This document shows, piece after piece, positions 1-62,046 of a stretch of DNA of 62,046 nt. The position numbers and the translations under genes were made by a program. The notes beneath the pieces are model-generated. The model did not search any database, was not told where the DNA came from, and saw only the letters and a program-made list of their open reading frames with translations. The DNA comes from Geodermatophilus chilensis (GTDB taxonomy: Bacteria > Actinomycetota > Actinomycetes > Mycobacteriales > Geodermatophilaceae). Within the stretch, counting starts at the first letter, position 1, and the number at the start of each line of letters is the position of its first letter. The stretch spans positions 1-62,046 of the forward strand of contig NZ_NVPT01000006.1 in the NCBI RefSeq assembly GCF_002802985.1, given 5' to 3'.

Positions 1-498
1 TAGGTGAGCAGGAGGACAGATAGTTGATGTGGTGAGGCGTCGGGCTGGAGATACGGTGAGCGGCTGAAGATACGCGGGAGGGGTGGTGGGCGGCGTCAGG
101 TGTGTATGAGCGTCAGCGCTCAGGAGGGCCCACGTCGTCCGCGCCAGTCCAAGGGACCGCGCCGGCCACCGACCACCCAGGTGGAGAAGGCGCCGTCAGT
201 GGTGTGCCGCGGAAGACGGCTGCGGTCCGCTGACCGGAGAGGAGGACGTGGTCCTCCCCGAGTGCGCTTCCAGCAGCCGGGGGCTTTCCTCAGTGCACAC
301 CCCACGGCGCTGCACAGAGAGCCTCGCGGGGGCGCCGTACAGGCTGATGCGAGGCACCGTGGTGTCGCACTCACGGTCAGCAGGACCTCGCGGCCAGCCC
401 TACAGTCACAACAGCCGTACGGTCGTCCGGATGTGACGACTCCGTGAGGCCACTCCCGGTCACCGCGCACATGTGCTCCCAGGTGCAGGAGGCTCGCC
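1..498. other. Upstream region without a convincing gene
   Basis: No reading frame here looks like a real protein: the open frames are arginine/proline-rich, lack a good ribosome binding site and match no family I recognise. The segment is less GC-biased in codon position than the following operon. It probably carries the promoter of the nuo-type operon. An AGGAGG at about 487-492 is the ribosome binding site of the first operon gene. Confidence 0.5.
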
Positions 499-840
499 AT
501 GATCGCCGTCTTGTCCCTGTTCATCGTCGTCATGGCGGGCGTCGCAGGGCTCTACGCCGCTTCGTTCGCGATGCGCACGACGAAGCAGCAGGCCGCCGTC
601 CTGCCGTTCGAGTCCGGACTGCCACCGCTGCAGCACGCCGTCTCGCGCTATCACGTGCGTTGGTACGCGGTGACGATCCTCTTCCTCGCCTTCGACATGG
701 AGATGATCTTCATGTACCCGTGGGCCGTCGTCGTCGCGGAGATGGGCGCGCAAGCCGTCATCGAGATGTTCGGCTTCCTCGCGGTCCTGCTCGTCGGCGT
801 GACCTACGTCTGGCGTGAGGGCGCGCTGCGATGGACCTGA
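499..840 (+). CDS. nuoA: NADH-quinone oxidoreductase subunit A (NuoA-like)
   Basis: A 113-residue membrane protein with three predicted transmembrane helices (about residues 2-22, 55-78, 84-105). The NuoA hallmarks are visible: a first-loop segment with LPFESGLPP, and FLAFDMEMIFMYPW in helix 2 that matches the conserved acidic, aromatic-rich FDxExxFLYPW stretch. NuoA lies at the junction between membrane and peripheral arms of complex I and helps form the quinone pathway. AGGAGG lies 7-12 bases upstream of the ATG. It is the first gene of an eight-gene operon and overlaps the next gene by 10 bp. Confidence 0.93.
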   Translation: MIAVLSLFIVVMAGVAGLYAASFAMRTTKQQAAVLPFESGLPPLQHAVSRYHVRWYAVTILFLAFDMEMIFMYPWAVVVAEMGAQAVIEMFGFLAVLLVGVTYVWREGALRWT

Positions 841-1907
841 TCGGCCGACTGCGGAGCTGGGCGTTGGCCCGGCCGCGGGTTCTGCTCGTCGACGCTCCGG
901 GCACGACAGGACTCCGCTGGTCCCTCGAAGCCGAACTGGACCGTCGCGGGTGGACTCACGCCGTGTCCCCGGCGCAAGCCGACCTCGTCGTGATCCTGGG
1001 CGAGCCGGGACCGCAACTCGCGCATGCCGTCGACGTGGTGTGGAGCCAGGTTCCGGCGCCCCGGCATCGGATGTACGTGCGCGACGGCGTCGATGTCGCC
1101 GTCGCCCTCGACCGGGGCGTGCAGGACCTGCTCGGGAGGGCAGGGTCGTCAGCGCGCGAGGTCGGGCGGCCGCCTCCGGCTTCGTTCCTGGGCAGTGACG
1201 ACGGTGGTCACGAGGGCATGGACCACGGTGGTGGTCACGAGGGGCACCACATGCACCACGGCGGTGAAGTCGCCGGGCTGCCGATGGCGATGACGGGGCC
1301 CGACCGGGACGGACTCGAGCTCGACGTCCTCAAGGTCTCCCTGGGGCCCGTCCATCCCGGTTGGCCGACCGGCCTCGTCCTCCGCGCCGAGCTGCAGGGC
1401 GACGTCCTCGCCGGCGCCGACCTCTCGTGGATCGACGCGGAGTCCGTGTCCGAGGTGGGGCCGTCCCTCGACGCTCGACAGTCCGCGCTCGACCATCTCG
1501 CCCGCTTCCTCGTCGTGGCCGGCTGGCCCACGGCCGCCCGGGACGCCCGCAGGGCCCGGGACGGGCTCCGCTCCGAGGAGCATGCTCGGCGGACGGCCGC
1601 CCAACGGCTCGCCGAGGAGGTGACCGGCAAGGTCCTCGGCTCTCGCACGCTGGCCTGGGCGATCGCCGGCGCGGGCCGTTCGCAGCGTGACCGAGGCACA
1701 TCCTCCGCCCACCCGGTGCTGGGCCGCCTGCGCCACTGGTGCGACCTGGCGGTCGGTCGGGACTCCGCCAACCCGCCCACACCCTCGCTGCAGGATCTCG
1801 CTGCCTCGCTCGAGGGCACCGAGATCGGGACGGCGCGGCTGATCGTTGCCAGCCTCGGCCTCGACCCCGTCACCTCACAGCGGGTCCCGGAGTCGGCCGG
1901 TGCGTGA
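831..1907 (+). CDS. Degenerate NuoB-NuoD-like fusion protein
   Basis: A 358-residue soluble protein in the position normally held by NuoB, NuoC and NuoD. Residues about 1-100 resemble NuoB: SPAQADLVVILGEP matches the family SPRQADxMIVAGT stretch, followed by VWSQVPAPRHRMYV like the YDQMPEPKWVISM segment. The cysteines that bind cluster N2 are absent; the whole protein has a single Cys (in RHWCDL). A linker at 127-143 has seven histidines in 17 residues. From about 168 VSLGPVHPGWPTG resembles the NuoD N-terminus (NMGPQHPxTHG), but the rest of the 49-kDa subunit is missing. It cannot carry the normal N2 electron path. Function unknown; perhaps a structural cap or metal-binding adaptor on the membrane arm. 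Confidence 0.7.
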   Translation: MDLIGRLRSWALARPRVLLVDAPGTTGLRWSLEAELDRRGWTHAVSPAQADLVVILGEPGPQLAHAVDVVWSQVPAPRHRMYVRDGVDVAVALDRGVQDLLGRAGSSAREVGRPPPASFLGSDDGGHEGMDHGGGHEGHHMHHGGEVAGLPMAMTGPDRDGLELDVLKVSLGPVHPGWPTGLVLRAELQGDVLAGADLSWIDAESVSEVGPSLDARQSALDHLARFLVVAGWPTAARDARRARDGLRSEEHARRTAAQRLAEEVTGKVLGSRTLAWAIAGAGRSQRDRGTSSAHPVLGRLRHWCDLAVGRDSANPPTPSLQDLAASLEGTEIGTARLIVASLGLDPVTSQRVPESAGA

Positions 1908-2850
1908 GACGGCGACGGCGACGCTGCCCGAGGCCTGGGGCGTGCTGCCGGCCGTCCTGGCCGTCGCCCTCGTCGGCGTCGGTCTGGGCCTGGTGGTGGC
2001 CTCGGTCGACCGCGCCGTCCTCGCCGGCCGGACCCGCGGGGCGGTCCTCGAGCCGCTGCGGGAGGGGGCTCGCCTCCTGCTGGAGCAGCGGCGGACGACC
2101 CTGGCGCCGGACAGGCTCCTGTGGCGGCTCGGCTGCGTGGCGGTGCCGGTGCTGGCGCTGCTGTCCCTCGCCGTCGTCCCGGTGGGCGGCCGCACGCTCT
2201 GGTCCACCAGCGCGGACCTCGTGTGGTTCAACGCGATGGAAGCGCTGCTGTGGGCCGCGATCTGGCTGGTGGGTTGGGGACCCAACGCCTTCCACGCGCT
2301 GGCCGGCGGCTACCGGTTCCTGGCCCAGGGGCTCGCCTACGAGCTGCCGCTGATGTTCGCCCTGGTCACCGTTGGCGTGGCCGCCGGCTCCCTGCGCACC
2401 ACCGACGTGCTCGCCGCCCAGGACGGCCTGTGGTTCGTGGTGACCATGCCGGTGGCCTTCGCGGTCTTCGTCGCCAGCGCGGCCGCCTTCGCGTTCTGGG
2501 GGCCCTTCGCCGCCCCGACCTCGGCGGACATCGCCGGCGGAGTGACCTCCGAGCTGTCGGGGGTGGACAGGCTGCTGGTCGAGGCCGGGCGGGGCGTCTT
2601 CCTCGGCGCCACCGCGGCGATGGCCGCGGCCCTCTTCCTCGGCGGGGACTCCGGACCCTGGCTGCCCGGGCCGCTGTGGCAGCTGCTCAAGACGCTGGCT
2701 GTGGTGACGGCGCTGGTGTGGGTCGGCCGGAGGCTGCCCGTGCTGCGCCCCGACCGGACCGTGGAGGTCGGCTGGATGGTCCTGGTGCCGTTGACGCTGG
2801 TGCAGGCGCTGGTCGTCGCCGTGCTCGTCCTGAGCGGGTTCTACGCGTGA
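1900..2850 (+). CDS. nuoH: NADH-quinone oxidoreductase subunit H (NuoH-like)
   Basis: A 316-residue membrane protein with about eight transmembrane segments. The family cues are an early amphipathic stretch EPLREGARLLLEQRRTTLAPDRLLW, like the NuoH QPxADxxKLxxKE segment, followed by paired hydrophobic helices ending near the conserved basic pump-module region. NuoH anchors the peripheral arm and forms part of the quinone chamber. The start is taken as the GTG at 1900, which overlaps the TGA of the preceding gene; upstream starts in the same frame lie deep inside that gene. The N-terminus is shorter and more divergent than in canonical NuoH, in keeping with the altered NuoB/D partner. Confidence 0.85.
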   Translation: MRETATATLPEAWGVLPAVLAVALVGVGLGLVVASVDRAVLAGRTRGAVLEPLREGARLLLEQRRTTLAPDRLLWRLGCVAVPVLALLSLAVVPVGGRTLWSTSADLVWFNAMEALLWAAIWLVGWGPNAFHALAGGYRFLAQGLAYELPLMFALVTVGVAAGSLRTTDVLAAQDGLWFVVTMPVAFAVFVASAAAFAFWGPFAAPTSADIAGGVTSELSGVDRLLVEAGRGVFLGATAAMAAALFLGGDSGPWLPGPLWQLLKTLAVVTALVWVGRRLPVLRPDRTVEVGWMVLVPLTLVQALVVAVLVLSGFYA

Positions 2851-2860
2851 GGAGGGCCGG

Positions 2861-3442
2861 ATGCTGACCGATCTCTCGGGCTGGGTGATCGCCACGGTCG
2901 CCGTGCTGGGCCTGCTGTCAGTGGCGTCGGGGGTCGCGGTCTTCGTCGTGGACTCGATGGCTCGGGCGACGTTCGCGTTGCTCGGGTCGTTCCTGGCCGT
3001 CGCCGGTGTCCTGCTGGCGTTCGACCTGGTGTACCTGGCCGTGGTGACGGCGCTGATGATGACGATCGAGATGGCGATCATGGCCGTCTTCATGGTCATG
3101 TTCATGATGAACCCGGCCGGGCTCATGCCGATGACGATGGTGCACAACCCGAAGGGCTCGGCCGTGGTCGGTGCGGGGGCGTTCGTCGTCCTGACCGTGG
3201 GGATCTGGACGATCGACTGGCCGGCCCGCCGCGGGCAGCTGCCCACGGACAGCACCCGTCAGCTCGGCGAGGCAGTCATGGGCAGTCACATGCTGGTCAT
3301 GCTGATCGTCGGCATCGGGCTGTTCGCCACGATCCTGGCCGGGACCGTGCTGGCGACCGCGCGCGGTCGCTACGACCGGTTCGGCGCAGACCTCGCCGCA
3401 CGGCGACCCGACGACCCGGTCCCCGGGGGGCTGCCCCGATGA
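2861..3442 (+). CDS. nuoJ: NADH-quinone oxidoreductase subunit J (NuoJ-like)
   Basis: A 193-residue protein with five predicted helices. The early helix-rich region (VASGVAVFVVDSMARATFALLGSF, then AFDLVYLAVVTALMMTIEMAIMAVFMVMF) matches NuoJ, which packs between NuoA/H and NuoK; a Met-rich loop follows. The start is the ATG at 2861 preceded by GGAGGG six bases upstream. The last codon overlaps the nuoK start by 4 bp, so translation is likely coupled. The charged C-terminal tail after the last helix is cytoplasmic-type and short. Confidence 0.88.
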   Translation: MLTDLSGWVIATVAVLGLLSVASGVAVFVVDSMARATFALLGSFLAVAGVLLAFDLVYLAVVTALMMTIEMAIMAVFMVMFMMNPAGLMPMTMVHNPKGSAVVGAGAFVVLTVGIWTIDWPARRGQLPTDSTRQLGEAVMGSHMLVMLIVGIGLFATILAGTVLATARGRYDRFGADLAARRPDDPVPGGLPR

Positions 3443-3756
3443 CCGCGGAGCTGGTCCTGCAGATCGTGCTGACCGTCGCCGCCGGCCTGATCGGCGTCGG
3501 CCTGTTCGGCGCGCTGTCCCAGCAGTCGATCGTCATGGTGATGATGGGCCTGGAGCTCGTCCTCAACGGGGTGCTGCTGGCCGGGGGAGCGGCCTGGTTC
3601 TCCCTGGCTCCGGAGCTGCCCGACGCGCAGATGTTGGCCGTCGTCGCGCTGGTGGTCATGGCCGTGGAGATGGCGATGGGCTTCGCGGTGACCATCGCCA
3701 TCTACCGGGCCCGCCAGGTGGACATGGTCGACATGGCCACGGACCTGAACGGATGA
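3439..3756 (+). CDS. nuoK: NADH-quinone oxidoreductase subunit K (NuoK-like)
   Basis: A 105-residue protein with three transmembrane helices, the usual NuoK length. The helix-2 stretch VMVMMGLELVLNGVLLAGG carries the conserved membrane glutamate (MGLELxLNxxNL), and helix 3 has a second glutamate in VVMAVEMAMGFAVTIAIYR, both part of the proton path of complex I and of the related MnhC/MrpC subunits. It overlaps nuoJ and nuoL by 4 bp each. Because the redox arm is missing nearby, the Mrp-type antiporter relationship should be kept in mind, but the gene order H-J-K-L-M-N is that of complex I. Confidence 0.92.
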   Translation: MTAELVLQIVLTVAAGLIGVGLFGALSQQSIVMVMMGLELVLNGVLLAGGAAWFSLAPELPDAQMLAVVALVVMAVEMAMGFAVTIAIYRARQVDMVDMATDLNG

Positions 3757-5615
3757 GCGCCGCTCTCGCCGCGCTCGTGCTGGTACCCGCGGTCAGCGGG
3801 GTGGGGCTGCTGCTCTCCGGACGCCGAGCCGACCGCGTCGCCGGACTCCTCGCAGTCGCCGTCACCGCGGTCGCCCTGCTGCTCGCCGCCACCGTGGCGA
3901 TCGCGCGACCGCGGCTGTCGCTGCCCTTCCTCGGCGTCGTCGAGGGCGGTGACCTCCGGCTGGCGGTCGACGGGTTGTCGGCCGTCCTGGTGCTGCTCGT
4001 CGCGGGGATCGCGCTGCTGGTCACCGGCTTCGCGGTCGCCGACCTCCCGGACGACGCCGCACGCGGTCGGTTCTTCGGATACCTGCTGCTGTTCGTCGCG
4101 GCCATGCTCGCCACCGTCACCGCGGCCACGGTTCCCGCGTTGCTGCTTGCCTGGGAGGTCATGGGCGCGACCTCCTACGCGCTCATCGGCTTCCGGTGGG
4201 AGGAGCGCGGGAAGCTGGCGGCCGGCACGCGGGCGTTCGTCACCACCCGAGCCGGCGACCTCGGGTTGTACGTGGCGGCGGGGGCCGCGCTGGCGGCCAC
4301 CGGCAGCCTCGTGCTCGCCGACCTGGACACGGCCGAGGGGGGCTGGGCGGACCTCGCCGCCGCCGGCGTGCTCGTCGCCGCGCTCGGCAAGTCGGCACAG
4401 CTCCCGTTCTCGGCCTGGCTCTCGGCGGCCATGCAGGGCCCCAGCCCGGTCAGTGCCCTGCTGCACTCGGCGACGATGGTCGCCGCCGGCGGGTACCTGT
4501 TGCTCCGGGTGCAGCCGCTGCTGGCGACGACCGGCTGGGCAGCGACCGCGGCCGCGTGGGCCGGGGCGCTCACGGCGCTGGTCCTGGGGGCGGTCGCCGT
4601 CGCGCAGTCCGACCTCAAGCAGCTGCTGGCCGCGAGCACCGCTGCGCAGATCGGCTTCGTCGTGCTGGCCGCGGGGGTCGGGGCCACCGCCGGAGGGACC
4701 GCGCAGCTGGTGGCCCACGCCGCGGTGAAGGCCGGGCTGTTCGTCGCGGCCGGCGCGTGGCTGACCGCCCTGGGCACGAAGCAGTTGGCCGGGCTGCGCG
4801 GCGCCGCCCGTCGGTACCCGGGGGTCGGGGCCGCGGCGACCGTCGCCGCCCTCGCCCTGGCCGGTGTGCCACCGCTGTCGCTGTGGGCGACGAAGGACGA
4901 GGTGCTCGCGGGCGTGCAGGGGACGGCGCTGACCGTGGTGGGGCTCGCAGCCGCGGTGATCTCGGCGGTCTACGCCGGGCGGATCCTCGCCGTCGTCCTG
5001 GCCCGGCCCACGGAGGAGGAGGCCCTCGACGAGGAGGAGCCGGGAACCCGCCGGGTGCCGGTGCTCACCCGGACGGCGGCCGGCGTCCTCGCGGTGTTCG
5101 CCGCGGGGCTCGGTGTCTTCGCCCTGCCCGCCGTGGCGGATCCCTTGGAGGACCTGCTGGGCGCGCAGGGGGAGCCGTCCCCAGGTCTCGGAGATCTGCT
5201 GCTCTCCGGAGGGCTCGCCGTGGCGGCGCTGGCGCTGACCGTCGCCGTGAGCCGGGCCCGGCCGGCCTTCGTCCGGGCCGTCGAGCGGAGCCCGCTGTCC
5301 TCCTGGGCCGGGCTCGGACACCTGCTGTCACCCCGGCCTGCCCTCGCCGTGGCCCGACTGCTGGCCGCCGTGGACGACCGCGGGATCGACCGGGCGGTCA
5401 CCGCTGTGGCCTCCGGGACCCGGCGGGCCGCGGCGGTCTCGGCCCGTACCGACGCCGGCCTGGTGGACGGCGCCGTCCGGGGGATCGCGCGAGCCGTCCG
5501 CCGGGCCGGTGCCGCGGCCCGCCGACCGCAGACGGGGCTGCTGCACCAGTACTACGCCCAGGCCGCCGCCGGCCTCGGCGTCCTGCTCGTCCTGCTGCTC
5601 GTGGTGCGCCAGTGA
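3753..5615 (+). CDS. nuoL: NADH-quinone oxidoreductase subunit L (NuoL-like)
   Basis: A 620-residue antiporter-like subunit, of usual NuoL size, with about 15 helices. Seen in order: LLAWEVMGATSYALIGF with the key helix-5 glutamate, the GLYV helix, ALGKSAQLPFSAWLSAAMQGPSPVSALLHSATMVAAGGYLL with the conserved Lys and the HSATMV helix-8 histidine, and SDLKQLLAASTAAQIGFV. The C-terminal part has an Arg-rich stretch and a last helix GLGVLLVLLLVV after HQYYAQ, as expected for the anchor of the lateral helix. The start overlaps nuoK by 4 bp (ATGA). It is the distal proton-pumping module. Confidence 0.95.
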   Translation: MSAALAALVLVPAVSGVGLLLSGRRADRVAGLLAVAVTAVALLLAATVAIARPRLSLPFLGVVEGGDLRLAVDGLSAVLVLLVAGIALLVTGFAVADLPDDAARGRFFGYLLLFVAAMLATVTAATVPALLLAWEVMGATSYALIGFRWEERGKLAAGTRAFVTTRAGDLGLYVAAGAALAATGSLVLADLDTAEGGWADLAAAGVLVAALGKSAQLPFSAWLSAAMQGPSPVSALLHSATMVAAGGYLLLRVQPLLATTGWAATAAAWAGALTALVLGAVAVAQSDLKQLLAASTAAQIGFVVLAAGVGATAGGTAQLVAHAAVKAGLFVAAGAWLTALGTKQLAGLRGAARRYPGVGAAATVAALALAGVPPLSLWATKDEVLAGVQGTALTVVGLAAAVISAVYAGRILAVVLARPTEEEALDEEEPGTRRVPVLTRTAAGVLAVFAAGLGVFALPAVADPLEDLLGAQGEPSPGLGDLLLSGGLAVAALALTVAVSRARPAFVRAVERSPLSSWAGLGHLLSPRPALAVARLLAAVDDRGIDRAVTAVASGTRRAAAVSARTDAGLVDGAVRGIARAVRRAGAAARRPQTGLLHQYYAQAAAGLGVLLVLLLVVRQ

Positions 5616-5694
5616 CCGAGCGTGCGAGGTCCTGCAGGGATACGGCACCGTCGGACTCGACTCCGACGAGCGTCAGCGAGGAGGGGACGAGACC

Positions 5695-7302
5695 GTGCTG
5701 CTGACCGTCGTGGTCTTCCTGCCGCTCCTGGCGGCGGGTGTGCTGGTGGCCGCCCCGGGGCTGGCCGGGCGGGCGGCGATCGGGCTCTGGGTCGCCGCCT
5801 CGGCCGTGGACCTCCTGCTGGTCGGCTGGATGTGGTGGCGCTTCGAGCCCGGGACGGGCGCCTCCGGCGTCGTGGACGGCCTCGCCTACGAGGTCGACCT
5901 GCAGTGGATCCCCACCGTGGACGCCGGCTACCACATCGGCGTCGACGGCCTGTCCCTGCCGCTGCTGGCCCTCACCGGCGTGCTGTTCCTCGCCTGCGCC
6001 GTCTACTCGCTGCGCGAACCCGACCGGCCGCGCACCTACGCGGCGCTGTTCCTCTTCCTGCAGAGCGCGTGCCTGGGCACGTTCGCGTCGCTGGACCTCA
6101 TCCTGTTCTTCGTCTTCTTCGACCTGACGATCGTCGGGATGTACTTCGTCATCGCCGGGTGGGGGCACGGCGATGCCCGGCGCAGCGCGCTGAAGTTCTT
6201 CCTCTACACCTTCATCGGATCGCTGGCCCTGCTGGTCGGCTTCATCGGGCTCTTCCTCGGCAGCGAGGAACGCACCTTCGACATGGTGGCGCTGGCGGCT
6301 GACCCGCCCCTGGCCGACTCCCCACTGGCCGGCGGTCTCGTGCTGCTGGCCATCGGGCTGGGGTTGGCGGTGAAGACCCCGCTGTTCCCCTTCCACACCT
6401 GGCTGCCCGACGCGCACACCGACGCGCCTGCTGCCGGGTCGGCGGTGCTGGCCGGCATCCTGCTGAAGCTCGGCACGTACGGCTTCGTGCGGATCGCGAT
6501 GCCGATCCTGCCTGACGCGTGGCAGCGCTGGGCGATGGTCGCCGTCATCGTCGGCGTGATCAGCGTGCTGTGGGGAGCGTTCGTCGCGCTGGCGCAGACC
6601 GACGTCAAGCGGATGATCGCCTACACCTCGGTGAACCACATGGGCTACGTCCTGCTCGGCCTCGGCGCAGCCGGCCTGGTGGCCTCCGCCGACGAGGGGG
6701 CCCGGACCGTGGCCACCGTGGGCGCGATGTACCAGATGGTCAGCCACGGCCTGCTCACGGGGGCGCTGTTCCTGCTCAGCGGCTGGTTCTGGTCGCACGG
6801 GCACACCTACGCCTTCGACCGGTGGGGCGGGCTGGCCCGCCCGGCTCCGGTGTTCGCCGCCTGCCTCGCGGTCGCCGCCTTCGGCTCCCTCGGGCTGCCC
6901 GGGTTCTCCGGGTTCATCGCCGAGTTCCAGGTCTTCACCGGTGCCCTGCAGGCCACACCGGTCGCTACGGTGATCGCCGTCGTCGGCATCCTCGTGACCG
7001 CCGGACTGTTCCTGCTGGCGCTGCAGCGGCTGCTCACCGGTGACACCACCGTCCCGTCCGCCGAGCCGGAGGACGGCGGCGAGTCGGTGCGCCCGGAGGA
7101 GGAGCCGGCGCGTGCGGGTAGGGCCGTTGCGACCACCGTCCGGCCGCCGACGGCGACACGGATCCGGGACCTGCGCGGCCACGAGACGGCCTCGATCGTG
7201 CCGCTGCTCGCCCTGGCCCTGGTCCTCGGGCTCCTGCCGCGGGTCCTCCTCGACGTCCTCGAGCCGGCCGCGGCGGCGGTGGTCGAGCTGGTGGCCCGGT
7301 GA
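5695..7302 (+). CDS. nuoM: NADH-quinone oxidoreductase subunit M (NuoM-like)
   Basis: A 535-residue antiporter-like subunit with about 14 helices. Diagnostic stretches are YHIGVDGLSLPLL, FVFFDLTIVGMYF (here the helix-5 position usually Glu is in an altered FDLT context, a possible difference from FFEWMLVPMY), KTPLFPFHTWLPDAHTDAPAAGSAVLAGILLKLGTYG, TDVKRMIAYTSVNHMGY and GLPGFSGFIAEFQVF. The GTG at 5695 is preferred: GAGGAGGGG lies about ten bases upstream, and the protein then begins with its first helix. There is an 79-base gap after nuoL. A charged insert near residues 450-490 is unusual but lies in a loop. Confidence 0.94.
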   Translation: MLLTVVVFLPLLAAGVLVAAPGLAGRAAIGLWVAASAVDLLLVGWMWWRFEPGTGASGVVDGLAYEVDLQWIPTVDAGYHIGVDGLSLPLLALTGVLFLACAVYSLREPDRPRTYAALFLFLQSACLGTFASLDLILFFVFFDLTIVGMYFVIAGWGHGDARRSALKFFLYTFIGSLALLVGFIGLFLGSEERTFDMVALAADPPLADSPLAGGLVLLAIGLGLAVKTPLFPFHTWLPDAHTDAPAAGSAVLAGILLKLGTYGFVRIAMPILPDAWQRWAMVAVIVGVISVLWGAFVALAQTDVKRMIAYTSVNHMGYVLLGLGAAGLVASADEGARTVATVGAMYQMVSHGLLTGALFLLSGWFWSHGHTYAFDRWGGLARPAPVFAACLAVAAFGSLGLPGFSGFIAEFQVFTGALQATPVATVIAVVGILVTAGLFLLALQRLLTGDTTVPSAEPEDGGESVRPEEEPARAGRAVATTVRPPTATRIRDLRGHETASIVPLLALALVLGLLPRVLLDVLEPAAAAVVELVAR

Positions 7303-8771
7303 CGGGCATGTCCGGCGGCGCGGAGGCGTGGCCGGCCCTGCTGCCGGAGGCGCTGCTCCTGCTCGGCGCTGTCGGTGGGCTACTGCTCGGCCTGTGGACA
7401 CCGCAGCGCCGCCAGTGGCGGGTCCGGCTCCTGGTCACCGCTGCCTGCCTCGCCAGCGCGGCGGCCGCCGCGCTGGCGCTGCCGGGACCGGCGGAGCGCG
7501 TCTTCGAGGGCACCTGGGTCGTGGACCCCACAACCGGCGTGGTGCGGATCGTCGTCGCGCTCGGGGTGGCCGTCCTCGTCTGGATGGCCGCACCCTCCGT
7601 GGCCGGCCATCCGCGGGAGACCGAGGCCTACGTCCTGATGCTGCTCGGCGGGCTCGGCACGGTCGCACTGGCCGCCAGCGGCGACCTGCTGCTGCTCGTC
7701 GCCGCCTACCTGCTGACCAGCGTCCCGCTCTACGCCCTCGCGGGCTTCGCGAAGGACCCTCGCGGGACCGAGGCCACGATGAAGTACTACCTCATGGGCG
7801 CCTTCGTCGGCGTCCTCCTGCTGGTCGGCGTCGCCGCCCTGGTGCTCGCCTCCGGCACCACCGGCTACGTCGACCTCGCCGCGCTGCTGCCGGGTGCATC
7901 CCCGGCTCTGCTGGCCGTCGGGGTCCTCGGCGTGCTCGCCGGCGTGGCCTTCAAGGCCGGCGCCGTCCCGGTGCACTTCTGGGTGCCCGACGTGACTGCC
8001 GGGACCACTCCACCGATGGCGGCGTACATCACCACGATCCCCAAGATCGGCGCCGTCGCAGCTGCGTTCCGGCTGCTCGCCGAGCCCTTCGCCGGGCTGC
8101 CGCTCGACGTCCCGATGCTCGTCGCTGTCATCGCCGCGGTCAGCATGACCCTCGGCAACCTGGCCGCCTTCGCTCAGACCGACGTGCTCCGGCTGTTGGC
8201 CTACTCCACGATCAGCCAGGTCGGCTACCTCCTCATGGTGGTCGCAGTGGCGAGCCGCAGCGACCTCGCCGTCTCCGCCCTGGCCGTCTACCTCGCTGGC
8301 TACGCCATCACCAACATCGGCGCCTTCGCCGCCGTCGCCGCCACCCCCGCTGCGCGCACCATCACCGATTGGGCGACCGCGGTGGCGCGACACCGCTGGC
8401 TGGTGATGAGCCTCGTGGTCTGCCTGCTCGGCCTGGTGGGGACCCCACCGACGGCGGTCTTCGTCGGCAAGCTCGCCGTGTTCGTCGCCGCCTGGGACGG
8501 CGCGCTGGCGTGGCTCGTCGTCGTGGCGGCCGTGAACACCGTCGCCAGCCTCTTCTACTACCTGCGGTGGATCGCCCCCGCATTCGCCGGGGTGCCCGCC
8601 GCACCGGTCACGGCGGAGGGGCCGGTGCGCACCGGTCCCCGCACCGCGGCGGGGACGGCGCAGGAGGTCCGGGGCACGCCGGCGGTGATCCTCCACGCTG
8701 CAGCGGTGGGGTCGGTCCTCCTCGGCGTGGGCGCCGGTGTGTGGCTCAGCGTGGCGTCCGGCGCTGACTGA
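7299..8771 (+). CDS. nuoN: NADH-quinone oxidoreductase subunit N (NuoN-like)
   Basis: A 490-residue antiporter-like subunit with about 14 helices. Visible motifs: YVLMLLGGLGTVALAASGDLLLLVAAYLL, TEATMKYYLMGAF, AFKAGAVPVHFWVPDVTAGTTPPMAAYITTIPKIGA (conserved Lys and Pro-containing helices), and TDVLRLLAYSTISQVGYLLM. The family's QGW/E position in helix 5 is less clear. The GTG start overlaps the nuoM stop by 4 bp. It is the last gene of the operon; a small hairpin follows directly. Confidence 0.94.
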   Translation: MTGMSGGAEAWPALLPEALLLLGAVGGLLLGLWTPQRRQWRVRLLVTAACLASAAAAALALPGPAERVFEGTWVVDPTTGVVRIVVALGVAVLVWMAAPSVAGHPRETEAYVLMLLGGLGTVALAASGDLLLLVAAYLLTSVPLYALAGFAKDPRGTEATMKYYLMGAFVGVLLLVGVAALVLASGTTGYVDLAALLPGASPALLAVGVLGVLAGVAFKAGAVPVHFWVPDVTAGTTPPMAAYITTIPKIGAVAAAFRLLAEPFAGLPLDVPMLVAVIAAVSMTLGNLAAFAQTDVLRLLAYSTISQVGYLLMVVAVASRSDLAVSALAVYLAGYAITNIGAFAAVAATPAARTITDWATAVARHRWLVMSLVVCLLGLVGTPPTAVFVGKLAVFVAAWDGALAWLVVVAAVNTVASLFYYLRWIAPAFAGVPAAPVTAEGPVRTGPRTAAGTAQEVRGTPAVILHAAAVGSVLLGVGAGVWLSVASGAD

Positions 8772-8789
8772 CGTGCTGTCGGTAGCACG
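8772..8789 (+). terminator. Small hairpin after the nuo-type operon
   Basis: CGTGCT and AGCACG form a 6-bp stem with a 6-base loop beginning right after the nuoN stop codon. There is no T-tract, as is common in GC-rich actinobacteria, so this is a weak terminator candidate. Confidence 0.35.
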
Positions 8790-9187
8790 CGTCGTCGCGA
8801 CCTCGGTGCTCATCGGGGTCCTGGCCCCGAACGGGCTCGCGCCGTGTTCGCGGCGCGGCCTCGACACGTCGTCGGCTCCTGCCAGGCGGGGCCTGCGGTG
8901 GTATCCGCGCGCCCCGGGGCGACGTGACGGAGCCCCGCCGGCTGCCGTCAGTCGCTGAGCACGTCGGTGGACCTGCGCCCGCCGTCGGCCGAGCGCAGGA
9001 GTCCCTGGTGCCCCTGCCGGGACACCGGCGTCCAGGTGCCGTGGGCACGAGGCCTCCGACGAGCCGACGACCGACGACCGCGGCGACGGGCACGTGCACC
9101 ACTGAGCACGGCGGGGCGGCGTCGGGCTGCAGGTCCGGCGCCGCCGGCGTCCCGCGGCTCGGCCGGGACGACGTCGTCCGCCGCCGG
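8790..9187. other. Convergent intergenic stretch, nothing recognised
   Basis: About 400 bases between the end of the nuo-type operon and the end of the minus-strand MFS gene. All frames give proline/arginine-rich, motif-free peptides. I see no RNA gene and no clear gene remnant. Confidence 0.4.
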
Positions 9188-10396
9188 TCAGCCGGCTCGT
9201 GCTCCCACTGCGCCGACCGCCGCCGCGGCCACCAGCAGCAGTCCCCCCAGCAGGTACACGGCCTGGATGCCGACGGCGTCGGCGAGCAGCCCGCCGCCGA
9301 GCAGGCTCAGCAGCCGTCCGGTCTGCCACAGCACGTCGAAGCCGGCGAACGCGCGGCCGCGCAGCTCATCGGGGACGCGGGACTGCACCAGGCTGCTGAA
9401 GGTGACGGCGCCGGTCGAGGTCGACAGCCCGTACACGACCAGGGCCGCAGCGGCCAGCGGCAGCCCGGTCACCGCCGCCAGCACCAGGTCGACCACGCCC
9501 CGCACCGCGTAGGGCCCGAACACGAACAGCGGCCGCCGCGGATCCCGGATGCGACGGAGCAGCAGCAGCGGGCCGAGCGCCGCACCGATGCCGATGCAGG
9601 CGATGAGCACCCCGAAGCCCTCGCCACCGCCGAGGCGCTCCTGCGCGAGCACGACCAGCAGCGCGCTGGTCGCCCCGGCCGACAGCGCGGCCAGGAACTG
9701 ACCGGCGGCCAGCGCCTTGAGCAACGGGATCCGGGTGAGGGCGGCCAGCGCCTCGCGGGCGTGGGCGAAGGGGCTGCTGACCGAGACCGGCCGGGGGCGG
9801 TCGGGTTCGGGCAGGCTGCGGAGCACGACTGCGGACAGGGCGAAGGACACCGCGTTGACCGCGAACGCCGGTCCGAACCCGACGTCGACCGCCAGCAGAG
9901 CCGCGACCGGGGCGGTGGCGATCTGCGCGACGACCGCCGCGGTCCAGATGCCGCTGTTGGCCGCGACCAGCTCCTCGTCGTCGACCACGGTCGGCAGCAG
10001 CGACTGCGCGGCCGGGGAGAAGAACACCTGTCCGGCGGACAGGCCGAACGCGACGGCGTAGGCCATGCCCGGGCCGTCGTGCCAGAGCGCGAGCGTCGCG
10101 GCCAGGGCCACGCGGACCAGGTCGGCGGCGACCATGACCCGGACCCGGGGGAGCCGGTCGACGAGGCTGCCGGCCAGCGGCGCCAGCAGCAGCACCGGCG
10201 CAATCTCGGCCAGCACCGCCCCGGCCACTCCCAGCCCCGAGTCGGTCAGCGCGATGAGCAGCAGCCCGAGCGTCGTGAACTGCGCGACGTCGCCGACCTG
10301 ACTGATCGTGCGGGCCAGCCACAGCCGCCGGTACGCAGGACGGCGCAGCAGTGCGCGCAGGCCGGGGCCCGGGTCGGTCGCGGTCACGGTGGACAT
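9188..10396 (-). CDS. MFS transporter, EntS/MFS_3-like exporter
   Basis: A 402-residue protein with about 12 transmembrane helices. LRRPAYRRLWLARTISQVGDVAQFTTLGLL at the N-terminus, PLAGSLVDRLPRVRVMVAADLVR (the helix 2-3 loop motif with a basic pair) and VPDELRGRAFAGFDVLWQTGRLL in the second half match the enterobactin exporter-like MFS group. Substrate unknown. The ATG at 10396 is preferred (GGGG upstream); a GTG 18 bases earlier is possible. It is divergent from a lipoprotein gene, with a very short shared promoter region. Confidence 0.85.
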   Translation of the reverse strand: MSTVTATDPGPGLRALLRRPAYRRLWLARTISQVGDVAQFTTLGLLLIALTDSGLGVAGAVLAEIAPVLLLAPLAGSLVDRLPRVRVMVAADLVRVALAATLALWHDGPGMAYAVAFGLSAGQVFFSPAAQSLLPTVVDDEELVAANSGIWTAAVVAQIATAPVAALLAVDVGFGPAFAVNAVSFALSAVVLRSLPEPDRPRPVSVSSPFAHAREALAALTRIPLLKALAAGQFLAALSAGATSALLVVLAQERLGGGEGFGVLIACIGIGAALGPLLLLRRIRDPRRPLFVFGPYAVRGVVDLVLAAVTGLPLAAAALVVYGLSTSTGAVTFSSLVQSRVPDELRGRAFAGFDVLWQTGRLLSLLGGGLLADAVGIQAVYLLGGLLLVAAAAVGAVGARAG

Positions 10397-10482
10397 GCTG
10401 CCCCGACGGCGCACGACGCCTCGGCAGCGGTGCCAGCGGCCCGCTGATGGCCACGGGTGGCGGTCCGGAGGAACCCCGGGTG

Positions 10483-11322
10483 GTGCGGCACCGTTGGGCG
10501 ACCGTGAGGTCCCCGCTGCTGTTCCGCCTGCCGGTCACCGCCGCTGCCCTCGTCGTCCTGGCGGGCTGCGGCGGCTCCTCCGCCGGCCCCACCGCCGATC
10601 AGGAGGTCCGGGCGGCGGAGCAGGTGTTCGACGAGGCCCCGGTGGTGGTGCCCGACCCCTCCGGTACCTCCGCCACGGTGCAGGTGTCCACCGACATCGA
10701 CATGGCCTGCGCGGTGGTCTTCGGCCGGGACGAGTCGCTGGGCGAGGGGATCGCCACCGACACCGACATGGGCGGTGGGCCGCACACCCAGCACCGCGCG
10801 GTGATGAGCGGGCTGGAGCCGGACACCGAGTACTGGTACCGCGTGCAGGGCTCGGGTGCCGACGGCGCTCTGTACCGGAGCGAGCTCATGAGCTTCCGGA
10901 CTCCCGCGGCGGACACCGCGGCGCCTGCGGGGGAGAACGTGGCCGAGGGCGCGGACGTGGTCGGGGTCAGCTCGGAGTTCTCCGATGCGTTCGCCGCGTC
11001 CCGCGCGGTGGACGGCGACCTGTCGACCGAGTGGTCCAGCGCGGGCGACGGGGACGACGCGTGGATGACCATCGACCTGGGCCGGCAGGTCCGGGTGGCC
11101 GGCCTGGCGTTGCGCAGCCGGTCGATGGGAGACGGCTCCTCGGTCGTGCAGACCTTCACCGTCACCACCGACGGCGGCCTGGTCCACGGGCCGTTCGACG
11201 CGGGCACCGGCGGGCCGGTCACGGAGGTCGACCTCATCGGCCGGGTGCTGCGCATCGACGCCGTCCAGACCACCGGCGGCAACACCGGCGCGGCCGAGAT
11301 CGAGGTCTACGAGGCTCCCTGA
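10483..11322 (+). CDS. Lipoprotein with discoidin-like (F5/8 type C) domain
   Basis: A secreted lipoprotein of about 279 residues. After a basic start (RHRWATVRSPLLFR), a hydrophobic run ends in the lipobox VLAGC-GG, so the mature protein begins at that Cys and is lipid-anchored outside the membrane. Residues about 50-140 look like a fibronectin type III fold (AVMSGLEPDTEYWYRV). Residues about 150-275 resemble a discoidin domain (AVDGDLSTEWSSAGDG...MTIDLGRQVRVAGLAL), which usually binds sugars. GGAGGAA at 10467-10473 favours the GTG at 10483 or 10480. Ligand and role unknown; no enzyme domain seen. Confidence 0.8.
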   Translation: MRHRWATVRSPLLFRLPVTAAALVVLAGCGGSSAGPTADQEVRAAEQVFDEAPVVVPDPSGTSATVQVSTDIDMACAVVFGRDESLGEGIATDTDMGGGPHTQHRAVMSGLEPDTEYWYRVQGSGADGALYRSELMSFRTPAADTAAPAGENVAEGADVVGVSSEFSDAFAASRAVDGDLSTEWSSAGDGDDAWMTIDLGRQVRVAGLALRSRSMGDGSSVVQTFTVTTDGGLVHGPFDAGTGGPVTEVDLIGRVLRIDAVQTTGGNTGAAEIEVYEAP

Positions 11323-11410
11323 CGCGCCTCCACCCGCGCACTGAGGTGCCCCTGGTCGACTCGGACTGTCGCCCCGCTGACCATCTGCGTTCCCCGCATC
11401 CCTGCTGGGA
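11307..11410 (-). pseudogene. Possible remnant of an SDR C-terminus
   Basis: On the minus strand a short frame ends MVSGATVRVDQGHLSA followed by about eleven residues and a stop. This looks like the C-terminal substrate-loop/dimer segment of short-chain dehydrogenases (VTGATxRVDGGHLSA). Nothing upstream in any frame continues the fold, so if real it is a decayed 3' fragment. The match is short and could be chance. Confidence 0.3.
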
Positions 11411-11691
11411 CATTCCGTCGTGGCGGTGGGGCCGCAGCGAGGAAGCGAGGGAAGTACCCGGCTCCGGATCCGGAGGTGTCGTCGAGCTCCGGCCCGTGTT
11501 GCTCAGGAGAACGACGTCGGTGCCACTCCGCCCGGGCTGGTGATGGGCCACGTCCTGTACGGCCCCGTCGCGGGGGGTTGGTGCACGGCCTCGTCGTCGC
11601 CTGAGTGTCCGGGCGGCCTTTCCCGGGCACCCGGACACGGGCCGCCCCGAGGTCGGCGCACCGTGATCGACAGAACGGAGAGGCAGATTCC
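11323..11691. other. Intergenic region upstream of the GH15 gene
   Basis: Apart from the possible SDR fragment at its left edge, nothing coding is apparent. The right part presumably holds the promoter of the GH15 gene; an AGAGG lies about ten bases before its ATG. Confidence 0.35.
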
Positions 11692-13512
11692 ATGACCGCC
11701 CACGTGCCGGACGGACGCGCGCCTGCCATCAGTGCCTACGGCTTCCTGTCCGACTGCTCGTCCGCTGCGCTGGTCAGCACCGGCGGGTCGGTCGACTGGT
11801 GGTGCCTGCCCCGCTTCGACTCGCCGTCGGTGTTCGGCCGGCTGCTCGACCCCGACGCCGGGTACTGGGAGGTGGCACCAGAGAGTGCGTTCTCCGCGGA
11901 ACGCGACTACGTCGAGGACTCCCTGGCCCTGCGGACGGTGTTCCGGACGGAGTCGGGGGCCGTCGCCGTGACCGATGCGCTGGCCTTGCAGCCGGGGGCC
12001 CGGGGCCACGACATCGGCCTCCGCTCACCCCACGTCCTGCTGCGCCTCGTCGAGGGGCTCGAGGGCACGGCCGACCTGCGGACGACGGTCGCTCCGCGCT
12101 TCGAGTACGGGCTGACCGTCCCGCGCTGGCGGCGGGATCCTGGGTCCTGGTCGGTACACGTCGGGCCGGTGGGCCTCCGGTTGACCGGCGACGTTGAGCT
12201 GACCGCGGAGGCGGGAGATCTCAGTGGTGCCTTCGCCGTCCGGGCGGGGGAGCGGGTCGGGTTCTGCCTGGCGTACGCACCACCCTACGAGGACGACGAC
12301 GGCCTGGACATCGACGCGGGGGAGGGCCTGCAGGACACGGTCGCAGCCTGGCGGTCGTGGGCCGCCGAGCACCGGGGCTACGAGGGCCGGCACCTGGCGG
12401 CGGTGCGCCGCAGCGCCCTGGTCCTGCAGGGGCTGACCTACCAGAAGACCGGCGCGGTCGCCGCCGCCGCCACCACGTCCCTTCCCGAGGAGCTCGGCGG
12501 CGAGCTGAACTGGGACTACCGCTTCGCTTGGCTGCGAGACGTCAGCCTCACCCTGCAGGCGCTGTGGGTGGCCGCCTGCCCGCACGAGGCCGACCGGTTC
12601 TTCGACTGGCTGGCCGCCGCGGTCGGGCACGTGGGTGAGGCGCCGCTGCAGATCATGTACGGCGTCGAGGGCGAACGCGACCTCACCGAACACACCCTCG
12701 GCCACCTCACCGGCTACCGCGGCAGCCGACCGGTACGAGTAGGGAACGACGCCTGGAAGCAGCGCCAGCTCGACGTGCTCGGCGAGATCCTCTTCGCCGC
12801 CCACCTGCTGCGCGACCAGCTCCGTCCCTTCGACGAGCCGACACGTGACCTGCTGGTCACCCTGGCGGACCAGGCGGTCCGGGACTGGCGGCTGCCCGGC
12901 GCAGGGATGTGGGAGGCACGCGACGAACCCCGCCACTACACGTCGGGGAAGGTCATGTGCTGGGTGGCGCTCGATCGGGCGATCGCGCTGGCCGACGACC
13001 TCGGGTACGGGGCTCGCCCCGAGGACTGGGCGCGGGCCCGCGACGAGATCCGCGAGGCCGTGCTGAAGCAGGCCTGGAGCGACCGGGCCGGTGCCTACGC
13101 CGGGGCCTTCGGCTCGGACGACCTGGATGCCTTGGTGTTGCTGATGCCACTCGTCGGGTTCCTGCCGGCCGACGACCCCCGGATGCTCGCCACGATCGAG
13201 GCGATCCGCGACCGGCTCACCGAGGGCCGGCTCGTGCGCCGCTGGGCCGGGGACACCGGCGGGTTCGTGATCTGCAGCTTCTGGCTGGTCGAGTGCCTGG
13301 CGCTGGCCGGCAAGGTCGACGAGGCCGACGACTGGTTCACCCATCTTCTCCAGTGCGGCAACGACCTCGGGCTCTTCGCCGAGGAGATCGACCCGGGCAC
13401 CGGCGAGCAGCTGGGCAACTACCCGCAGGCCTTCTCCCACGTCGGCCTGGTCAACGCCGCCTGGCGGCTGACGGAGTGCACCTCCGGGCGGGACCTCGAC
13501 GACGTCCAGTGA
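11692..13512 (+). CDS. Glycoside hydrolase family 15 (glucoamylase/trehalase-like)
   Basis: A 606-residue cytoplasmic-type enzyme (no signal peptide). The N-terminal beta domain (about 1-220) starts with ISAYGFLSDCSSAALVSTGGSVDWWCLPRFDSPSVFGRLLD, the standard GH15 opening. The (alpha/alpha)6 catalytic domain (about 240-600) contains ELNWDYRFAWLRDVSLTLQAL and GMWEARDEPRHYTSGKVMCWVALDRA with the candidate catalytic glutamate in GMWE. Actinobacterial members of this type include mycobacterial trehalases as well as glucoamylases, so the substrate (trehalose or alpha-glucan) cannot be decided. It is followed after 64 bases by an SDR gene. Confidence 0.9.
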   Translation: MTAHVPDGRAPAISAYGFLSDCSSAALVSTGGSVDWWCLPRFDSPSVFGRLLDPDAGYWEVAPESAFSAERDYVEDSLALRTVFRTESGAVAVTDALALQPGARGHDIGLRSPHVLLRLVEGLEGTADLRTTVAPRFEYGLTVPRWRRDPGSWSVHVGPVGLRLTGDVELTAEAGDLSGAFAVRAGERVGFCLAYAPPYEDDDGLDIDAGEGLQDTVAAWRSWAAEHRGYEGRHLAAVRRSALVLQGLTYQKTGAVAAAATTSLPEELGGELNWDYRFAWLRDVSLTLQALWVAACPHEADRFFDWLAAAVGHVGEAPLQIMYGVEGERDLTEHTLGHLTGYRGSRPVRVGNDAWKQRQLDVLGEILFAAHLLRDQLRPFDEPTRDLLVTLADQAVRDWRLPGAGMWEARDEPRHYTSGKVMCWVALDRAIALADDLGYGARPEDWARARDEIREAVLKQAWSDRAGAYAGAFGSDDLDALVLLMPLVGFLPADDPRMLATIEAIRDRLTEGRLVRRWAGDTGGFVICSFWLVECLALAGKVDEADDWFTHLLQCGNDLGLFAEEIDPGTGEQLGNYPQAFSHVGLVNAAWRLTECTSGRDLDDVQ

Positions 13513-13576
13513 TGCCCCTCCAGGGGTCACCCCACCGGAGCGGGCCCCACCTCGCTCCCCGAGAGAAGGAGACAGC

Positions 13577-14575
13577 ATGGTCCGAGGAGATCGTCAGCCG
13601 AAGGTGGTCGTGGTGACCGGCGCCAGCGCCGGACTCGGGCGGGCCATCGCCCACGCCTTCGCCGACCGCGGCGATCGGGTGGCGCTGCTCGCCCGCAACG
13701 GGACGGGGCTGGAGGCGGCCGCGCAGGAGGTCCGTGCCCGTGGCGGACAGCCGCTGGCCGTGGAGGTGGATGTCGCCGATGACAGCCAGGTCGAGGCGGC
13801 CGCCGAGCGGGTGGAGCGCGAGCTGGGCCCGATCGACGTCTGGGTGAACAACGCGATGGCCGCCGTGTTCGCGCCGTTCCTCGAGGTCACGCCCGAGGAG
13901 TACCGGCGCGGTGTGGAGGTCACCTTCCTCGGTTCGGTCAACGGCGCGCGCGCCGCGCTCCGCCGGATGACCGAGCGCGACGCCGGCCACCTCATCCAGA
14001 TCGGCTCCTCGCTGGCCTTCCGCGGCATCCCGCTGCAGTCGGTGTACTGCGCCTCCAAGCACGCACTCAACGGCCTCTACGACTCGTTGCGTGCCGAGCT
14101 GCTGCACGACGGCAGCCGGGTGCAGATCACGTCGGTGCACATGCCCGCCATGAACACCCCCCAGTTCCGGCTGGGCCTGGCCAAGATGCCCCGCAAGGCA
14201 CAGCCGGTGCCGCCGATCTACCAGCCGGAGGTCGCCGCGAGGGCCGTCGTCTGGGCCAGCCAGCACCGGCGCCGGGAGATCTGGGTGGGGGCCTCCACGG
14301 TCGGCACGATCCTCGGCAGCCGCCTGGCCGGTGGGCTGCTCGACCACTACCTGGGCCGCACCGGCTACTCCTCGCAGCAGACTGACGAGTCGGCCGACCC
14401 GGATGCGCCCGACTACCTGTTCTCCCCGGTGCCCGGTGACCACGGGACCCACGGCCCGTTCGACGACCAGTCCCACAGCCGCAGCCTCCAGCTGCCGCTC
14501 AGCCTGCACCGCCGATCGCTCGTCGCCGGTCTGGGCATCGCCGGCGCAGCCGTGGCGCTGGCATCCCGGCGGTGA
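13577..14575 (+). CDS. SDR family oxidoreductase with C-terminal membrane anchor
   Basis: A 332-residue short-chain dehydrogenase. The Rossmann motif VVVTGASAGLGRAIAHAFA, the NNAMA turn, Ser in IQIGSSLAF and the YCASKHA catalytic YxxxK are all present, so it should be active with NAD(P)H. Beyond the fold, residues about 270-315 form a polar extension, and the last 20 (RSLVAGLGIAGAAVALASRR) are a single hydrophobic helix that could be a tail anchor. AGAAGGAGA lies just before the ATG. Long tail-anchored SDRs of this kind are common in high-GC actinobacteria; substrate unknown. Confidence 0.87.
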   Translation: MVRGDRQPKVVVVTGASAGLGRAIAHAFADRGDRVALLARNGTGLEAAAQEVRARGGQPLAVEVDVADDSQVEAAAERVERELGPIDVWVNNAMAAVFAPFLEVTPEEYRRGVEVTFLGSVNGARAALRRMTERDAGHLIQIGSSLAFRGIPLQSVYCASKHALNGLYDSLRAELLHDGSRVQITSVHMPAMNTPQFRLGLAKMPRKAQPVPPIYQPEVAARAVVWASQHRRREIWVGASTVGTILGSRLAGGLLDHYLGRTGYSSQQTDESADPDAPDYLFSPVPGDHGTHGPFDDQSHSRSLQLPLSLHRRSLVAGLGIAGAAVALASRR

Positions 14576-14665
14576 GCCTGCCCGGCCCCGCGGCCCGCCG
14601 TCGCCCGTCCACCCCACCGCCCACGACGGCCGAGCGCAGGCCCGGGAGCACGCCTACGGTCGGCC

Positions 14666-15460
14666 ATGTCGCTGACCCTCGGCACCGGACCCCTCGCCCG
14701 GCCCTCAACAGGCCAGCTGAACGCCGATCTGTGGTCGGTCGCGCCCGCACACGCGCTGTACCTCCATCCGCTGCAGGAGCGGATCCGGGGCATCCTGGGC
14801 GGGCGGACGGTGGTGGACACGACGGGCGCGGTGATGCTGCACGAGACCGGGCTATTGCCGCGCTGGTACCTGCCGGAGACCGACGTGGCCCCGGGGCTGC
14901 TCCGGCCCAGCAACACGCGCACCGACTGCCCGTTCAAGGGGGAGGCGCACTACTGGGATCTGGAGGTGGACAGCCACCGGATGGAGGACGCGGCCTGGTC
15001 CTACCCCGACCCGGTGGACGGCTGTCCGCCCCTGGCCGGACTGGTGTCCTTCTACTTCGAGAAGGTGGACACCTGGTTGGTCGAGGACGAGAAGCAGATC
15101 GGCCATCCGCGCGACCCGTTCCACCGGGTCGACGCCCGCCGCTCGTCCCGGCACGTGGTGGTCCGTGTCAGCGGCGAGGTGGTCGCCGAGACCCGGTCGC
15201 CGGTCGCGGTGGCCGAGACCGGGATGCCGGTGCGGTGGTACGTGCCCGAGACCGACATCCGCGACGGCGTCCTGGAGCCGAGCCCGACGACGTCGGTCTG
15301 CCCGTACAAGGGCGTGGCCACCTACGAGCACGTGGTCGTCGCCGGACGGCGGTACGAGGACGCGGCCTGGTGCTACCGGGAGCCGCTGCTGGAGGCTCTG
15401 CCCGCGGCGGGCCACCGGTCCTTCGACGGCGAGGACGTCGAGGTGCAGGTCGGCGCCTGA
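14666..15460 (+). CDS. Tandem DUF427 domain protein
   Basis: A 264-residue protein with two copies of DUF427 (about 35-130 and 150-255). Each has the family pattern RWYxPETDV...(C)PxKGxAxYW/E...AAWxYxxP: residues LPRWYLPETDVAPGLL / CPFKGEAHYW / DAAWSYPDP and VRWYVPETDIRDGVL / CPYKGVATYE / DAAWCYREP. DUF427 folds as a small beta-tent; its function is not established. No transmembrane segment. It ends three bases before the convergent dehalogenase gene. Confidence 0.85.
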   Translation: MSLTLGTGPLARPSTGQLNADLWSVAPAHALYLHPLQERIRGILGGRTVVDTTGAVMLHETGLLPRWYLPETDVAPGLLRPSNTRTDCPFKGEAHYWDLEVDSHRMEDAAWSYPDPVDGCPPLAGLVSFYFEKVDTWLVEDEKQIGHPRDPFHRVDARRSSRHVVVRVSGEVVAETRSPVAVAETGMPVRWYVPETDIRDGVLEPSPTTSVCPYKGVATYEHVVVAGRRYEDAAWCYREPLLEALPAAGHRSFDGEDVEVQVGA

Positions 15461-15463
15461 CGG

Positions 15464-16174
15464 TCAGGGCAACTGATCGGCGAGGCCGGTGATCCCGGTG
15501 CCGCGCAGCGTCGGTGCGGTGAAGGAGTCGGGGTAGGGGGTGCCGGCGCGGTCGATCCACGCGGTGGCCAGGCCGGCGCGGGCGGCGCCGTCGATGTCCC
15601 ACGGGTGCACGGCGACCAGCAGCATGTCGCCCGGCTCGGTTCCGCAGGTCCGGGCGGCGTACTCGTAGGCGGTGCGGGCCGGCTTCCAGGCCCCGGCGTC
15701 CTCGACCGACAGCAGGGCCTCGAACTCGTCCCGGATGCCGGCGTCGCCCAGCAGCTTCTCCGAGACCCGCGTCGACCCGTTGGTGAGGGTGACCAGGCGC
15801 CGTCCCGAAGCCCGTAGCGCGCGAATCCCGTCGGGCACATCGGGGTGGACCGCCAGCTCGGCGAAGCCGCTCATGACGTGGTCGACCGCCGCGTCGACGT
15901 CGCGGTCGAGGTCCACGCCGTGCAGCACGGTGCGCAACGCGTCGGCCCCGAGCTCGGCGAAGGGGCGCGATGCGCCGGCGGCGGTCAGGGCGAACCCGTC
16001 GCGCAGCAGGGTGGCGAACCACAGCTTGGCCAGCTGCGCCGGGGCGCCGATGTCCTCGAAGCGCTGGGCCATCGGGCTCATGTCGGACAGGGTCTCGTTG
16101 ACGTCGAAGACGATCACGGACGGCGAGGGGGCCATCGGGACTCCTGGGAGGTCGGCGGTGGAGGGCACGGTCAT
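15464..16174 (-). CDS. HAD-superfamily haloacid dehalogenase type II-like
   Basis: A 236-residue HAD hydrolase. Motif I VFDVNETLSD holds the nucleophile Asp, motif II is TLTNGS, and motif III includes KPARTAYEYAA (Lys) and the acidic ending near HPWDIDGAARAG. This arrangement is that of L-2-haloacid dehalogenases, which hydrolyse 2-haloacids to hydroxyacids by an ester intermediate; some members act on other small acids. The ATG at 16174 overlaps the stop of the upstream gene (ATGA); an internal ATG at 16135 with AGGAG before it is an alternative. It is the last gene of a four-gene overlapping operon. Confidence 0.85.
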   Translation of the reverse strand: MTVPSTADLPGVPMAPSPSVIVFDVNETLSDMSPMAQRFEDIGAPAQLAKLWFATLLRDGFALTAAGASRPFAELGADALRTVLHGVDLDRDVDAAVDHVMSGFAELAVHPDVPDGIRALRASGRRLVTLTNGSTRVSEKLLGDAGIRDEFEALLSVEDAGAWKPARTAYEYAARTCGTEPGDMLLVAVHPWDIDGAARAGLATAWIDRAGTPYPDSFTAPTLRGTGITGLADQLP

Positions 16175-16944
16175 CGCAGTTCGGTGCTGGAGGCGACCAG
16201 CACGAGGACCCGCGGAAGGGTCGTGGAATAGGCCCCGAGGACGGCGGCCATGCCGGGGCGGGCGTCGCCGAGCCCGGCCTGCTCCAGCGCGGCGGGGCCG
16301 GCCGCGACGTGCCAGGGCAGCAGCCGGGCGGCCTCGGACGCCCGGCGCTGCAGGTCGTCGGCGGCCGGCCGGGTGACGGGGACCTGGGGACCCAGGTGGT
16401 TCCAGGCGGCCTCCAGCAGACCGCGCCCGGCCAGGCTGCGCCAGATGCTGTTGACGATGGGCGTCTCGAGTTCGGCGCGGATCCGGCCGTAGAGCCTCGG
16501 GGCCGGGACGTCCTGTGGTGATGGTGCCGGGTCGCGCGGCTGGACCGGGCGCGGCTCGGGTGCCTGCCCGGCCGCGGGCGGTGCGTCCAGTTCGCCGCCG
16601 AGCGCGATCTGCAGGCCGGCGGCCAGCAGGAGCATGCGGCTCAGGGGCCCGGCGAACTCCGCGAGTGTGCCGCGGACCTCGGCGTCGGCGGGTGGCCTCG
16701 CCGCGTCCCGCACCGAGGAGACCAGTTGCTGCGCTGCCCCGGCGAAGGAGGGGTGCGACAGCACTCCAGCGGCCTGCTCGTGGGCGAGCACGAGATAGCC
16801 CGGACAGAGGGCCAGCGACTTGAACAGGCTGGGGACGAACGGCATGGACTCCAGAAGGTCGGCGTAGACGGCGGCGACGCCACCGGTCGCTTCGGCCTCC
16901 TCCACCATCGGGTAGCCCACGAACCCGCCGACGTCATCGCCCAC
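16171..16944 (-). CDS. DehI-family haloacid dehalogenase-like protein
   Basis: About 257 residues, all helical by composition, with an internal duplication: both halves carry the AxxxVYADLLESMPFVPSLFKSLAL / RLYGRIRAELETPIVNSIWRSLAG type segment, as in the pseudo-dimeric DehI group I dehalogenases, which invert either enantiomer of 2-haloacids by direct attack of water. A Pro-rich linker joins the halves (about 120-150). The catalytic Asp cannot be assigned with certainty. The GTG at 16944 is preferred because GAGGAGG lies five bases upstream; the frame is open to a GTG at 16968. Overlaps its neighbours on both sides. Confidence 0.72.
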   Translation of the reverse strand: MGDDVGGFVGYPMVEEAEATGGVAAVYADLLESMPFVPSLFKSLALCPGYLVLAHEQAAGVLSHPSFAGAAQQLVSSVRDAARPPADAEVRGTLAEFAGPLSRMLLLAAGLQIALGGELDAPPAAGQAPEPRPVQPRDPAPSPQDVPAPRLYGRIRAELETPIVNSIWRSLAGRGLLEAAWNHLGPQVPVTRPAADDLQRRASEAARLLPWHVAAGPAALEQAGLGDARPGMAAVLGAYSTTLPRVLVLVASSTELR

Positions 16945-17815
16945 CGGAACCTCCTCGTTCGGGTGCACCGGCGGTCGACCCGGGCTCTGCGCGACGTGGC
17001 ACGAGCAGTTCGTTGACGGCTGCGGCGACGACCTCGGGATGGTCCTCGGGGGTGAAGTGCTTCCCGCCCGGGATGGGTTGCAGCGCCGTCCCCAGGTCCG
17101 CGGCGAGGCGGCGGCCGTACTGCACCTTCTGGAACTGGTCGGCCTCGCCCCAGACCACCCGAGCCGGCAGGCCGAGCGAGGGCAGCCGGTCGGCGACCGC
17201 GATCGTGTCCTCGACGCGGAGCGCGCTGACCTGGCGCATCAAGCTCCGGGCGGCGCCGTGGGCGACGTAGTGCTGCCAGTGGACGCCGATGGATTCAAGG
17301 GCGCGGGCCCGGTCGTCGTGCCCCCGGTGGATCAGCTGGACGAACGACGGGTAGAGCGCGGTCTCCGGCAGGTGGCGTAGCACCGGAGCCGCGCGCTGCA
17401 TCGCCTTGACGCTCGGGATCGGCCAGGAGTCGTAGCAGACAGCGTTGGTCAGCACGATCCCGGAGAACCGGTCGGGTGCCCGGACCGCGGCGATCTGCGC
17501 GACCCCGCCGCCGAGGTCGTGCCCCACGAGCACCGGCGCCTCGACGCCGACGGTGTCCAGCCAGCGGAGCAGCCGGTCGGCCTGGGCGGCCAGGCCGAGG
17601 TCGCGGCCCTCCCCGTCGGGGATGGAGCTGCCGTAGCCGACCATCTCCAGCGCCAGGCTGCGGCCGCGCACCAGAGGCAGCACGTGGCGCCACAGCCGTG
17701 GCGAGGTGGGGATGCCGTGCACGAGGACGACGGGGGAGCCCTCGCCGTGCTCCAGCCAGCGGATCGGCTCGCCGTCGAGCAGGTCCTCGTGCAGGTGCAC
17801 GCCCAGGCCGGTCAC
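16934..17815 (-). CDS. Alpha/beta hydrolase with Asp nucleophile (haloalkane dehalogenase-like)
   Basis: A 293-residue alpha/beta hydrolase. VVLVHGIPTSPRLWRHVLP gives the HG-type oxyanion loop; VLVGHDLGGGVAQ is the nucleophile elbow with Asp (G-H-D-L-G); VVWGEADQFQKV carries the acid region and GGKHFTPEDHP the catalytic His. An Asp nucleophile is typical of haloalkane dehalogenases, fluoroacetate dehalogenases and epoxide hydrolases, in contrast to Ser esterases. The GTG at 17815 overlaps the TGA of the VKOR-like gene (GTGA). Operon context with two haloacid dehalogenase-type genes makes halogenated substrates plausible. Confidence 0.82.
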   Translation of the reverse strand: MTGLGVHLHEDLLDGEPIRWLEHGEGSPVVLVHGIPTSPRLWRHVLPLVRGRSLALEMVGYGSSIPDGEGRDLGLAAQADRLLRWLDTVGVEAPVLVGHDLGGGVAQIAAVRAPDRFSGIVLTNAVCYDSWPIPSVKAMQRAAPVLRHLPETALYPSFVQLIHRGHDDRARALESIGVHWQHYVAHGAARSLMRQVSALRVEDTIAVADRLPSLGLPARVVWGEADQFQKVQYGRRLAADLGTALQPIPGGKHFTPEDHPEVVAAAVNELLVPRRAEPGSTAGAPERGGSGGR

Positions 17816-18405
17816 GAGCGGCCACCCAGGCGGCGCACGGCGGCCCGGGCCTCGGGCAGCGCGATCGGCAGGGTGGCGAGCTGGGCCAGCGCGGCGACGG
17901 TGCACCAGGAGCAGACCTTGCGGTGCTTGGTGATCTGCTCGGCCAGCAGGTACAGGCCGCCGCCGGCGTCGGCCGCGGTCTTCGCGGCCAGCGCGAGCGG
18001 AACCCACGGCTGGGTCCGGGCCCGGTCGCGGTCACCCATCCCGGCCAGGACGAGGGTGACGCCGGCGCTGAGCAGCCCCAATGCGGCATCGGGGGTCTTC
18101 AGCTCCTGGTAGGCCTCGCCGGATGCGTCGACCGCATCGGCGTCGAGGAAGGGCAGCGACGGCTCGGGCACCTGGCGCAGCAGGCCGAACTGGTAGAGAC
18201 CGACGACTCCGAGTGCCGCCGAGGCGAGCGAGGTCAGCCCCGCGACCCAGCGACGCTGCTCCAGGAAGCTGCCGGTGCCCCGTCGAAGGTCGTCGCTGAC
18301 TCGCTCCGCCGCCGCGGAGCCCGATCGGCCCACCCCGCCGCTCCGAGGCCGTACGGATGCCGCCGGCGGCCCGGCGGGGCGCTGTCGTGACGCTGTCGTT
18401 CGCAT
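17812..18405 (-). CDS. Vitamin K epoxide reductase (VKOR)-family membrane protein
   Basis: A 197-residue protein with about four transmembrane helices. Residues about 60-75 form helix 1; LGLLSAGVTLVLAGMG, WVPLALAAKTAADAGGGLYLLAEQ and the final helix follow. The CSWC pair near residue 165 (KVCSWCTVAAL) is the VKOR active-site CxxC. VKOR enzymes oxidise DsbA-like partners using quinone. The loop cysteine pair of bacterial VKORs is not seen: the only Cys residues are in CSWC, so electron relay would have to differ. AGGAGG precedes the ATG. First gene of the dehalogenase-type operon. Confidence 0.75.
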   Translation of the reverse strand: MRTTASRQRPAGPPAASVRPRSGGVGRSGSAAAERVSDDLRRGTGSFLEQRRWVAGLTSLASAALGVVGLYQFGLLRQVPEPSLPFLDADAVDASGEAYQELKTPDAALGLLSAGVTLVLAGMGDRDRARTQPWVPLALAAKTAADAGGGLYLLAEQITKHRKVCSWCTVAALAQLATLPIALPEARAAVRRLGGRS

Positions 18406-18439
18406 TCCGCTGTCCTCCTGAGGCCTTTCCTGAGGCCGT

Positions 18440-18496
18440 GCCCGGTCTGCCGCCGGAGCAATCCACGGATCGTGCGCTCCCGACGGCAGACCGGGC
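18440..18496 (-). terminator. Perfect 13-bp stem between minus-strand genes
   Basis: GCCCGGTCTGCCG (18440-18452) and its exact complement CGGCAGACCGGGC (18484-18496) form a stem right after the stop of the AhpD-like gene and before the VKOR operon. Probable intrinsic terminator without T-tract. Confidence 0.6.
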
Positions 18497-18502
18497 GGCC
18501 GG

Positions 18503-19045
18503 TCAGAGGCCGGGAGCGGCGGGGATGTCCAGGTCTGTCTCCACCAGGTGGTTGAAGTGGTTGGTGAACAGGTTGAGCGCGATGTGCACCGACACCTCGG
18601 TGAGCTCGGTGTCGCTCCAACCGGCGTCCACCGCGGCCTGCCAGGTGCTGTCCTCGACCGACCCCACGGCGCCCGCGGACTCCCGGACCAGCGCCAGGAG
18701 CGCGGCGAGCCTGGGGTCGTCCTGGTAGGAGCCGTCCCTGATGGCCACGGTCTGCTCGGTCGCCAGGCCGGCCGCCTTCGCGCCCAGGGTGTGCGCGGAC
18801 TGGCAGTAGGAGCACCGGTCGACGTTGCCCACGACGAGGGCGATGGCCTCCCGGGTCGCTGCGTCGAAGGTGCCGTGCTCGGCGATCACCTGCTGGAGCG
18901 CTGCGTACGCGTTGAGCACGACGGGGGAGTGGGCCATCTCGCCGTGGATGTTGAGCACCTTGCCGAACTTCGCCTGCAGGGCCTTGAGTGCGTCGCGGCT
19001 GGGCTCCGGGGCGCTGTCGACGCTGTGGACGGGGATGCGGGCCAT
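18503..19045 (-). CDS. Carboxymuconolactone decarboxylase / AhpD-like protein
   Basis: A 180-residue helical protein. The AhpD core is clear: ATREAIALVVGNVDRCSYCQSAHTLGAKAAGL, with Glu, the CxxC pair and the downstream His that form the peroxidase/proton-relay site. Such proteins reduce peroxides or organic hydroperoxides using a thiol partner; the more distant ones are uncharacterised. The ATG at 19045 has GAGGAG ten bases upstream; the frame is open further up but without signals. Located close to the ECF sigma/anti-sigma pair, so oxidative-stress control is possible. Confidence 0.85.
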   Translation of the reverse strand: MARIPVHSVDSAPEPSRDALKALQAKFGKVLNIHGEMAHSPVVLNAYAALQQVIAEHGTFDAATREAIALVVGNVDRCSYCQSAHTLGAKAAGLATEQTVAIRDGSYQDDPRLAALLALVRESAGAVGSVEDSTWQAAVDAGWSDTELTEVSVHIALNLFTNHFNHLVETDLDIPAAPGL

Positions 19046-19177
19046 GCGGTCTCCTCGGTGCTGGGGGCCAGGACGGGACGGGAACCCGGTAGGGGGTGCC
19101 GGTTCATCCCGGCGGACGACGGAGCCGGTCGGGTAGCCGCGGGGTCTGGTCACCGGGAAGCCGCCTGGGGCGGGCGA

Positions 19178-19303
19178 CCAGCCGCCCGGACAGAGGTCGC
19201 CGGTGCGGATGCGGTCCCGCTCGATGAGCAGGACGCGGGCTCTCAGGCCCGCGGTCGTCGCGGCGTCGACGAGGCCGGCCGTGCCGCCGCCGACATGCAG
19301 GTC
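19178..19303 (-). pseudogene. Decayed N-terminal fragment of a FAD disulfide oxidoreductase
   Basis: A 42-codon minus-strand frame reads DLHVGGGTAGLVDAATTAGL, then RARVLLIERDRIRTGDLCPGG. This is the ADP-binding fold of the mercuric/lipoamide reductase group (VIGGGTAGLVAAxAAGxGARVxLIERxRxGGDCL), but the start codon is lost, the redox-active GGDCLxTGCVPSK segment is broken after DLC, and nothing of the remaining 400 residues follows. It sits between the AhpD-like gene and the anti-sigma gene. An intact relative lies at 21931-23334. Confidence 0.65.
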
Positions 19304-19331
19304 GCCAGGGCCGACACGACGGGTGCTGCAG

Positions 19332-19610
19332 TCATCCGCGGTCCTCCTCGAGCAACTCGTCGACGGAACGGTGCAGGCGCGCGACCGCCGCCGGGTCGGG
19401 GCCGACGAGCCGGGACAGGCGCAGCATGGCCCAACGCATCGACCGGAAGTCCTCGACCGCCGCCGCGCAGCGGGCGCACTCGGCCAGGTGGGCCTCCAGG
19501 CGGCGGATCTCGGCGGGGTCCAGGGGCGCGGAGGGGTCGGCGTCGAGGTAGCGCTGGAGGCGCTTGGCGGTGAAGTGGCAGGACAGCACCCTGCGGATGC
19601 CGGAGGTCAC
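19332..19610 (-). CDS. Zinc-finger anti-sigma factor
   Basis: A 92-residue protein. Residues about 35-50 contain HLAECARC, the HxxxCxxC zinc-binding signature of ZAS anti-sigma factors such as RsrA, with an earlier Cys/His in LSCHFTAKRLQRYLD. These proteins hold their sigma factor and release it on oxidation or another stress. The GTG at 19610 overlaps the sigma gene end by 4 bp, the expected coupled order (sigma first, anti-sigma second). No transmembrane segment, so the sensor is cytoplasmic. Confidence 0.88.
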   Translation of the reverse strand: MTSGIRRVLSCHFTAKRLQRYLDADPSAPLDPAEIRRLEAHLAECARCAAAVEDFRSMRWAMLRLSRLVGPDPAAVARLHRSVDELLEEDRG

Positions 19611-20170
19611 CGCAGGCTCCCCTCGTGCGAGGCAGCGGCGTGCAGGTGGGCGCGCACACGCTGGCGGGCCCGGCTCAGCCGCGACATCACCGTGCCGAGC
19701 GGCACACCGAGCAGCTCGGAGACCTCCGCGTAGGTGAGGCCGTTGACGTCCACGAGGACCAGGACGGTCTGGAACTTCGGGTCCAGGCTGTGGATGGCCC
19801 GCTCCAAGTCGTCCGGAAGGATCTGCAGCACGATCTGCTCCTCGGGGCTGGGGTCGGCTGCCGCCCCGAACGCCGGGCGAGCTCCGGGCAGGATGCCGAT
19901 GTCCTCGACCGGGTCCGGTCTGCGTCTGCGGTTCATGTTCACCTGGGTGTGTCGGAGGATCGTCAGCAGCCACGCACGCGGGTGCGCACCGTCGAAACGG
20001 TCCAGGGCCCGCCAGGCCCGCACCAGCGTCTCCTGGGTCAGGTCCTCCGCCTCCGCCCACGACCCGGTCAGCGTGCGGGCGACCCGGAGCAGGACCTCCA
20101 GCTCTGGCTCGACGTGCCGGCGGAAGAGGTCGGCTCGGTGCTCGGCGGCTTCGGCCGGCGGAGTCGACAT
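19607..20170 (-). CDS. ECF-type RNA polymerase sigma factor
   Basis: A 187-residue sigma-70 family protein of the ECF type. Region 2 (about 15-80) includes GSWAEAEDLTQETLVRAWRALDRFDGAHPRAWLLTILRHTQVN; region 4 (about 125-180) is the HTH DVNGLTYAEVSELLGVPLGTVMSRLSRARQRVR. No sigma 1.1 or 3 region. It is encoded just upstream of its zinc anti-sigma. Start ATG 20170 gives the usual short N-terminus. Neighbouring AhpD-like and flavoprotein genes suggest, but do not show, a redox stimulon. Confidence 0.92.
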   Translation of the reverse strand: MSTPPAEAAEHRADLFRRHVEPELEVLLRVARTLTGSWAEAEDLTQETLVRAWRALDRFDGAHPRAWLLTILRHTQVNMNRRRRPDPVEDIGILPGARPAFGAAADPSPEEQIVLQILPDDLERAIHSLDPKFQTVLVLVDVNGLTYAEVSELLGVPLGTVMSRLSRARQRVRAHLHAAASHEGSLR

Positions 20171-20215
20171 GCCCCGGGAACCCCGTGACGACGACGTGGT
20201 GTTCCCGCGCCGGGG

Positions 20216-20562
20216 ATGCCAGGCATGCGCCCGATCCGGTCCCTCCTGCCGGGCCGTCCCGAGCCGGACGCCAGGTTCCCCTTCCCGTACGACCTGCTGT
20301 CGCTGGAGTGGCCGGTCCACCGGTCGTGCGCGTGGCCGCCATCGACGCCCCGGGACCTCGACCTGGTGACCCGGTGTCCGACCACGGTTGCGGCACCGCA
20401 CCGGCGCCACCTGCCGCGGTGGACCGGACCGGCCGGGTCGTCGCGCCGGACGCCGGCCGGTCGATGCTGCGTCTGACGGCCTGCGGGCGCGGCGACGCCG
20501 GTGGGACGACGTCACGGTCATCTGCGCGGACGTCGCCTCGGTCGATGCGAGGACCTGACGGC
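20216..20562 (+). pseudogene. Frameshifted remnant of a class I SAM methyltransferase
   Basis: Three successive + frames together read as one methyltransferase. Frame 1 has FPFPYDLLSLEWPVHR (about 20276-20323); a shift then gives RVAAIDAPGPRPGDPVSDHGCGT and GRVVAPDAGRSMLR, i.e. SAM motif I (DxGCGT) and the following acidic-strand segment (to about 20470); a further shift gives RRWDDVTVICADVASVDA before a TGA at about 20558. The order and spacing match a class I methyltransferase N-terminal half; at least two frameshifts and no C-terminal half remain. It lies between the divergent sigma and Crp-like genes. Confidence 0.65.
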
Positions 20563-20576
20563 GCTTCCCGGCTGAG

Positions 20577-21320
20577 ATGATCCGCAGCATGGATCTGGCG
20601 CGGTGGACGGCGCTGCCCCGCGCCGACGCGACGCGCCTGACCCCCCGCGAGGTGCAGATCCGGGACGCCGCGTGGATCGCCCGGTGCGTCGGCCGCGGGG
20701 CGACGGCCCCCCTCGGGCCCGAGGACGTGGCCGCCCTCGCCAGCCGGATCTCGCCCGTGGGGTTCCAGCGGGGAGAACGGATCTTCGGCGACGGCGGCGG
20801 AGGGCGGCCTGGCGTCTGCATCGTCCGCACGGGGCACGTGGAACTCAGCGTCGCGACCCCACGGGGGCGGGTGGTCGTCGGGGTCCTGCGTCCGGGGGAC
20901 GTGGACGGGGACGTACCGCTCCTGCTCGGCATCCCCGTGCCGTACGCCGCACACGCGGTGGACGAGACCGTCTGCCTGGTGCTGTCACCGGCCGACTTCG
21001 ATTCGCTGCTGATCCGACATCCAGCGGTGTCCCGGCGCTGGCTTTCCAGCGTGGCCCAGCGGCTGGCCACCAGCCACGGCCGACTGGTCTCCCTGCTCGG
21101 CCGCCCCCTGGTGGCACAGCTGGCGGGGCTCCTCCTCGACGAGGCCGAGGACGGGACGGTCCAGCTGCCGCAGCGCACCCTGGCAGCGATGCTCGGCGTG
21201 GCCCGGCCCTCGCTCAACAAGGTGCTCAAGGACCTCGAACGGCGCGGCCTGGTCGCACTCGGCTACGGAGCCATCCGGCTGCTGGACGAGGACCGCCTGC
21301 AACGGGTGCGCGACGCCTGA
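20577..21320 (+). CDS. Crp/Fnr-family transcriptional regulator
   Basis: A 247-residue protein. Residues about 55-165 form a cyclic-nucleotide-binding-type beta barrel (GERIFGDGGGGRPGVCIVRTGHVELSV...LRPGDVDGDVPLLLGIP), and the C-terminal winged helix contains LPQRTLAAMLGVARPSLNKVLKDLERRGLV. The canonical cAMP-binding residues are not clear, and there is no Fnr-type cysteine cluster (only isolated Cys), so the ligand is unknown. An ATG 12 bases further in (20589) is an alternative start. Its own target site is unknown; inverted repeats in the neighbouring divergent region are possible targets. Confidence 0.88.
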   Translation: MIRSMDLARWTALPRADATRLTPREVQIRDAAWIARCVGRGATAPLGPEDVAALASRISPVGFQRGERIFGDGGGGRPGVCIVRTGHVELSVATPRGRVVVGVLRPGDVDGDVPLLLGIPVPYAAHAVDETVCLVLSPADFDSLLIRHPAVSRRWLSSVAQRLATSHGRLVSLLGRPLVAQLAGLLLDEAEDGTVQLPQRTLAAMLGVARPSLNKVLKDLERRGLVALGYGAIRLLDEDRLQRVRDA

Positions 21321-21930
21321 GATCCCGTGGTCCGATCATCGAGCCACCGTGGCCGGCACCGGCACTCTCCGCCGGGCAGACCCCCGGAGGGGACCAGCGG
21401 CCGGACGACCCGAGCAGTCCCACCGGACCCGCTCCCACCACTGAACAGACGACCGGTGACCCACCTGCTCCGTGCGGCCACGACGCCGTCCTCGTCGGCG
21501 TCTCTCGCCGCCTCACGAGACGGCGCGGCCGATCCTCGGGTCCGACCGGGTCCTGCTGCGCGGACCGTCCCCCTGTCGGTGGCACAGCCGGAGCTGATCA
21601 CCGCCTACGTCTCGGCGCTCGCCGACGACGCCGGGCTGCGGGATCTGCTGTCCGGTGCAGATGGCGCATCAGCGTCTTCTCGGGCTCCGGGATCTCGAGC
21701 GCGGACTCCGGCCGGGTCCCGGCCGGCCGCGTTCCCGTGCTGACGTTCCCGTGCGCACGGCTCGGGAGTGGGGACCCCGGATGTCTCCCGGCCTCGTCAG
21801 CTCCCCTGCGCGGTGCCCTCGGCGTGTCCCTGCCGGTGGTCGCCGCCGCGGGAGCTGGCGCTGGCCTGGCGCCGCCGACGACGAGCGAGTGGTCCGGCCG
21901 GTGGGACGTCGCCGGCCGGACCATGATGCG
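21321..21930. other. 610-base gap without an intact gene
   Basis: No frame gives a complete or recognisable protein. The only mildly protein-like stretch is SVAQPELITAYVSALADDAG on the + strand near 21580-21640, which I cannot assign. Since two other decayed genes lie close by, this may be further debris; otherwise it is non-coding. Confidence 0.35.
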
Positions 21931-23334
21931 TCAGGACACGCCGCGCTCCTGTTCCAGCAGGCGCAGCCACACCTCGCTGAGGGTGGGGAACGCCGGTACC
22001 GCGTGCCAGAGGGTGTCGATCGGCACTCGGCCGACGATCGCGACGGTGGCCGCGTGCAGCAGCTCGCCGACCCCGGGTCCGACGAAGGTCGCGCCGACCA
22101 CCAGCCGGCGGTCGGCGTCGATGACCAGCTGCGCGGTGCCGTGGACGTCCTTGCCCGCCAGGGCGCCCGCCGCGGTCGCGCCGATGTCGTACGCGACGGT
22201 CCGCACGTCGATCCCCTCCGAGCGAGCCCGCGCCTCGGTCATCCCGACGGCGGCCACCTGCGGATCGGTGAAGGTGACCCGGGGCACCGCCACGTGATCT
22301 GCCCAGGCCTGCCGGCGGCGGCCCGCGACGATGTCTCCGACGAGGCGGGCTTGGTACTTGCCCTGGTGGGTCAGGAGCGCCCGCCCGTTGACGTCGCCGG
22401 CGGCGTACAACCAGCCGCCGTCCACACCACGCACCCGGAGTTCGTCGTCGACGTCCAGGTAGCCGCCCGGAGTCAGCCCGATGGTGTCCAGCCCGATGTC
22501 GTCGGTATTCGCCCGGCGACCGGTGGCGACGAGCAGCTCGTCGCCGGTGAGCTCGGTGCCGTCGGCGAGGGTGAGGGTGACCGGCCCGTCCGGACCGGGC
22601 CGGTCCGCGGAGGTGGCCTCCGCCCCGGTGAGCACCCGGACACCGATGGCGGACAGCGCCTTCGCCAGTTCTTCGCCGGCGAACGGCTCCTCGGTGGAGA
22701 GCAGCCGCTCGGACCGTTCGACGACGGTCACCTCCTCGGCACCGAGCCAGCGGAAGGCCTGCGCCATCTCGACGCCGACCACGCCGCCGCCGAGCACCAG
22801 CAGCCGCCGCGGGATCTCCTTCGCCGAGGTGACAGCCCGGTTGTCCCAGCCGTCGACGTCACGCAGCCCCTCGATGGGTGGGACGGCGGCCGAGGACCCG
22901 GTGGCGACCACGACGGCTCGGCGGGCCGTCAACGTGACCCGTTCCCCGCCCGGTGTGTCCACCACGACGGTGCGCTCGCCGGCGAGCCGGCCGCGCCCGC
23001 GTACGAGGTCGACGTCGATCCCGGCGAGCCAGCCGGCCTGCGCGGCGTCGTCCCAACCGCTCGCGAAGGAGTCCCGGGTGACGAGCGCGCGGTCGACGTC
23101 GAGCTGTCCGACGCCTGCCCGCGCAGCCGGTACGCGGCGGGCCGCGGCCAGCACCTCACCGGGACGGAGCAGTGCCTTGCTGGGCATGCAGGCCCAGTAC
23201 GAGCACTCGCCACCGACGAGCTCGGACTCCACCACGACCGCGCGCAGCCCGTTGACCGAGGCATACCACGCGGCGTTCTCACCCGTGGACCCGCCTCCGA
23301 GCACGATCACGTCGTAGTCGCGCACGTCGTCCAT
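21931..23334 (-). CDS. FAD/NAD(P) disulfide oxidoreductase-like protein
   Basis: A 467-residue flavoprotein of the lipoamide/mercuric reductase family. DVIVLGGGSTGENAAWYASVNG is the FAD Rossmann motif, VGGECSYWACMPSKALL the redox-active CxxxxC loop, LLVLGGGVVGVEMAQAF the NAD(P) site, WLYAAGDVNGRALLTH the second FAD motif. At the C-terminus the usual HPTLSE (catalytic His-Glu) reads FPTLSEVW: His is replaced by Phe, so normal disulfide-dithiol exchange with a lipoyl-type partner is unlikely. ATG 23334 follows GGGAGGGAG. It is divergent from a SRPBCC gene; a pair of inverted repeats lies between. Confidence 0.88.
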   Translation of the reverse strand: MDDVRDYDVIVLGGGSTGENAAWYASVNGLRAVVVESELVGGECSYWACMPSKALLRPGEVLAAARRVPAARAGVGQLDVDRALVTRDSFASGWDDAAQAGWLAGIDVDLVRGRGRLAGERTVVVDTPGGERVTLTARRAVVVATGSSAAVPPIEGLRDVDGWDNRAVTSAKEIPRRLLVLGGGVVGVEMAQAFRWLGAEEVTVVERSERLLSTEEPFAGEELAKALSAIGVRVLTGAEATSADRPGPDGPVTLTLADGTELTGDELLVATGRRANTDDIGLDTIGLTPGGYLDVDDELRVRGVDGGWLYAAGDVNGRALLTHQGKYQARLVGDIVAGRRRQAWADHVAVPRVTFTDPQVAAVGMTEARARSEGIDVRTVAYDIGATAAGALAGKDVHGTAQLVIDADRRLVVGATFVGPGVGELLHAATVAIVGRVPIDTLWHAVPAFPTLSEVWLRLLEQERGVS

Positions 23335-23422
23335 CTGCAACTCCCTCCTCCCGGGGTCCGCCTCGGCCGGCCGGACACCGCGTCGGACGGGGAACACCTC
23401 GCCGCGGTTGACCGAGGGCGCA

Positions 23423-23440
23423 CTGTCAGCCTGATGACAG
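23423..23440. promoter_or_regulatory. Inverted repeat CTGTCA-N6-TGACAG, copy 1
   Basis: A perfect dyad with 6-base arms and a 6-base spacer in the divergent region of the flavoprotein and SRPBCC genes. A second copy with identical arms and spacing is centred 41 bp away, about four helical turns. Symmetry and N6 spacing fit a dimeric HTH regulator such as a Crp/Fnr-type protein; which protein binds is unknown. Confidence 0.5.
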
Positions 23441-23463
23441 ACCTGCCCCGCGGCGACGGCGGA

Positions 23464-23481
23464 CTGTCACGCCGCTGACAG
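23464..23481. promoter_or_regulatory. Inverted repeat CTGTCA-N6-TGACAG, copy 2
   Basis: Second copy of the dyad, here extended to an 11-bp arm (GCGGACTGTCA-type, 23459-23486), so it could also form a hairpin. It lies about 70 bp before the SRPBCC start and about 130 bp before the flavoprotein start. Confidence 0.5.
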
Positions 23482-23551
23482 TCCGCTGCGCGCGGGAGCC
23501 GCCTCCGGGTGAGGCTCACCGCATCGGACCCGACGACGAACAGGAGCGCTC

Positions 23552-23947
23552 ATGGCCACGCTGCGCAGCGACATCACGATCGACCGCCCCGCCGACGAGG
23601 TGTGGGCCGTCGTCAGTGACGCCGGCCGCATCTCGGAGTGGATGCCGGCCGTCCTGACCTCGACGGCGAACGGGAACGTCCGTAGCTGCGAACTGGAGGG
23701 CGGCGTCCCGCTGGAGGAGGAGATCGTCACCAACGACCCCGGACTGCGCCGGTTCCAGTACCGCATCGTCGGCGGCGGGGTGCCGGCGGACACCCACCTG
23801 GGCACCGTCGACGTGCACGCTCTCGACGACGGCCGCAGCCTGGTCGTGTACGGCACCGAGATCACGCCAGACGACCTGGCCGGCACGATGGGCCCGGCCC
23901 TCGAGGATGGCGTCCGCGGGCTCAAGGAGTACTGCGAGCGCCGCTGA
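23552..23947 (+). CDS. SRPBCC-family (polyketide cyclase/START-like) protein
   Basis: A 131-residue protein with the START-like opening TLRSDITIDRPADEVWAVVSDAGRISEWMPAV, a conserved Trp in the first helix, and a C-terminal long helix (ALEDGVRGLKEYCERR). Such proteins bind hydrophobic ligands in a deep cavity; members include lyases, cyclases and carrier-like proteins. AGGAGC precedes the ATG. Its divergent arrangement with a flavoprotein and the paired dyads suggest co-regulation. Ligand unknown. Confidence 0.85.
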   Translation: MATLRSDITIDRPADEVWAVVSDAGRISEWMPAVLTSTANGNVRSCELEGGVPLEEEIVTNDPGLRRFQYRIVGGGVPADTHLGTVDVHALDDGRSLVVYGTEITPDDLAGTMGPALEDGVRGLKEYCERR

Positions 23948-24151
23948 CCCCGCCGATCGGATGCTGGTCGCAGACGCCGACGGACGCGCAGCTGCCGGGC
24001 TCGGTCATGCCCGCCCCGTCGTGCGGTGCGGCGACGGCAGCCTACGGCGTGGACTGCTCCGCGGGATTCCGCCGGTGGCGTTCGACTCGAGCCGACCGCG
24101 ACCCGGCCCGGTCGAGAGTGGCCCGGGACACGGTACGAGGATGGGCGCGTG

Positions 24152-24985
24152 GTGAGACAACGCAAGGTGGGCCCCGAGGACGCGCGCTCCTGGCTGCTGG
24201 TCAACGGCGCCCGTACCGACCTGTTCGACCGGGCCGCCGACTCGCGGGCCGACCAGATCGTGCTCGACATCGAGGACGCGGTGGATCCTGCGCACAAGGA
24301 CGACGCCCGCGCCGGCGTCATCGAGTGGCTCTCGCGCGGCGACCGCTCGGCCTGGGTGCGCATCAACGACCGCTCCACGGAGTTCTGGGACGACGACGTC
24401 GCCAAGCTGTCCGGAGCCCCGGGCCTGCTCGGCGTCATGCTGGCCAAGACCGAGGCCGCGGAGCAGGTCACCGAGACCGCCGACCGGCTCGGCGGCTCCA
24501 CCCCCGTCCTCGCGCTGGTCGAGTCGGCGCTGGGCATCGAGGAGGCCGTCTCCATCGCCCGCGCCCGCGGCGCCTTCCGGCTGGCCTTCGGCAGCGGCGA
24601 CTACCGCCGCGACACCGGTACCAGCGCCGACGACCTGGCCATGGCCTACCCGCGCTCCCGGCTGGTCCTGGCCAGCCGGATCGGCGGCCTGCCCGGGCCG
24701 ATCGACGGCCCGACGGTCAGCAGCAGCCACCCGGTGCTGCGCGAGCAGACCGCCGTCACGGTCTCCCTCGGGCTCACCGGCAAGCTCTGCCTCGACCCGG
24801 AGCAGACGCCGGTGATCAACGAGGTCATCAGCCCGACGCCGTCGGACGTCGCGTGGGCGCGGGACTTCCTGGCCGACTTCGAGGCCCGCGGCCGGGTCAT
24901 CCGCGACGGCAGCGACAAGCCCCGGCTCGGCCGGGCCCGCAAGATCGAGCGGCTGGCGCAGACCTTCGGCGTCGAGCCCGCCTGA
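24152..24985 (+). CDS. HpcH/HpaI aldolase / citrate lyase beta-like (CitE-like)
   Basis: A TIM-barrel protein of about 277 residues. RSWLLVNGARTDLFDRAADSRADQIVLDIEDAVDPAHKDDAR is the CitE start with the Mg-binding acidic cluster (LDIEDAV), followed by WVRINDRST, LAKTEA, LALVESALGIEEA (metal-binding Glu) and the LAFGSGDYRRDTG loop. Free-standing CitE-like proteins cleave malyl-CoA-type or related acyl-CoA esters; exact substrate cannot be said. The GTG at 24152 (or 24149) is preferred over the longer open frame, which is basic and unlike the family. ACGAGG lies upstream. Confidence 0.85.
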   Translation: MRQRKVGPEDARSWLLVNGARTDLFDRAADSRADQIVLDIEDAVDPAHKDDARAGVIEWLSRGDRSAWVRINDRSTEFWDDDVAKLSGAPGLLGVMLAKTEAAEQVTETADRLGGSTPVLALVESALGIEEAVSIARARGAFRLAFGSGDYRRDTGTSADDLAMAYPRSRLVLASRIGGLPGPIDGPTVSSSHPVLREQTAVTVSLGLTGKLCLDPEQTPVINEVISPTPSDVAWARDFLADFEARGRVIRDGSDKPRLGRARKIERLAQTFGVEPA

Positions 24986-25036
24986 GCGCGCCGGGGGCGG
25001 CCGGGGAGGGCGGGGGACCGGCCCGGCCCCCCGCGC

Positions 25037-25858
25037 TCACTCCAGCAGCCGCGACACCCCGGCCAGCCGGGCGTCGCCGGCCATCGCGGCCAGCCACGCC
25101 GCCCAGCCCGGCCGGGCCCGCATCGCCTCCAGCGCCGCGCGGGCCGCGTCTCGGTCCCCGCGCTGGGAGGCGGCCAGCGCGGCGTAGAGGTCGCGAGCGC
25201 CCTCGGGGGCGAACAGGGCGAGGATCTCGTAGTCGCGCTCGTCGTAGGCGCGCTGCAGGTTGCGCAGCATCCGCAACTGCGCCACCGGGTCGCCGGAGTC
25301 GTCGACCCGCAGGTCCATCCGCACGCCGTCGTCCTCGTCGCTGGCCGGCGTCCCGCTGACCACCAGCAGCGACGCGGACTGCCGGCCGCGGACGTCGCCA
25401 CCGGCGTCCTGCCCGGCGGTCAGCGCCGCCAGCAGCCGGTCGGGCAGGTCGCCGCGGGCGGCGGCGTAGGCCTGGACCATCGCCGGCAGCACCTCCGGCG
25501 AGGCCAGCATGTTGCCCTGCACGCTCACCTGGTCGCCGACCAGATGGCCGCTGACCGGGAACGAGCCGCGACCGGTGTCGGCGGCGACCCGGCCGGTGGC
25601 GTCCAGGACGGCGATCTGCCGGTCGACGTCCTCGGCCGCGTGCGCCGCCGCCCGGACCAGGTCGGCCGGGTCGGCGCCGTCGGCGAGGCCGGCCAGCAGC
25701 GCCGGGCCGAGCCCGCGCCGGCTGCGCGCCTGGACCGCGACCACCCCGACCCCCGGCCGGGCGCTGGGCACCGCCCGGCCGACGGCGAGGATGCACGACG
25801 ACACCGCGATGCCCAGCTCACCGGTCGCCGGGTCGCGCGCGACGACGGAGAAGGTCAC
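25037..25858 (-). CDS. DUF1028 protein (Ntn-hydrolase fold)
   Basis: A 273-residue protein. TFSVVARDPATGELGIAVSSCILAVGRAVPSARPGVGVVAVQA is the classic DUF1028 start; the segment with VQGNMLASPEVLPAM is also conserved. The domain occupies about 1-215; the C-terminal 60 residues (EGARDLYAALAASQRGDRDAARAALEAMRARPGW) look like a short helical repeat, as some DUF1028 members carry. Predicted Ntn-type hydrolase; substrate unknown. GTG 25858 is preferred since the longer frame adds only arginine-rich sequence. Confidence 0.85.
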   Translation of the reverse strand: MTFSVVARDPATGELGIAVSSCILAVGRAVPSARPGVGVVAVQARSRRGLGPALLAGLADGADPADLVRAAAHAAEDVDRQIAVLDATGRVAADTGRGSFPVSGHLVGDQVSVQGNMLASPEVLPAMVQAYAAARGDLPDRLLAALTAGQDAGGDVRGRQSASLLVVSGTPASDEDDGVRMDLRVDDSGDPVAQLRMLRNLQRAYDERDYEILALFAPEGARDLYAALAASQRGDRDAARAALEAMRARPGWAAWLAAMAGDARLAGVSRLLE

Positions 25859-25931
25859 CGCACCGCCCCGCCGGCGCTCGTCGACCCCGTGAGCTGAGCT
25901 GCTGTGTCTCCCGGTGACCCCGCCGGTGCGG

Positions 25932-26600
25932 TCACACAGTCGCCGGGAGCGGCATCTCACGGACGTCGTCGGCCACGGTGAGCGGGGCGCCGGTGGCCGC
26001 CTGCACGTCCTCGACGCTGACGCCGGGGGCGGTCTCGCGGAGCAGGAAGCCGGCGTCGGTGACGTCGACGACGGCGAGGTCGGTGACCACCCGGTCGACG
26101 CAGCTCTTGCCGGTCAGCGGCAGGGTGCACTCCTGGACCAGCTTCGGGGACCCGTCGCGGGCGACGTGCTCCATCATGATGATCACCTTGCGGGCGCCGT
26201 GGACGAGGTCCATCGCGCCGCCCATGCCGTTGACCATCTTCCCGGGGATCAGCCAGTTGGCGAGGTCCCCGCGGGGGTTGACCTGCATCGCCCCGAGGAC
26301 GGCGACGTCGAGGTGCTGGCCGCGGATCATGCCGAAGGACAGCGAGGAGTCGAAGAAGGAGGCCCCGGGCAGGATCGTGACGGTCTCCTTGCCGGCGTTG
26401 ATCAGGTCCGGGTCCTCCTCGCCCTCGAACGGGTAGGGGCCCACCCCGAGGATGCCGTTCTCCGAGTGCAGGACGACGTGGACGCCGTCGGGCACGAAGT
26501 TGGGCACCAGGGTCGGCATGCCGATGCCGAGGTTGACGTACTGGCCGTCCTCGAGCTCGAGGGCGACGCGCGCGGCGAGCTGGTCGCGGGTCAGGGCCAT
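25932..26600 (-). CDS. scoB: 3-oxoacid CoA-transferase subunit B
   Basis: A 222-residue protein. [32 protein letters not shown] (Glu of the SENG motif is the CoA-thioester nucleophile) and [18 protein letters not shown] are the subunit B hallmarks. The enzyme moves CoA from succinyl-CoA or another donor to a 3-oxoacid. ATG 26600 has GGGAG at good distance; a GTG two codons earlier overlaps the upstream stop. Located directly after subunit A, as in the usual A-B operon. Confidence 0.92.
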
Positions 26601-26602
26601 GG

Positions 26603-27409
26603 TCACTGCTCTCCCTCGACGGTGGCCTCCTCGCCGGCGGCCGCGAGCGGCGCGTCCGACGGGCGGGGGCGGGTGGTGCGCTTCTCGATGGCCTTGCCCG
26701 CAGGTCCGACGACGACCACCCGGTCGACGAAGACCCCGGGCAGGTGCACGTCCTCGGGCGTGATCTCGCCGGGCTCCACGAGGGTCTCGACCTCGGCGAT
26801 GGTCACCCGCCCGGCCATGCCGGCCAGCGGGTTGAAGTTGCGCGCGGACTCGTGGAACACCAGGTTGCCGTGCCGGTCGCCGACCGCGGCGCGGACCAGC
26901 CCGAAGTCGGCGGTCAGCGCGGTCTCCAGCACGTACTGGCGGCCGCCGAACTCGCGGATCTCCTTGGGCGCGGAGGTCTCGGCGACGTTGCCGTCGCTGT
27001 CGTAGCGGACCGGGATCCCGCCGTCGGCCACCATCGTGCCCACGCCGGTGGGGGTGTAGAAGGCGGGGATGCCGGTGCCGCCGGCGCGCAGCCGCTCGGC
27101 CAGCGTGCCCTGCGGGGTCAGCTCCACCGAGAGCTCCCCGCTCAGGTACAGCCGGGCCAGCTCCTTGTTGCCCCCGACGAACGAGCTGATCGTGCGGCTG
27201 ATGCGCCCCGCGTAGAGCAGCACGCCGAGCGCCTTGTCGTCCACGCCGCAGTTGTTGCTGATCGTCGTCAGCCGCGAGGCGCCCTGCTCCAGCAGCGCGT
27301 CGATCAGGGCCACCGGCACACCGCACAACCCGAAACCGCCGACGGCGAGCACCGCGCCGTCCCCGATGTCCGCGACCGCCTCAGCGGCGCTGCCCACCAC
27401 CTTGTCCAT
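26603..27409 (-). CDS. scoA: 3-oxoacid CoA-transferase subunit A
   Basis: A 268-residue protein. [20 protein letters not shown] is the glycine-rich CoA-binding start, then [70 protein letters not shown], all typical of SCOT-family subunit A. It partners the adjacent subunit B for ketone-body or dicarboxylate CoA transfer. The C-terminal 35 residues are a charged tail ([10 protein letters not shown]...EEATVEGEQ) not needed for the fold. Confidence 0.92.
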
Positions 27410-27451
27410 GCAGGAACACCGTCCGTCCGTCCGGGCGGCTGGGTAGCTGCG

Positions 27452-28237
27452 TCAGGCAGGACGGCCCAGCTCGCGGATGCCGTCGATCGTCCGGCCGAGC
27501 GTAGCGGTGACCCGCTCCGCCGCGGCGCGCCCCGGCAGCAGCGAGGGGTCGGGGGAGCGGGCCAGCACGATGGACGCACCGGCGGCCAGCGGGGCGAGCA
27601 GCCACGTGACGGGGCCGGTCTCGGCGGCGGTGCGGTCGTCGGCCAGCACCCGGTCGCCCTCGACCAGGCCCAGCCGCCCGGCCAGCTCGCGGGCGGTGTC
27701 CACCAGGCCGCCGAGGGTCAGCTCCAGGCCGCCCAGCAGCAGGCCGGGCGCGGCCGGGTCCGGCCGCTGCCACGGGGTGAAGGCGTCGCCGTGCCCGCGC
27801 ACCTCGAGGGCGAAGTCGCGGGCCGGGCCGGTGTACCCGGTCATGCCCATCCCCAGCGGGTGCAGGGACAGGCCCAGCAGCTCGGGCAGGTCCTGCTCCT
27901 CGAGCGGTGGGAGCCGGTCCTGCGCGGCCAGGACGACGTCGGCGTCGTCGAGCCGGCCGTCGTCCTCGGCCGCGGTGTCGAGGACCGTGGCCCCGCAGCT
28001 CCACACCCCCAGCAGCACCGCCGCGGTCTGCCAGTGCACCGGCAGCGCGACGGCGACCGTGCTGCCGCGGGTGACGTCGAACTCGTCCTGGAGGAGGTTC
28101 GCCGTCTTGGCCACCCAGTTGGCCAGGGTGGCCGCCGACAGCTCGACCCGCCCCCCGCCGAGGTCGTCGTAGGAGGTCAGCAGCGGCGCCGCCGGTGCGC
28201 GGCGCAGCGTGGCGGCGAGCAGGTCGGCGGGGGTCAT
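27452..28237 (-). CDS. TIGR03089-family protein
   Basis: A 261-residue protein that resembles a truncated N-terminal acyl-CoA synthetase domain: RVELSAATLANWVAKTANLLQDEFDVTRGSTVAVALPVHWQTAAVLLGVWSCGA follows the adenylating-enzyme N-domain, but no ATP-binding P-loop or A8 region follows. This is the composition of the TIGR03089 family, of unknown function, which in mycobacteria sits next to an LCP gene (Rv3268-Rv3267). The same neighbour is present here. ATG 28237 gives the usual family start. Confidence 0.8.
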   Translation of the reverse strand: MTPADLLAATLRRAPAAPLLTSYDDLGGGRVELSAATLANWVAKTANLLQDEFDVTRGSTVAVALPVHWQTAAVLLGVWSCGATVLDTAAEDDGRLDDADVVLAAQDRLPPLEEQDLPELLGLSLHPLGMGMTGYTGPARDFALEVRGHGDAFTPWQRPDPAAPGLLLGGLELTLGGLVDTARELAGRLGLVEGDRVLADDRTAAETGPVTWLLAPLAAGASIVLARSPDPSLLPGRAAAERVTATLGRTIDGIRELGRPA

Positions 28238-28262
28238 GCCCCCATCGTGCCCGGCGCGGTCG

Positions 28263-29825
28263 TCAGTTGATGCAGCCGGTGTCCGCCGCGGTGCGGGCGT
28301 CCTCGCCCTCGGCCGGGGCCGCCGGGGCGGCCGGGTCGACGGCCTGGCCGACGGCGTTGAAGTCCGAGCCCAGGACGAGCTGCACGGTGCCGGAGTCGGC
28401 GTCCTGGCTCTTCTGCGTCTTGGCCCCGGGGATGGCGGCGGCCAGCGTCTGCGCCAGCGCCTCGTCACCCGCGGCGAACCGGATGAGCGTCGCGTCGTAG
28501 TCGGAGGAGTCGGCGTTGCCGGTCGTGCCGACGGCGAACCCGGCGGTCTCCAGCGCGCCGGCGGCCTGGGCGGCCAGCCCGGAGGTGCCGGAGCCGTTGT
28601 AGACGTCGACGGTGACCGCGGACGGCGCGACCGTCTTCGGCGCGGCAGGCGTCGCCGCGGCCGGCGCCTCGGGCTCGGCCGACAGCTCGGCGAAGAACTG
28701 GTGGAGGGTGTCCTCGTCCTCGAGCCGGATGATCGAGCGGTCCCGCTCGTCGCGGTCGGTCCCGACGAACGGGATGGTCTGGAACTCGATGCTGCCGGCG
28801 GTCACCGACTGCATCTGCTCGGCCAGCTGGAACAGGTCCAGGCCCTGGTCGATGGTCAGCGACTGGGACGCCGCCTCGACCAGCTGGCGCTGCCGGCCCA
28901 GGTCGAGCATGACCTCGTCGGAGAGCATCTTGCGCAGCACGCCGGCGATGAAGACCTGCTGGCGGACGATCCGGTCGAAGTCGCCGCGCGGCAGACCGTG
29001 CCGCTGGCGGACGAACTCCAGCGCCTCGGCGCCGCTGATCGTCTGGACGCCGGCGGGGAACACCGCGCCGGACCACTTGGAGTCGTCGACGGCCTTGCAC
29101 AGGTTGACCTCGACGCCGCCGACGACGGAGCTGAGGTTGAAGAAGCCGAGCAGGTCGACCTCGGCGTAGTGGTCGATCTGCAGGCCGGTCAGCCCGCTGA
29201 TCGTCTGCACCAGCAGCTGGGCGCCACCGGCCTGGCGGGCCTCGGCGGAGGCGGTCTCCGGGGTCTCCGCGTAGCCGTAGGCGTAGGCGGCGTTGAGCTT
29301 GTCCATCCCGTAGCCGGGGATCGCCACGTAGGAGTCGCGGGGGAAGGAGACGAAGGAGGCGCGCGACCCGTCGGCCGGGATGTGCACCAGGATCATCGTG
29401 TCGGTGTTGATGCCCGCATCGGTGCCGGCGTTGAGGCTCGCCAGCTGCTCGTCGGTGAGGTTGGCGCGGCTGTCGTTGCCGACCAGCAGCAGGTTCACCG
29501 CCTCCGGCGCGTCCCCGGTGCCGTCGTTGCCGTCGGTCGGGATGGCGTCGGTGCGGTTGACCGTCGCCTCGGCGACCTGACCGAGGTACCAGCCCCAGCC
29601 GGACCCGGCGAGCAGCACGACCGAGAGCACCCCGGCGACGGCGCGGGCTGCGGTGGCGGCGGTGGCGGCGCGGCCGGTGCGCCGGTGCGCCGGCGCGGCG
29701 CCCTCCTCGGCCGATGCGTCGGCCGCCTGCGAGCGGGTACGGCTCGAGCCGGTGCGGCCGGCCCGCGGGTCCAGGCGCGCCGGCACCTGCCGGTCACCAC
29801 CAGATCCGGGGTTCTCTCGTCTCAC
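28263..29825 (-). CDS. LCP (LytR-CpsA-Psr) ligase with LytR_C domain
   Basis: A 520-residue membrane protein. A basic N-terminus is followed by one helix (VAGVLSVVLLAGSGWGWYL, about 60-80), then an extracytoplasmic LCP domain (about 105-330) with LLLVGNDSRA, NTDTMILVHI, VSFPRDSYVAIPGYG, KLNAAYAYG and FVRQRHGLPRGDFDR (conserved Asp/Arg). The LytR_C domain is about 410-500. LCP enzymes join lipid-linked glycans to peptidoglycan; with the galactan locus nearby this is the candidate wall-polymer ligase. The GTG at 29825 has GAGGAAGGA just upstream. Confidence 0.92.
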   Translation of the reverse strand: MRRENPGSGGDRQVPARLDPRAGRTGSSRTRSQAADASAEEGAAPAHRRTGRAATAATAARAVAGVLSVVLLAGSGWGWYLGQVAEATVNRTDAIPTDGNDGTGDAPEAVNLLLVGNDSRANLTDEQLASLNAGTDAGINTDTMILVHIPADGSRASFVSFPRDSYVAIPGYGMDKLNAAYAYGYAETPETASAEARQAGGAQLLVQTISGLTGLQIDHYAEVDLLGFFNLSSVVGGVEVNLCKAVDDSKWSGAVFPAGVQTISGAEALEFVRQRHGLPRGDFDRIVRQQVFIAGVLRKMLSDEVMLDLGRQRQLVEAASQSLTIDQGLDLFQLAEQMQSVTAGSIEFQTIPFVGTDRDERDRSIIRLEDEDTLHQFFAELSAEPEAPAAATPAAPKTVAPSAVTVDVYNGSGTSGLAAQAAGALETAGFAVGTTGNADSSDYDATLIRFAAGDEALAQTLAAAIPGAKTQKSQDADSGTVQLVLGSDFNAVGQAVDPAAPAAPAEGEDARTAADTGCIN

Positions 29826-30062
29826 GGGGGTCCTTCCTCGCTCGTCCACGCGGACACGACGCCGATCCGTCGTGACCGGGGCCGGCCTGGGTGCGGCCGC
29901 CGTCAGGAGCGGCGGGCGTCGACCCGGAGGCTGAGGGCGATGCTAGGTGCCGGGACCCGCGCCCGGCTCGCGTCACGTGGCGAAACGGGACAGGTGTGAC
30001 GAGCGGTGCTGGGGCGACGCAGCGGTCGCGGACGGCGGGGGTCCGGCTCGTACCGTGGCGGC

Positions 30063-31112
30063 ATGACGAACACCCCGGGGACCCTGTCCATCGGCACCCG
30101 CCGGGTCGGTCCCGGCGAGCGACCCCTGGTGGTCGCCGAGCTGGGCATCAACCACGACGGCGACCTCGACCGGATGCACCGCATGATCGACGACGCCGCC
30201 GACGCCGGGGTGGAGTGCGTCAAGTTCCAGTCGCACGTCGTCGAGGACGAGATGATCCCCAACGACGTCGTCCCCGGGAACGCCGACGAGTCGATCTACG
30301 GGATGATGCAGCGCTGCGCGCTCTCGGCGAGCGAGGAGCGCGAGGTGTTCGCCCACGCGCACGAGCGCGGCATGCTGGCGCTGTCCACGCCGTTCAGCCG
30401 GGCCGCGGCCGACCGGCTGGCCGGGCTCGACGTCCCGGCGTTCAAGATCGGCTCGGGGGAGTGCAACAACTACCCGCTGGTCCGGCACATCGCCTCGTTC
30501 GGCAAGCCGGTGCTGCTGAGCACGGGGATGAACGACGTCAGCACCATCCGCCCGTCGGTGGAGCTGCTGCGCGCCAGCGGGGTGCCGTTCGCGCTGATGC
30601 ACTGCACGAGCATGTACCCGACCCCGCCGGAGAAGGTCCGCCTCGGCGGGATCACCGAGCTGGGCGAGGCCTTCCCCGACGCCGTCCTGGGCCTGTCGGA
30701 CCACACCACGTCGATCTACGCCTGCCTCGGCGCGGTCGCCGTCGGCGCCGCGGTGCTCGAGCGGCACTTCACCTCGGACCTGAGCTGGAGCGGTCCGGAC
30801 ATCCCGATCTCCAGCACCCCGGAGGAGTTCGCCCGGCTCATCGAGGGCGCCGACCTGCTCGGCCTGGCCCGCGGCGGGCGCAAGGAGATCCTCCCGGAGG
30901 AGCAGCCCACCATCGACTTCGCCTACGCCTGCGTCGTGACGACGAAGCCGGTCGCTGCGGGTGCGGAGTTCACCGTCGACAACCTGTGGGTCAAGCGGCC
31001 CGGCACCGGCGAGGTCGTGGCCAAGCACTACGACGAGCTCCTCGGCCGGCGGGCGAGCCGCGACCTGCCCGCCGACGTGCAGGTGGCGTGGGCCGACCTG
31101 ACCCCGGCGTGA
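30063..31112 (+). CDS. neuB: Nonulosonic acid synthase (NeuB/LegI-like) with SAF domain
   Basis: A 349-residue TIM-barrel enzyme condensing phosphoenolpyruvate with an acylated mannosamine-type sugar. VVAELGINHDGDLDRMHRMIDDAADAGVECVKFQ is the NeuB start, then FKIGSGECNNYPLV, LSTGMNDVSTI, LMHCTSMYPTP and GLSDHTT. The C-terminal SAF (antifreeze-like) domain (about 290-345) has TIDFAYACVVTTKPVAAGAEFTVDNLWVKRPG, which closes the active site of the dimer. Product may be N-acetylneuraminic, legionaminic or pseudaminic acid. ATG 30063 is preferred over upstream starts. It overlaps neuC by 4 bp. Confidence 0.92.
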   Translation: MTNTPGTLSIGTRRVGPGERPLVVAELGINHDGDLDRMHRMIDDAADAGVECVKFQSHVVEDEMIPNDVVPGNADESIYGMMQRCALSASEEREVFAHAHERGMLALSTPFSRAAADRLAGLDVPAFKIGSGECNNYPLVRHIASFGKPVLLSTGMNDVSTIRPSVELLRASGVPFALMHCTSMYPTPPEKVRLGGITELGEAFPDAVLGLSDHTTSIYACLGAVAVGAAVLERHFTSDLSWSGPDIPISSTPEEFARLIEGADLLGLARGGRKEILPEEQPTIDFAYACVVTTKPVAAGAEFTVDNLWVKRPGTGEVVAKHYDELLGRRASRDLPADVQVAWADLTPA

Positions 31113-32266
31113 CGGACGCGGCACGGCCCCGCCGCGTCGTCGGCCTCACCGGCACGCGCGCGGACTTCGGCAAGATGCGTGACGTCTACCTGGGGCTGCA
31201 GGAGGCCCCGGGCATCGACTTCTCCCTGGTCGTCACCGGCATGCACCTGCTGCACCGGTACGGGTACACGCTGCGGGAGATCGAGCGGGCCGGCCTGCGG
31301 GCCCTGCACCACGTGCCCAACCAGGTCGAGGACGAGCCGATGGCGCTCGTGCTGGCCAACAGCATCAACTCGATCACCCGGCTGCTGCTGGCCGAGTCGG
31401 CGGACATGGTGCTGGTGCACGGCGACCGGGTCGAGGCCCTGGCCGGGGCGCTGGCCGGCAGCCTCACCAACACCCGCGTCGCGCACGTCGAGGGTGGCGA
31501 GGTCTCGGGGACCATCGACGACACCATCCGGCACTCGCTGAGCAAGCACGCGCACGTGCACTTCGTGGCCAACGAGCACGCGCGCGCCCGGCTGCTGCAG
31601 CTGGGGGAGGAGGGCGACCGGGTGCTCGTCGTCGGCAGCCCCGAGGCCGACGCGCTCGCGGTCGCGGCGGAGTCGGACCTGGCGCCGGTGCGCGCCCACT
31701 ACGGCACCCCGGCCCCGCCCTACGGCGTCCTCGCGCTGCACCCGGTGACCACCGAGCCGGAGCTCAACCGGCGGCACGCCGAGGCGGTCGTGGACGGTGT
31801 GCTCGCGGCCGGCGGCTCGTGGGTGGTCATCGACCCCAACAACGACGAGGGCACCCACGACGTGCGGGCAGCGCTCGAGCGGCTCGACGGCCGCCCGGAC
31901 GTCGTCCGCCTGCCGTCGATGCGCTTCCGCGCCTACCTGACGCTGGTCCGGCACGCGGAGGTCGTCGTCGGCAACTCCAGCAGCGGCGTCCGGGAGGCGC
32001 CGGTGCTGGGCACGCCCTCGGTCGACGTCGGCTCGCGGCAGACCGACCGCTCCCCGGCGGCCTCGGTCCGGCACGTGCAGGCGGTCGCCGAGGAGGTGGC
32101 CGGCGCGATCCGCGCCGCCCGGGCCGCGGGGCGCAGCCGGCCCGAGGAGCACTTCGGCTCCGTCGGCGCCGCCGGCCGGATCGTCGAGGCGGTCTGCGGG
32201 GACGAGGTGTGGGCCCTCGGGCTGCAGAAGCGCTTCGTCGACCGGCCGCTGGCCGAGGGCGTCTAA
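31109..32266 (+). CDS. neuC: UDP-GlcNAc 2-epimerase (hydrolysing), NeuC/LegG-like
   Basis: A 385-residue GT-B-fold epimerase. VVGLTGTRADFGKMRDVYLGL, DMVLVHGDRVEALAGALAGSL, VAHVEGGEVSGTIDDTIRHSLSKHAHVHFVANEHAR and VVVGNSSSGVREAPVLGTPSVDVGSRQTDR are the usual stretches. Hydrolysing enzymes of this type make ManNAc (or a 2,4-diacetamido sugar) plus UDP for NeuB. The GTG start overlaps the neuB stop (GTGA), so the two are coupled. Its TAA interlocks with the stop of the convergent neuA gene. Confidence 0.92.
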   Translation: MTDAARPRRVVGLTGTRADFGKMRDVYLGLQEAPGIDFSLVVTGMHLLHRYGYTLREIERAGLRALHHVPNQVEDEPMALVLANSINSITRLLLAESADMVLVHGDRVEALAGALAGSLTNTRVAHVEGGEVSGTIDDTIRHSLSKHAHVHFVANEHARARLLQLGEEGDRVLVVGSPEADALAVAAESDLAPVRAHYGTPAPPYGVLALHPVTTEPELNRRHAEAVVDGVLAAGGSWVVIDPNNDEGTHDVRAALERLDGRPDVVRLPSMRFRAYLTLVRHAEVVVGNSSSGVREAPVLGTPSVDVGSRQTDRSPAASVRHVQAVAEEVAGAIRAARAAGRSRPEEHFGSVGAAGRIVEAVCGDEVWALGLQKRFVDRPLAEGV

Positions 32267-32955
32267 CCCTCGACGCGTGCGCGGGCGGCGGCCAGGTCCT
32301 CGGCGGTGTCGACGTCGAGGCTGCGCTCCTCGGGCATCTCGACCACTGCGAGCGGGGGCACCAGGACGGCGCCGGCCGCGGCCATGGCGCCGCCGGCGGT
32401 CACGTAGACCGCGCCGTTCGGGCGCAACGCGCGGGGCAGCTGCTGGCGCGGCGCCTCGAGGTCGGCCCAGGTGCGCACCGGGGACGCCGTCCCCGCGTCG
32501 TCGACGAGCAGCTGCTTGAGCGGATGGTGGGCGACCGCGCACCCGGTGAGCGTGCTGCCCACGTCGCCGGCGGCGTGCCGGTCCAGGACGGCGCGCACGT
32601 CGTCCCCCGTGCGCAGCGGCGAGGTGGGCTGCAGCAGCAGCACGAGCGCGTCGTCGGGCAGCGCCAGCGTGCGGACGGCGTGCAGGACGGCGTCCACCGT
32701 GCGGCTGTCGCCGGTGGCCAGCTCGGCCGGCCGGTCGACGACGGTGCACCCGAGCTCACGGGCCTCGGCCGCGATGTCGGCGCCGTCGGTGGTGACGACG
32801 ACCTCGGACACGCCGGCGTCCCGTGCGGCGCGGACGGCGTGGCCGACGAGGGAGAGCCCGCCGATCCGGGCGAGGTTCTTGCCGGGCAGGCCCTGCGAGC
32901 CGGCCCGCGCCGGGACGACGGCGACCACCCGCGGTGCGTCCCCCGGAGCCGGCAT
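32263..32955 (-). CDS. neuA: CMP-nonulosonic acid cytidylyltransferase (NeuA-like)
   Basis: A 230-residue nucleotidyltransferase. VVAVVPARAGSQGLPGKNLARIGG is the CMP-Neu5Ac synthetase start with the CTP-binding RxGS-KN pattern, then TTDGADIAAEA and LLLQPTSPLRTGDDVRAVLD, typical of the family. It activates the product of NeuB with CMP. It is convergent to neuC with a 4-base overlap of stop codons, and divergent from rmlB by about 80 bases. Confidence 0.9.
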   Translation of the reverse strand: MPAPGDAPRVVAVVPARAGSQGLPGKNLARIGGLSLVGHAVRAARDAGVSEVVVTTDGADIAAEARELGCTVVDRPAELATGDSRTVDAVLHAVRTLALPDDALVLLLQPTSPLRTGDDVRAVLDRHAAGDVGSTLTGCAVAHHPLKQLLVDDAGTASPVRTWADLEAPRQQLPRALRPNGAVYVTAGGAMAAAGAVLVPPLAVVEMPEERSLDVDTAEDLAAARARVEG

Positions 32956-33037
32956 GCGGCGACGCTAACAGCGCGCCACGACACGCCTCATCCCGCCGGA
33001 GGGTGAAGCCCGCACCGCGGCGCGGGAGGATCGACGC

Positions 33038-34045
33038 ATGCGCGTGCTCGTCACCGGGGGAGCGGGCTTCATCGGCTCGCACTACGTCCGGACCATGCTG
33101 ACCGGCGGCTACCCCGGCTTCGAGGACGGCGAGGTCACCGTCTTCGACAAGCTCACCTACGCCGGCAACCCGGCCAACCTGGCGGCGGTGGCGGACTCGC
33201 CGCGCTACCGCTTCGTGCGGGGGGACATCTGCGACGCCGCCGACCTCGACGCCGCGCTGCCCGGCCACGACGTCGTCGTCAACTTCGCCGCCGAGTCGCA
33301 CGTCGACCGCTCGATCACCGGGGCGTCGGAGTTCGTGCTCACCAACGTGCTCGGCGCCCAGCAGGTGTTCGAGGCCGCCCTGCGGCACGGCGTCCGCCGG
33401 GTCGTGCACGTCTCCACCGACGAGGTGTACGGCTCGATCAACGAGGGGTCGTGGACCGAGGACCACCTCCTGGAGCCCAACTCGCCGTACTCGGCGGCCA
33501 AGGCCGGCGGCGACCTGATCGCCCGGGCCTACGCAAGGACCTACGGCCTGGACATCTCGGTCACCCGCTGCAGCAACAACTACGGGCCCTACCACTTTCC
33601 CGAGAAGGTCATCCCGCTGTTCGTCACCAACCTGCTCGACGGGCACCGGGTGCCGCTGTACGGCGAGGGCGCCAACGTGCGCGACTGGCTGTTCGTCGAC
33701 GACCACTGCCGTGGCATCCAGCTGGTGCTGGAGAAGGGGCAGGCCGGCGAGTTCTACAACATCGGCGGCGGCCGCGAGCTGTCCAACCGGGAGCTGACCG
33801 AGAAGCTGCTCGAGGCCACCGGCCGCGACTGGAGCTACGTCGAGCACATCGTCGACCCCCGCGGCGGGGGGCACGACCTGCGCTACTCGGTGGACTACTC
33901 GAAGACCGCCGCGCTCGGCTACGCGCCGCGGACGACCTTCGAGGACGGGCTCGCACTGACCGTGCAGTGGTACCGGGACAACCGGGCCTGGTGGGAGCCG
34001 CTCAAGGTCCGACTCGTGGACACCGCGGCCACCGCCCGGGCATGA
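33038..34045 (+). CDS. rmlB: dTDP-glucose 4,6-dehydratase
   Basis: A 335-residue extended SDR. RVLVTGGAGFIGSHYVRTML binds NAD, FDKLTYAGNPANL, FAAESHVDRSI, VSTDEVYGS (catalytic Asp-Glu) and YSAAKAGGDLIARAYARTYGL (YxxxK) follow, then TRCSNNYGPYHFPEKVIPL and GEGANVRDWLFVDDHCRGI. It makes dTDP-4-keto-6-deoxyglucose, step two of dTDP-L-rhamnose synthesis. GGGAGGA precedes the ATG. It overlaps rmlD by 4 bp. Confidence 0.96.
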   Translation: MRVLVTGGAGFIGSHYVRTMLTGGYPGFEDGEVTVFDKLTYAGNPANLAAVADSPRYRFVRGDICDAADLDAALPGHDVVVNFAAESHVDRSITGASEFVLTNVLGAQQVFEAALRHGVRRVVHVSTDEVYGSINEGSWTEDHLLEPNSPYSAAKAGGDLIARAYARTYGLDISVTRCSNNYGPYHFPEKVIPLFVTNLLDGHRVPLYGEGANVRDWLFVDDHCRGIQLVLEKGQAGEFYNIGGGRELSNRELTEKLLEATGRDWSYVEHIVDPRGGGHDLRYSVDYSKTAALGYAPRTTFEDGLALTVQWYRDNRAWWEPLKVRLVDTAATARA

Positions 34046-34938
34046 GCGGGGCCGTCCCGCCGACCGCCTGGCTGGTCACCGGCGCCCGCGGGCAGCTCGG
34101 CGGCGACCTGCTCGCCGTCCTGGCCGGCCGGCCCGGGGACACCGTGACCGCGCTCGGGCGCGCCGAGCTCGACCTGACCGACGAGCGGCAGGTCCGCGAC
34201 GTCGTCCGGCACTGGCTGGACGGCGTCCGCGGGGCCCGTCCCGTCGTCCTCAACGCCGCCGCCTACACCGCCGTCGACGCCGCGGAGACCGACGAGGAGA
34301 CCGCGCTGCTGGTCAACGGCCGCGCCCCCGGGTGGCTGGCCGAGGAGCTGGCCGGACGCGGGCGGCTGGTGCATGTCTCCACCGACTACGTCTTCGACGG
34401 GGCGGCCACCGCGCCCTATCCGGTCGACGCCCCGGTCGCGCCGCGCTCGGCCTACGGCCGCACCAAGGCGGCGGGGGAGCGGGCGGTCGCGGCCGCGGGG
34501 GGCGACGCCACCGTCGTCCGCACCGCGTGGGTGTACGGCGCGCACGGCGGCAACTTCGTGCGCACCATGGCCGGCCGCGCCCTCGACGGCGCCCCGGTCT
34601 CGGTGGTCGACGACCAGGTCGGCTCGCCGACGTGGGCGGCCGACCTGGCGTCTGGCCTGGTCGCGCTCGGGGCCCGGCCCGGGCCGGTGCCGCCGGTGCT
34701 GCACCGCACCGACGCCGGGGCGGTCAGCTGGTACGGCCTGGCCCGCGCCGTCTACGAGGAGGTCGGCGCCGACGCGGCCCTGGTGACCCCGACGACGACC
34801 GCGGCGTTCCCGCGCCCGGCGCCCCGCCCGGCGTGGTCGGTGCTCGACGGCAGCGCGTGGCTGGCGGCCGGGCTGCCGGCGCCCCGGCCGTGGCGGACGG
34901 CGCTGCACCTCGCGCTGCGGGAGTGGCCGCCCCGCTGA
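34042..34938 (+). CDS. rmlD: dTDP-4-dehydrorhamnose reductase
   Basis: A 298-residue SDR. TAWLVTGARGQLGGDLLAVLA, LNAAAYTAVDAAETDEE, LVHVSTDYVFDGAATAPYPVDAPVAPRSAYGRTKAAGERAV (Tyr-Lys pair), RTAWVYGAHGGNFVRTM and VDDQVGSPTWAADLA are diagnostic. It performs the last reduction to dTDP-L-rhamnose. The ATG overlaps the rmlB stop. The missing partners are rmlC, not seen in the window, and rmlA, about 22 kb away. Confidence 0.95.
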   Translation: MSGAVPPTAWLVTGARGQLGGDLLAVLAGRPGDTVTALGRAELDLTDERQVRDVVRHWLDGVRGARPVVLNAAAYTAVDAAETDEETALLVNGRAPGWLAEELAGRGRLVHVSTDYVFDGAATAPYPVDAPVAPRSAYGRTKAAGERAVAAAGGDATVVRTAWVYGAHGGNFVRTMAGRALDGAPVSVVDDQVGSPTWAADLASGLVALGARPGPVPPVLHRTDAGAVSWYGLARAVYEEVGADAALVTPTTTAAFPRPAPRPAWSVLDGSAWLAAGLPAPRPWRTALHLALREWPPR

Positions 34939-34972
34939 CCGCGGATCCCGTGGGACCGCAGTGGTCAGCGGG
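34931..34972 (+). terminator. Perfect inverted repeat overlapping the rmlD stop
   Basis: CCCGCTGACC (34931-34940) and GGTCAGCGGG (34963-34972) are exact complements, with a further GCGG/CCGC and TCCC/GGGA inside. The hairpin starts in the last codons of rmlD and is a probable terminator between rmlBD and the next gene. Confidence 0.65.
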
Positions 34973-35107
34973 TCGGGACGGACCGGTTCTCCTGGATCGT
35001 CGGCCGCGTCGGCTCAAGACCGTGCGGATTCGAGCCGATGCTCTCCGTGGACAGATGCGCCCGCGTGCCGGGCGCAGCCGCCACGCTCCACCGGAGGACC
35101 AACGCCC

Positions 35108-37891
35108 GTGCGTCGTCGACTGCTCGCCGGAACCACCGCCTTCGTCGCCCTCACCGGCGTCGTCCTGGTGCTGCCCGTCTACTCCGAGCCGGCCCCCGAG
35201 GCCGTGCCCGTCGAGACGTCGGTGGCAGCGGTCGCGATGGGGTCGTTCACCGCCCCCGCGCCCGAGGCGCAGGTGCAGGAGGGCACCACCGCCCCGGTCG
35301 CCGGCGTGCCCGACACCGTCCCCACGCTGTCGGTGCGCGCCACCGAGGTGGCGGAGTTCTCGCTGGTCGGCGTCACCTGGGCGCTGGACCCGGCGGTCAC
35401 CGACACGATCGTGCAGGTGCGGGTGCGCGACCTCGCCGGGAACTGGGGGACGTGGACCGAGGTCGAGGCGGAAGGCGTCGAGCAGGCCGCCGACGCCGAG
35501 ACCGGCAGCCCCGTCCGGGGCGGCACGGCGCCGCTGTGGACCGGCCCGGCCACCGCGGTCGAGGCCGAGCTGGTGACCCGCGCGGGCGCCCAGCCCACCG
35601 ACGTCCAGCTGGACCTGGTCGACCCGGGGGACAGCGCGGCCGACGGCTCCCTCGGCACCCCGGACATCACCGAGACCGCCGACGCGGCCGTGGCGATGCC
35701 GCCGGTGTTCTCGCGGGCCCAGTGGGGCGCCGACGAGAAGATGATGAGCTGGACCCCGCAGTACGCCAGCACCATCAAGGCCGCGACGCTGCACCACACC
35801 GCCGGGTCGAACGACTACACCGCCGACCAGGTGCCGGCGATCCTGCGCTCGACGTACGCGTACCACGCCAAGAGCCTGGGCTGGGGCGACATCGGCTACA
35901 ACGTCCTCGTCGACAAGTTCGGCCGGCTCTGGGAGGGCCGTGCCGGCGGGCTGTCCAGCACGGTGGTCGGGGCCCACGCCGGCGGGTTCAACACCAGCAC
36001 CTTCGGGGTGTCGATGATGGGCAACTACGACGTGGTCGACACCCCGCAGGCCATGGTCGACTCGGTCGCGGCGATCATCGCGTGGAAGTTCTCGCTGTAC
36101 GGCGTCGACCCGCGCGGGACGACGACGCTCACCTCGGGCGGCACGGACAAGTTCGCGGCGGGTGCCCGGGCGACGCTGCCCACGGTCTTCGCGCACCGCG
36201 ACACCAAGTACACGGCGTGTCCCGGAAAGTACGGCTACGCGCGGATGGGCGAGATCCGCGACAAGGTCGCCGCCCGGATGGCGGACACCAAGTCCCCGAT
36301 CGCCACCCGCTACGACTCCGACGCCGGCCTGCGCGCCTGGCTCGGTGCACCGGTGGGCGACGAGCAGTCCGAAGCCGGCGTCACCTGGCAGGTCTATACC
36401 AACGGCGCGCGGCTGTACTCCTCGCCGACCGGTGGGGTCCGGCTGGTGCTCGGCGGCATCCTCGACCGCTACCTCGCGGCGGGTGGGCCGGCGGTGCTCG
36501 GGCCGCCGATCACCGACGACGCGCCCACGCCCGGCGGCCGCGGTGCCTTCGTCCGCTTCCAGCACGGCGACGTCTACTGGTCGCCCGAGACCGGCTCGCA
36601 GCTGGTCCGTGGCAACATCCTCGCCGCCTGGCTCGCCGCCGGCGGCGCGACCGGGGGCCTGGGGTTCCCGACGACGAGCGACGCGCTCACGCCGGGGGGC
36701 GGCGGCTACGTCGTGCGCTTCCAGGGCGGCGACATCTACTGGTCGCAGGCCACCGGTGCCCGCACCGTCCTCGGCTCCATCCGGGACACCTGGCTGGCCG
36801 CCGGCGGGCCGACGGGCTTCCTCGGCTTCCCGACGACGAGCGACACGCCCGCCGGCAAGGGCGCCTACGTCCGGTTCCAGGGCGGCGAGGTGCTGTGGTC
36901 GCCGACGACCGGGACCCACATCGTCCGCGGCAACATCCTCGACGCCTACCGGACTGCCGGCGGGCCGACCGGGGGACTGGGCTTCCCGACCACCAGCGAC
37001 GCGCCCACGCCGGACGGGCGCGGTTACTTCGTGCGGTTCCAGGGCGGGGACATCTACTGGTCGCCGACGACCGGCGCCCGCATCGTCATGGGTTCGATCC
37101 GGGACACCTGGCTGGCCACCGGTGGCTCCGGGGGCTACCTCGGCTTCCCGACGACCAGCGACACCCCGGCCGGCAAGGGCGCGTTCGTCCGCTTCCAGGG
37201 CGGCGAGGTGCTGTGGTCGCCGACGACCGGGACCCGCATCGTGCGGGGCAACATCCTCGACGCCTACCGGTCCGCCGGTGGGCCGACCGGTTTCCTGGGT
37301 TACCCGACCACCAGTGACGCGGCGACGAAGGACGGGCGGGGCTACTTCGTCCGCTTCCAGGGCGGGGACATCTACTGGTCGGCCGCGACCGGCCCCCGCA
37401 TCGTGCGCGGCTCGATCCTGACCACCTGGCTCGCCACGGGTGGGGCAACCGGGCCGCTGGGCTTCCCGATGACCAGCGACACCCCCGTCCCCGGCAAGGG
37501 CGCCTACGTCCGGTTCCAGAGCGGCGACGTCTACTGGTCGCCCACGACCGGGACGCAGGTCGTCCGCGGGTCGATCCTGTCCACCTGGCTGGCCGCCGGG
37601 GGCGCGACCGGGTCGCTGGGCTTCCCGACCATCAGCGACGCGAAGACCGCCGACGGCCGCGGCTACGTCGTCCGCTTCACCGGCGGGGACGTGTACTGGT
37701 CGCCGGCGACCGGCGCCCAGGTGGTGTCCGGCGCGATGGCGAAGACCTACTGGCAGCGGGGGGGCAGCTCCTCGGCGCTGGGCTTCCCGACCCGGTCGAG
37801 CTATGCCATCGCCGGCGGGCTGCGCACCGACTTCGAGCGCGGCTCGATGACGTGGAACGCCACGAGCGGGGCCGTCGCCGTGTCGCAGTGA
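35108..37891 (+). CDS. Secreted amidase with about ten LGFP repeats
   Basis: A 927-residue secreted protein: signal peptide (about 1-27, RRRLLAGTTAFVALTGVVLVLPVYS), a beta-rich region to about 190, then a PGRP/Amidase_2 domain (about 195-385). This has zinc ligands in ATLHHTAG, IGYNVLVDKFGRLWEGRAGG, FGVSMMGNY and the AHRDTKYTACPG His/Cys pair, suggesting N-acetylmuramoyl-L-alanine amidase activity. After it come about ten LGFP motifs (LGFPTTSD type) of about 53 residues, which in corynebacteria anchor proteins to the wall. The DNA of these repeats shows a 318-bp higher-order period. GTG 35108 has GGAGGA nine bases upstream. Confidence 0.9.
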   Translation: MRRRLLAGTTAFVALTGVVLVLPVYSEPAPEAVPVETSVAAVAMGSFTAPAPEAQVQEGTTAPVAGVPDTVPTLSVRATEVAEFSLVGVTWALDPAVTDTIVQVRVRDLAGNWGTWTEVEAEGVEQAADAETGSPVRGGTAPLWTGPATAVEAELVTRAGAQPTDVQLDLVDPGDSAADGSLGTPDITETADAAVAMPPVFSRAQWGADEKMMSWTPQYASTIKAATLHHTAGSNDYTADQVPAILRSTYAYHAKSLGWGDIGYNVLVDKFGRLWEGRAGGLSSTVVGAHAGGFNTSTFGVSMMGNYDVVDTPQAMVDSVAAIIAWKFSLYGVDPRGTTTLTSGGTDKFAAGARATLPTVFAHRDTKYTACPGKYGYARMGEIRDKVAARMADTKSPIATRYDSDAGLRAWLGAPVGDEQSEAGVTWQVYTNGARLYSSPTGGVRLVLGGILDRYLAAGGPAVLGPPITDDAPTPGGRGAFVRFQHGDVYWSPETGSQLVRGNILAAWLAAGGATGGLGFPTTSDALTPGGGGYVVRFQGGDIYWSQATGARTVLGSIRDTWLAAGGPTGFLGFPTTSDTPAGKGAYVRFQGGEVLWSPTTGTHIVRGNILDAYRTAGGPTGGLGFPTTSDAPTPDGRGYFVRFQGGDIYWSPTTGARIVMGSIRDTWLATGGSGGYLGFPTTSDTPAGKGAFVRFQGGEVLWSPTTGTRIVRGNILDAYRSAGGPTGFLGYPTTSDAATKDGRGYFVRFQGGDIYWSAATGPRIVRGSILTTWLATGGATGPLGFPMTSDTPVPGKGAYVRFQSGDVYWSPTTGTQVVRGSILSTWLAAGGATGSLGFPTISDAKTADGRGYVVRFTGGDVYWSPATGAQVVSGAMAKTYWQRGGSSSALGFPTRSSYAIAGGLRTDFERGSMTWNATSGAVAVSQ

Positions 37892-38060
37892 CCCCGGACG
37901 GCGCCGTCCCCGCGTCGCTCCACGCTGCGGGTCTTCACTGGCAGTAGCCTCTCGAACACGGCTACGCACCTGTGGCCGCGACCACCGCGCGAGCGGACAG
38001 CGCCGTCCCCCGCCCGGACGCCGATGACCGACCCCGCCGTGGGTCGACCTGGGAGTGCCC

Positions 38061-38657
38061 ATGTCCCGCAAGACCCGCCGTAGCCGCCGTCGTCCCCTGC
38101 TGGTCCTCGTGACCCTGCTCCTGGCCGCCGGGGCGTTCGTGCTCTGGACCCGGTCCGAGGACCCCGCCCCGGCCGCGGCCGAGGTCCCCACGCCCGCCAC
38201 GTCGGCGGCTGCACCGTCGACGTCCGGGCCGTCGTCGAGCGCACCGTCCGCGGACGCCGCCGCCGACGAGGGGGATGCCGACGCGGAGCCGTCGTCGCGG
38301 CCGACCGCGACCACCACCGCGCCGGAGCCCGAGGAGGACGAGGTCGCCGGCGGGCTCGCGGCGGTCGCCGTCTCGCTGAGCTACACCGGCTACGACGCCG
38401 CCGCCGCGGCCGTCGTCGCCGGCGGGTACGCCGACGGCGTCGTGGAGGAGGACGCCACCTGCACCCTCGTGCTGCGCCGCGACGGCGTGGAGCTGCGCGG
38501 CGAGTCGCTCGGCACGGCCAACGTGACCACGACCGACTGCGGCGAGGTGCGGGTGGGCGGCGACGCGCTGACCTCGGGGACGTGGGAGGCCGTGCTCAGC
38601 TACACGTCGGACACCTCGGTCGGGGAGTCCGCGGTCAGTGAGGTCGTGGTCCCGTGA
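38061..38657 (+). CDS. Secreted/membrane-anchored protein, unknown
   Basis: A 198-residue protein: basic start SRKTRRSRRRP, one hydrophobic helix (LLVLVTLLLAAGAFVLW, about 12-29), a low-complexity Ala/Pro/Ser/Glu linker (about 35-95), then a compact domain (about 100-195) with two Cys (ATCTLVLRR and TTDCGEVR) that could form a disulfide in the exoplasm. GGGAG precedes the ATG at 38061. Its stop overlaps the start of the LGFP-repeat protein by 4 bp, so the two are likely co-translated. Family not recognised. Confidence 0.75.
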   Translation: MSRKTRRSRRRPLLVLVTLLLAAGAFVLWTRSEDPAPAAAEVPTPATSAAAPSTSGPSSSAPSADAAADEGDADAEPSSRPTATTTAPEPEEDEVAGGLAAVAVSLSYTGYDAAAAAVVAGGYADGVVEEDATCTLVLRRDGVELRGESLGTANVTTTDCGEVRVGGDALTSGTWEAVLSYTSDTSVGESAVSEVVVP

Positions 38658-41245
38658 GGTCCCGCCTCCGCCTGGTCGCCCCCTGCCTGATCGCCCTCGG
38701 GCTGGCGCTCGCCTTCGTCGCCGGGTCCTCGCCGCAACCGGCGGACCTGCACGAGTCGGCCGACGCGCGCCTGTACGACCCGGGCAACATCATCAGCGAC
38801 GACCTGTTCTTCGCCGGGTCGGCGATGGACGTCGGCGAGGTGCAGGCGTTCATCGACGCGAAGGGCGTGAACTGCCGGACGGGGAGCGACGGGACCCCGT
38901 GCCTGAAGAACTACCGGCAGGACACGGTCGACAAGCCGGCGGACCAGTACTGCGGCCCGTACGCCGGCCGCCCCCAGGAGACCGCGGCCGAGATCATCGC
39001 CAAGGTCGGCCAGGCCTGCGGGATCAGCCAGGAGGTGCTGCTGGTGATCCTGCAGAAGGAGCAGTCCCTGGTCACCACCAGCGGTGGCGACGCCCTCTAC
39101 GCCCGGCGCTACCGCGAGGCGATGGGCTACGCCTGCCCCGACAACGGCACCTGCAACCCGGCCTACAACGGGTTCGCCAACCAGGTCTACAGCTCCGCCC
39201 GCCGGTTCCAGTACTACGCGGGCAACCCGACGAGGTTCGCGCACCGCCCGGGGATGACCGTGGACATCCGGTACTTCCCGGAGGGTCCGACGGCGAACGA
39301 CTTCAACTACCAGAGCCGGGACTGCGGCAAGGTCTCGGTCTACATCCGCAACCAGGCCACCGCCGGGCTGTACAACTACACGCCCTACATGCCGAACCAG
39401 GCCGCGCTGGACGCCGGCTACCGCGCCGGCGACCGCTGCTCCACGTACGGCAACCGGAACTTCTTCCTCTACTACACCGACTGGTTCGGCAGCCCCCAGT
39501 CGGGCCCGTCGTCGGTCGACGACAAGTACTCCGCGCTCAAGGCCTCCGGCGTGGACCTGGGCGCGCCCACCTCCGAGGTGGTCTGCGACCTGCCCGGCGA
39601 CGGCTGCCGGCGCAGCTGGCAGCACGGCACCATCTTCTGGTCGCAGTACACCGGTGCGAAAGTCGTCCGCGGCGCGATCCTCGAGCACTTCCTCGCCCTC
39701 GGCGGGGTGCCCTTCCTCGGCTACCCGACCGGTGACGACACCGCGGCGCCGGTGAACCCCGGGTACTTCACCGACTTCCAGAGCGGGTCGATCTACTGGT
39801 CGGAAGCGACCGGGGCCCGGGAGGTGCGCGGCAACCTGCTCGACGCGTGGCGCGCCAAGGGCGCCCAGGCCGGCGTGCTCGGCTACCCGGTGGGCGGCGA
39901 CGAGGCCGTCCCCGGCGGCTTCCGCAGCCGCTTCCAGGGCGGGACCCTCTACTGGTCGCAGGCCACCGGCGCCCGGATGGTCCGCGGCGCGCTGCTCGAG
40001 CGGTACGAGGCCGCGGGCGGTCCCCGGGTGCTCGGCTTCCCGACGGCCGACGAGCGCCCCACGGCGCGCAGCGGCGCGGCCGTCGACCTCACCGGCGGGG
40101 CGGTCTACTGGAGCTCGGCGACCGGGGCCCGCGTCGTCCGTGGCGACATCCTCGCGAAGTGGCGGCAGTGGGGTGCGGAGTCCGGCGCCCTCGGCTACCC
40201 GACCGGCGACGACCAGGCGTACGCCTCCGGCTCCCGGACCACCTTCCAGGGTGGGCACGTCTACTGGTCGAAGCCGACCGGCGCGAGGGTGCTGCGCGGG
40301 GCCGTCCTCGACCGCTACCTCGCCCACGGCGGCGCGCCGGTGCTCGGCTTCCCGACGACGGACGACGTCGCGGCGGCGGGCGGCGGCGCCAAGGCGGAGG
40401 TGCAGGGCGGGGCGATCTACTGGTCGTCGGCCACCGGCGCCCACGTCGTGCGCGGCGACATCCTCGCGAAGTGGCGGCAGTGGGGTGCGGAGTCCGGCGC
40501 CCTGGGCTACCCGACCGGGGACGACGCGGCCGCGCCGAACGGCGGGTACCTGACCACCTTCCGCGGCGGCACCGTGTACTGGTCTCCGGTCACCGGCGCG
40601 AAGGTGGTGCGCGGCGCCATCCTGCAGCGCTACGTGGCCGCCGGCGGCCCGGCGGCGCTGGGCTACCCGAGCACCGACGACGTCGCGGCGGCGAACGGTG
40701 GCGCCAAGGTCGAGCTGCAGAACGGGGCCATCTACTGGTCGTCCGCGACCGGGGCGCGCGTCGTGCGCGGGAACATCCTCGCGAAGTGGCGGCAGTGGGG
40801 TGCGGAGTCCGGCGCCCTGGGCTACCCGACCGGGGACGACGCGGCCGCGCCGAACGGCGGGTACCTGACCACCTTCCGCGGCGGCACCGTGTACTGGTCG
40901 CCGGCCACCGGGGCGCGGGTGATGCGCGGCGCGATCCTCGAGCGCTACGTGGCCGCCGGCGGCCCGGCGGAGCTGGGCTACCCGACGACCGACGACGGGC
41001 CCGCGCCCGGCGACCGCGGCGCCAAGGCCGCGCTGGAGGGCGGGGCCGTCTACTGGTCACCCACGACCGGCGCCCACGTGGTCGAGGGCGAGGCCGCCAG
41101 GCACTACGTCGAGGTGGGCGAGACGAGGTCGGCGCTCGGCTACCCGATCGCGGACACGGTCGAGACGCCGTCGGGGACCCGCACCGAGTTCGAGAACGGC
41201 GAGATCGTGGTGGAGAACCGGGTGGCCAGCGCCCGCTGGCACTGA
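38654..41245 (+). CDS. Secreted LGFP-repeat protein with lysozyme-like N-terminal domain
   Basis: An 863-residue secreted protein. Signal peptide about 1-25; N-terminal domain about 30-290 has six or more Cys and the stretch QACGISQEVLLVILQKEQSLVTT, whose Glu and helical context resemble lysozyme-like transglycosylases (inference only). From about 300 to 850 come eleven LG-aromatic-P motifs, mainly LGYPTGDD alternating with LGFPTTDD-type copies, a two-repeat unit of about 105 residues. Two units are nearly identical at DNA level. The GTG overlaps the previous stop. Confidence 0.85.
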   Translation: MRSRLRLVAPCLIALGLALAFVAGSSPQPADLHESADARLYDPGNIISDDLFFAGSAMDVGEVQAFIDAKGVNCRTGSDGTPCLKNYRQDTVDKPADQYCGPYAGRPQETAAEIIAKVGQACGISQEVLLVILQKEQSLVTTSGGDALYARRYREAMGYACPDNGTCNPAYNGFANQVYSSARRFQYYAGNPTRFAHRPGMTVDIRYFPEGPTANDFNYQSRDCGKVSVYIRNQATAGLYNYTPYMPNQAALDAGYRAGDRCSTYGNRNFFLYYTDWFGSPQSGPSSVDDKYSALKASGVDLGAPTSEVVCDLPGDGCRRSWQHGTIFWSQYTGAKVVRGAILEHFLALGGVPFLGYPTGDDTAAPVNPGYFTDFQSGSIYWSEATGAREVRGNLLDAWRAKGAQAGVLGYPVGGDEAVPGGFRSRFQGGTLYWSQATGARMVRGALLERYEAAGGPRVLGFPTADERPTARSGAAVDLTGGAVYWSSATGARVVRGDILAKWRQWGAESGALGYPTGDDQAYASGSRTTFQGGHVYWSKPTGARVLRGAVLDRYLAHGGAPVLGFPTTDDVAAAGGGAKAEVQGGAIYWSSATGAHVVRGDILAKWRQWGAESGALGYPTGDDAAAPNGGYLTTFRGGTVYWSPVTGAKVVRGAILQRYVAAGGPAALGYPSTDDVAAANGGAKVELQNGAIYWSSATGARVVRGNILAKWRQWGAESGALGYPTGDDAAAPNGGYLTTFRGGTVYWSPATGARVMRGAILERYVAAGGPAELGYPTTDDGPAPGDRGAKAALEGGAVYWSPTTGAHVVEGEAARHYVEVGETRSALGYPIADTVETPSGTRTEFENGEIVVENRVASARWH
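40458..40584 (+). repeat. 127-bp exact direct repeat, copy 1
   Basis: The 127 bases from ACATCCTCGCGAAG to GTACTGGTC recur without a mismatch at 40773-40899, 315 bp downstream, within the LGFP region. A third, diverged copy starts near 40146. Confidence 0.85.
40773..40899 (+). repeat. 127-bp exact direct repeat, copy 2
   Basis: Second copy of the 127-bp identical segment. The identity extends through synonymous positions, so it reflects a recent duplication or gene conversion rather than protein selection alone. Confidence 0.85.
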
Positions 41246-41256
41246 CCGGTACGACG

Positions 41257-41306
41257 ACGACGGCGGCCGCCGGACCCCTGCCGAGGGGACCGGCGGCCGC
41301 CGTCGT
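41257..41306. terminator. 17-bp perfect stem, bidirectional terminator
   Basis: ACGACGGCGGCCGCCGG (41257-41273) and its exact complement (41290-41306) flank a CCCCT..AGGGG inner stem. It lies just after the LGFP gene and before the end of the convergent coiled-coil gene, so it can serve both. Confidence 0.7.
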
Positions 41307-41318
41307 GTGTGCGGTCGG

Positions 41319-41891
41319 TCAGGCGGTGCCGGCGCCGTCGGAGCCGTTCGCGGGGGCGGGCCAGCGGGCGGCCTCCAGCTTGCGCAGCCGCTCCTCGTAG
41401 AGCGCGATGCCACTGAACCGCACCCGGATCCGCTCGTGCTCGCGCACGACCTCGTCGAGCAGGCGGCGCGCCTCGGAGGCGTCCTCGGGTGAGCCGACCT
41501 CGACCGGACCCTCCGACCGCTCCCGGTCGGCGATCCGGACCTCGAGGGCGGCGACGTGCGGCCCCAGCCGGTCGACGTCGAAGGAGACCCGGCCGTGCTG
41601 CTCCCGCAGCTGGGCCAGCTCGTCGGCCACGCGGCGCAGCTCGTCCTCGAGACGCCGCACGTCGCCGGCGAGGGCGTCGCAGCGCTCGTCGACGTGGTGG
41701 CGCAGACCGTCGAGCTCGGCCCGCAGCTGCGCGCGGACGTCGGCATCCAGGTGCGCCACCCGCTCGTGCACACCCTGCAGGGCCGGGTCGGTCCGGACGG
41801 CGACGACGGCGTCGAGCTTGCGCTGCACGCGCGCCCACACCGGGTTGACCCGCACCGCCAGCGCGAGCCGACGCACCGGGCCGCCGCTCAC
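41319..41891 (-). CDS. Coiled-coil protein, unknown
   Basis: A 190-residue protein with long heptad-like helices: VHERVAHLDADVRAQLRAELDGL to about residue 110, and RLLDEVVREHERIRVRFSGIALYEERLRKLEA near the C-terminus. No transmembrane helix or catalytic motif. The GTG start overlaps the stop of the GT29-like gene (GTGA), so it is expressed with it. Coiled-coil proteins beside glycosyltransferases often act as chain-length or scaffold partners, but that is inference. Confidence 0.7.
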   Translation of the reverse strand: MSGGPVRRLALAVRVNPVWARVQRKLDAVVAVRTDPALQGVHERVAHLDADVRAQLRAELDGLRHHVDERCDALAGDVRRLEDELRRVADELAQLREQHGRVSFDVDRLGPHVAALEVRIADRERSEGPVEVGSPEDASEARRLLDEVVREHERIRVRFSGIALYEERLRKLEAARWPAPANGSDGAGTA

Positions 41892-42574
41892 GACAGGTAC
41901 TCCGCGCTGCCGTCCTCGATCCAGCTGCGCAGCATGGTGGCCTCCGCGATGAGCTCGTGGTCCCCGGTCAGGACCGAGGCCCCGCCGTAGGCGTGGTCCC
42001 AGGACGACTGCACCGGGGTCCAGATGAAGGAGAACCCGGCGAGCAGCAGCCGCGCGTCCGGGTGGAGCAGGCGGACCAGCCAGGCCGCCGCCGTGCCCGT
42101 CGTCGCCCACCGTGGCTGGGTCGGGTCGAAGCCGAGCGCGCGGGACAGCGGCTGGTGGACCTCGCGGTTGGGGATCGGCACCAGGCCGAGGTCCGGGGGC
42201 CACCAGGCCGGCAGCCGCTCCACGTCGGCGTACATCATCCCGGGCTCGTTGTAGAGGTAGAGCCGGGAGCGGTAACCGGCGAAGACCCACGGCGTGGCCT
42301 GCAGGGCCCACTGCACGACGACGACGTCCGCGCGGGTGCCCAGCCCCCGGGGGTGCTGCGGACCGTCGAGGGCGAAGCCGTTGACCCGGATGACCAGGTC
42401 GGCGGCGTCGATCGCCTTCGCGCGCGCGGGATCCGGCTCGACGGCTGCGTTCCCGACGACCGCGACCGTCTCGACGGGCCTGCGAGCGGCGTGGGCCCCG
42501 ACCAGGCCGGCGACGACGTCGAGGCCGGACAGCATGGAGCCGGGGAGCCCCGCTGCGGTCTGTCCTGGTGCCAC
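41888..42574 (-). CDS. GT29 sialyltransferase-like protein
   Basis: A 228-residue protein. VETVAVVGNAAVEPDPARAKAIDAADLVIRVNGF, then GLGTRADVVVVQWALQAT, resembles the CMP-binding large sialylmotif (VVGNG...I...D.VIRFN...VG.KTD). Further on ATTGTAAAWLVRLL resembles the small motif and DHELIAEATM supplies HxxxxE, as in the last GT29 motif. The typical disulfide Cys residues are absent, as in bacterial members. With neuA/B/C 9 kb away it is a candidate nonulosonic acid transferase. Start GTG 42574 or ATG 42535. Confidence 0.6.
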   Translation of the reverse strand: MAPGQTAAGLPGSMLSGLDVVAGLVGAHAARRPVETVAVVGNAAVEPDPARAKAIDAADLVIRVNGFALDGPQHPRGLGTRADVVVVQWALQATPWVFAGYRSRLYLYNEPGMMYADVERLPAWWPPDLGLVPIPNREVHQPLSRALGFDPTQPRWATTGTAAAWLVRLLHPDARLLLAGFSFIWTPVQSSWDHAYGGASVLTGDHELIAEATMLRSWIEDGSAEYLS

Positions 42575-42662
42575 CGGGCGACGCTAGCAAGGCGCCCGGG
42601 ACGGACCGGTTCGGCTGGGGCGGAGGCGCCGTGGAGCGCCCCGTGGGGACCGTGTGACGGGA

Positions 42663-42676
42663 GGGGACCGGTCCCC
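42663..42676. promoter_or_regulatory. 14-bp palindrome in divergent promoter region
   Basis: GGGGACCGGTCCCC is a perfect palindrome between the GT29-like gene and the galactan export operon. It may be an operator; no second copy was noticed. Confidence 0.25.
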
Positions 42677-42835
42677 CGCGCGCGCCCGGGCCGCGGGGCA
42701 GCGACACGGTTATGCTGCCGTTATCCAAGCGGGCTGGGGGACGCACGTCGCCGCCGTGGCCGCTGGACGGTCCGCCCCGGCCGAGAGCCGCGAGCCGGAC
42801 CCGCCCTGCCACCGTCCCGAGGACTGCAGATCTCC

Positions 42836-44698
42836 ATGACCACCACCTCCGCAGAGTCCACCGTCGCCGAAGTCGGACCGACGCCGGATTCCGCCAGCCT
42901 GGCCCAGCGGGTGCTGACCCTGCCGCCGGCCCTCGGGCTGCCTGCAGAGCTGTACGCCAAGCGGGTGCAGGGCCGCGTGCACCTCGGGCGCACCTCCTTC
43001 ACACTCGACCCGCACTCGGCGCTGACCACCAACACCTACTTCGGCCGGGTCCCGGCCTCGTACTGGCAGCGCTGGACCGGTGTCACGGAGATGACCTTCG
43101 AGGCCGAGTTCTCCGGTGAGGGCGTCGTCGAGCTCTTCGCCAGCGACTTCCAGGGCGAGCCGCGGACCGTGGGTGGGCAGGAACTGCGCGGCGAGGGGCG
43201 GGTCTCCCTCGCCGTGGCCATCGACAAGTTCGTCGACGGCGGTGCGATCTGGGCCGACTTCCGCGCCGCCGAGGGCAGCCTGAGCGTCTCCGGCGCCCGC
43301 TGGACGATCCCGCACCCGCCCCGCCCGCGGAAGACCGCCGTCGTCATCTGCACCCACAACCGCCCCACGGACTGCGTCAAGACGCTGCAGGCGCTGGCCG
43401 CGGACCTCCCGGCGCTGGACGCGCTGGACATGGTGTACGTCATCGACCAGGGCGACAAGCGCGTCTCGGCGCAGCCGGAGTTCGAGCAGATCCAGGCCGA
43501 CCTCGCCGGCCGGCTCCGCTACATCACCCAGGCCAACCTCGGCGGTGCCGGCGGCTTCACGCGCGGCATGTACGAGATCACCGAGGTCCAGGCCGAGCAC
43601 CACGCCAACGTCCTGTTCATGGACGACGACATCGTGCTGGAGCCGGAGTCGATCACCCGGCTGACCGCCTTCGCCAACTCGGCGCGCCAGCCGATCATCG
43701 TCGGCGCGCAGATGCTCTACGCCCTGCACCCGAAGCGGCTGCACACCAGCGCGGAGTACGCCGACCTGGGCACCCTGGAGGCGGGCAAGGTCGTCCCGCG
43801 GGCGATGTGGAACGCCGACATGACGGAGGAGAACCAGGAGGTCCGGGTCGACGCGGTCTACAACGCCTGGTGGAGCGCCATCCTGCCGTCGGAGATCGTC
43901 TCGGCCACCGGCTACCCGTTGCCGGTCTTCTTCCAGTGGGACGACATCGAGTACGGCTACCGGGCCCGCGAGAACGGCTTCACCACGGTCACGCTGCCCG
44001 GCGCCGGTGTCTGGCACGCCGACTTCACGTGGAAGGACCAGGACGACTGGGCGCGGTACTTCAGCGTCCGCAACAGCCTGATCACCGCCGCGCTGCACTC
44101 GGAGTTTGACAGCCGGGGCCTGGCGCGGGTGCTGTTCAGTCGCATGCTGGCGTACGTCACCTCGATGCAGTACGGCCTGGCCGCCACGGCGACGAAGGGC
44201 ATCCTCGACTTCCTCGGCGGCCCCGGGATGCTGGAGGACGGCGGCCAGCGGGCCCTGGCGGAGGTGCGCGAGCTGCGCCGGGCCTACCCCGAGACCGTCA
44301 AGCACAGCGCCTCCGACGTCCCGGGTGTGTCGCTGCGCGGCGAGCCCACCGAGCGGGCCGCCCCGGACCCGTCGATGCTCAAGGCGGTGCTGGCCAAGCG
44401 GCTGATCTGGCAGCTGACCGACCGCAACGCCGGGTCGGCCAACGTCACGCTCGAGGACGCGCAGTGGTGGCACGTCTCCCGGTTCCGCAAGGTCGTGGTC
44501 ACCGACGCCTCGCAGGAGGGCGTGCGGATCCGCGAGTTCGACCGGCAGACGGCCGTGCGCCTGGTCCGCGAGGGAGCGGCCGCCTGCCTGCGCCTGGCCA
44601 AGGAGGGCCGGGCCGTCGCCGCGGCCTACCGGCAGGCGCTGCCCGAGCTGACCAGCCGGGACAACTGGCGTCGGCTGTTCGACGGCGGGGCTGAGTAG
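42836..44698 (+). CDS. GlfT2-like galactofuranosyltransferase, paralog 1
   Basis: A 620-residue protein. The N-terminal beta-rich part (about 40-160) has NTYFGRVPASYWQRWTGVTEMTFEAEF, as in GlfT2; the GT-A domain (about 165-420) has AVVICTHNRPTDCVKTLQAL, QANLGGAGGFTRGMYE, the metal-binding FMDDDIVLEPES and FFQWDDIEYGYRARENGF, and a catalytic-site His in WHADFTW. The C-terminal helical region follows. GlfT2 polymerises galactofuranose from UDP-Galf with alternating 1,5 and 1,6 linkages. It is upstream of the wzm-wzt-glfT1 genes. Confidence 0.87.
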   Translation: MTTTSAESTVAEVGPTPDSASLAQRVLTLPPALGLPAELYAKRVQGRVHLGRTSFTLDPHSALTTNTYFGRVPASYWQRWTGVTEMTFEAEFSGEGVVELFASDFQGEPRTVGGQELRGEGRVSLAVAIDKFVDGGAIWADFRAAEGSLSVSGARWTIPHPPRPRKTAVVICTHNRPTDCVKTLQALAADLPALDALDMVYVIDQGDKRVSAQPEFEQIQADLAGRLRYITQANLGGAGGFTRGMYEITEVQAEHHANVLFMDDDIVLEPESITRLTAFANSARQPIIVGAQMLYALHPKRLHTSAEYADLGTLEAGKVVPRAMWNADMTEENQEVRVDAVYNAWWSAILPSEIVSATGYPLPVFFQWDDIEYGYRARENGFTTVTLPGAGVWHADFTWKDQDDWARYFSVRNSLITAALHSEFDSRGLARVLFSRMLAYVTSMQYGLAATATKGILDFLGGPGMLEDGGQRALAEVRELRRAYPETVKHSASDVPGVSLRGEPTERAAPDPSMLKAVLAKRLIWQLTDRNAGSANVTLEDAQWWHVSRFRKVVVTDASQEGVRIREFDRQTAVRLVREGAAACLRLAKEGRAVAAAYRQALPELTSRDNWRRLFDGGAE

Positions 44699-44703
44699 TC
44701 GGG

Positions 44704-45588
44704 ATGCCCACCAGGAGCACGACCGTGCCGGGTTCCACCGCGGCCGGTGCCGCGAACACGCCGGCGGCGCCGAGGCCGCCCGGCCGCGACTTCCGGTCGG
44801 CCTTCGCCGACCTGCGCCGGGGCTGGGAACAGCGGGAGCTGTGGCTGCAGCTGGGCTGGCAGGACATCCGCCAGCGCTACCGGCGCTCGGTCCTCGGCCC
44901 GATCTGGATCACCATCAGCATGGCGGTCACCGCCATCGCGCTGGGGATCCTCTACTCGGGGCTGTTCGGCATCGAGCTCGCGGAGCTGCTGCCGCACGTC
45001 CTCGTCGGGATGATCGTGTGGGGCTTCATCTCCGGCTGCATCGCCGAGGGCTCGGAGGTGTTCGTCTCCAACTCCGGACTGATCACCCACCTCCCGGCGC
45101 CGATCAGCATCCACGTGTACCGGCTGGTGTGGCGCCAGACCCTGTTCTTCGCCCACAACCTCATCGTCTACGCCGTCATGCTCATCGTCTTCCCGCAGCC
45201 GCTGCGGTGGACCGATCTGTCGGTGTTCCCGGCCATGGCCCTGCTGATCGCCAACGGCATCTGGGTGGCCCTGCTGATCGGCATCGTGAGCACCCGGTTC
45301 CGCGACCTGCCGCCGGTGACCCAGAGCATCGTGCAGCTGCTGTTCTTCCTGACCCCGATCGTGTGGATGTACGACGTCCTGCTGGAGAACCCGGCCGTCG
45401 CCGAGCGGGCACGGTGGGTCGAGATCAACCCGCTGTTCCACTTCGTGGAGCTCATCCGCCGGCCGATGCTGGGCCAGGACCAGCAGTGGCGCACCTGGTT
45501 CATCGTCATCGGGATCGCCGTGGTCGGCTGGGCCCTGACGTTGCTGGTCATGCGTCGCTACCGCGGCCGCGTCGCGTACTGGGTCTGA
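44704..45588 (+). CDS. wzm: Polysaccharide ABC transporter permease (Wzm/RfbD-like)
   Basis: A 294-residue permease with six predicted helices. ELWLQLGWQDIRQRYRRSVLGPIWITISMAVTAIALGILY is the conserved cytosolic elbow plus helix 1 of O-antigen/teichoic-type ABC-2 permeases; LFFLTPIVWMYDVL and INPLFHFVELIR are also typical. It exports lipid-linked glycan across the membrane. Five bases after the GlfT2-like gene and 13 before the ATPase. Homolog class of Rv3783. Confidence 0.9.
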   Translation: MPTRSTTVPGSTAAGAANTPAAPRPPGRDFRSAFADLRRGWEQRELWLQLGWQDIRQRYRRSVLGPIWITISMAVTAIALGILYSGLFGIELAELLPHVLVGMIVWGFISGCIAEGSEVFVSNSGLITHLPAPISIHVYRLVWRQTLFFAHNLIVYAVMLIVFPQPLRWTDLSVFPAMALLIANGIWVALLIGIVSTRFRDLPPVTQSIVQLLFFLTPIVWMYDVLLENPAVAERARWVEINPLFHFVELIRRPMLGQDQQWRTWFIVIGIAVVGWALTLLVMRRYRGRVAYWV

Positions 45589-45601
45589 GGAGGACGCCAC
45601 C

Positions 45602-46363
45602 ATGGTCAGCATCGACGTCCGCGACGCGAGCGTGGACTTCCCCATCTTCGACGCCAAGTCGCGGTCCCTGAAGCACACCGTGCTGGGCGTGGTGGGCGGC
45701 AACGTCGCGGCCAACGAGCGCAAGGTCGTCGTCATCGAGGCGCTGCACAACATCAACCTGCACGTCTCCGAGGGCGACCGGCTGGCGCTGGTCGGCCACA
45801 ACGGGGCCGGCAAGTCCACCCTGCTGCGGCTGCTGTCGGGCATCTACGAGCCCACCAGTGGGCAGGCCCTGGTCAACGGGCGCGTGGCGCCGGTCTTCGA
45901 CCTCGGCGTAGGCATGGACCCGGAGATCTCCGGCCTGGAGAACATCCTCGTGCGCGGCCTGTTCCTCGGGATGAGCCGCAAGCAGATGGAGGCGCGGGTC
46001 GACGACATCGCCGAGTTCACCGAGCTCGGCAACTTCCTGCACATGCCGCTGCGCACCTACTCCACCGGTATGCGGGTGCGCCTCGCCCTGGGGGTCGTCA
46101 CCAGCATCGACCCCGAGATCCTGCTGCTGGACGAGGGCATCGGCGCGGTCGACGCGGCGTTCCTCGAGCGGGCCAAGGGGCGGCTGAAGGACCTCGTGGA
46201 CCGCGCCGGCCTGCTGGTCTTCGCCTCGCACTCCAACGACCTGCTCAAGCAGCTGTGCACCTCGGCGCTCTGGATGGAGCACGGCAGCATCAAGCAGCAG
46301 GGCCCGCTCGAGGAGGTCCTCGACGCGTACAAGGGCCGCGAGCGCGCGGCCTCGGGGGGCTGA
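45602..46363 (+). CDS. wzt: Polysaccharide ABC transporter ATPase (Wzt/RfbE-like)
   Basis: A 253-residue ATPase. Walker A GHNGAGKSTLLRLLSG, signature YSTGMRVRLAL, Walker B LLLDEGIGAVDAAFLERAK (here Glu follows as catalytic base) and the switch His in ASHSNDLL. FDLGVGMDPEISGLENI is typical of the polysaccharide exporters. No C-terminal sugar-binding domain, unlike some Wzt proteins, so export does not need a modified chain end. AGGAGG lies just before the ATG. Confidence 0.92.
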   Translation: MVSIDVRDASVDFPIFDAKSRSLKHTVLGVVGGNVAANERKVVVIEALHNINLHVSEGDRLALVGHNGAGKSTLLRLLSGIYEPTSGQALVNGRVAPVFDLGVGMDPEISGLENILVRGLFLGMSRKQMEARVDDIAEFTELGNFLHMPLRTYSTGMRVRLALGVVTSIDPEILLLDEGIGAVDAAFLERAKGRLKDLVDRAGLLVFASHSNDLLKQLCTSALWMEHGSIKQQGPLEEVLDAYKGRERAASGG

Positions 46364-47290
46364 GTGTCCGAGGCGGCGCCCCGGACCCCCGCCCGCCCGG
46401 ACGACGAGCGCGTCATCGCGGTCATCGTGACCCGGCACCGGCCGGAGTCCCTCGGCCAGGCGCTCAAGGCGCTGGCGGTGCAGACCCGGCCCGTCGACTC
46501 CGTCGTCGTGGTCGACAACGGGCCCGAGGAGCCGGCCGAGGAGGTCGTGCGGGCCAGCGGGCTGCCGCACACCTACCTGCTCTCGCAGGCCAACCTCGGC
46601 GGGGCCGGTGGCTTCGCCCTGGGCATGCTCACGGCCCTGGCCGAGGGCGCGGACTGGGTGTGGTGCGCCGACGACGACGGCCGGCCCGCCGACGAGCACG
46701 TGCTGGCCACGCTGCTGTCGGTGGCGCGCGAGCGCGGGCTGGCCGAGGTCTCGCCCGCCGTCGCCGACATCGACCGCCCGGAGGCCTTCGCCTTCCCGGT
46801 GCGCACGGGGCTGCGCTGGAAGGGCGAGCGCGACCGCCTGGGCGGCGAGGACTTCCTGCCCGGCTACGCCTCCCTCTTCAACGGCGCGCTGTTCGCCGCC
46901 GGCACCCTGGCCCGGACCGGTGTGCCGGACCTGCGGCTGTTCGCCCGCGGCGACGAGACCGAGATCCACCGCCGGCTGGTGCGCGCGGGGCTGCCCTTCG
47001 GCACCGCGCTGAACGCGACCTACCTGCACCCCAACGGCCGCGACGAGTTCAAGCCGATCCTCGGGGGGCGGCTGTCCGCCCAGTACCCCGAGACCGCCTG
47101 GAAGCGCTTCTACACCTACCGCAACCGCGGGTACCTGATGCGCCAGCCGGGGATGCGCTGGCTCTTCCCGCTGGAGCTGGTCCGCTTCTCCTGGTTCTTC
47201 CTCGTCACCCGGCGCGACGTGCCCGGGTATCGCGAGTGGCTGGGCCTGATATGGAGCGGCCGGCAGGAACGGTTCCGGCTCCCCAGCTGA
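46364..47290 (+). CDS. glfT1: GlfT1-like galactofuranosyltransferase (GT2)
   Basis: A 308-residue GT-A enzyme. VIAVIVTRHRPESLGQALKAL, VVVVDNGPEEP, QANLGGAGGFALGML, the DxD-type WCADDDGRP and FARGDETEIHRRLVRAGL are seen; the last has the conserved acidic catalytic pair. GlfT1 adds the first galactofuranose residues to the rhamnosyl linker in mycobacteria (Rv3782, next to Rv3781/Rv3783). The identical neighbourhood here supports the assignment. GTG 46364 directly follows the wzt stop. Confidence 0.83.
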   Translation: MSEAAPRTPARPDDERVIAVIVTRHRPESLGQALKALAVQTRPVDSVVVVDNGPEEPAEEVVRASGLPHTYLLSQANLGGAGGFALGMLTALAEGADWVWCADDDGRPADEHVLATLLSVARERGLAEVSPAVADIDRPEAFAFPVRTGLRWKGERDRLGGEDFLPGYASLFNGALFAAGTLARTGVPDLRLFARGDETEIHRRLVRAGLPFGTALNATYLHPNGRDEFKPILGGRLSAQYPETAWKRFYTYRNRGYLMRQPGMRWLFPLELVRFSWFFLVTRRDVPGYREWLGLIWSGRQERFRLPS

Positions 47291-47338
47291 GCCCGGCCGG
47301 CCCGCATGCACGGCGAACGACCACAACACACCTCACGA

Positions 47339-47382
47339 GAACGGCTCGGCCCCCACCTCTCGAGGTGGGGGCCGAGCCGTTC
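47339..47382. terminator. 20-bp perfect stem between convergent genes
   Basis: GAACGGCTCGGCCCCCACCT (47339-47358), loop CTCG, then the exact complement (47363-47382). It lies between the convergent glfT1-like and GlfT2 genes and should terminate both. Confidence 0.75.
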
Positions 47383-47397
47383 GTGGACGAAGGGCGG

Positions 47398-49359
47398 TCA
47401 GGCCGTGGGCGCGGGGTCCCTCGAGCCGGCCTGGAACGCCTGCTCCCAGGCCTCGGGCCCGGTCAGCTGCTCGGCGTGCGTCCGGTACAGCTTCCGCATG
47501 CGCGGGAACTCCCGGTACAGACGGGCGTGGGTGACCATCGATTCCCGCAGCAGCCGCCAGAACGCCTTCGGCTTGCGACGGCGGAACGTCACCCCGCGAC
47601 CGTCAGCCGTGCCGACGGTCGCGCTGTCGAGGCGTGACAGCAGGAACCACTGCGCGTCCTGCGCGCTGACGTTCATCTGCGGCCGCACGTGGGACCCGGC
47701 CCGCAGCGGCAGCAGGTTGTGCAGCAGCGCCGCGCCGAAGGTCCGACCGATGGCCAGCGGGGTCGTCGGCGGCCGGCTGAAGCGCTCGGCCTGGATGGCG
47801 CCCATGGCGGGGCGGGGCAGGTCGGACGAGGAGGCGAGAACCACGCCGTCCGGGTAGTCCCCCTGGCGCTTGCGCGCCTCCGGCAGCGCCGTAGGAAGCG
47901 AGCGGAACAGCTCGTCCGGGCCAGCGAGGAAGTCCTCGTAGGCTCGGTGGTGCAGTGCCGAGGTGCCGTACTGCAACATCACCAGCGTTCGCAGGTCCTG
48001 CCGGAGCAGGTGGCGCACCAGCCTCCTGCCCCGCTTGTACGGGCTGTGCAGCGCCGCGGCCACCAGCCGATTACGGGCGTGGAAGTACCCCTGCCAGCCG
48101 GCCGTGTCGTCCTTGTCCGTCCAGGAAAGGTGCCAGACGGCTACACCCGGGAGGCTCACCGTGGGAAACCCGGCCTTGCCGGCTCGAATAGAAAACTCCG
48201 CGTCGTCCCACTTGATGAACAACGGGAGCGCGTAGCCGATCTCCTCGATCGCCTCGCGCGGGATCAGGCACATCCACCAGCCGGCATAGTCCACGTCGAT
48301 CCGGCGGTGCATCATCCCCGCCCAGCGCAGATTGCGGTGCGCGAAGTCGTGCCCGTAGTGGGTGTGTGGGGCGGGGCGCCAAGAGAACTGCTCGCGGTCG
48401 ACGACCTCACCCATCGCGTGCAGCACCGAGCGGTCCTGCAGCGTCAGCATCTGCCCGCCGACCACCATGGGCTTCTTCGCGAACCGGGCGAACGCGAAAG
48501 CGCGGGCGACGCAATCCGGCTCCAGTTGGATATCGTCGTCGAGTAGCAGGTGGTGCGTCGCGTCGGTGTGGATGCGCATCTCGTGCATCGTCCGCGCGAA
48601 GCCGCCGCTGCCGCCGAGGTTGGCCTGCTCGACAAGGGACAGCCGGTCGCCGAGGGCGGCCTCGGCCTCGGCGAACCCTGCGGCGTCGCGGACCTTCTTC
48701 GTGCCCTGGTCGGCCACGATGACCGCGGAGACCAGCTTGTCGACGACGGGGTCGTCGGTCAGGGCTGCCAGCGCGGCGACGCAGTCGGTCGGCCGGTTGA
48801 AGGTGCAGATCCCGATGGACAGCCGCGCGTCCTGGGCCGGGGGCTCGGCGGCACACCAGGCGGCGTCGTGGAGCACGAGGTCGTCCTCGTCAGCCGTGAG
48901 GTCGAACCAGTACCAGCCGCCGTCCTCGAAGGGCGCGAGGTCCAGCTCGAGCTCCAGCGAGCGGTCGTCGCCGGCCGTGGTCGTCCCGGTGACGTGGATG
49001 ATGCTGCCGTCGGCCTTCGAGCGGTAGACGTCGATGCGGCCGGCGCCGGAGACCCGCATGCCGAGTACCACGCGGTCCAGGACGGTCCAGCGCCGCCAGT
49101 AACTGGCGGGGAAGGCGTTGAAGTAGGTGCCGAAGGAGACCTCGCTCCCGGCGGTGATCGTCGCCGAGGAGCGGTCCGCGACCTTGGCCCGCTTGTCCCG
49201 GGCCTCGTCGACGTAGAGGGACCGGACCTTCAGCGGGTCACCGGTGCGCGGGAGGATGACGCGCTGCAGCTGGGTGACTGCCTTGCCTGACGCCAGCTCC
49301 GCGAGACTGGGCTCGCTCACCAGCTCCGGTGACACTGGCTCGTTGGTTGTCATGGTCAT
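47398..49359 (-). CDS. glfT2: GlfT2 galactofuranosyltransferase, paralog 2
   Basis: A 653-residue protein with the GlfT2 architecture: N-terminal beta domain (FGTYFNAFPASYWRRWTVLDRVVLGM), GT-A core with SIGICTFNRPTDCVAALAAL, QANLGGSGGFARTMHEM, LLLDDDIQLEPD (metal) and FIKWDDAEFSIRAGKAGF, then WHLSW for the base-region His, and a long helical C-terminus. It directly follows glf, like the glf-glfT2 pair in mycobacteria (Rv3809c-Rv3808c). It differs clearly from the paralog at 42836, so the two may make different linkages. ATG 49359; 49353 is an alternative. Confidence 0.9.
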   Translation of the reverse strand: MTMTTNEPVSPELVSEPSLAELASGKAVTQLQRVILPRTGDPLKVRSLYVDEARDKRAKVADRSSATITAGSEVSFGTYFNAFPASYWRRWTVLDRVVLGMRVSGAGRIDVYRSKADGSIIHVTGTTTAGDDRSLELELDLAPFEDGGWYWFDLTADEDDLVLHDAAWCAAEPPAQDARLSIGICTFNRPTDCVAALAALTDDPVVDKLVSAVIVADQGTKKVRDAAGFAEAEAALGDRLSLVEQANLGGSGGFARTMHEMRIHTDATHHLLLDDDIQLEPDCVARAFAFARFAKKPMVVGGQMLTLQDRSVLHAMGEVVDREQFSWRPAPHTHYGHDFAHRNLRWAGMMHRRIDVDYAGWWMCLIPREAIEEIGYALPLFIKWDDAEFSIRAGKAGFPTVSLPGVAVWHLSWTDKDDTAGWQGYFHARNRLVAAALHSPYKRGRRLVRHLLRQDLRTLVMLQYGTSALHHRAYEDFLAGPDELFRSLPTALPEARKRQGDYPDGVVLASSSDLPRPAMGAIQAERFSRPPTTPLAIGRTFGAALLHNLLPLRAGSHVRPQMNVSAQDAQWFLLSRLDSATVGTADGRGVTFRRRKPKAFWRLLRESMVTHARLYREFPRMRKLYRTHAEQLTGPEAWEQAFQAGSRDPAPTA

Positions 49360-49366
49360 GGCTGGT

Positions 49367-51656
<2,290 letters not shown>

Positions 51657-51657
51657 C

Positions 51658-52779
51658 GTGCGGCACGCGGTCGTCATGGCCGGCGGCTCGGGGACGCGGC
51701 TGTGGCCGCTGTCGCGCAGCGGGCGGCCCAAGCAGCTGCTCGACATCCTCAGCGGCGGCGTGGGCGGTGTCGTCGCGAGCGGGGACGGCCCGCCGCACAG
51801 CCTGCTCGCCGAGGCCTTCGCCCGGCTGGAGACGGTGCTGCCGGCCGACCGGATCTGGGTCTGCACCGCCGCCCGGTACGGCGCGCAGGTGCAGGCCGCG
51901 CTGCCGCGGCTGCGCCCCGACCGGCTGGTGCTCGAGCCGGTGGCCCGCGACACCGCCAACGCCGTCGGCCTGACCGCGGCCCTCGTCGCCGACGTCGACC
52001 CCGACGCCGAGCTGGCGGTCGTCAGCGCCGACCACGTCATCCGCCCGGTCGAGCGCTTCGCCGCGGCGCTGACCACCGCCTACGACGCCCTCGCCGCACG
52101 GCCCCGCTCCCTGGTGACCCTGGGCATCCGGCCCACCGCGCCGGCCACCGGCTTCGGGTACGTGCAGCGCGGCGCGCCGACCGGGGTGCCCGGCGTCGCG
52201 GAGGCGGCGTCGTTCCGCGAGAAGCCCGACCGCGCCACCGCCGAGGCCTACCTGGCCTCGGGGGAGTACCTGTGGAACTCAGGCATGTTCGTCTGGCGGG
52301 CGGCCACGGTCCTCGAGGCGCTCGCCGAGCACCTGCCCGCCAGCGCCGAGGGCCTGGCCCGCGTGGTCGCCGTCCCGGCCGGGCCGCAGCGCGACGCCGT
52401 CCTGGCCGAGGTCTTCCCGACGCTGCCGAGGATCAGCGTCGACTACGCCGTCCTCGAGCCCGCGGCGACCGAGCCGGGCCGGGTGCTGGTCGCCGACCTC
52501 GACGTCGACTGGCTCGACGTCGGCTCCTGGCCCGCGCTGGCGCAGACGCTCGAGCGGGCGGGGGAGGACGCCGTCTCCGGGCTCGCGGTGACCGTCGACA
52601 GCGCCGGCAACATCGTCTTCAGCGACGACCCCGACCACCTGGTGGCCCTCGTCGGCGTCCGCGGCAGCGTCGTCGTCCACACCGCCGACGTGACGATGGT
52701 CTGCCCGGTGTCCGACGCCGAGCGGGTCAAGCAGCTGCTCGCCGCCGTCGAGGAGAGACACGGGTCACGCTTCAGCTGA
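51658..52779 (+). CDS. manC: Mannose-1-phosphate guanylyltransferase
   Basis: A 373-residue nucleotidyltransferase. [26 protein letters not shown] is the GTP-binding start, [18 protein letters not shown] and VVSADHVI the sugar-phosphate region, [35 protein letters not shown] the core, and YAVLEPA...VDWLDVGSW the end. It makes GDP-mannose. No isomerase domain is fused. AGGAGG lies just before the GTG. It stands next to wbbL, the order seen in mycobacteria (Rv3264c-Rv3265c). Confidence 0.93.
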
Positions 52780-52801
52780 GCGCGCCGATAGCCTCCGGGA
52801 C

Positions 52802-53572
52802 GTGAAGAGCTTCGACGTCGCCGCGGTCGTCTCCGGTGGGGCCTCCGGCCTCGGGGAGGCCACCGTCCGGGCCCTGGCCGCGCGGGGCGCGGCCGTGACC
52901 ATCCTCGACCTGCAGGAGGAGAAGGGGAAGGAGCTCGCCGCCGAGCTGGGCGGGCACACCACCTTTGTCCGCACCGACGTCACCGACGCCGACTCCGTGC
53001 AGGCCGCGGTCGCCGACGCCACGGGCAAGGACCGGCCGCTGCGCATCGCGGTCAACTGCGCCGGCATCGGCTGGGCCCAGCGCACCGTGGGCAAGGGCAA
53101 CGTGCCGCACGACCTCGACCCGTTCGTCCGCACCGTCATGGTCAACCTGGTCGGCACCTTCAACGTGCTGCGGCTGGCCGCCGCCGCGATGGCCGCGACC
53201 GAGCCGGAGGAGGACGGCGAGCGAGGGGTGGTCGTGAACACCGCCTCGATCGCCGCCTACGACGGGCAGATCGGGCAGGTGGCCTACTCGGCCTCGAAGG
53301 GCGGCATCGTCGGCCTGACCCTGCCGGCGGCGCGCGACCTGTCCAGCGTCGGCGTCCGGGTCTGCACCATCGCCCCCGGGCTGGTGGACACCCCGCTGCT
53401 GGGCAGCCTGCCGGAGGAGGCGCGGCAGGCGCTGGCGGCCGGGATCCCGTTCCCCAAGCGCCTCGGCCGCCCCGAGGACTTCGCGCAGCTGGCGCTCGAC
53501 ATCGTGGCGCACGGCTACCTCAACGGCGAGGTCATCCGGATGGACGGCGCCCTGCGGATGGCGCCGCGCTGA
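52802..53572 (+). CDS. SDR, 3-hydroxyacyl-CoA dehydrogenase type-2-like
   Basis: A 256-residue classical [29 protein letters not shown] (NAD motif), [57 protein letters not shown] (catalytic Ser, YxxxK) and [11 protein letters not shown]. The pattern is that of HSD10-like 3-hydroxyacyl-CoA dehydrogenases, so fatty acid or branched amino acid breakdown is possible. The GTG start follows manC by 22 bases. No obvious link to wall synthesis. Confidence 0.88.
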
Positions 53573-53742
53573 CCTGCCCGCCGGGGCACGCGCGGGCCTG
53601 GTGGGGCGGGTGGTGCGGACACGGGGGAGGACCCGGCCCGGCGCCGTCCGGCCCGCCTACAGTCGCTCCGCGGGGCCGCTGAGGGGCGGCGCCCGGGGGT
53701 GACGGCCGGCGGAGCCGTCCACACAGGGAGCGGTCCAGACCC

Positions 53743-55368
53743 ATGGCGCACACCACCACGGCGACCGACTCCGCACCGGGGCAGGCGCCCGACCGGCGCC
53801 GCGGGGTGCCGTCGCGGGTCCGGGCCCGGGTCGAGCGCTCCTGGCCGGCGAGGCACTGGACGTCGACCCTGGTGGTCCTCGGCGCGGTGCTCCTGGTCGG
53901 CAACGTGCTGCCCTTCTACCCGGGCTTCATGTCCTTCGACTCGGTCGTGCAGCTGGGGCAGGCGCTGGACCCGTCGACCCTGGCCGACTGGCACCCACCG
54001 GTCATGACGGCGTCGTGGTGGCTGCTCATGGTGCTGACCGGCGGCAGCGTCGGCAGCATGCTCGTCGCGCAGCTCGGCCTGCTCTGGGCGGCCCTGACCC
54101 TGCTGGCGGTGTACGTCTTCCGGCGCAGCGGTCGCCGACTGCTCTCCCTGCTGCCGCTGCTCCTGGGGGTGCTGCCGCACGTCGCCAGCATGTCCGCGGT
54201 GATCTGGAAGGACGGCCAGCTCGCCTTCGCGCTGCTCGGCGCGGTCGTCCTCCTGCTGTTCGTCCGCCGTGGGGTCGAGCACACCTGGCTGCGCTGGACG
54301 GCGGTGGCCGTGGCCGTCCTGCTGTGCGCCTACGCCGGCGCCGTCCGCTACAACGCGCTCCCGGCGATCATCCCGCTGCTGTTCCTCCTGACCTGGCCCG
54401 CGCCGCGGCCGGCCCGGCGGTACCGGCTCGCGCTCGCCGGCGCCGCCGTCGTCGGCGCGCTGGTGGCGACGCCGGTCATCGACGCCGTCCGCCCGGTCCA
54501 GGAGACCCACCCGGCCGCCAGCGTCATGCTGGACGACGTCCTGCACCTCTACTCGCTCGACGAGCTCCGGTCGGCCGACGTCAGCCCGCCGCTGCGCGAC
54601 TACCTGGTCACGTTGGCGACCACCTGCCCACCGGAGACCCGCGACGTCAACTACACGTGGCGGTGCGCGAACACGACGGGGACCATCCCGTCGGTCTTCC
54701 TGACGCACGCCGACGAGCTGCGGGACCTCTACCTCAGCGGCATCGCCGAGCACCCGCTGGACTACGCCACCTTCCGGCTCCGCGTCTTCGGCGAGTTCCT
54801 GCACACGCCGCCCGACGAGGTGTTCGTCTCCTGGTTCACGATCGGTGCCAACCCGTACGGCCTCGCGTTCGGGCCCAACCCGGCATCGCGGACGCTGGAG
54901 TCCTACGTGGGCGCGACGACGCGGGACTTCGGGTTCGTCTTCATGCCCTGGGCTTGGCTGCTCGCCGCGGTGCTCGTGCTGGGGCTCGGCTGGCGCAGGC
55001 GGGAGTCGGCGGAGCACGCCGGCGTCGTGGTCGCCCTGGGGGCGTCCTCGGTCGTCTATGTCGTGACCTACCTGCCGATGGTCATCGGCTACGACTACCG
55101 GTTCGTCTACTGGCCGGCCGTCGCCGTCAGTGTGGCGGCGGTGCTCCTGCTGCTGGACCGGCGGACGGCGGGGACGGGCCCCGGTCCGGCGGTCGAGGAC
55201 GAGCCGCCGGTGCACGACGCGACCGCGCCGATGGACCTGGGCCCGGCCGGCGAGCCGGCGTCCCCGCCCCGCACTCCCGCGGCCTGGGCCGGGGCCGGCG
55301 CCGGGCCTACGCTCGCCCCGGCGCCGGCGGCGCCTGCACGGCCCTCTTCCCCAGGGAGCACGTCCTGA
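53743..55368 (+). CDS. Multi-pass membrane protein, GT-C-like
   Basis: A 541-residue protein with about 11 helices. VLPFYPGFMSFDSVVQLGQALDPSTLADWHPPVMTASWWLL gives an exoplasmic Asp near helix 1 and a His-Pro pair, as in GT-C mannosyl/arabinosyl transferases that use polyprenyl phosphate sugars; YAGAVRYNALPAIIPLLFL follows. A large loop between about 250 and 370 has Cys residues (TTCPPETRD, WRCANT). The C-terminal 70 residues are Pro/Ala-rich and cytoplasmic-type. The exact sugar and family are unknown; it may modify the wall glycan made here. Confidence 0.65.
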   Translation: MAHTTTATDSAPGQAPDRRRGVPSRVRARVERSWPARHWTSTLVVLGAVLLVGNVLPFYPGFMSFDSVVQLGQALDPSTLADWHPPVMTASWWLLMVLTGGSVGSMLVAQLGLLWAALTLLAVYVFRRSGRRLLSLLPLLLGVLPHVASMSAVIWKDGQLAFALLGAVVLLLFVRRGVEHTWLRWTAVAVAVLLCAYAGAVRYNALPAIIPLLFLLTWPAPRPARRYRLALAGAAVVGALVATPVIDAVRPVQETHPAASVMLDDVLHLYSLDELRSADVSPPLRDYLVTLATTCPPETRDVNYTWRCANTTGTIPSVFLTHADELRDLYLSGIAEHPLDYATFRLRVFGEFLHTPPDEVFVSWFTIGANPYGLAFGPNPASRTLESYVGATTRDFGFVFMPWAWLLAAVLVLGLGWRRRESAEHAGVVVALGASSVVYVVTYLPMVIGYDYRFVYWPAVAVSVAAVLLLLDRRTAGTGPGPAVEDEPPVHDATAPMDLGPAGEPASPPRTPAAWAGAGAGPTLAPAPAAPARPSSPGSTS

Positions 55369-56294
55369 CCAGCACCACCCTCGAGGCCCCGGCGTTCCAG
55401 GACGTCTGGCGGCCGGCCTGGCCGCTCGACGTCCGGCGCACCCTCTTCCCGCACCAGCGCAGCACCGGCGACCCGGCGCTGCGCCACGTCGACGACGGCT
55501 GCTGGCGGGCGGTCAGCACGCCCGACGGCCCGGCGACGGTGCACCTGACCGTCCGCGGCGGCGAGGTGCGGGTGACGGCGTGGGGGCCCGGCGCCGAGCG
55601 GGCCGGGGCGGCGGTGCCCGCATGGCTGGGCGCCGAGGACCGGCCCGAGGAGTTCGAGCCGCGCGGGCACCCGCTGCTCTCCCGCGTGCACCGCGTCTCC
55701 CCGTGGCTGCGGCTGAGCCGGACGGGGCGCACCTGGGACGCCCTGGTGCCCGCCGTGCTCGAGCAGAAGGTGACCGTCATCGAGGCGCACCGCGTGTGGC
55801 GCGCGCTGCTGCGGCTGGCCGGCGAGCCCGCGCCGGGCCCGGCCCCCGAGGGGATGCGCGTGCCGCCGACCCCCCAGCGGGTGCTGGCGGTGACCGACTG
55901 GGAGTGGCACCGCTGCGGCCTGGACGGCGCCCGTCGCCGGGCGCTGCGGGCCGTGGCGAGCGTCGCCGCGCGGCTGGAGCCGGAGGAGGCCGTGGACTGC
56001 GCCGACCTGCAGCGCCGGCTGCAGACGGTGCCGGGCATCGGCGTCTGGACGGCGGCCGAGGTGGTGCAGCGGGTGTTCGGCTGCCCGGACACGGTCAGCT
56101 ACGGCGACTACCACCTGAAGAACCTGGTGGGCTGGTCGCTGGCCGGCCGCAAGACCGACGACGACGGGATGATGGAGCTGCTCGAGCCCTGGCGCGGGCA
56201 GCGGCAGCGCGTCGTCCGGCTGCTGGGCATCGGCGGCAGCCGCCCGCCCAAGCGCGGCCCGCGCAACGCCCCGACCGACTACCGCCGCCTCTGA
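55365..56294 (+). CDS. HhH-GPD DNA glycosylase (AlkA-like)
   Basis: A protein of about 309 residues. LRLSRTGRTWDALVPAVLEQKVTVIEAHRVWRALL and LQTVPGIGVWTAAEVVQRVFGCPDTVSYGDYHLKN show the helix-hairpin-helix and the catalytic Asp (GDYHLKN) of the 3-methyladenine glycosylase II type; the N-terminal beta domain of AlkA appears as FQDVWRPAWPLDV. No ATG, GTG or TTG fits the N-terminus; a CTG at 55365 overlaps the previous stop and has AGGGAG six bases upstream, so a CTG start is likely. It removes alkylated bases. Confidence 0.82.
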   Translation: MTSTTLEAPAFQDVWRPAWPLDVRRTLFPHQRSTGDPALRHVDDGCWRAVSTPDGPATVHLTVRGGEVRVTAWGPGAERAGAAVPAWLGAEDRPEEFEPRGHPLLSRVHRVSPWLRLSRTGRTWDALVPAVLEQKVTVIEAHRVWRALLRLAGEPAPGPAPEGMRVPPTPQRVLAVTDWEWHRCGLDGARRRALRAVASVAARLEPEEAVDCADLQRRLQTVPGIGVWTAAEVVQRVFGCPDTVSYGDYHLKNLVGWSLAGRKTDDDGMMELLEPWRGQRQRVVRLLGIGGSRPPKRGPRNAPTDYRRL

Positions 56295-56360
56295 GAGGAC
56301 CCCCTTGCCCCCCACCGCTCGCAGGCTCGCGGCGGGGCCCTGCAAGGGGGCCGCCCTCTG
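56293..56360. repeat. Dispersed palindromic repeat, copy 1
   Basis: AGGACCCCCTTGCC, a CTCGCAGGCTCGC centre and GGGCCCTGCAAGGGGG form a compound stem between the convergent glycosylase and rmlA genes. It shares its layout and centre with copies at 58331-58378, 58404-58452 and 60012-60070. It may double as terminator. Confidence 0.65.
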
Positions 56361-56378
56361 GGCCGCAGCCTGCCCGAA

Positions 56379-57251
56379 CTACATCACCGGGTCGTCGAGC
56401 AGGCGGAGCAGGTAGTCGCCGTAGCCGCTCTTGCCCAGCGGCTCGGCGGCGCGGCGCAGGCCGTCGTCGTCCAGCCAGCCCTGCCGCCAGGCGACCTCCT
56501 CGATGCAGCCGATCTTCAGGCCCTGTCGCTCCTCGACCACCGACACGAACTCGGTGGCCTGACGCAGCGAGGCGAAGGTGCCGGTGTCCAGCCACGCCGT
56601 GCCGCGGTCGAGGACGGTCACGGTGAGCCGGCCCTGGCGCAGGTAGTGCTCGTTGACCGCGGTGATCTCCAGCTCGCCGCGGGCGCTGGGCCGGATGCCG
56701 CGCGCCACGTCGATCACCGAGGACTCGTAGAAGTACAGCCCGGGGACGGCGTAGGAGCTCTTGGGCACCGCCGGCTTCTCCTCGATGGACAGCACGCGTC
56801 GGTCGGCGTCGAACTCGACAACGCCGTAGTCCTGCGGGTTGGCCACGTGGTAGGCGAAGACGTGCCCGCCGTCGGGGTCGGGCAGCCGGCCCAGGGCCGT
56901 GCCGAGGCCCGCGCCGTAGAAGATGTTGTCGCCGAGCACCAGGGCCACCGAGGAGTCGCCGACGAACTCGGCGCCGATCAGGAAGGCCTGGGCCAGCCCC
57001 TCGGGCTGCGGCTGGACGGCGTACTCGATCCGCATGCCCAGCCGGGTGCCGTCGCCCAGCAGCGCGCGGAACGCCTCCTGGTCGCCGGGCGTGGTGATCA
57101 CCAGCACCTCGCGGACGCCGGCCATCATCAGCGTGGAGAGCGGGTAGTAGACCATCGGCTTGTCGTAGACCGGCATCAGCTGCTTGCTGACCGCCTGCGT
57201 AATCGGGAACAGGCGGCTGCCGGTGCCCCCGGCCAGGATGATCCCCCGCAT
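56379..57251 (-). CDS. rmlA: Glucose-1-phosphate thymidylyltransferase
   Basis: A 290-residue enzyme. [57 protein letters not shown] is the full RmlA start; [14 protein letters not shown] and [20 protein letters not shown] follow, with the C-terminal [16 protein letters not shown]. It makes dTDP-glucose, the first step of the dTDP-rhamnose route shared with rmlB and rmlD 22 kb away. ATG 57251 is preferred over the longer frame, since family members begin with this sequence. Confidence 0.96.
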
Positions 57252-57280
57252 GTCCGGCGACGCTACCGGCGCGTTCCGGC

Positions 57281-58486
57281 TCAGGACGCGGGCGATCCGA
57301 GCCACAGCCTCCCGACGAGTGAGCTGCCGCCCGGGGTGCCCACCGGCTCCCAGCGGGTCGTCCAGCCCTCGGCGTGCAGCTGGATGACGACCGCGCCCAC
57401 CAGCGCCCCGAGGTTGAGCGCCGCCGTCGTGGTGGCCCGCTCCGGCAGGTGCACGTCGACCACCCCGTCGCCCTCGCCGCCGTAGCGCAGCACCACCGGG
57501 AACTCCGGCAGCGCCGCCGTCGCCACCCGGAACGCCGCCGCCACCGCGTCCAGCTCGCCGGGGCGGGGGACCAGGTCCGCGCCGGGCACCCGGGTCGCCA
57601 CCAGGTCGCGGCTGCCGTAGGGGAACAGGTCGCCGGGGCCCAGGCGGACCAGCGGCCGCGTGCCGGCGTCGTCCTTCGGCGGGTCGAACGGCAACCCGCG
57701 GACGACGGCCACCGGGATGCCGGCCAGCTTGCCCTTCACCAGGTCCGCGGCGCCCGCCAGCTCGTCGACGAGGGCGACCTGGGTGGTCTCCAGCCGGTTG
57801 CCGTGGGCGTCCACGGCGCCGCGGTGGTCGATCAGTGCGGGAATCCCCGCCGAGCCGACGGCGACGTCGGTCAGCCCGTCCCGCCAGGTGCGGCCGAAGG
57901 TGTCACTGACGATGACGGCGACCTCGACCCCGAGCAGCTCGCGCAGCCGGTCGCGCAGGGCCCGGGCCGAGGCGTCGGCGTCCTCGGGCAGCAGCACCAG
58001 CGCGTCACCGGGGACGTTGGAGGCGTCGATCCCGGCGGCGGCGACCACCCAGCCCTGCGGCGTCTCGACGATCTTCAGCGGGCCGCGGCGGGCGACCACG
58101 CGCACCGTCTGGGCGTCGATGGCCCGCTGCCGGGCGGCCTCGCGGTCCTCGCCGGGCGCGACGGGCACCAGCCGGCCCTCGACCTTGGACACCACCTTGG
58201 AGGTCACGACGACGACGTCGCCGTCGGCCAGCCAGGGCGCCGCACCCGCGATCGCCGCGGCGAGGTCGTCGCCGGGGGAGAACTCCGGCAGGTCGGTGAC
58301 CGGGTGGACCGAGATCCCACCCGGGACCGTGGCCCCGTCCCGCGCCTCGCCCTGAGCCGGCGAAGGCCCCGGGGACGGCAGCCCCCCTGCAGGACCCCGT
58401 CGCGGCCCCGTCCCGGGTCCCGCCCTGAGCTCGCGAAGGGCGGGGTCCTTCCCCGGTGGGGGGCAGGCGGGTCCTTGTTCAGACAC
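57281..58486 (-). CDS. fbiB: Coenzyme F420-0:L-glutamate ligase (FbiB/CofE)
   Basis: Up to 401 residues. The CofE domain (about 58-290 by the longest frame) starts [18 protein letters not shown] and includes [67 protein letters not shown] and VRGLPF. It adds glutamates to F420-0 with GTP. After the core only about 110 residues remain, and the usual FMN nitroreductase domain of FbiB is reduced or degenerate. The first 52 codons are made of repeat elements; the only good start is the GTG at 58486, overlapping fbiA by 8 bp. Confidence 0.88.
58331..58378. repeat. Dispersed palindromic repeat, copy 4 (inside fbiB 5' end)
   Basis: GGCCCCGTCCCGCGCCTCG then CCTGAGCCGGCGAAGGCC matches the reverse form of the copy at 60012-60070, more diverged. 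It is translated in frame as part of the N-terminal extension of FbiB. Confidence 0.55.
58404..58452. repeat. Dispersed palindromic repeat, copy 3 (inside fbiB 5' end)
   Basis: GGCCCCGTCCCGGGTCCC, CCTGAGCTCGCGAAGGG and CGGGGTCCTTCC match the reverse complement of the copy at 60012-60070 closely. Lies about 34 bases inside fbiB. Confidence 0.65.
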
Positions 58487-59438
58487 CGGCGGCGTCGAGC
58501 GCGGCCCGCGCCAGCGCCGCGGTCGCCTCGGGTGAGGACATCAGCAGGGGGACGGCGCGGACCTCGACACCGGGGACGTCGGCCGGGTCGCCGGTGTGCA
58601 CCAGCCAGGCGTCGAGCAGCCCGCCGGAGGACCGGGCGCCGTAGTGCCGAGCCACCCCCTCGGCGCTGACCTCCACGCCGAGGACCGGCAGGCAGCGGTC
58701 GGCCATCCCGCGCACGACGCTGCCGCCGACGATCGGCGAGACCCCGACGACGCTGCCCGGCGTCGCCAGCAGCGCCTCCCGCAGGCCGGGCACACCGAGG
58801 ATCGTGCCGACCGACACGACGGGGTTCGAGGGCGCCAGCAGCACCGCGTCGGCGGCGGCGAACGCCTCGGCCACGCCCGGCGCCGGCTTCGCGGCGTCCA
58901 CCCCGACCTGCACGAAGGCGCGCGGCTCGGGCTCGGCGCGGTGCCGCACCCACCACTCCTGGAAGTGCAGCGCCTGCTGCCGCCCGGTGCCCGGGTCGGC
59001 GACCACCACGTGGGTCTCCACCCGCTGGTCGCTCATCGGCAGCAGCTCGACGCCGGGCTGCCAGCGGTCGGCCAGCGCGGCGGTCACCTGGGACAGTGGG
59101 TAGCCGGCGTCCAGCATGCGGGTGCGGAGGAGGTGGGTGGCCAGGTCGCGGTCGCCCAGGCCGAACCACGTCGGCTCGGCCCCGTAGGCGGCCAGCTCCT
59201 CCTTGACCGTCCAGCTCTCGCCGGCCCGGCCCCACCCGCGTTCGGGGTCGATGCCGCCGCCGAGGGTGTACATGACGGTGTCGAGGTCGGGGCAGATCCG
59301 CAGCCCGTGCATCGTCACGTCGTCCCCCGTGTTGACGACGGCGGTGAGCCGCGCGTCGGGCACGGTCGCGCGGAGTCCGGCCAGGAACCGGGCCCCGCCG
59401 ACCCCTCCGGCGAGGACGACGATGTGCACGAAAGTCAT
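58479..59438 (-). CDS. fbiA: 2-phospho-L-lactate transferase (FbiA/CofD)
   Basis: A 319-residue enzyme. [17 protein letters not shown] is the CofD start; [59 protein letters not shown] and [19 protein letters not shown] are diagnostic. It transfers the phosphoenolpyruvate/lactate-phosphate moiety from the GDP-linked or related donor to Fo, making (dehydro)F420-0. ATG 59438 is preferred; a GTG at 59429 is possible. It precedes fbiB in the same operon, as in mycobacteria. Confidence 0.95.
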
Positions 59439-59670
59439 CGTGCCCGATGGGCACTTGTCCACTGTTCGCCGGGCGTGTCGAGGTGTGCAGCGAGAAGTGA
59501 CGAACACCCTGTGACGGGTGGGGCCGGTGGGACGAGGCGCTTACACCGGGCGGAGTTGACGGCCCCACAACGACACGCGTGTAATTCCGGCGGTGTCAAC
59601 GAGTGCCGAGCGGCCCGGGAACGTCCCGTGGAACGCACATCGGGACGACAGCGAGAGGGGACGCATCGTC

Positions 59671-60003
59671 ATGGCAGAGGTCTCGTGGTTGAGCGACTAC
59701 GTGAACGCCTCCGAGCGCGACCGCAGTGCCACGGGCCCGGCCCAGGGCTTCTCCGGCCTGTGGAGCACGGGCCTGGAGGCCGAGGTGCAGTCGTGGCAGG
59801 AGCGCGCGCTGTGCGCCGAGACCGACCCGGAGGCGTTCTTCCCGGAGAAGGGCGGCTCCACCCGCGAGGCCAAGAAGATCTGCACCGGCTGCGAGGTCAA
59901 GGCCGAGTGCCTGGAGTACGCGCTGGCCAACGACGAGCGCTTCGGCATCTGGGGCGGGCTGTCCGAGCGTGAGCGCCGCCGGCTGCGCCGCCGCGCCGGC
60001 TGA
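59671..60003 (+). CDS. whiB2: WhiB-family iron-sulfur regulator (WhiB2/WhmD-like)
   Basis: A 110-residue protein. The four cluster cysteines are in ALCAETDPEAFF, KICTGCEVKAECLEY; then FGIWGGLSERERRRLRRR gives the conserved G(V/I)WGG turn and the basic tail that contacts DNA. It binds a [4Fe-4S] cluster and sigma factor region 4. The divergent arrangement next to fbiA-fbiB equals the whiB2 (Rv3260c)-fbiA (Rv3261) order of M. tuberculosis; WhiB2 is a cell-division/sporulation-type regulator. GAGAGGGG lies ten bases before the ATG. Confidence 0.92.
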   Translation: MAEVSWLSDYVNASERDRSATGPAQGFSGLWSTGLEAEVQSWQERALCAETDPEAFFPEKGGSTREAKKICTGCEVKAECLEYALANDERFGIWGGLSERERRRLRRRAG

Positions 60004-60011
60004 AAAAGGTA

Positions 60012-60070
60012 GAAGGACCCCGTCCTCCCCACCCCTCGCAAGCTCGGGGCGGGCCCCTGGACGGGGCCGC
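60012..60070. repeat. Dispersed palindromic repeat, copy 2
   Basis: AAGGACCCCGTCCTCCCC, the CCTCGCAAGCTCGGGG centre and GGGCCCCTGGACGGGGCC follow the whiB stop directly. Long GC-rich stem, so a terminator role is likely. Same family as the copies at 56293, 58331 and 58404. Confidence 0.65.
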
Positions 60071-60153
60071 GCACAGCGCCGTGTGACACCAGCTCCGAGC
60101 TGTCCTCACAGCCGCCGACGGATCCCGTCGGCGGCTGTGATGTCGTTCAGGGC

Positions 60154-60966
60154 ATGACGACGCGCGTGGTGGCCGGCCGGGCGGCCGTGGTGCGGGAGCT
60201 CCGCGCGGCCGGTCCGCTGCTCGCGGCGCTGCGCGCGCCGGTGACCGCCCGGGCCCCCTGGTTCACCGCCGCGCTGGCCCTGGACGACGCCCGGCCGGGC
60301 GGCCCGCGGCCGGTCGCCGTCGTGGTCGACCCGCCCGGCGGTACGGGCGCACCGCGGGCGCTGGCGACCCTCGCCCTGCGCGGCGGCCCGCGGCTCACGG
60401 CCACGCTGCTCGGCGACGGTCTCCCGGTGCCCGCCGGGGCGGCGCCCGCCCGCCTCCCGGCCCGGGACGACGCCGCCGCCGACGAACTGGCCGCCGGCGT
60501 CCTGGGCCTGTTCGACCGGGTGCGCCGCGCCTGGACGCTGCGGTTGGCCGGCCTGCCGCTGGGTGACCCGACGCTGCGCGCGATCGGCCGCCGGCGGCCC
60601 GAGGCGGCGTTCGCCAACGCCCGCAGCGCCCGCCTGGTCGACGACCTCGACGACGCCGGCCCGGTGCACCGCACCCGGGACCCCGCCGAGCTGGACCGCC
60701 GGCTGTCCGCGCTGCTCGCCCGCGAGCCCGACCGCCGCACCCGCACCGCCCTGCGCGTCACCGCCCGGCTGCACGCCGCCATCGGTCAGGTGGAGGTGGC
60801 CACGGCGGCCGACGGCGAGCGGGCGCTGCTGACCCTCGTCGACGGCGCCGACCGGCGGCCGTGGTGGAGCACTCCGGATGTGGGCCGGCGCACCGAGATG
60901 GGTGCGCCGCTGGTCTCGCTGACGCTGCGCGGCGGCGGCCCGGCGGCCCTGCTCAGCCGGCTGTGA
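60154..60966 (+). CDS. Hypothetical protein
   Basis: A 270-residue protein of unknown function, Ala/Arg/Leu-rich, with no transmembrane helix and no motif I can name. Strands in PRPVAVVVDPPGGTGAPRALATLALRGGPRLTATLLG and GERALLTLVDGADRRPWW suggest an alpha/beta fold. The start codon ATG has no strong Shine-Dalgarno; the terminator-like repeat lies upstream. Position beside whiB is seen, but I know no linked role. Confidence 0.65.
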   Translation: MTTRVVAGRAAVVRELRAAGPLLAALRAPVTARAPWFTAALALDDARPGGPRPVAVVVDPPGGTGAPRALATLALRGGPRLTATLLGDGLPVPAGAAPARLPARDDAAADELAAGVLGLFDRVRRAWTLRLAGLPLGDPTLRAIGRRRPEAAFANARSARLVDDLDDAGPVHRTRDPAELDRRLSALLAREPDRRTRTALRVTARLHAAIGQVEVATAADGERALLTLVDGADRRPWWSTPDVGRRTEMGAPLVSLTLRGGGPAALLSRL

Positions 60967-60997
60967 CGCCGGCCGGCTCCCGCGCCGCGGCCCCTCT

Positions 60998-61088
60998 GGG
61001 CGATTTCCGCGGAAATCGCCCCGTCGCTCGCGGCCATTTCCGCGGAAATCGCCGCGTCGTTCCCGGCGGTCCCCGCGGAGATCGCCGC
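60998..61088. repeat. Three palindromes with exact 33-bp spacing
   Basis: GATTTCCGCGGAAATC is a perfect palindrome, centred at about 61009.5 and extended to 24 bp (60998-61021). A second, CATTTCCGCGGAAATC-type copy is centred at about 61042.5 and a third, diverged copy (GTCCCCGCGGAGATC) at about 61075.5. Each centre is 33 bp from the next. They lie between the stops of two convergent genes. Confidence 0.75.
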
Positions 61089-61096
61089 CGTCCTGC

Positions 61097-62046
61097 TCAG
61101 CCGGAGTAGCTGACCACGTTGAGCGCGGGCTCGTCGAGGCTCTCGGCGCGGTCGGTGCCGAGGAAGACGGTGCCCTCAGCCGGCGCGGTGCCGTCGCGCA
61201 CCGGCCCGGCGGGGGAGACGGTGACCGCGAGGTCGTACACCCGACCGGTGTAGGCCGGGGCGGTCCCGATCGGCTGGGTGTAGGTGGGAAAGCGGCCGGT
61301 CAGCCGCAGGTCCGCGCCGTCCCGCGTGACGGTGAGGGCGGGGGAGGGCAGGTCGGCGTACTCGGTGCGCGAGCGCACGCAGCCCGCGGCCGCGGGGTCC
61401 TCGGGCGGTTCGGCGGTCAGGCAGTTCCAGGTCGGCAGCCGCAGGTGCGCGAGCGCCGTCCCGCCGTCCCCGGCCGCGGTGACGCTCACCATCGGGTAGC
61501 CCACCGTCGTCCCCACCGCCTGCCGTTCGACGACGAGGCCGCCGAAGGCGAGCCGGGCCACGACGCCGTCCTCGCCGAGCGGCACCGAGCGGTCGGCCAG
61601 CACCCCGGCGCCGCCCTCGCCCGGCAGCGGGTCCGCCGGCACCGTGGGCAGCGACGGCGGTACGGGGGTGGGCGTCGGGGTGTCCTGCGGGGACGGCGTC
61701 ACCGTGCCGGGCGCGGGCCTCGCGATCGCGAGGCCGCCGCCGTCGCGGGTCGCCCCGGCGACCCCGGCGAGAGCCGCCACCAGCACCAGGGCCGCGGCGG
61801 CCATCCCGGCCACGGCGCGGCCGCTGCCGTCCGGCTGCGAGGGGCCCGGGTCCTCCTCCGGGAGCGCGGCGGGCGCCGGCGGCGCGCCGGGTGTGCCGGG
61901 AGGGGCGTCGAGGAAGCCGGGGAGGTCGTCGTCCCGCCAGCGCGGCGCGGGCCGGGCGGGGCGCGCGGGGTGCGGGTCGCCCGGCGCAGCCCGGGGTTGC
62001 CGCCCGCTCGGCCACCCCCGCGCCCAGCCTGCCGCCGCTGCCCGCC
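61097..62046 (-). CDS. Hypothetical membrane-anchored protein, partial
   Basis: The frame is open to the window edge, so the N-terminus is missing. Upstream of the hydrophobic helix MAGMAAAALVLVAALAGVAG the frame reads RWRDDDLPGFLDAPPGTPG, a cytoplasmic Pro-rich tail. After the helix comes a Pro/Thr linker (PSPQDTPTPTPVPPS) and an exported domain with two Cys (WNCLTAE and AGCVRSR) and several beta strands. The architecture is that of actinobacterial sensor or binding proteins with one helix; family not recognised. Confidence 0.6.
   Translation of the reverse strand, partial: RAAAAGWARGWPSGRQPRAAPGDPHPARPARPAPRWRDDDLPGFLDAPPGTPGAPPAPAALPEEDPGPSQPDGSGRAVAGMAAAALVLVAALAGVAGATRDGGGLAIARPAPGTVTPSPQDTPTPTPVPPSLPTVPADPLPGEGGAGVLADRSVPLGEDGVVARLAFGGLVVERQAVGTTVGYPMVSVTAAGDGGTALAHLRLPTWNCLTAEPPEDPAAAGCVRSRTEYADLPSPALTVTRDGADLRLTGRFPTYTQPIGTAPAYTGRVYDLAVTVSPAGPVRDGTAPAEGTVFLGTDRAESLDEPALNVVSYSG

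Follow-up and report, generated by a model that had tools for sequence, protein, structure and literature searches.

A conserved complex I relative in Geodermatophilaceae with a fused NuoB-NuoD-like subunit, lost redox sites and a possible metal trigger

What can an operon of complex I-type genes do once its NuoB- and NuoD-like parts lack the residues for passing electrons? The question is raised by a stretch of 62,046 nucleotides from Geodermatophilus chilensis (the window), whose first genes, as identified by gene calling and Pfam, form the eight-gene operon nuoA-BD-H-J-K-L-M-N (Table 1). The gene here called BD lies between nuoA and nuoH and, as a sequence-only reading of the locus had proposed, holds the place of nuoB and nuoD: its product is a NuoB-like/NuoD-like fusion.

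The BD fusion and its operon

The genes A-BD-H-J-K-L-M-N stand back to back, the BD reading frame overlaps both neighbouring genes by a few bases, and no nuoC, E, F, G or I gene was called in the operon. The window begins at the end of its contig, and the genes on the upstream side of nuoA are cut away. On the other side, nuoN is followed by an MFS transporter gene on the opposite strand and then by genes for a protein that combines purple-acid-phosphatase with F5/8-type domains, a glycosyl hydrolase 15, a short-chain dehydrogenase and a DUF427 protein; no evident metal genes are found among these downstream neighbours. The start given for nuoM was picked by a codon-model gene call.

Table 1. 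Positions of the operon, its putative operator and the parts of BD in the window
Feature	Position	Strand	Evidence or remark
Putative operator palindrome, AGCCGTAC-GGTC-GTCCGGAT	413..432	.	66 bp before nuoA
nuoA-like subunit	499..840	+	Pfam PF00507, E 3.9e-29
BD, NuoB-like/NuoD-like fusion, 358 aa	831..1907	+	Profile comparisons
Predicted NuoB-like domain of BD, residues 1-116	831..1178	+	Without N2 ligand pair
BD linker	1179..1271	+	His/Met-rich core at 1209-1259 (residues 127-143)
Predicted contracted NuoD-like domain of BD, residues 148-358	1272..1904	+	
nuoH-like subunit	1900..2850	+	Pfam PF00146, E 1e-41; quinone loop altered
nuoJ-like subunit	2861..3442	+	PF00499, E 5.3e-10
nuoK-like subunit	3439..3756	+	PF00420, E 7.7e-13
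nuoL-like antiporter subunit	3753..5615	+	PF00361, E 3.4e-47; key residues kept
nuoM-like antiporter subunit	5695..7302 (start about)	+	PF00361, E 7.4e-65 for the longer ORF 5509-7302
nuoN-like antiporter subunit	7299..8771	+	PF00361, E 1.4e-45

BD is a NuoB-fold domain fused to a contracted NuoD-fold domain. A single-sequence Pfam scan of the window protein gave zero matches, and an NCBIfam scan of three BD proteins matched NuoB models only, over some 35-55 residues, with no model spanning the whole fusion. BD was compared with NuoB and NuoD by profile and by Foldseek, the check that the sequence-only reading had suggested: a BD profile searched against the PDB found NuoB, but no NuoD chain was matched there, and the Foldseek matches, mostly to NuoB-type chains, had E values of 1.7e-3 at best, none of them under 1e-3. 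The Pfam NuoD model PF00346 matched 5 of 44 BD members, at best with E 0.013, and scored above its cut-off in seven of the eight distant members scanned. With a narrow NuoD profile, the match to BD was at first weak and C-terminal; when more diverse NuoD sequences were added, NuoD aligned over its whole length, still at an hhalign probability of 23%. As aligned, the NuoD part is contracted yet full-length, and the view that BD contains only the N-terminal start of NuoD is superseded. An AlphaFold model built from three sequences has a mean pLDDT of 56, with values below 50 at residues 108-210, which include the first strands of the NuoD part.

Conservation and residue changes

BD matches occurred in 45 of the 112 genomes of the organism's own family, Geodermatophilaceae, and in 28 of 394 genomes drawn from the class. 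One of the latter (G424) was discarded; its locus, L058, is a chance match (E 7.7e-4) to a protein that is penicillin-binding-like by eye. A profile of the NuoD part matched 35 of 396 genomes drawn from the phylum and 12 of 99 from the order of G372, and a pattern-based scan of genome contigs confirmed two BD loci. By tblastn, the order nuoA-BD-H-J-K-L-M-N is present in all 22 nearer loci chosen (20 taken mainly for their long contigs and the two from the pattern-based scan; nuoN of L002 is cut by the contig end) and in all 12 distant loci chosen, so that the tight operon seen in the window is retained in 34 of 34. Because BD is conserved in so many family genomes and this gene order is held throughout, it is no artefact, and a sequencing error or pseudogene is rejected. 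In a NuoM tree, the NuoM of all 35 BD sets form one clade beside canonical actinobacterial NuoM (support 0.74).

A canonical NuoD (PF00346) is also encoded in 68 of 70 BD genomes, including the window's own. The two exceptions are G486 (L049, L073), a 100% complete genome of 3.1 Mb that has a BD operon and no canonical NuoD match to PF00346, and G070, a draft of 520 contigs for which the same holds. Two BD operons are present in each of two genomes, G498 (L071 and L072) and G682 (L170 and L171).

The residues required for electron transfer were surveyed in 48 full-length nearer relatives of BD, leaving aside partial, frame-broken or N-containing copies (L012, L013, L015, L019, L025, L039 and L017, and both pieces of L024 and of L050). 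None of the 48 has a CC pair before the NuoD part, where 0-3 Cys occur; the N2 ligand set is therefore gone, as had been read from the window copy, and homologues with an intact pair, which would have marked that copy as defective, were not among them. The whole protein contains 0-5 Cys in these relatives, and 1 in the window copy; with such numbers, the NuoD-like part lacks the Cys ligands of the NiFe centre of an energy-converting [NiFe] hydrogenase. Where canonical NuoD has the motif GPQHPSTHG, the window BD has GPVHPGWPTG, and the quinone-site His at the HG position is absent in 48 of 48, the residues after WP being TG, AG, PG, SG, DA or GG. With both Fe-S and quinone residues missing in the nearer relatives, the earlier conclusion that BD cannot pass electrons in the normal way is upheld.

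The membrane subunits were compared at 35 BD loci (23 nearer and 12 distant), with letters taken from an alignment with L132, at positions in E. coli numbering that we take to belong to the quinone side of NuoH and NuoJ and to the proton channels of NuoL, NuoM and NuoN; 11 hand-chosen canonical loci (7 for NuoJ) served as controls. On the quinone side, NuoH E241 is replaced by Arg in 34 of 35 BD loci and E218 is lost in all 35, both residues being kept in 11 of 11 canonical copies, and Tyr59 in TM3 of NuoJ is Met in 35 of 35, against Tyr in 7 of 7 canonical copies. Other NuoH carboxylates are partly retained: E228 in 34 of 35 BD loci, E220 as Asp or Glu in all 35 and D213 in 13. The carboxylate path is thus changed, not erased. 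E157 of NuoH is kept in 22 of the 23 nearer and 2 of the 12 distant loci. In the antiporter subunits, NuoL E144, K229 and K399 and NuoM K234, K265 and E407 are all retained in 35 of 35, with NuoM E144 present as Asp in 23 of 23 nearer and 6 of 12 distant loci, and K217 of NuoN is Glu in 3 of the 12 distant loci. A separate observation concerns E133 in TM5 of NuoN, which is Leu or Val in all 34 BD loci with an aligned residue and Glu in 11 of 11 canonical copies.

Taken together, these changes indicate that the redox/quinone end is disrupted in BD as well as in NuoH/NuoJ and that the proton-channel end is largely kept. As far as sequence comparison goes, there is good evidence that the BD complex is homologous to complex I and that its redox sites are lost. 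The lost catalytic residues could also be expected of a decaying second nuo cluster or pseudogene set, but the same eight genes in the same order at every locus compared, the single NuoM clade and the retained antiporter residues speak against decay, which we hold to be extremely improbable. A different explanation, put forward in the sequence-only reading, makes BD a dock or adaptor for an unlinked electron donor (of the F420, ferredoxin or hydrogenase type), with the complex still acting as a redox pump. Relatives of complex I do employ other donors. The N2 cysteine pair and the quinone-site His are missing in 48 of 48 nearer relatives, however, so there are no Fe-S or quinone residues for a donor to feed; moreover, the quinone loop of NuoH is altered, and no F420-, ferredoxin- or hydrogenase-type partner family appears in the top-25 lists of flank families. 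The donor proposal is not supported, and we consider it very improbable.

A metal-binding-like linker, often among metal genes

Judged by its composition, the BD linker looks metal-binding. In the window it is short yet His-dense, and the seven His in 17 residues that had been counted there are confirmed and were equalled by one of 20000 shuffles; a tandem-repeat search found no array in it, and a Pfam scan no PF19335. Across the 48 full-length copies, the linker measures 52 to 286 residues and contains 0 to 45 His (median 12.5). Of the two traits whose conservation the sequence-only reading had put in question, the absence of the CC pair is thus constant among these copies, but the His content varies. 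Eight of the 48 members have three His or fewer, so not every member can depend on a His linker; L048 has none and L044 and L056 have one each, which implies that the linker repeat is not needed by all. Several linkers consist of tandem repeats, for example MDHGGGHEG or MDHSGMDHST, and that of L049 (989-1566) is a coding tandem array of 19.3 copies of a 30-base unit with 96% match. In four of eight distant members scanned (L161-L164), the linker includes the heavy-metal-binding domain PF19335, with scores of 44.5-94.9 bits against a cut-off of 23.6 and two stretches in L164, alongside similar His/Met repeats. Met/His repeats occur in copper-resistance proteins, and the MDHxGM-like repeats of BD resemble them; in BD, these repeats and PF19335 are placed between the NuoB-like and NuoD-like domains.

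The halves of BD fall on separate contigs in several draft genomes (G010, G013, G014, G020 and G030 among them), as if the assemblies break in linker repeat arrays. At two loci, L024 (903-1523 and 1336-2139) and L050 (1501-2367 and 1575-2648, with a run of unknown residues there), the BD reading frame changes within the repeat, giving two overlapping frames; these frame breaks probably reflect repeat slippage or assembly error.

Many BD loci, though not all, sit among copper or metal genes, including those for DUF305 proteins, copper-type ATPases, multicopper oxidases and SmtB/ArsR regulators. In the flanks of the 22 nearer loci, DUF305 (17) and ArsR-type HTH_5 (10) are the commonest families, followed by DUF4142 (9), rhodanese (6), HMA (5) and, each counted in one half of the loci, multicopper oxidase (4, second half) and DUF326 (3, first half); this Pfam tally covers 216 of 225 proteins, the 9 left out being mostly cut at stretch ends, and takes the top 25 families of each half. 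For ten chosen neighbours, NCBIfam models of an ArsR/SmtB metalloregulator, CopM, an F510_1955-type protein and a heavy-metal/copper ATPase were matched above cut-off and those of a CueO-like oxidase and a Csp1-like protein below it, while three neighbours had no match and one matched unrelated models only, weakly. Among the best 150 DUF305 matches, one lies within 20 kb of BD in at least 33 of 70 genomes, compared with 0 of 68 for canonical NuoD in the same genome set, a figure that is likewise a lower bound; the remaining 37 BD genomes, including the window's, have no DUF305 within 20 kb among these 150. Loci with and without a nearby DUF305 do not differ significantly in linker His count (p 0.11) and do differ in MxH units (p 0.004), kinship being ignored in both comparisons. 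Of ten chosen genes upstream of nuoA at ten loci, only two are metal-related, one for a metal ATPase (L068) and one for a plastocyanin-like protein (L076).

Around the distant loci, the 74 flank proteins include P-type ATPases most often (9), then HMA (5), DUF305 (3), multicopper oxidase (3) and CopD (2). A P-type ATPase lies within 10 kb of BD in 16 of 31 distant genomes, against 0.88 expected by even spread, in a test run on 45 of the matches listed, a selection made by eye that took in those close to BD on its contig and others. The association is found in 14 of the 17 genomes of family f58 and in 2 of the 14 distant genomes outside it. Seven ATPases of distant loci were typed: for six, the copper model gives the highest score of the metal subfamilies, although these copper-type ATPases also exceed the cadmium subfamily cut-off, at lower scores, and the seventh, that of L180 in G767, a genome outside f58, is of the calcium type. 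We regard the metal link of the BD operon as strong for some clades.

Regulatory DNA before nuoA was compared as well. A palindrome of consensus AYCCGKAC-N4-GTMCGGRT, allowing up to two mismatches within 250 bp before nuoA, is present at 16 of 29 nearer loci and in 0.3% or less of shuffled upstream DNA, the value for the nearer loci being 0.2%, and 13 of the 16 sites end 62-71 bp before nuoA. The same search found it at 1 of 23 other loci and at none of the 19 distant or 10 canonical nuoA loci. For the window palindrome taken alone, the chance estimate is a site in 6 of 100 shuffles. The organism's own genome (5.51 Mb) has four sites with at most one mismatch, that of the window among them, and a reversed-pattern control has one. 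A second site, on contig C348, precedes the likely start of the closest SmtB-like gene by 22 bp, and the product of this gene shares 73% identity with the regulator that stands before nuoA in G088. A third, on C74, lies not before but behind its gene, the second closest SmtB-like one, 15 bp beyond the stop. The window operon therefore has a rare site in common with the surroundings of two metalloregulator genes. At nearer loci, an SmtB/ArsR-like gene lies directly before nuoA on the same strand in 6 of 22 (L003, L061, L062, L064, L065 and L069), and on the opposite strand in L072.

Three further observations concern these sites. The 11-kb contig C74 (L191, 1-11048) encodes two ArsR-type regulators, cation efflux, ZIP and SCO1/SenC proteins and a P-type ATPase with a cupredoxin domain. 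The fourth own-genome site (L193:1501-1520, that is G000:C103:2862-2881) stands 43 bp before a 195-aa gene of no known metal role, and is possibly a further regulon member or a chance site. In L061 (at 5813) and L003 (at 7850), a nuoA-like palindrome with three mismatches precedes conserved membrane genes on the opposite strand, DUF305-like by eye, as if these belonged to the same regulon as nuoA.

A possible metal trigger and its alternatives

A metal-regulated cap had been the other option of the sequence-only reading, and it is the one that we favour, given the His/Met linker, PF19335 in some distant members, the metal neighbours and the palindrome shared with SmtB-like genes, although these features do not extend to all loci. 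BD would cap the NuoH end of the membrane arm, at the place of the quinone module of complex I, and the linker would face the cytosol close to what was the quinone chamber. There it may act as a metal sensor or loader; the metal bound would most likely be Cu(I), because of the copper-gene company. Linker-bound metal would then replace quinone reduction, opening the E-channel and the antiporter chain, and with metal as the trigger the complex would move protons (or H+ against a cation or metal) with metal load. In Geodermatophilaceae, an SmtB/ArsR-type repressor would control the operon. For the window operon, we lean slightly towards this account, that is, towards a redox-silent complex I relative in which linker metal has taken over the trigger from quinone reduction and protons are moved under metal load.

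Since a redox drive is missing, we expect the complex either to spend the proton gradient or to gate it, in metal export or in metal-gated pH or ion balance, and we judge this likelier than pumping. More tentative, and in our estimate rather doubtful, is the wider proposal that metal binding in place of quinone reduction drives or gates the E-channel and antiporters in a proton-coupled copper/metal exporter or metal-gated proton conductor that is widespread in Actinomycetota. Isolated complex I antiporter modules are reported to conduct protons (PMC11496545), and pumping has been placed in the antiporter-like subunits of a membrane arm related to Mrp (PMC7613608).

Two other readings compete with the metal trigger. 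The BD complex could be a pH or ion antiporter of the Mrp type, exchanging H+ against Na+ or K+ and found in stress islands by chance, with the linker as a regulatory or buffering tail. The retained antiporter residues, the few or zero linker His of some members and the many loci without DUF305 among the best 150 matches would all fit, but by itself this explanation leaves PF19335 in the linker and the palindrome common to SmtB-like genes unaccounted for, and we think it improbable. Alternatively, the complex could be a proton-driven metal exporter, in which metal from the linker or a chaperone enters a BD-NuoH chamber and is expelled by means of protons passing through L/M/N. Such an exporter would agree with the many loci in metal-gene company, the metal-binding-like linker and the lost quinone residues. 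Against it, copper-type ATPases already adjoin BD at several f58 loci and some linkers are almost His-free; we rate it as distinctly unlikely.

The BD complex differs from each of the systems that it resembles. With respiratory complex I (NDH-1, nuoA-N), it has in common subunits A, H, J, K, L, M and N, the NuoB and NuoD folds and the antiporter residues of NuoL and NuoM; in contrast to complex I, its NuoB and NuoD are fused and shortened, without the N2 cysteine pair or the quinone His, the quinone side of NuoH and NuoJ is altered, no NuoC, E, F, G or I gene was called in the window operon, and a His/Met-rich or PF19335-bearing linker is present. In Ehr and group 4 energy-converting hydrogenase-type complexes, a NuoD-like subunit without a working catalytic centre sits on antiporter modules, but in BD the Fe-S ligands of NuoB are gone as well and the two subunits are fused around the linker. 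Mrp antiporters operate without a redox cofactor. The complex I membrane arm is related to them (PMC7613608), and the antiporter-type modules are common to both systems, whereas the BD complex additionally has NuoA, NuoH and the NuoB-NuoD cap. The Streptomyces nuo2 set is described in PMC8388888 as a second, partial nuo set beside a full nuoA-N operon, with nuoI2 and nuoB2 present and nuoD2 apart from the cluster; on that description it is a different cluster, and second PF00346 matches in such genomes are located elsewhere than BD. The engineered complex I antiporter modules of PMC11496545 likewise work without a redox arm, but these were cut in the laboratory, whereas the BD operon is a natural, conserved eight-gene set. 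The main text of a copper-proteome paper (PMC2928746) contains none of the terms NADH, complex I, DUF305 or histidine. Among the titles listed by searches of the open-licence literature, none was on a BD-type complex.

The main unsolved problem of complex I is how chemistry at the quinone site moves protons at a distance, in the membrane arm. The BD complex occurs naturally and is conserved; it retains the membrane arm but not the redox and quinone sites, may possess a metal trigger instead, and would allow coupling to be studied without electron transfer. If the metal trigger is true, the BD complex would be a large new component of bacterial metal handling, one that sequence annotation would file under NADH dehydrogenase subunits.
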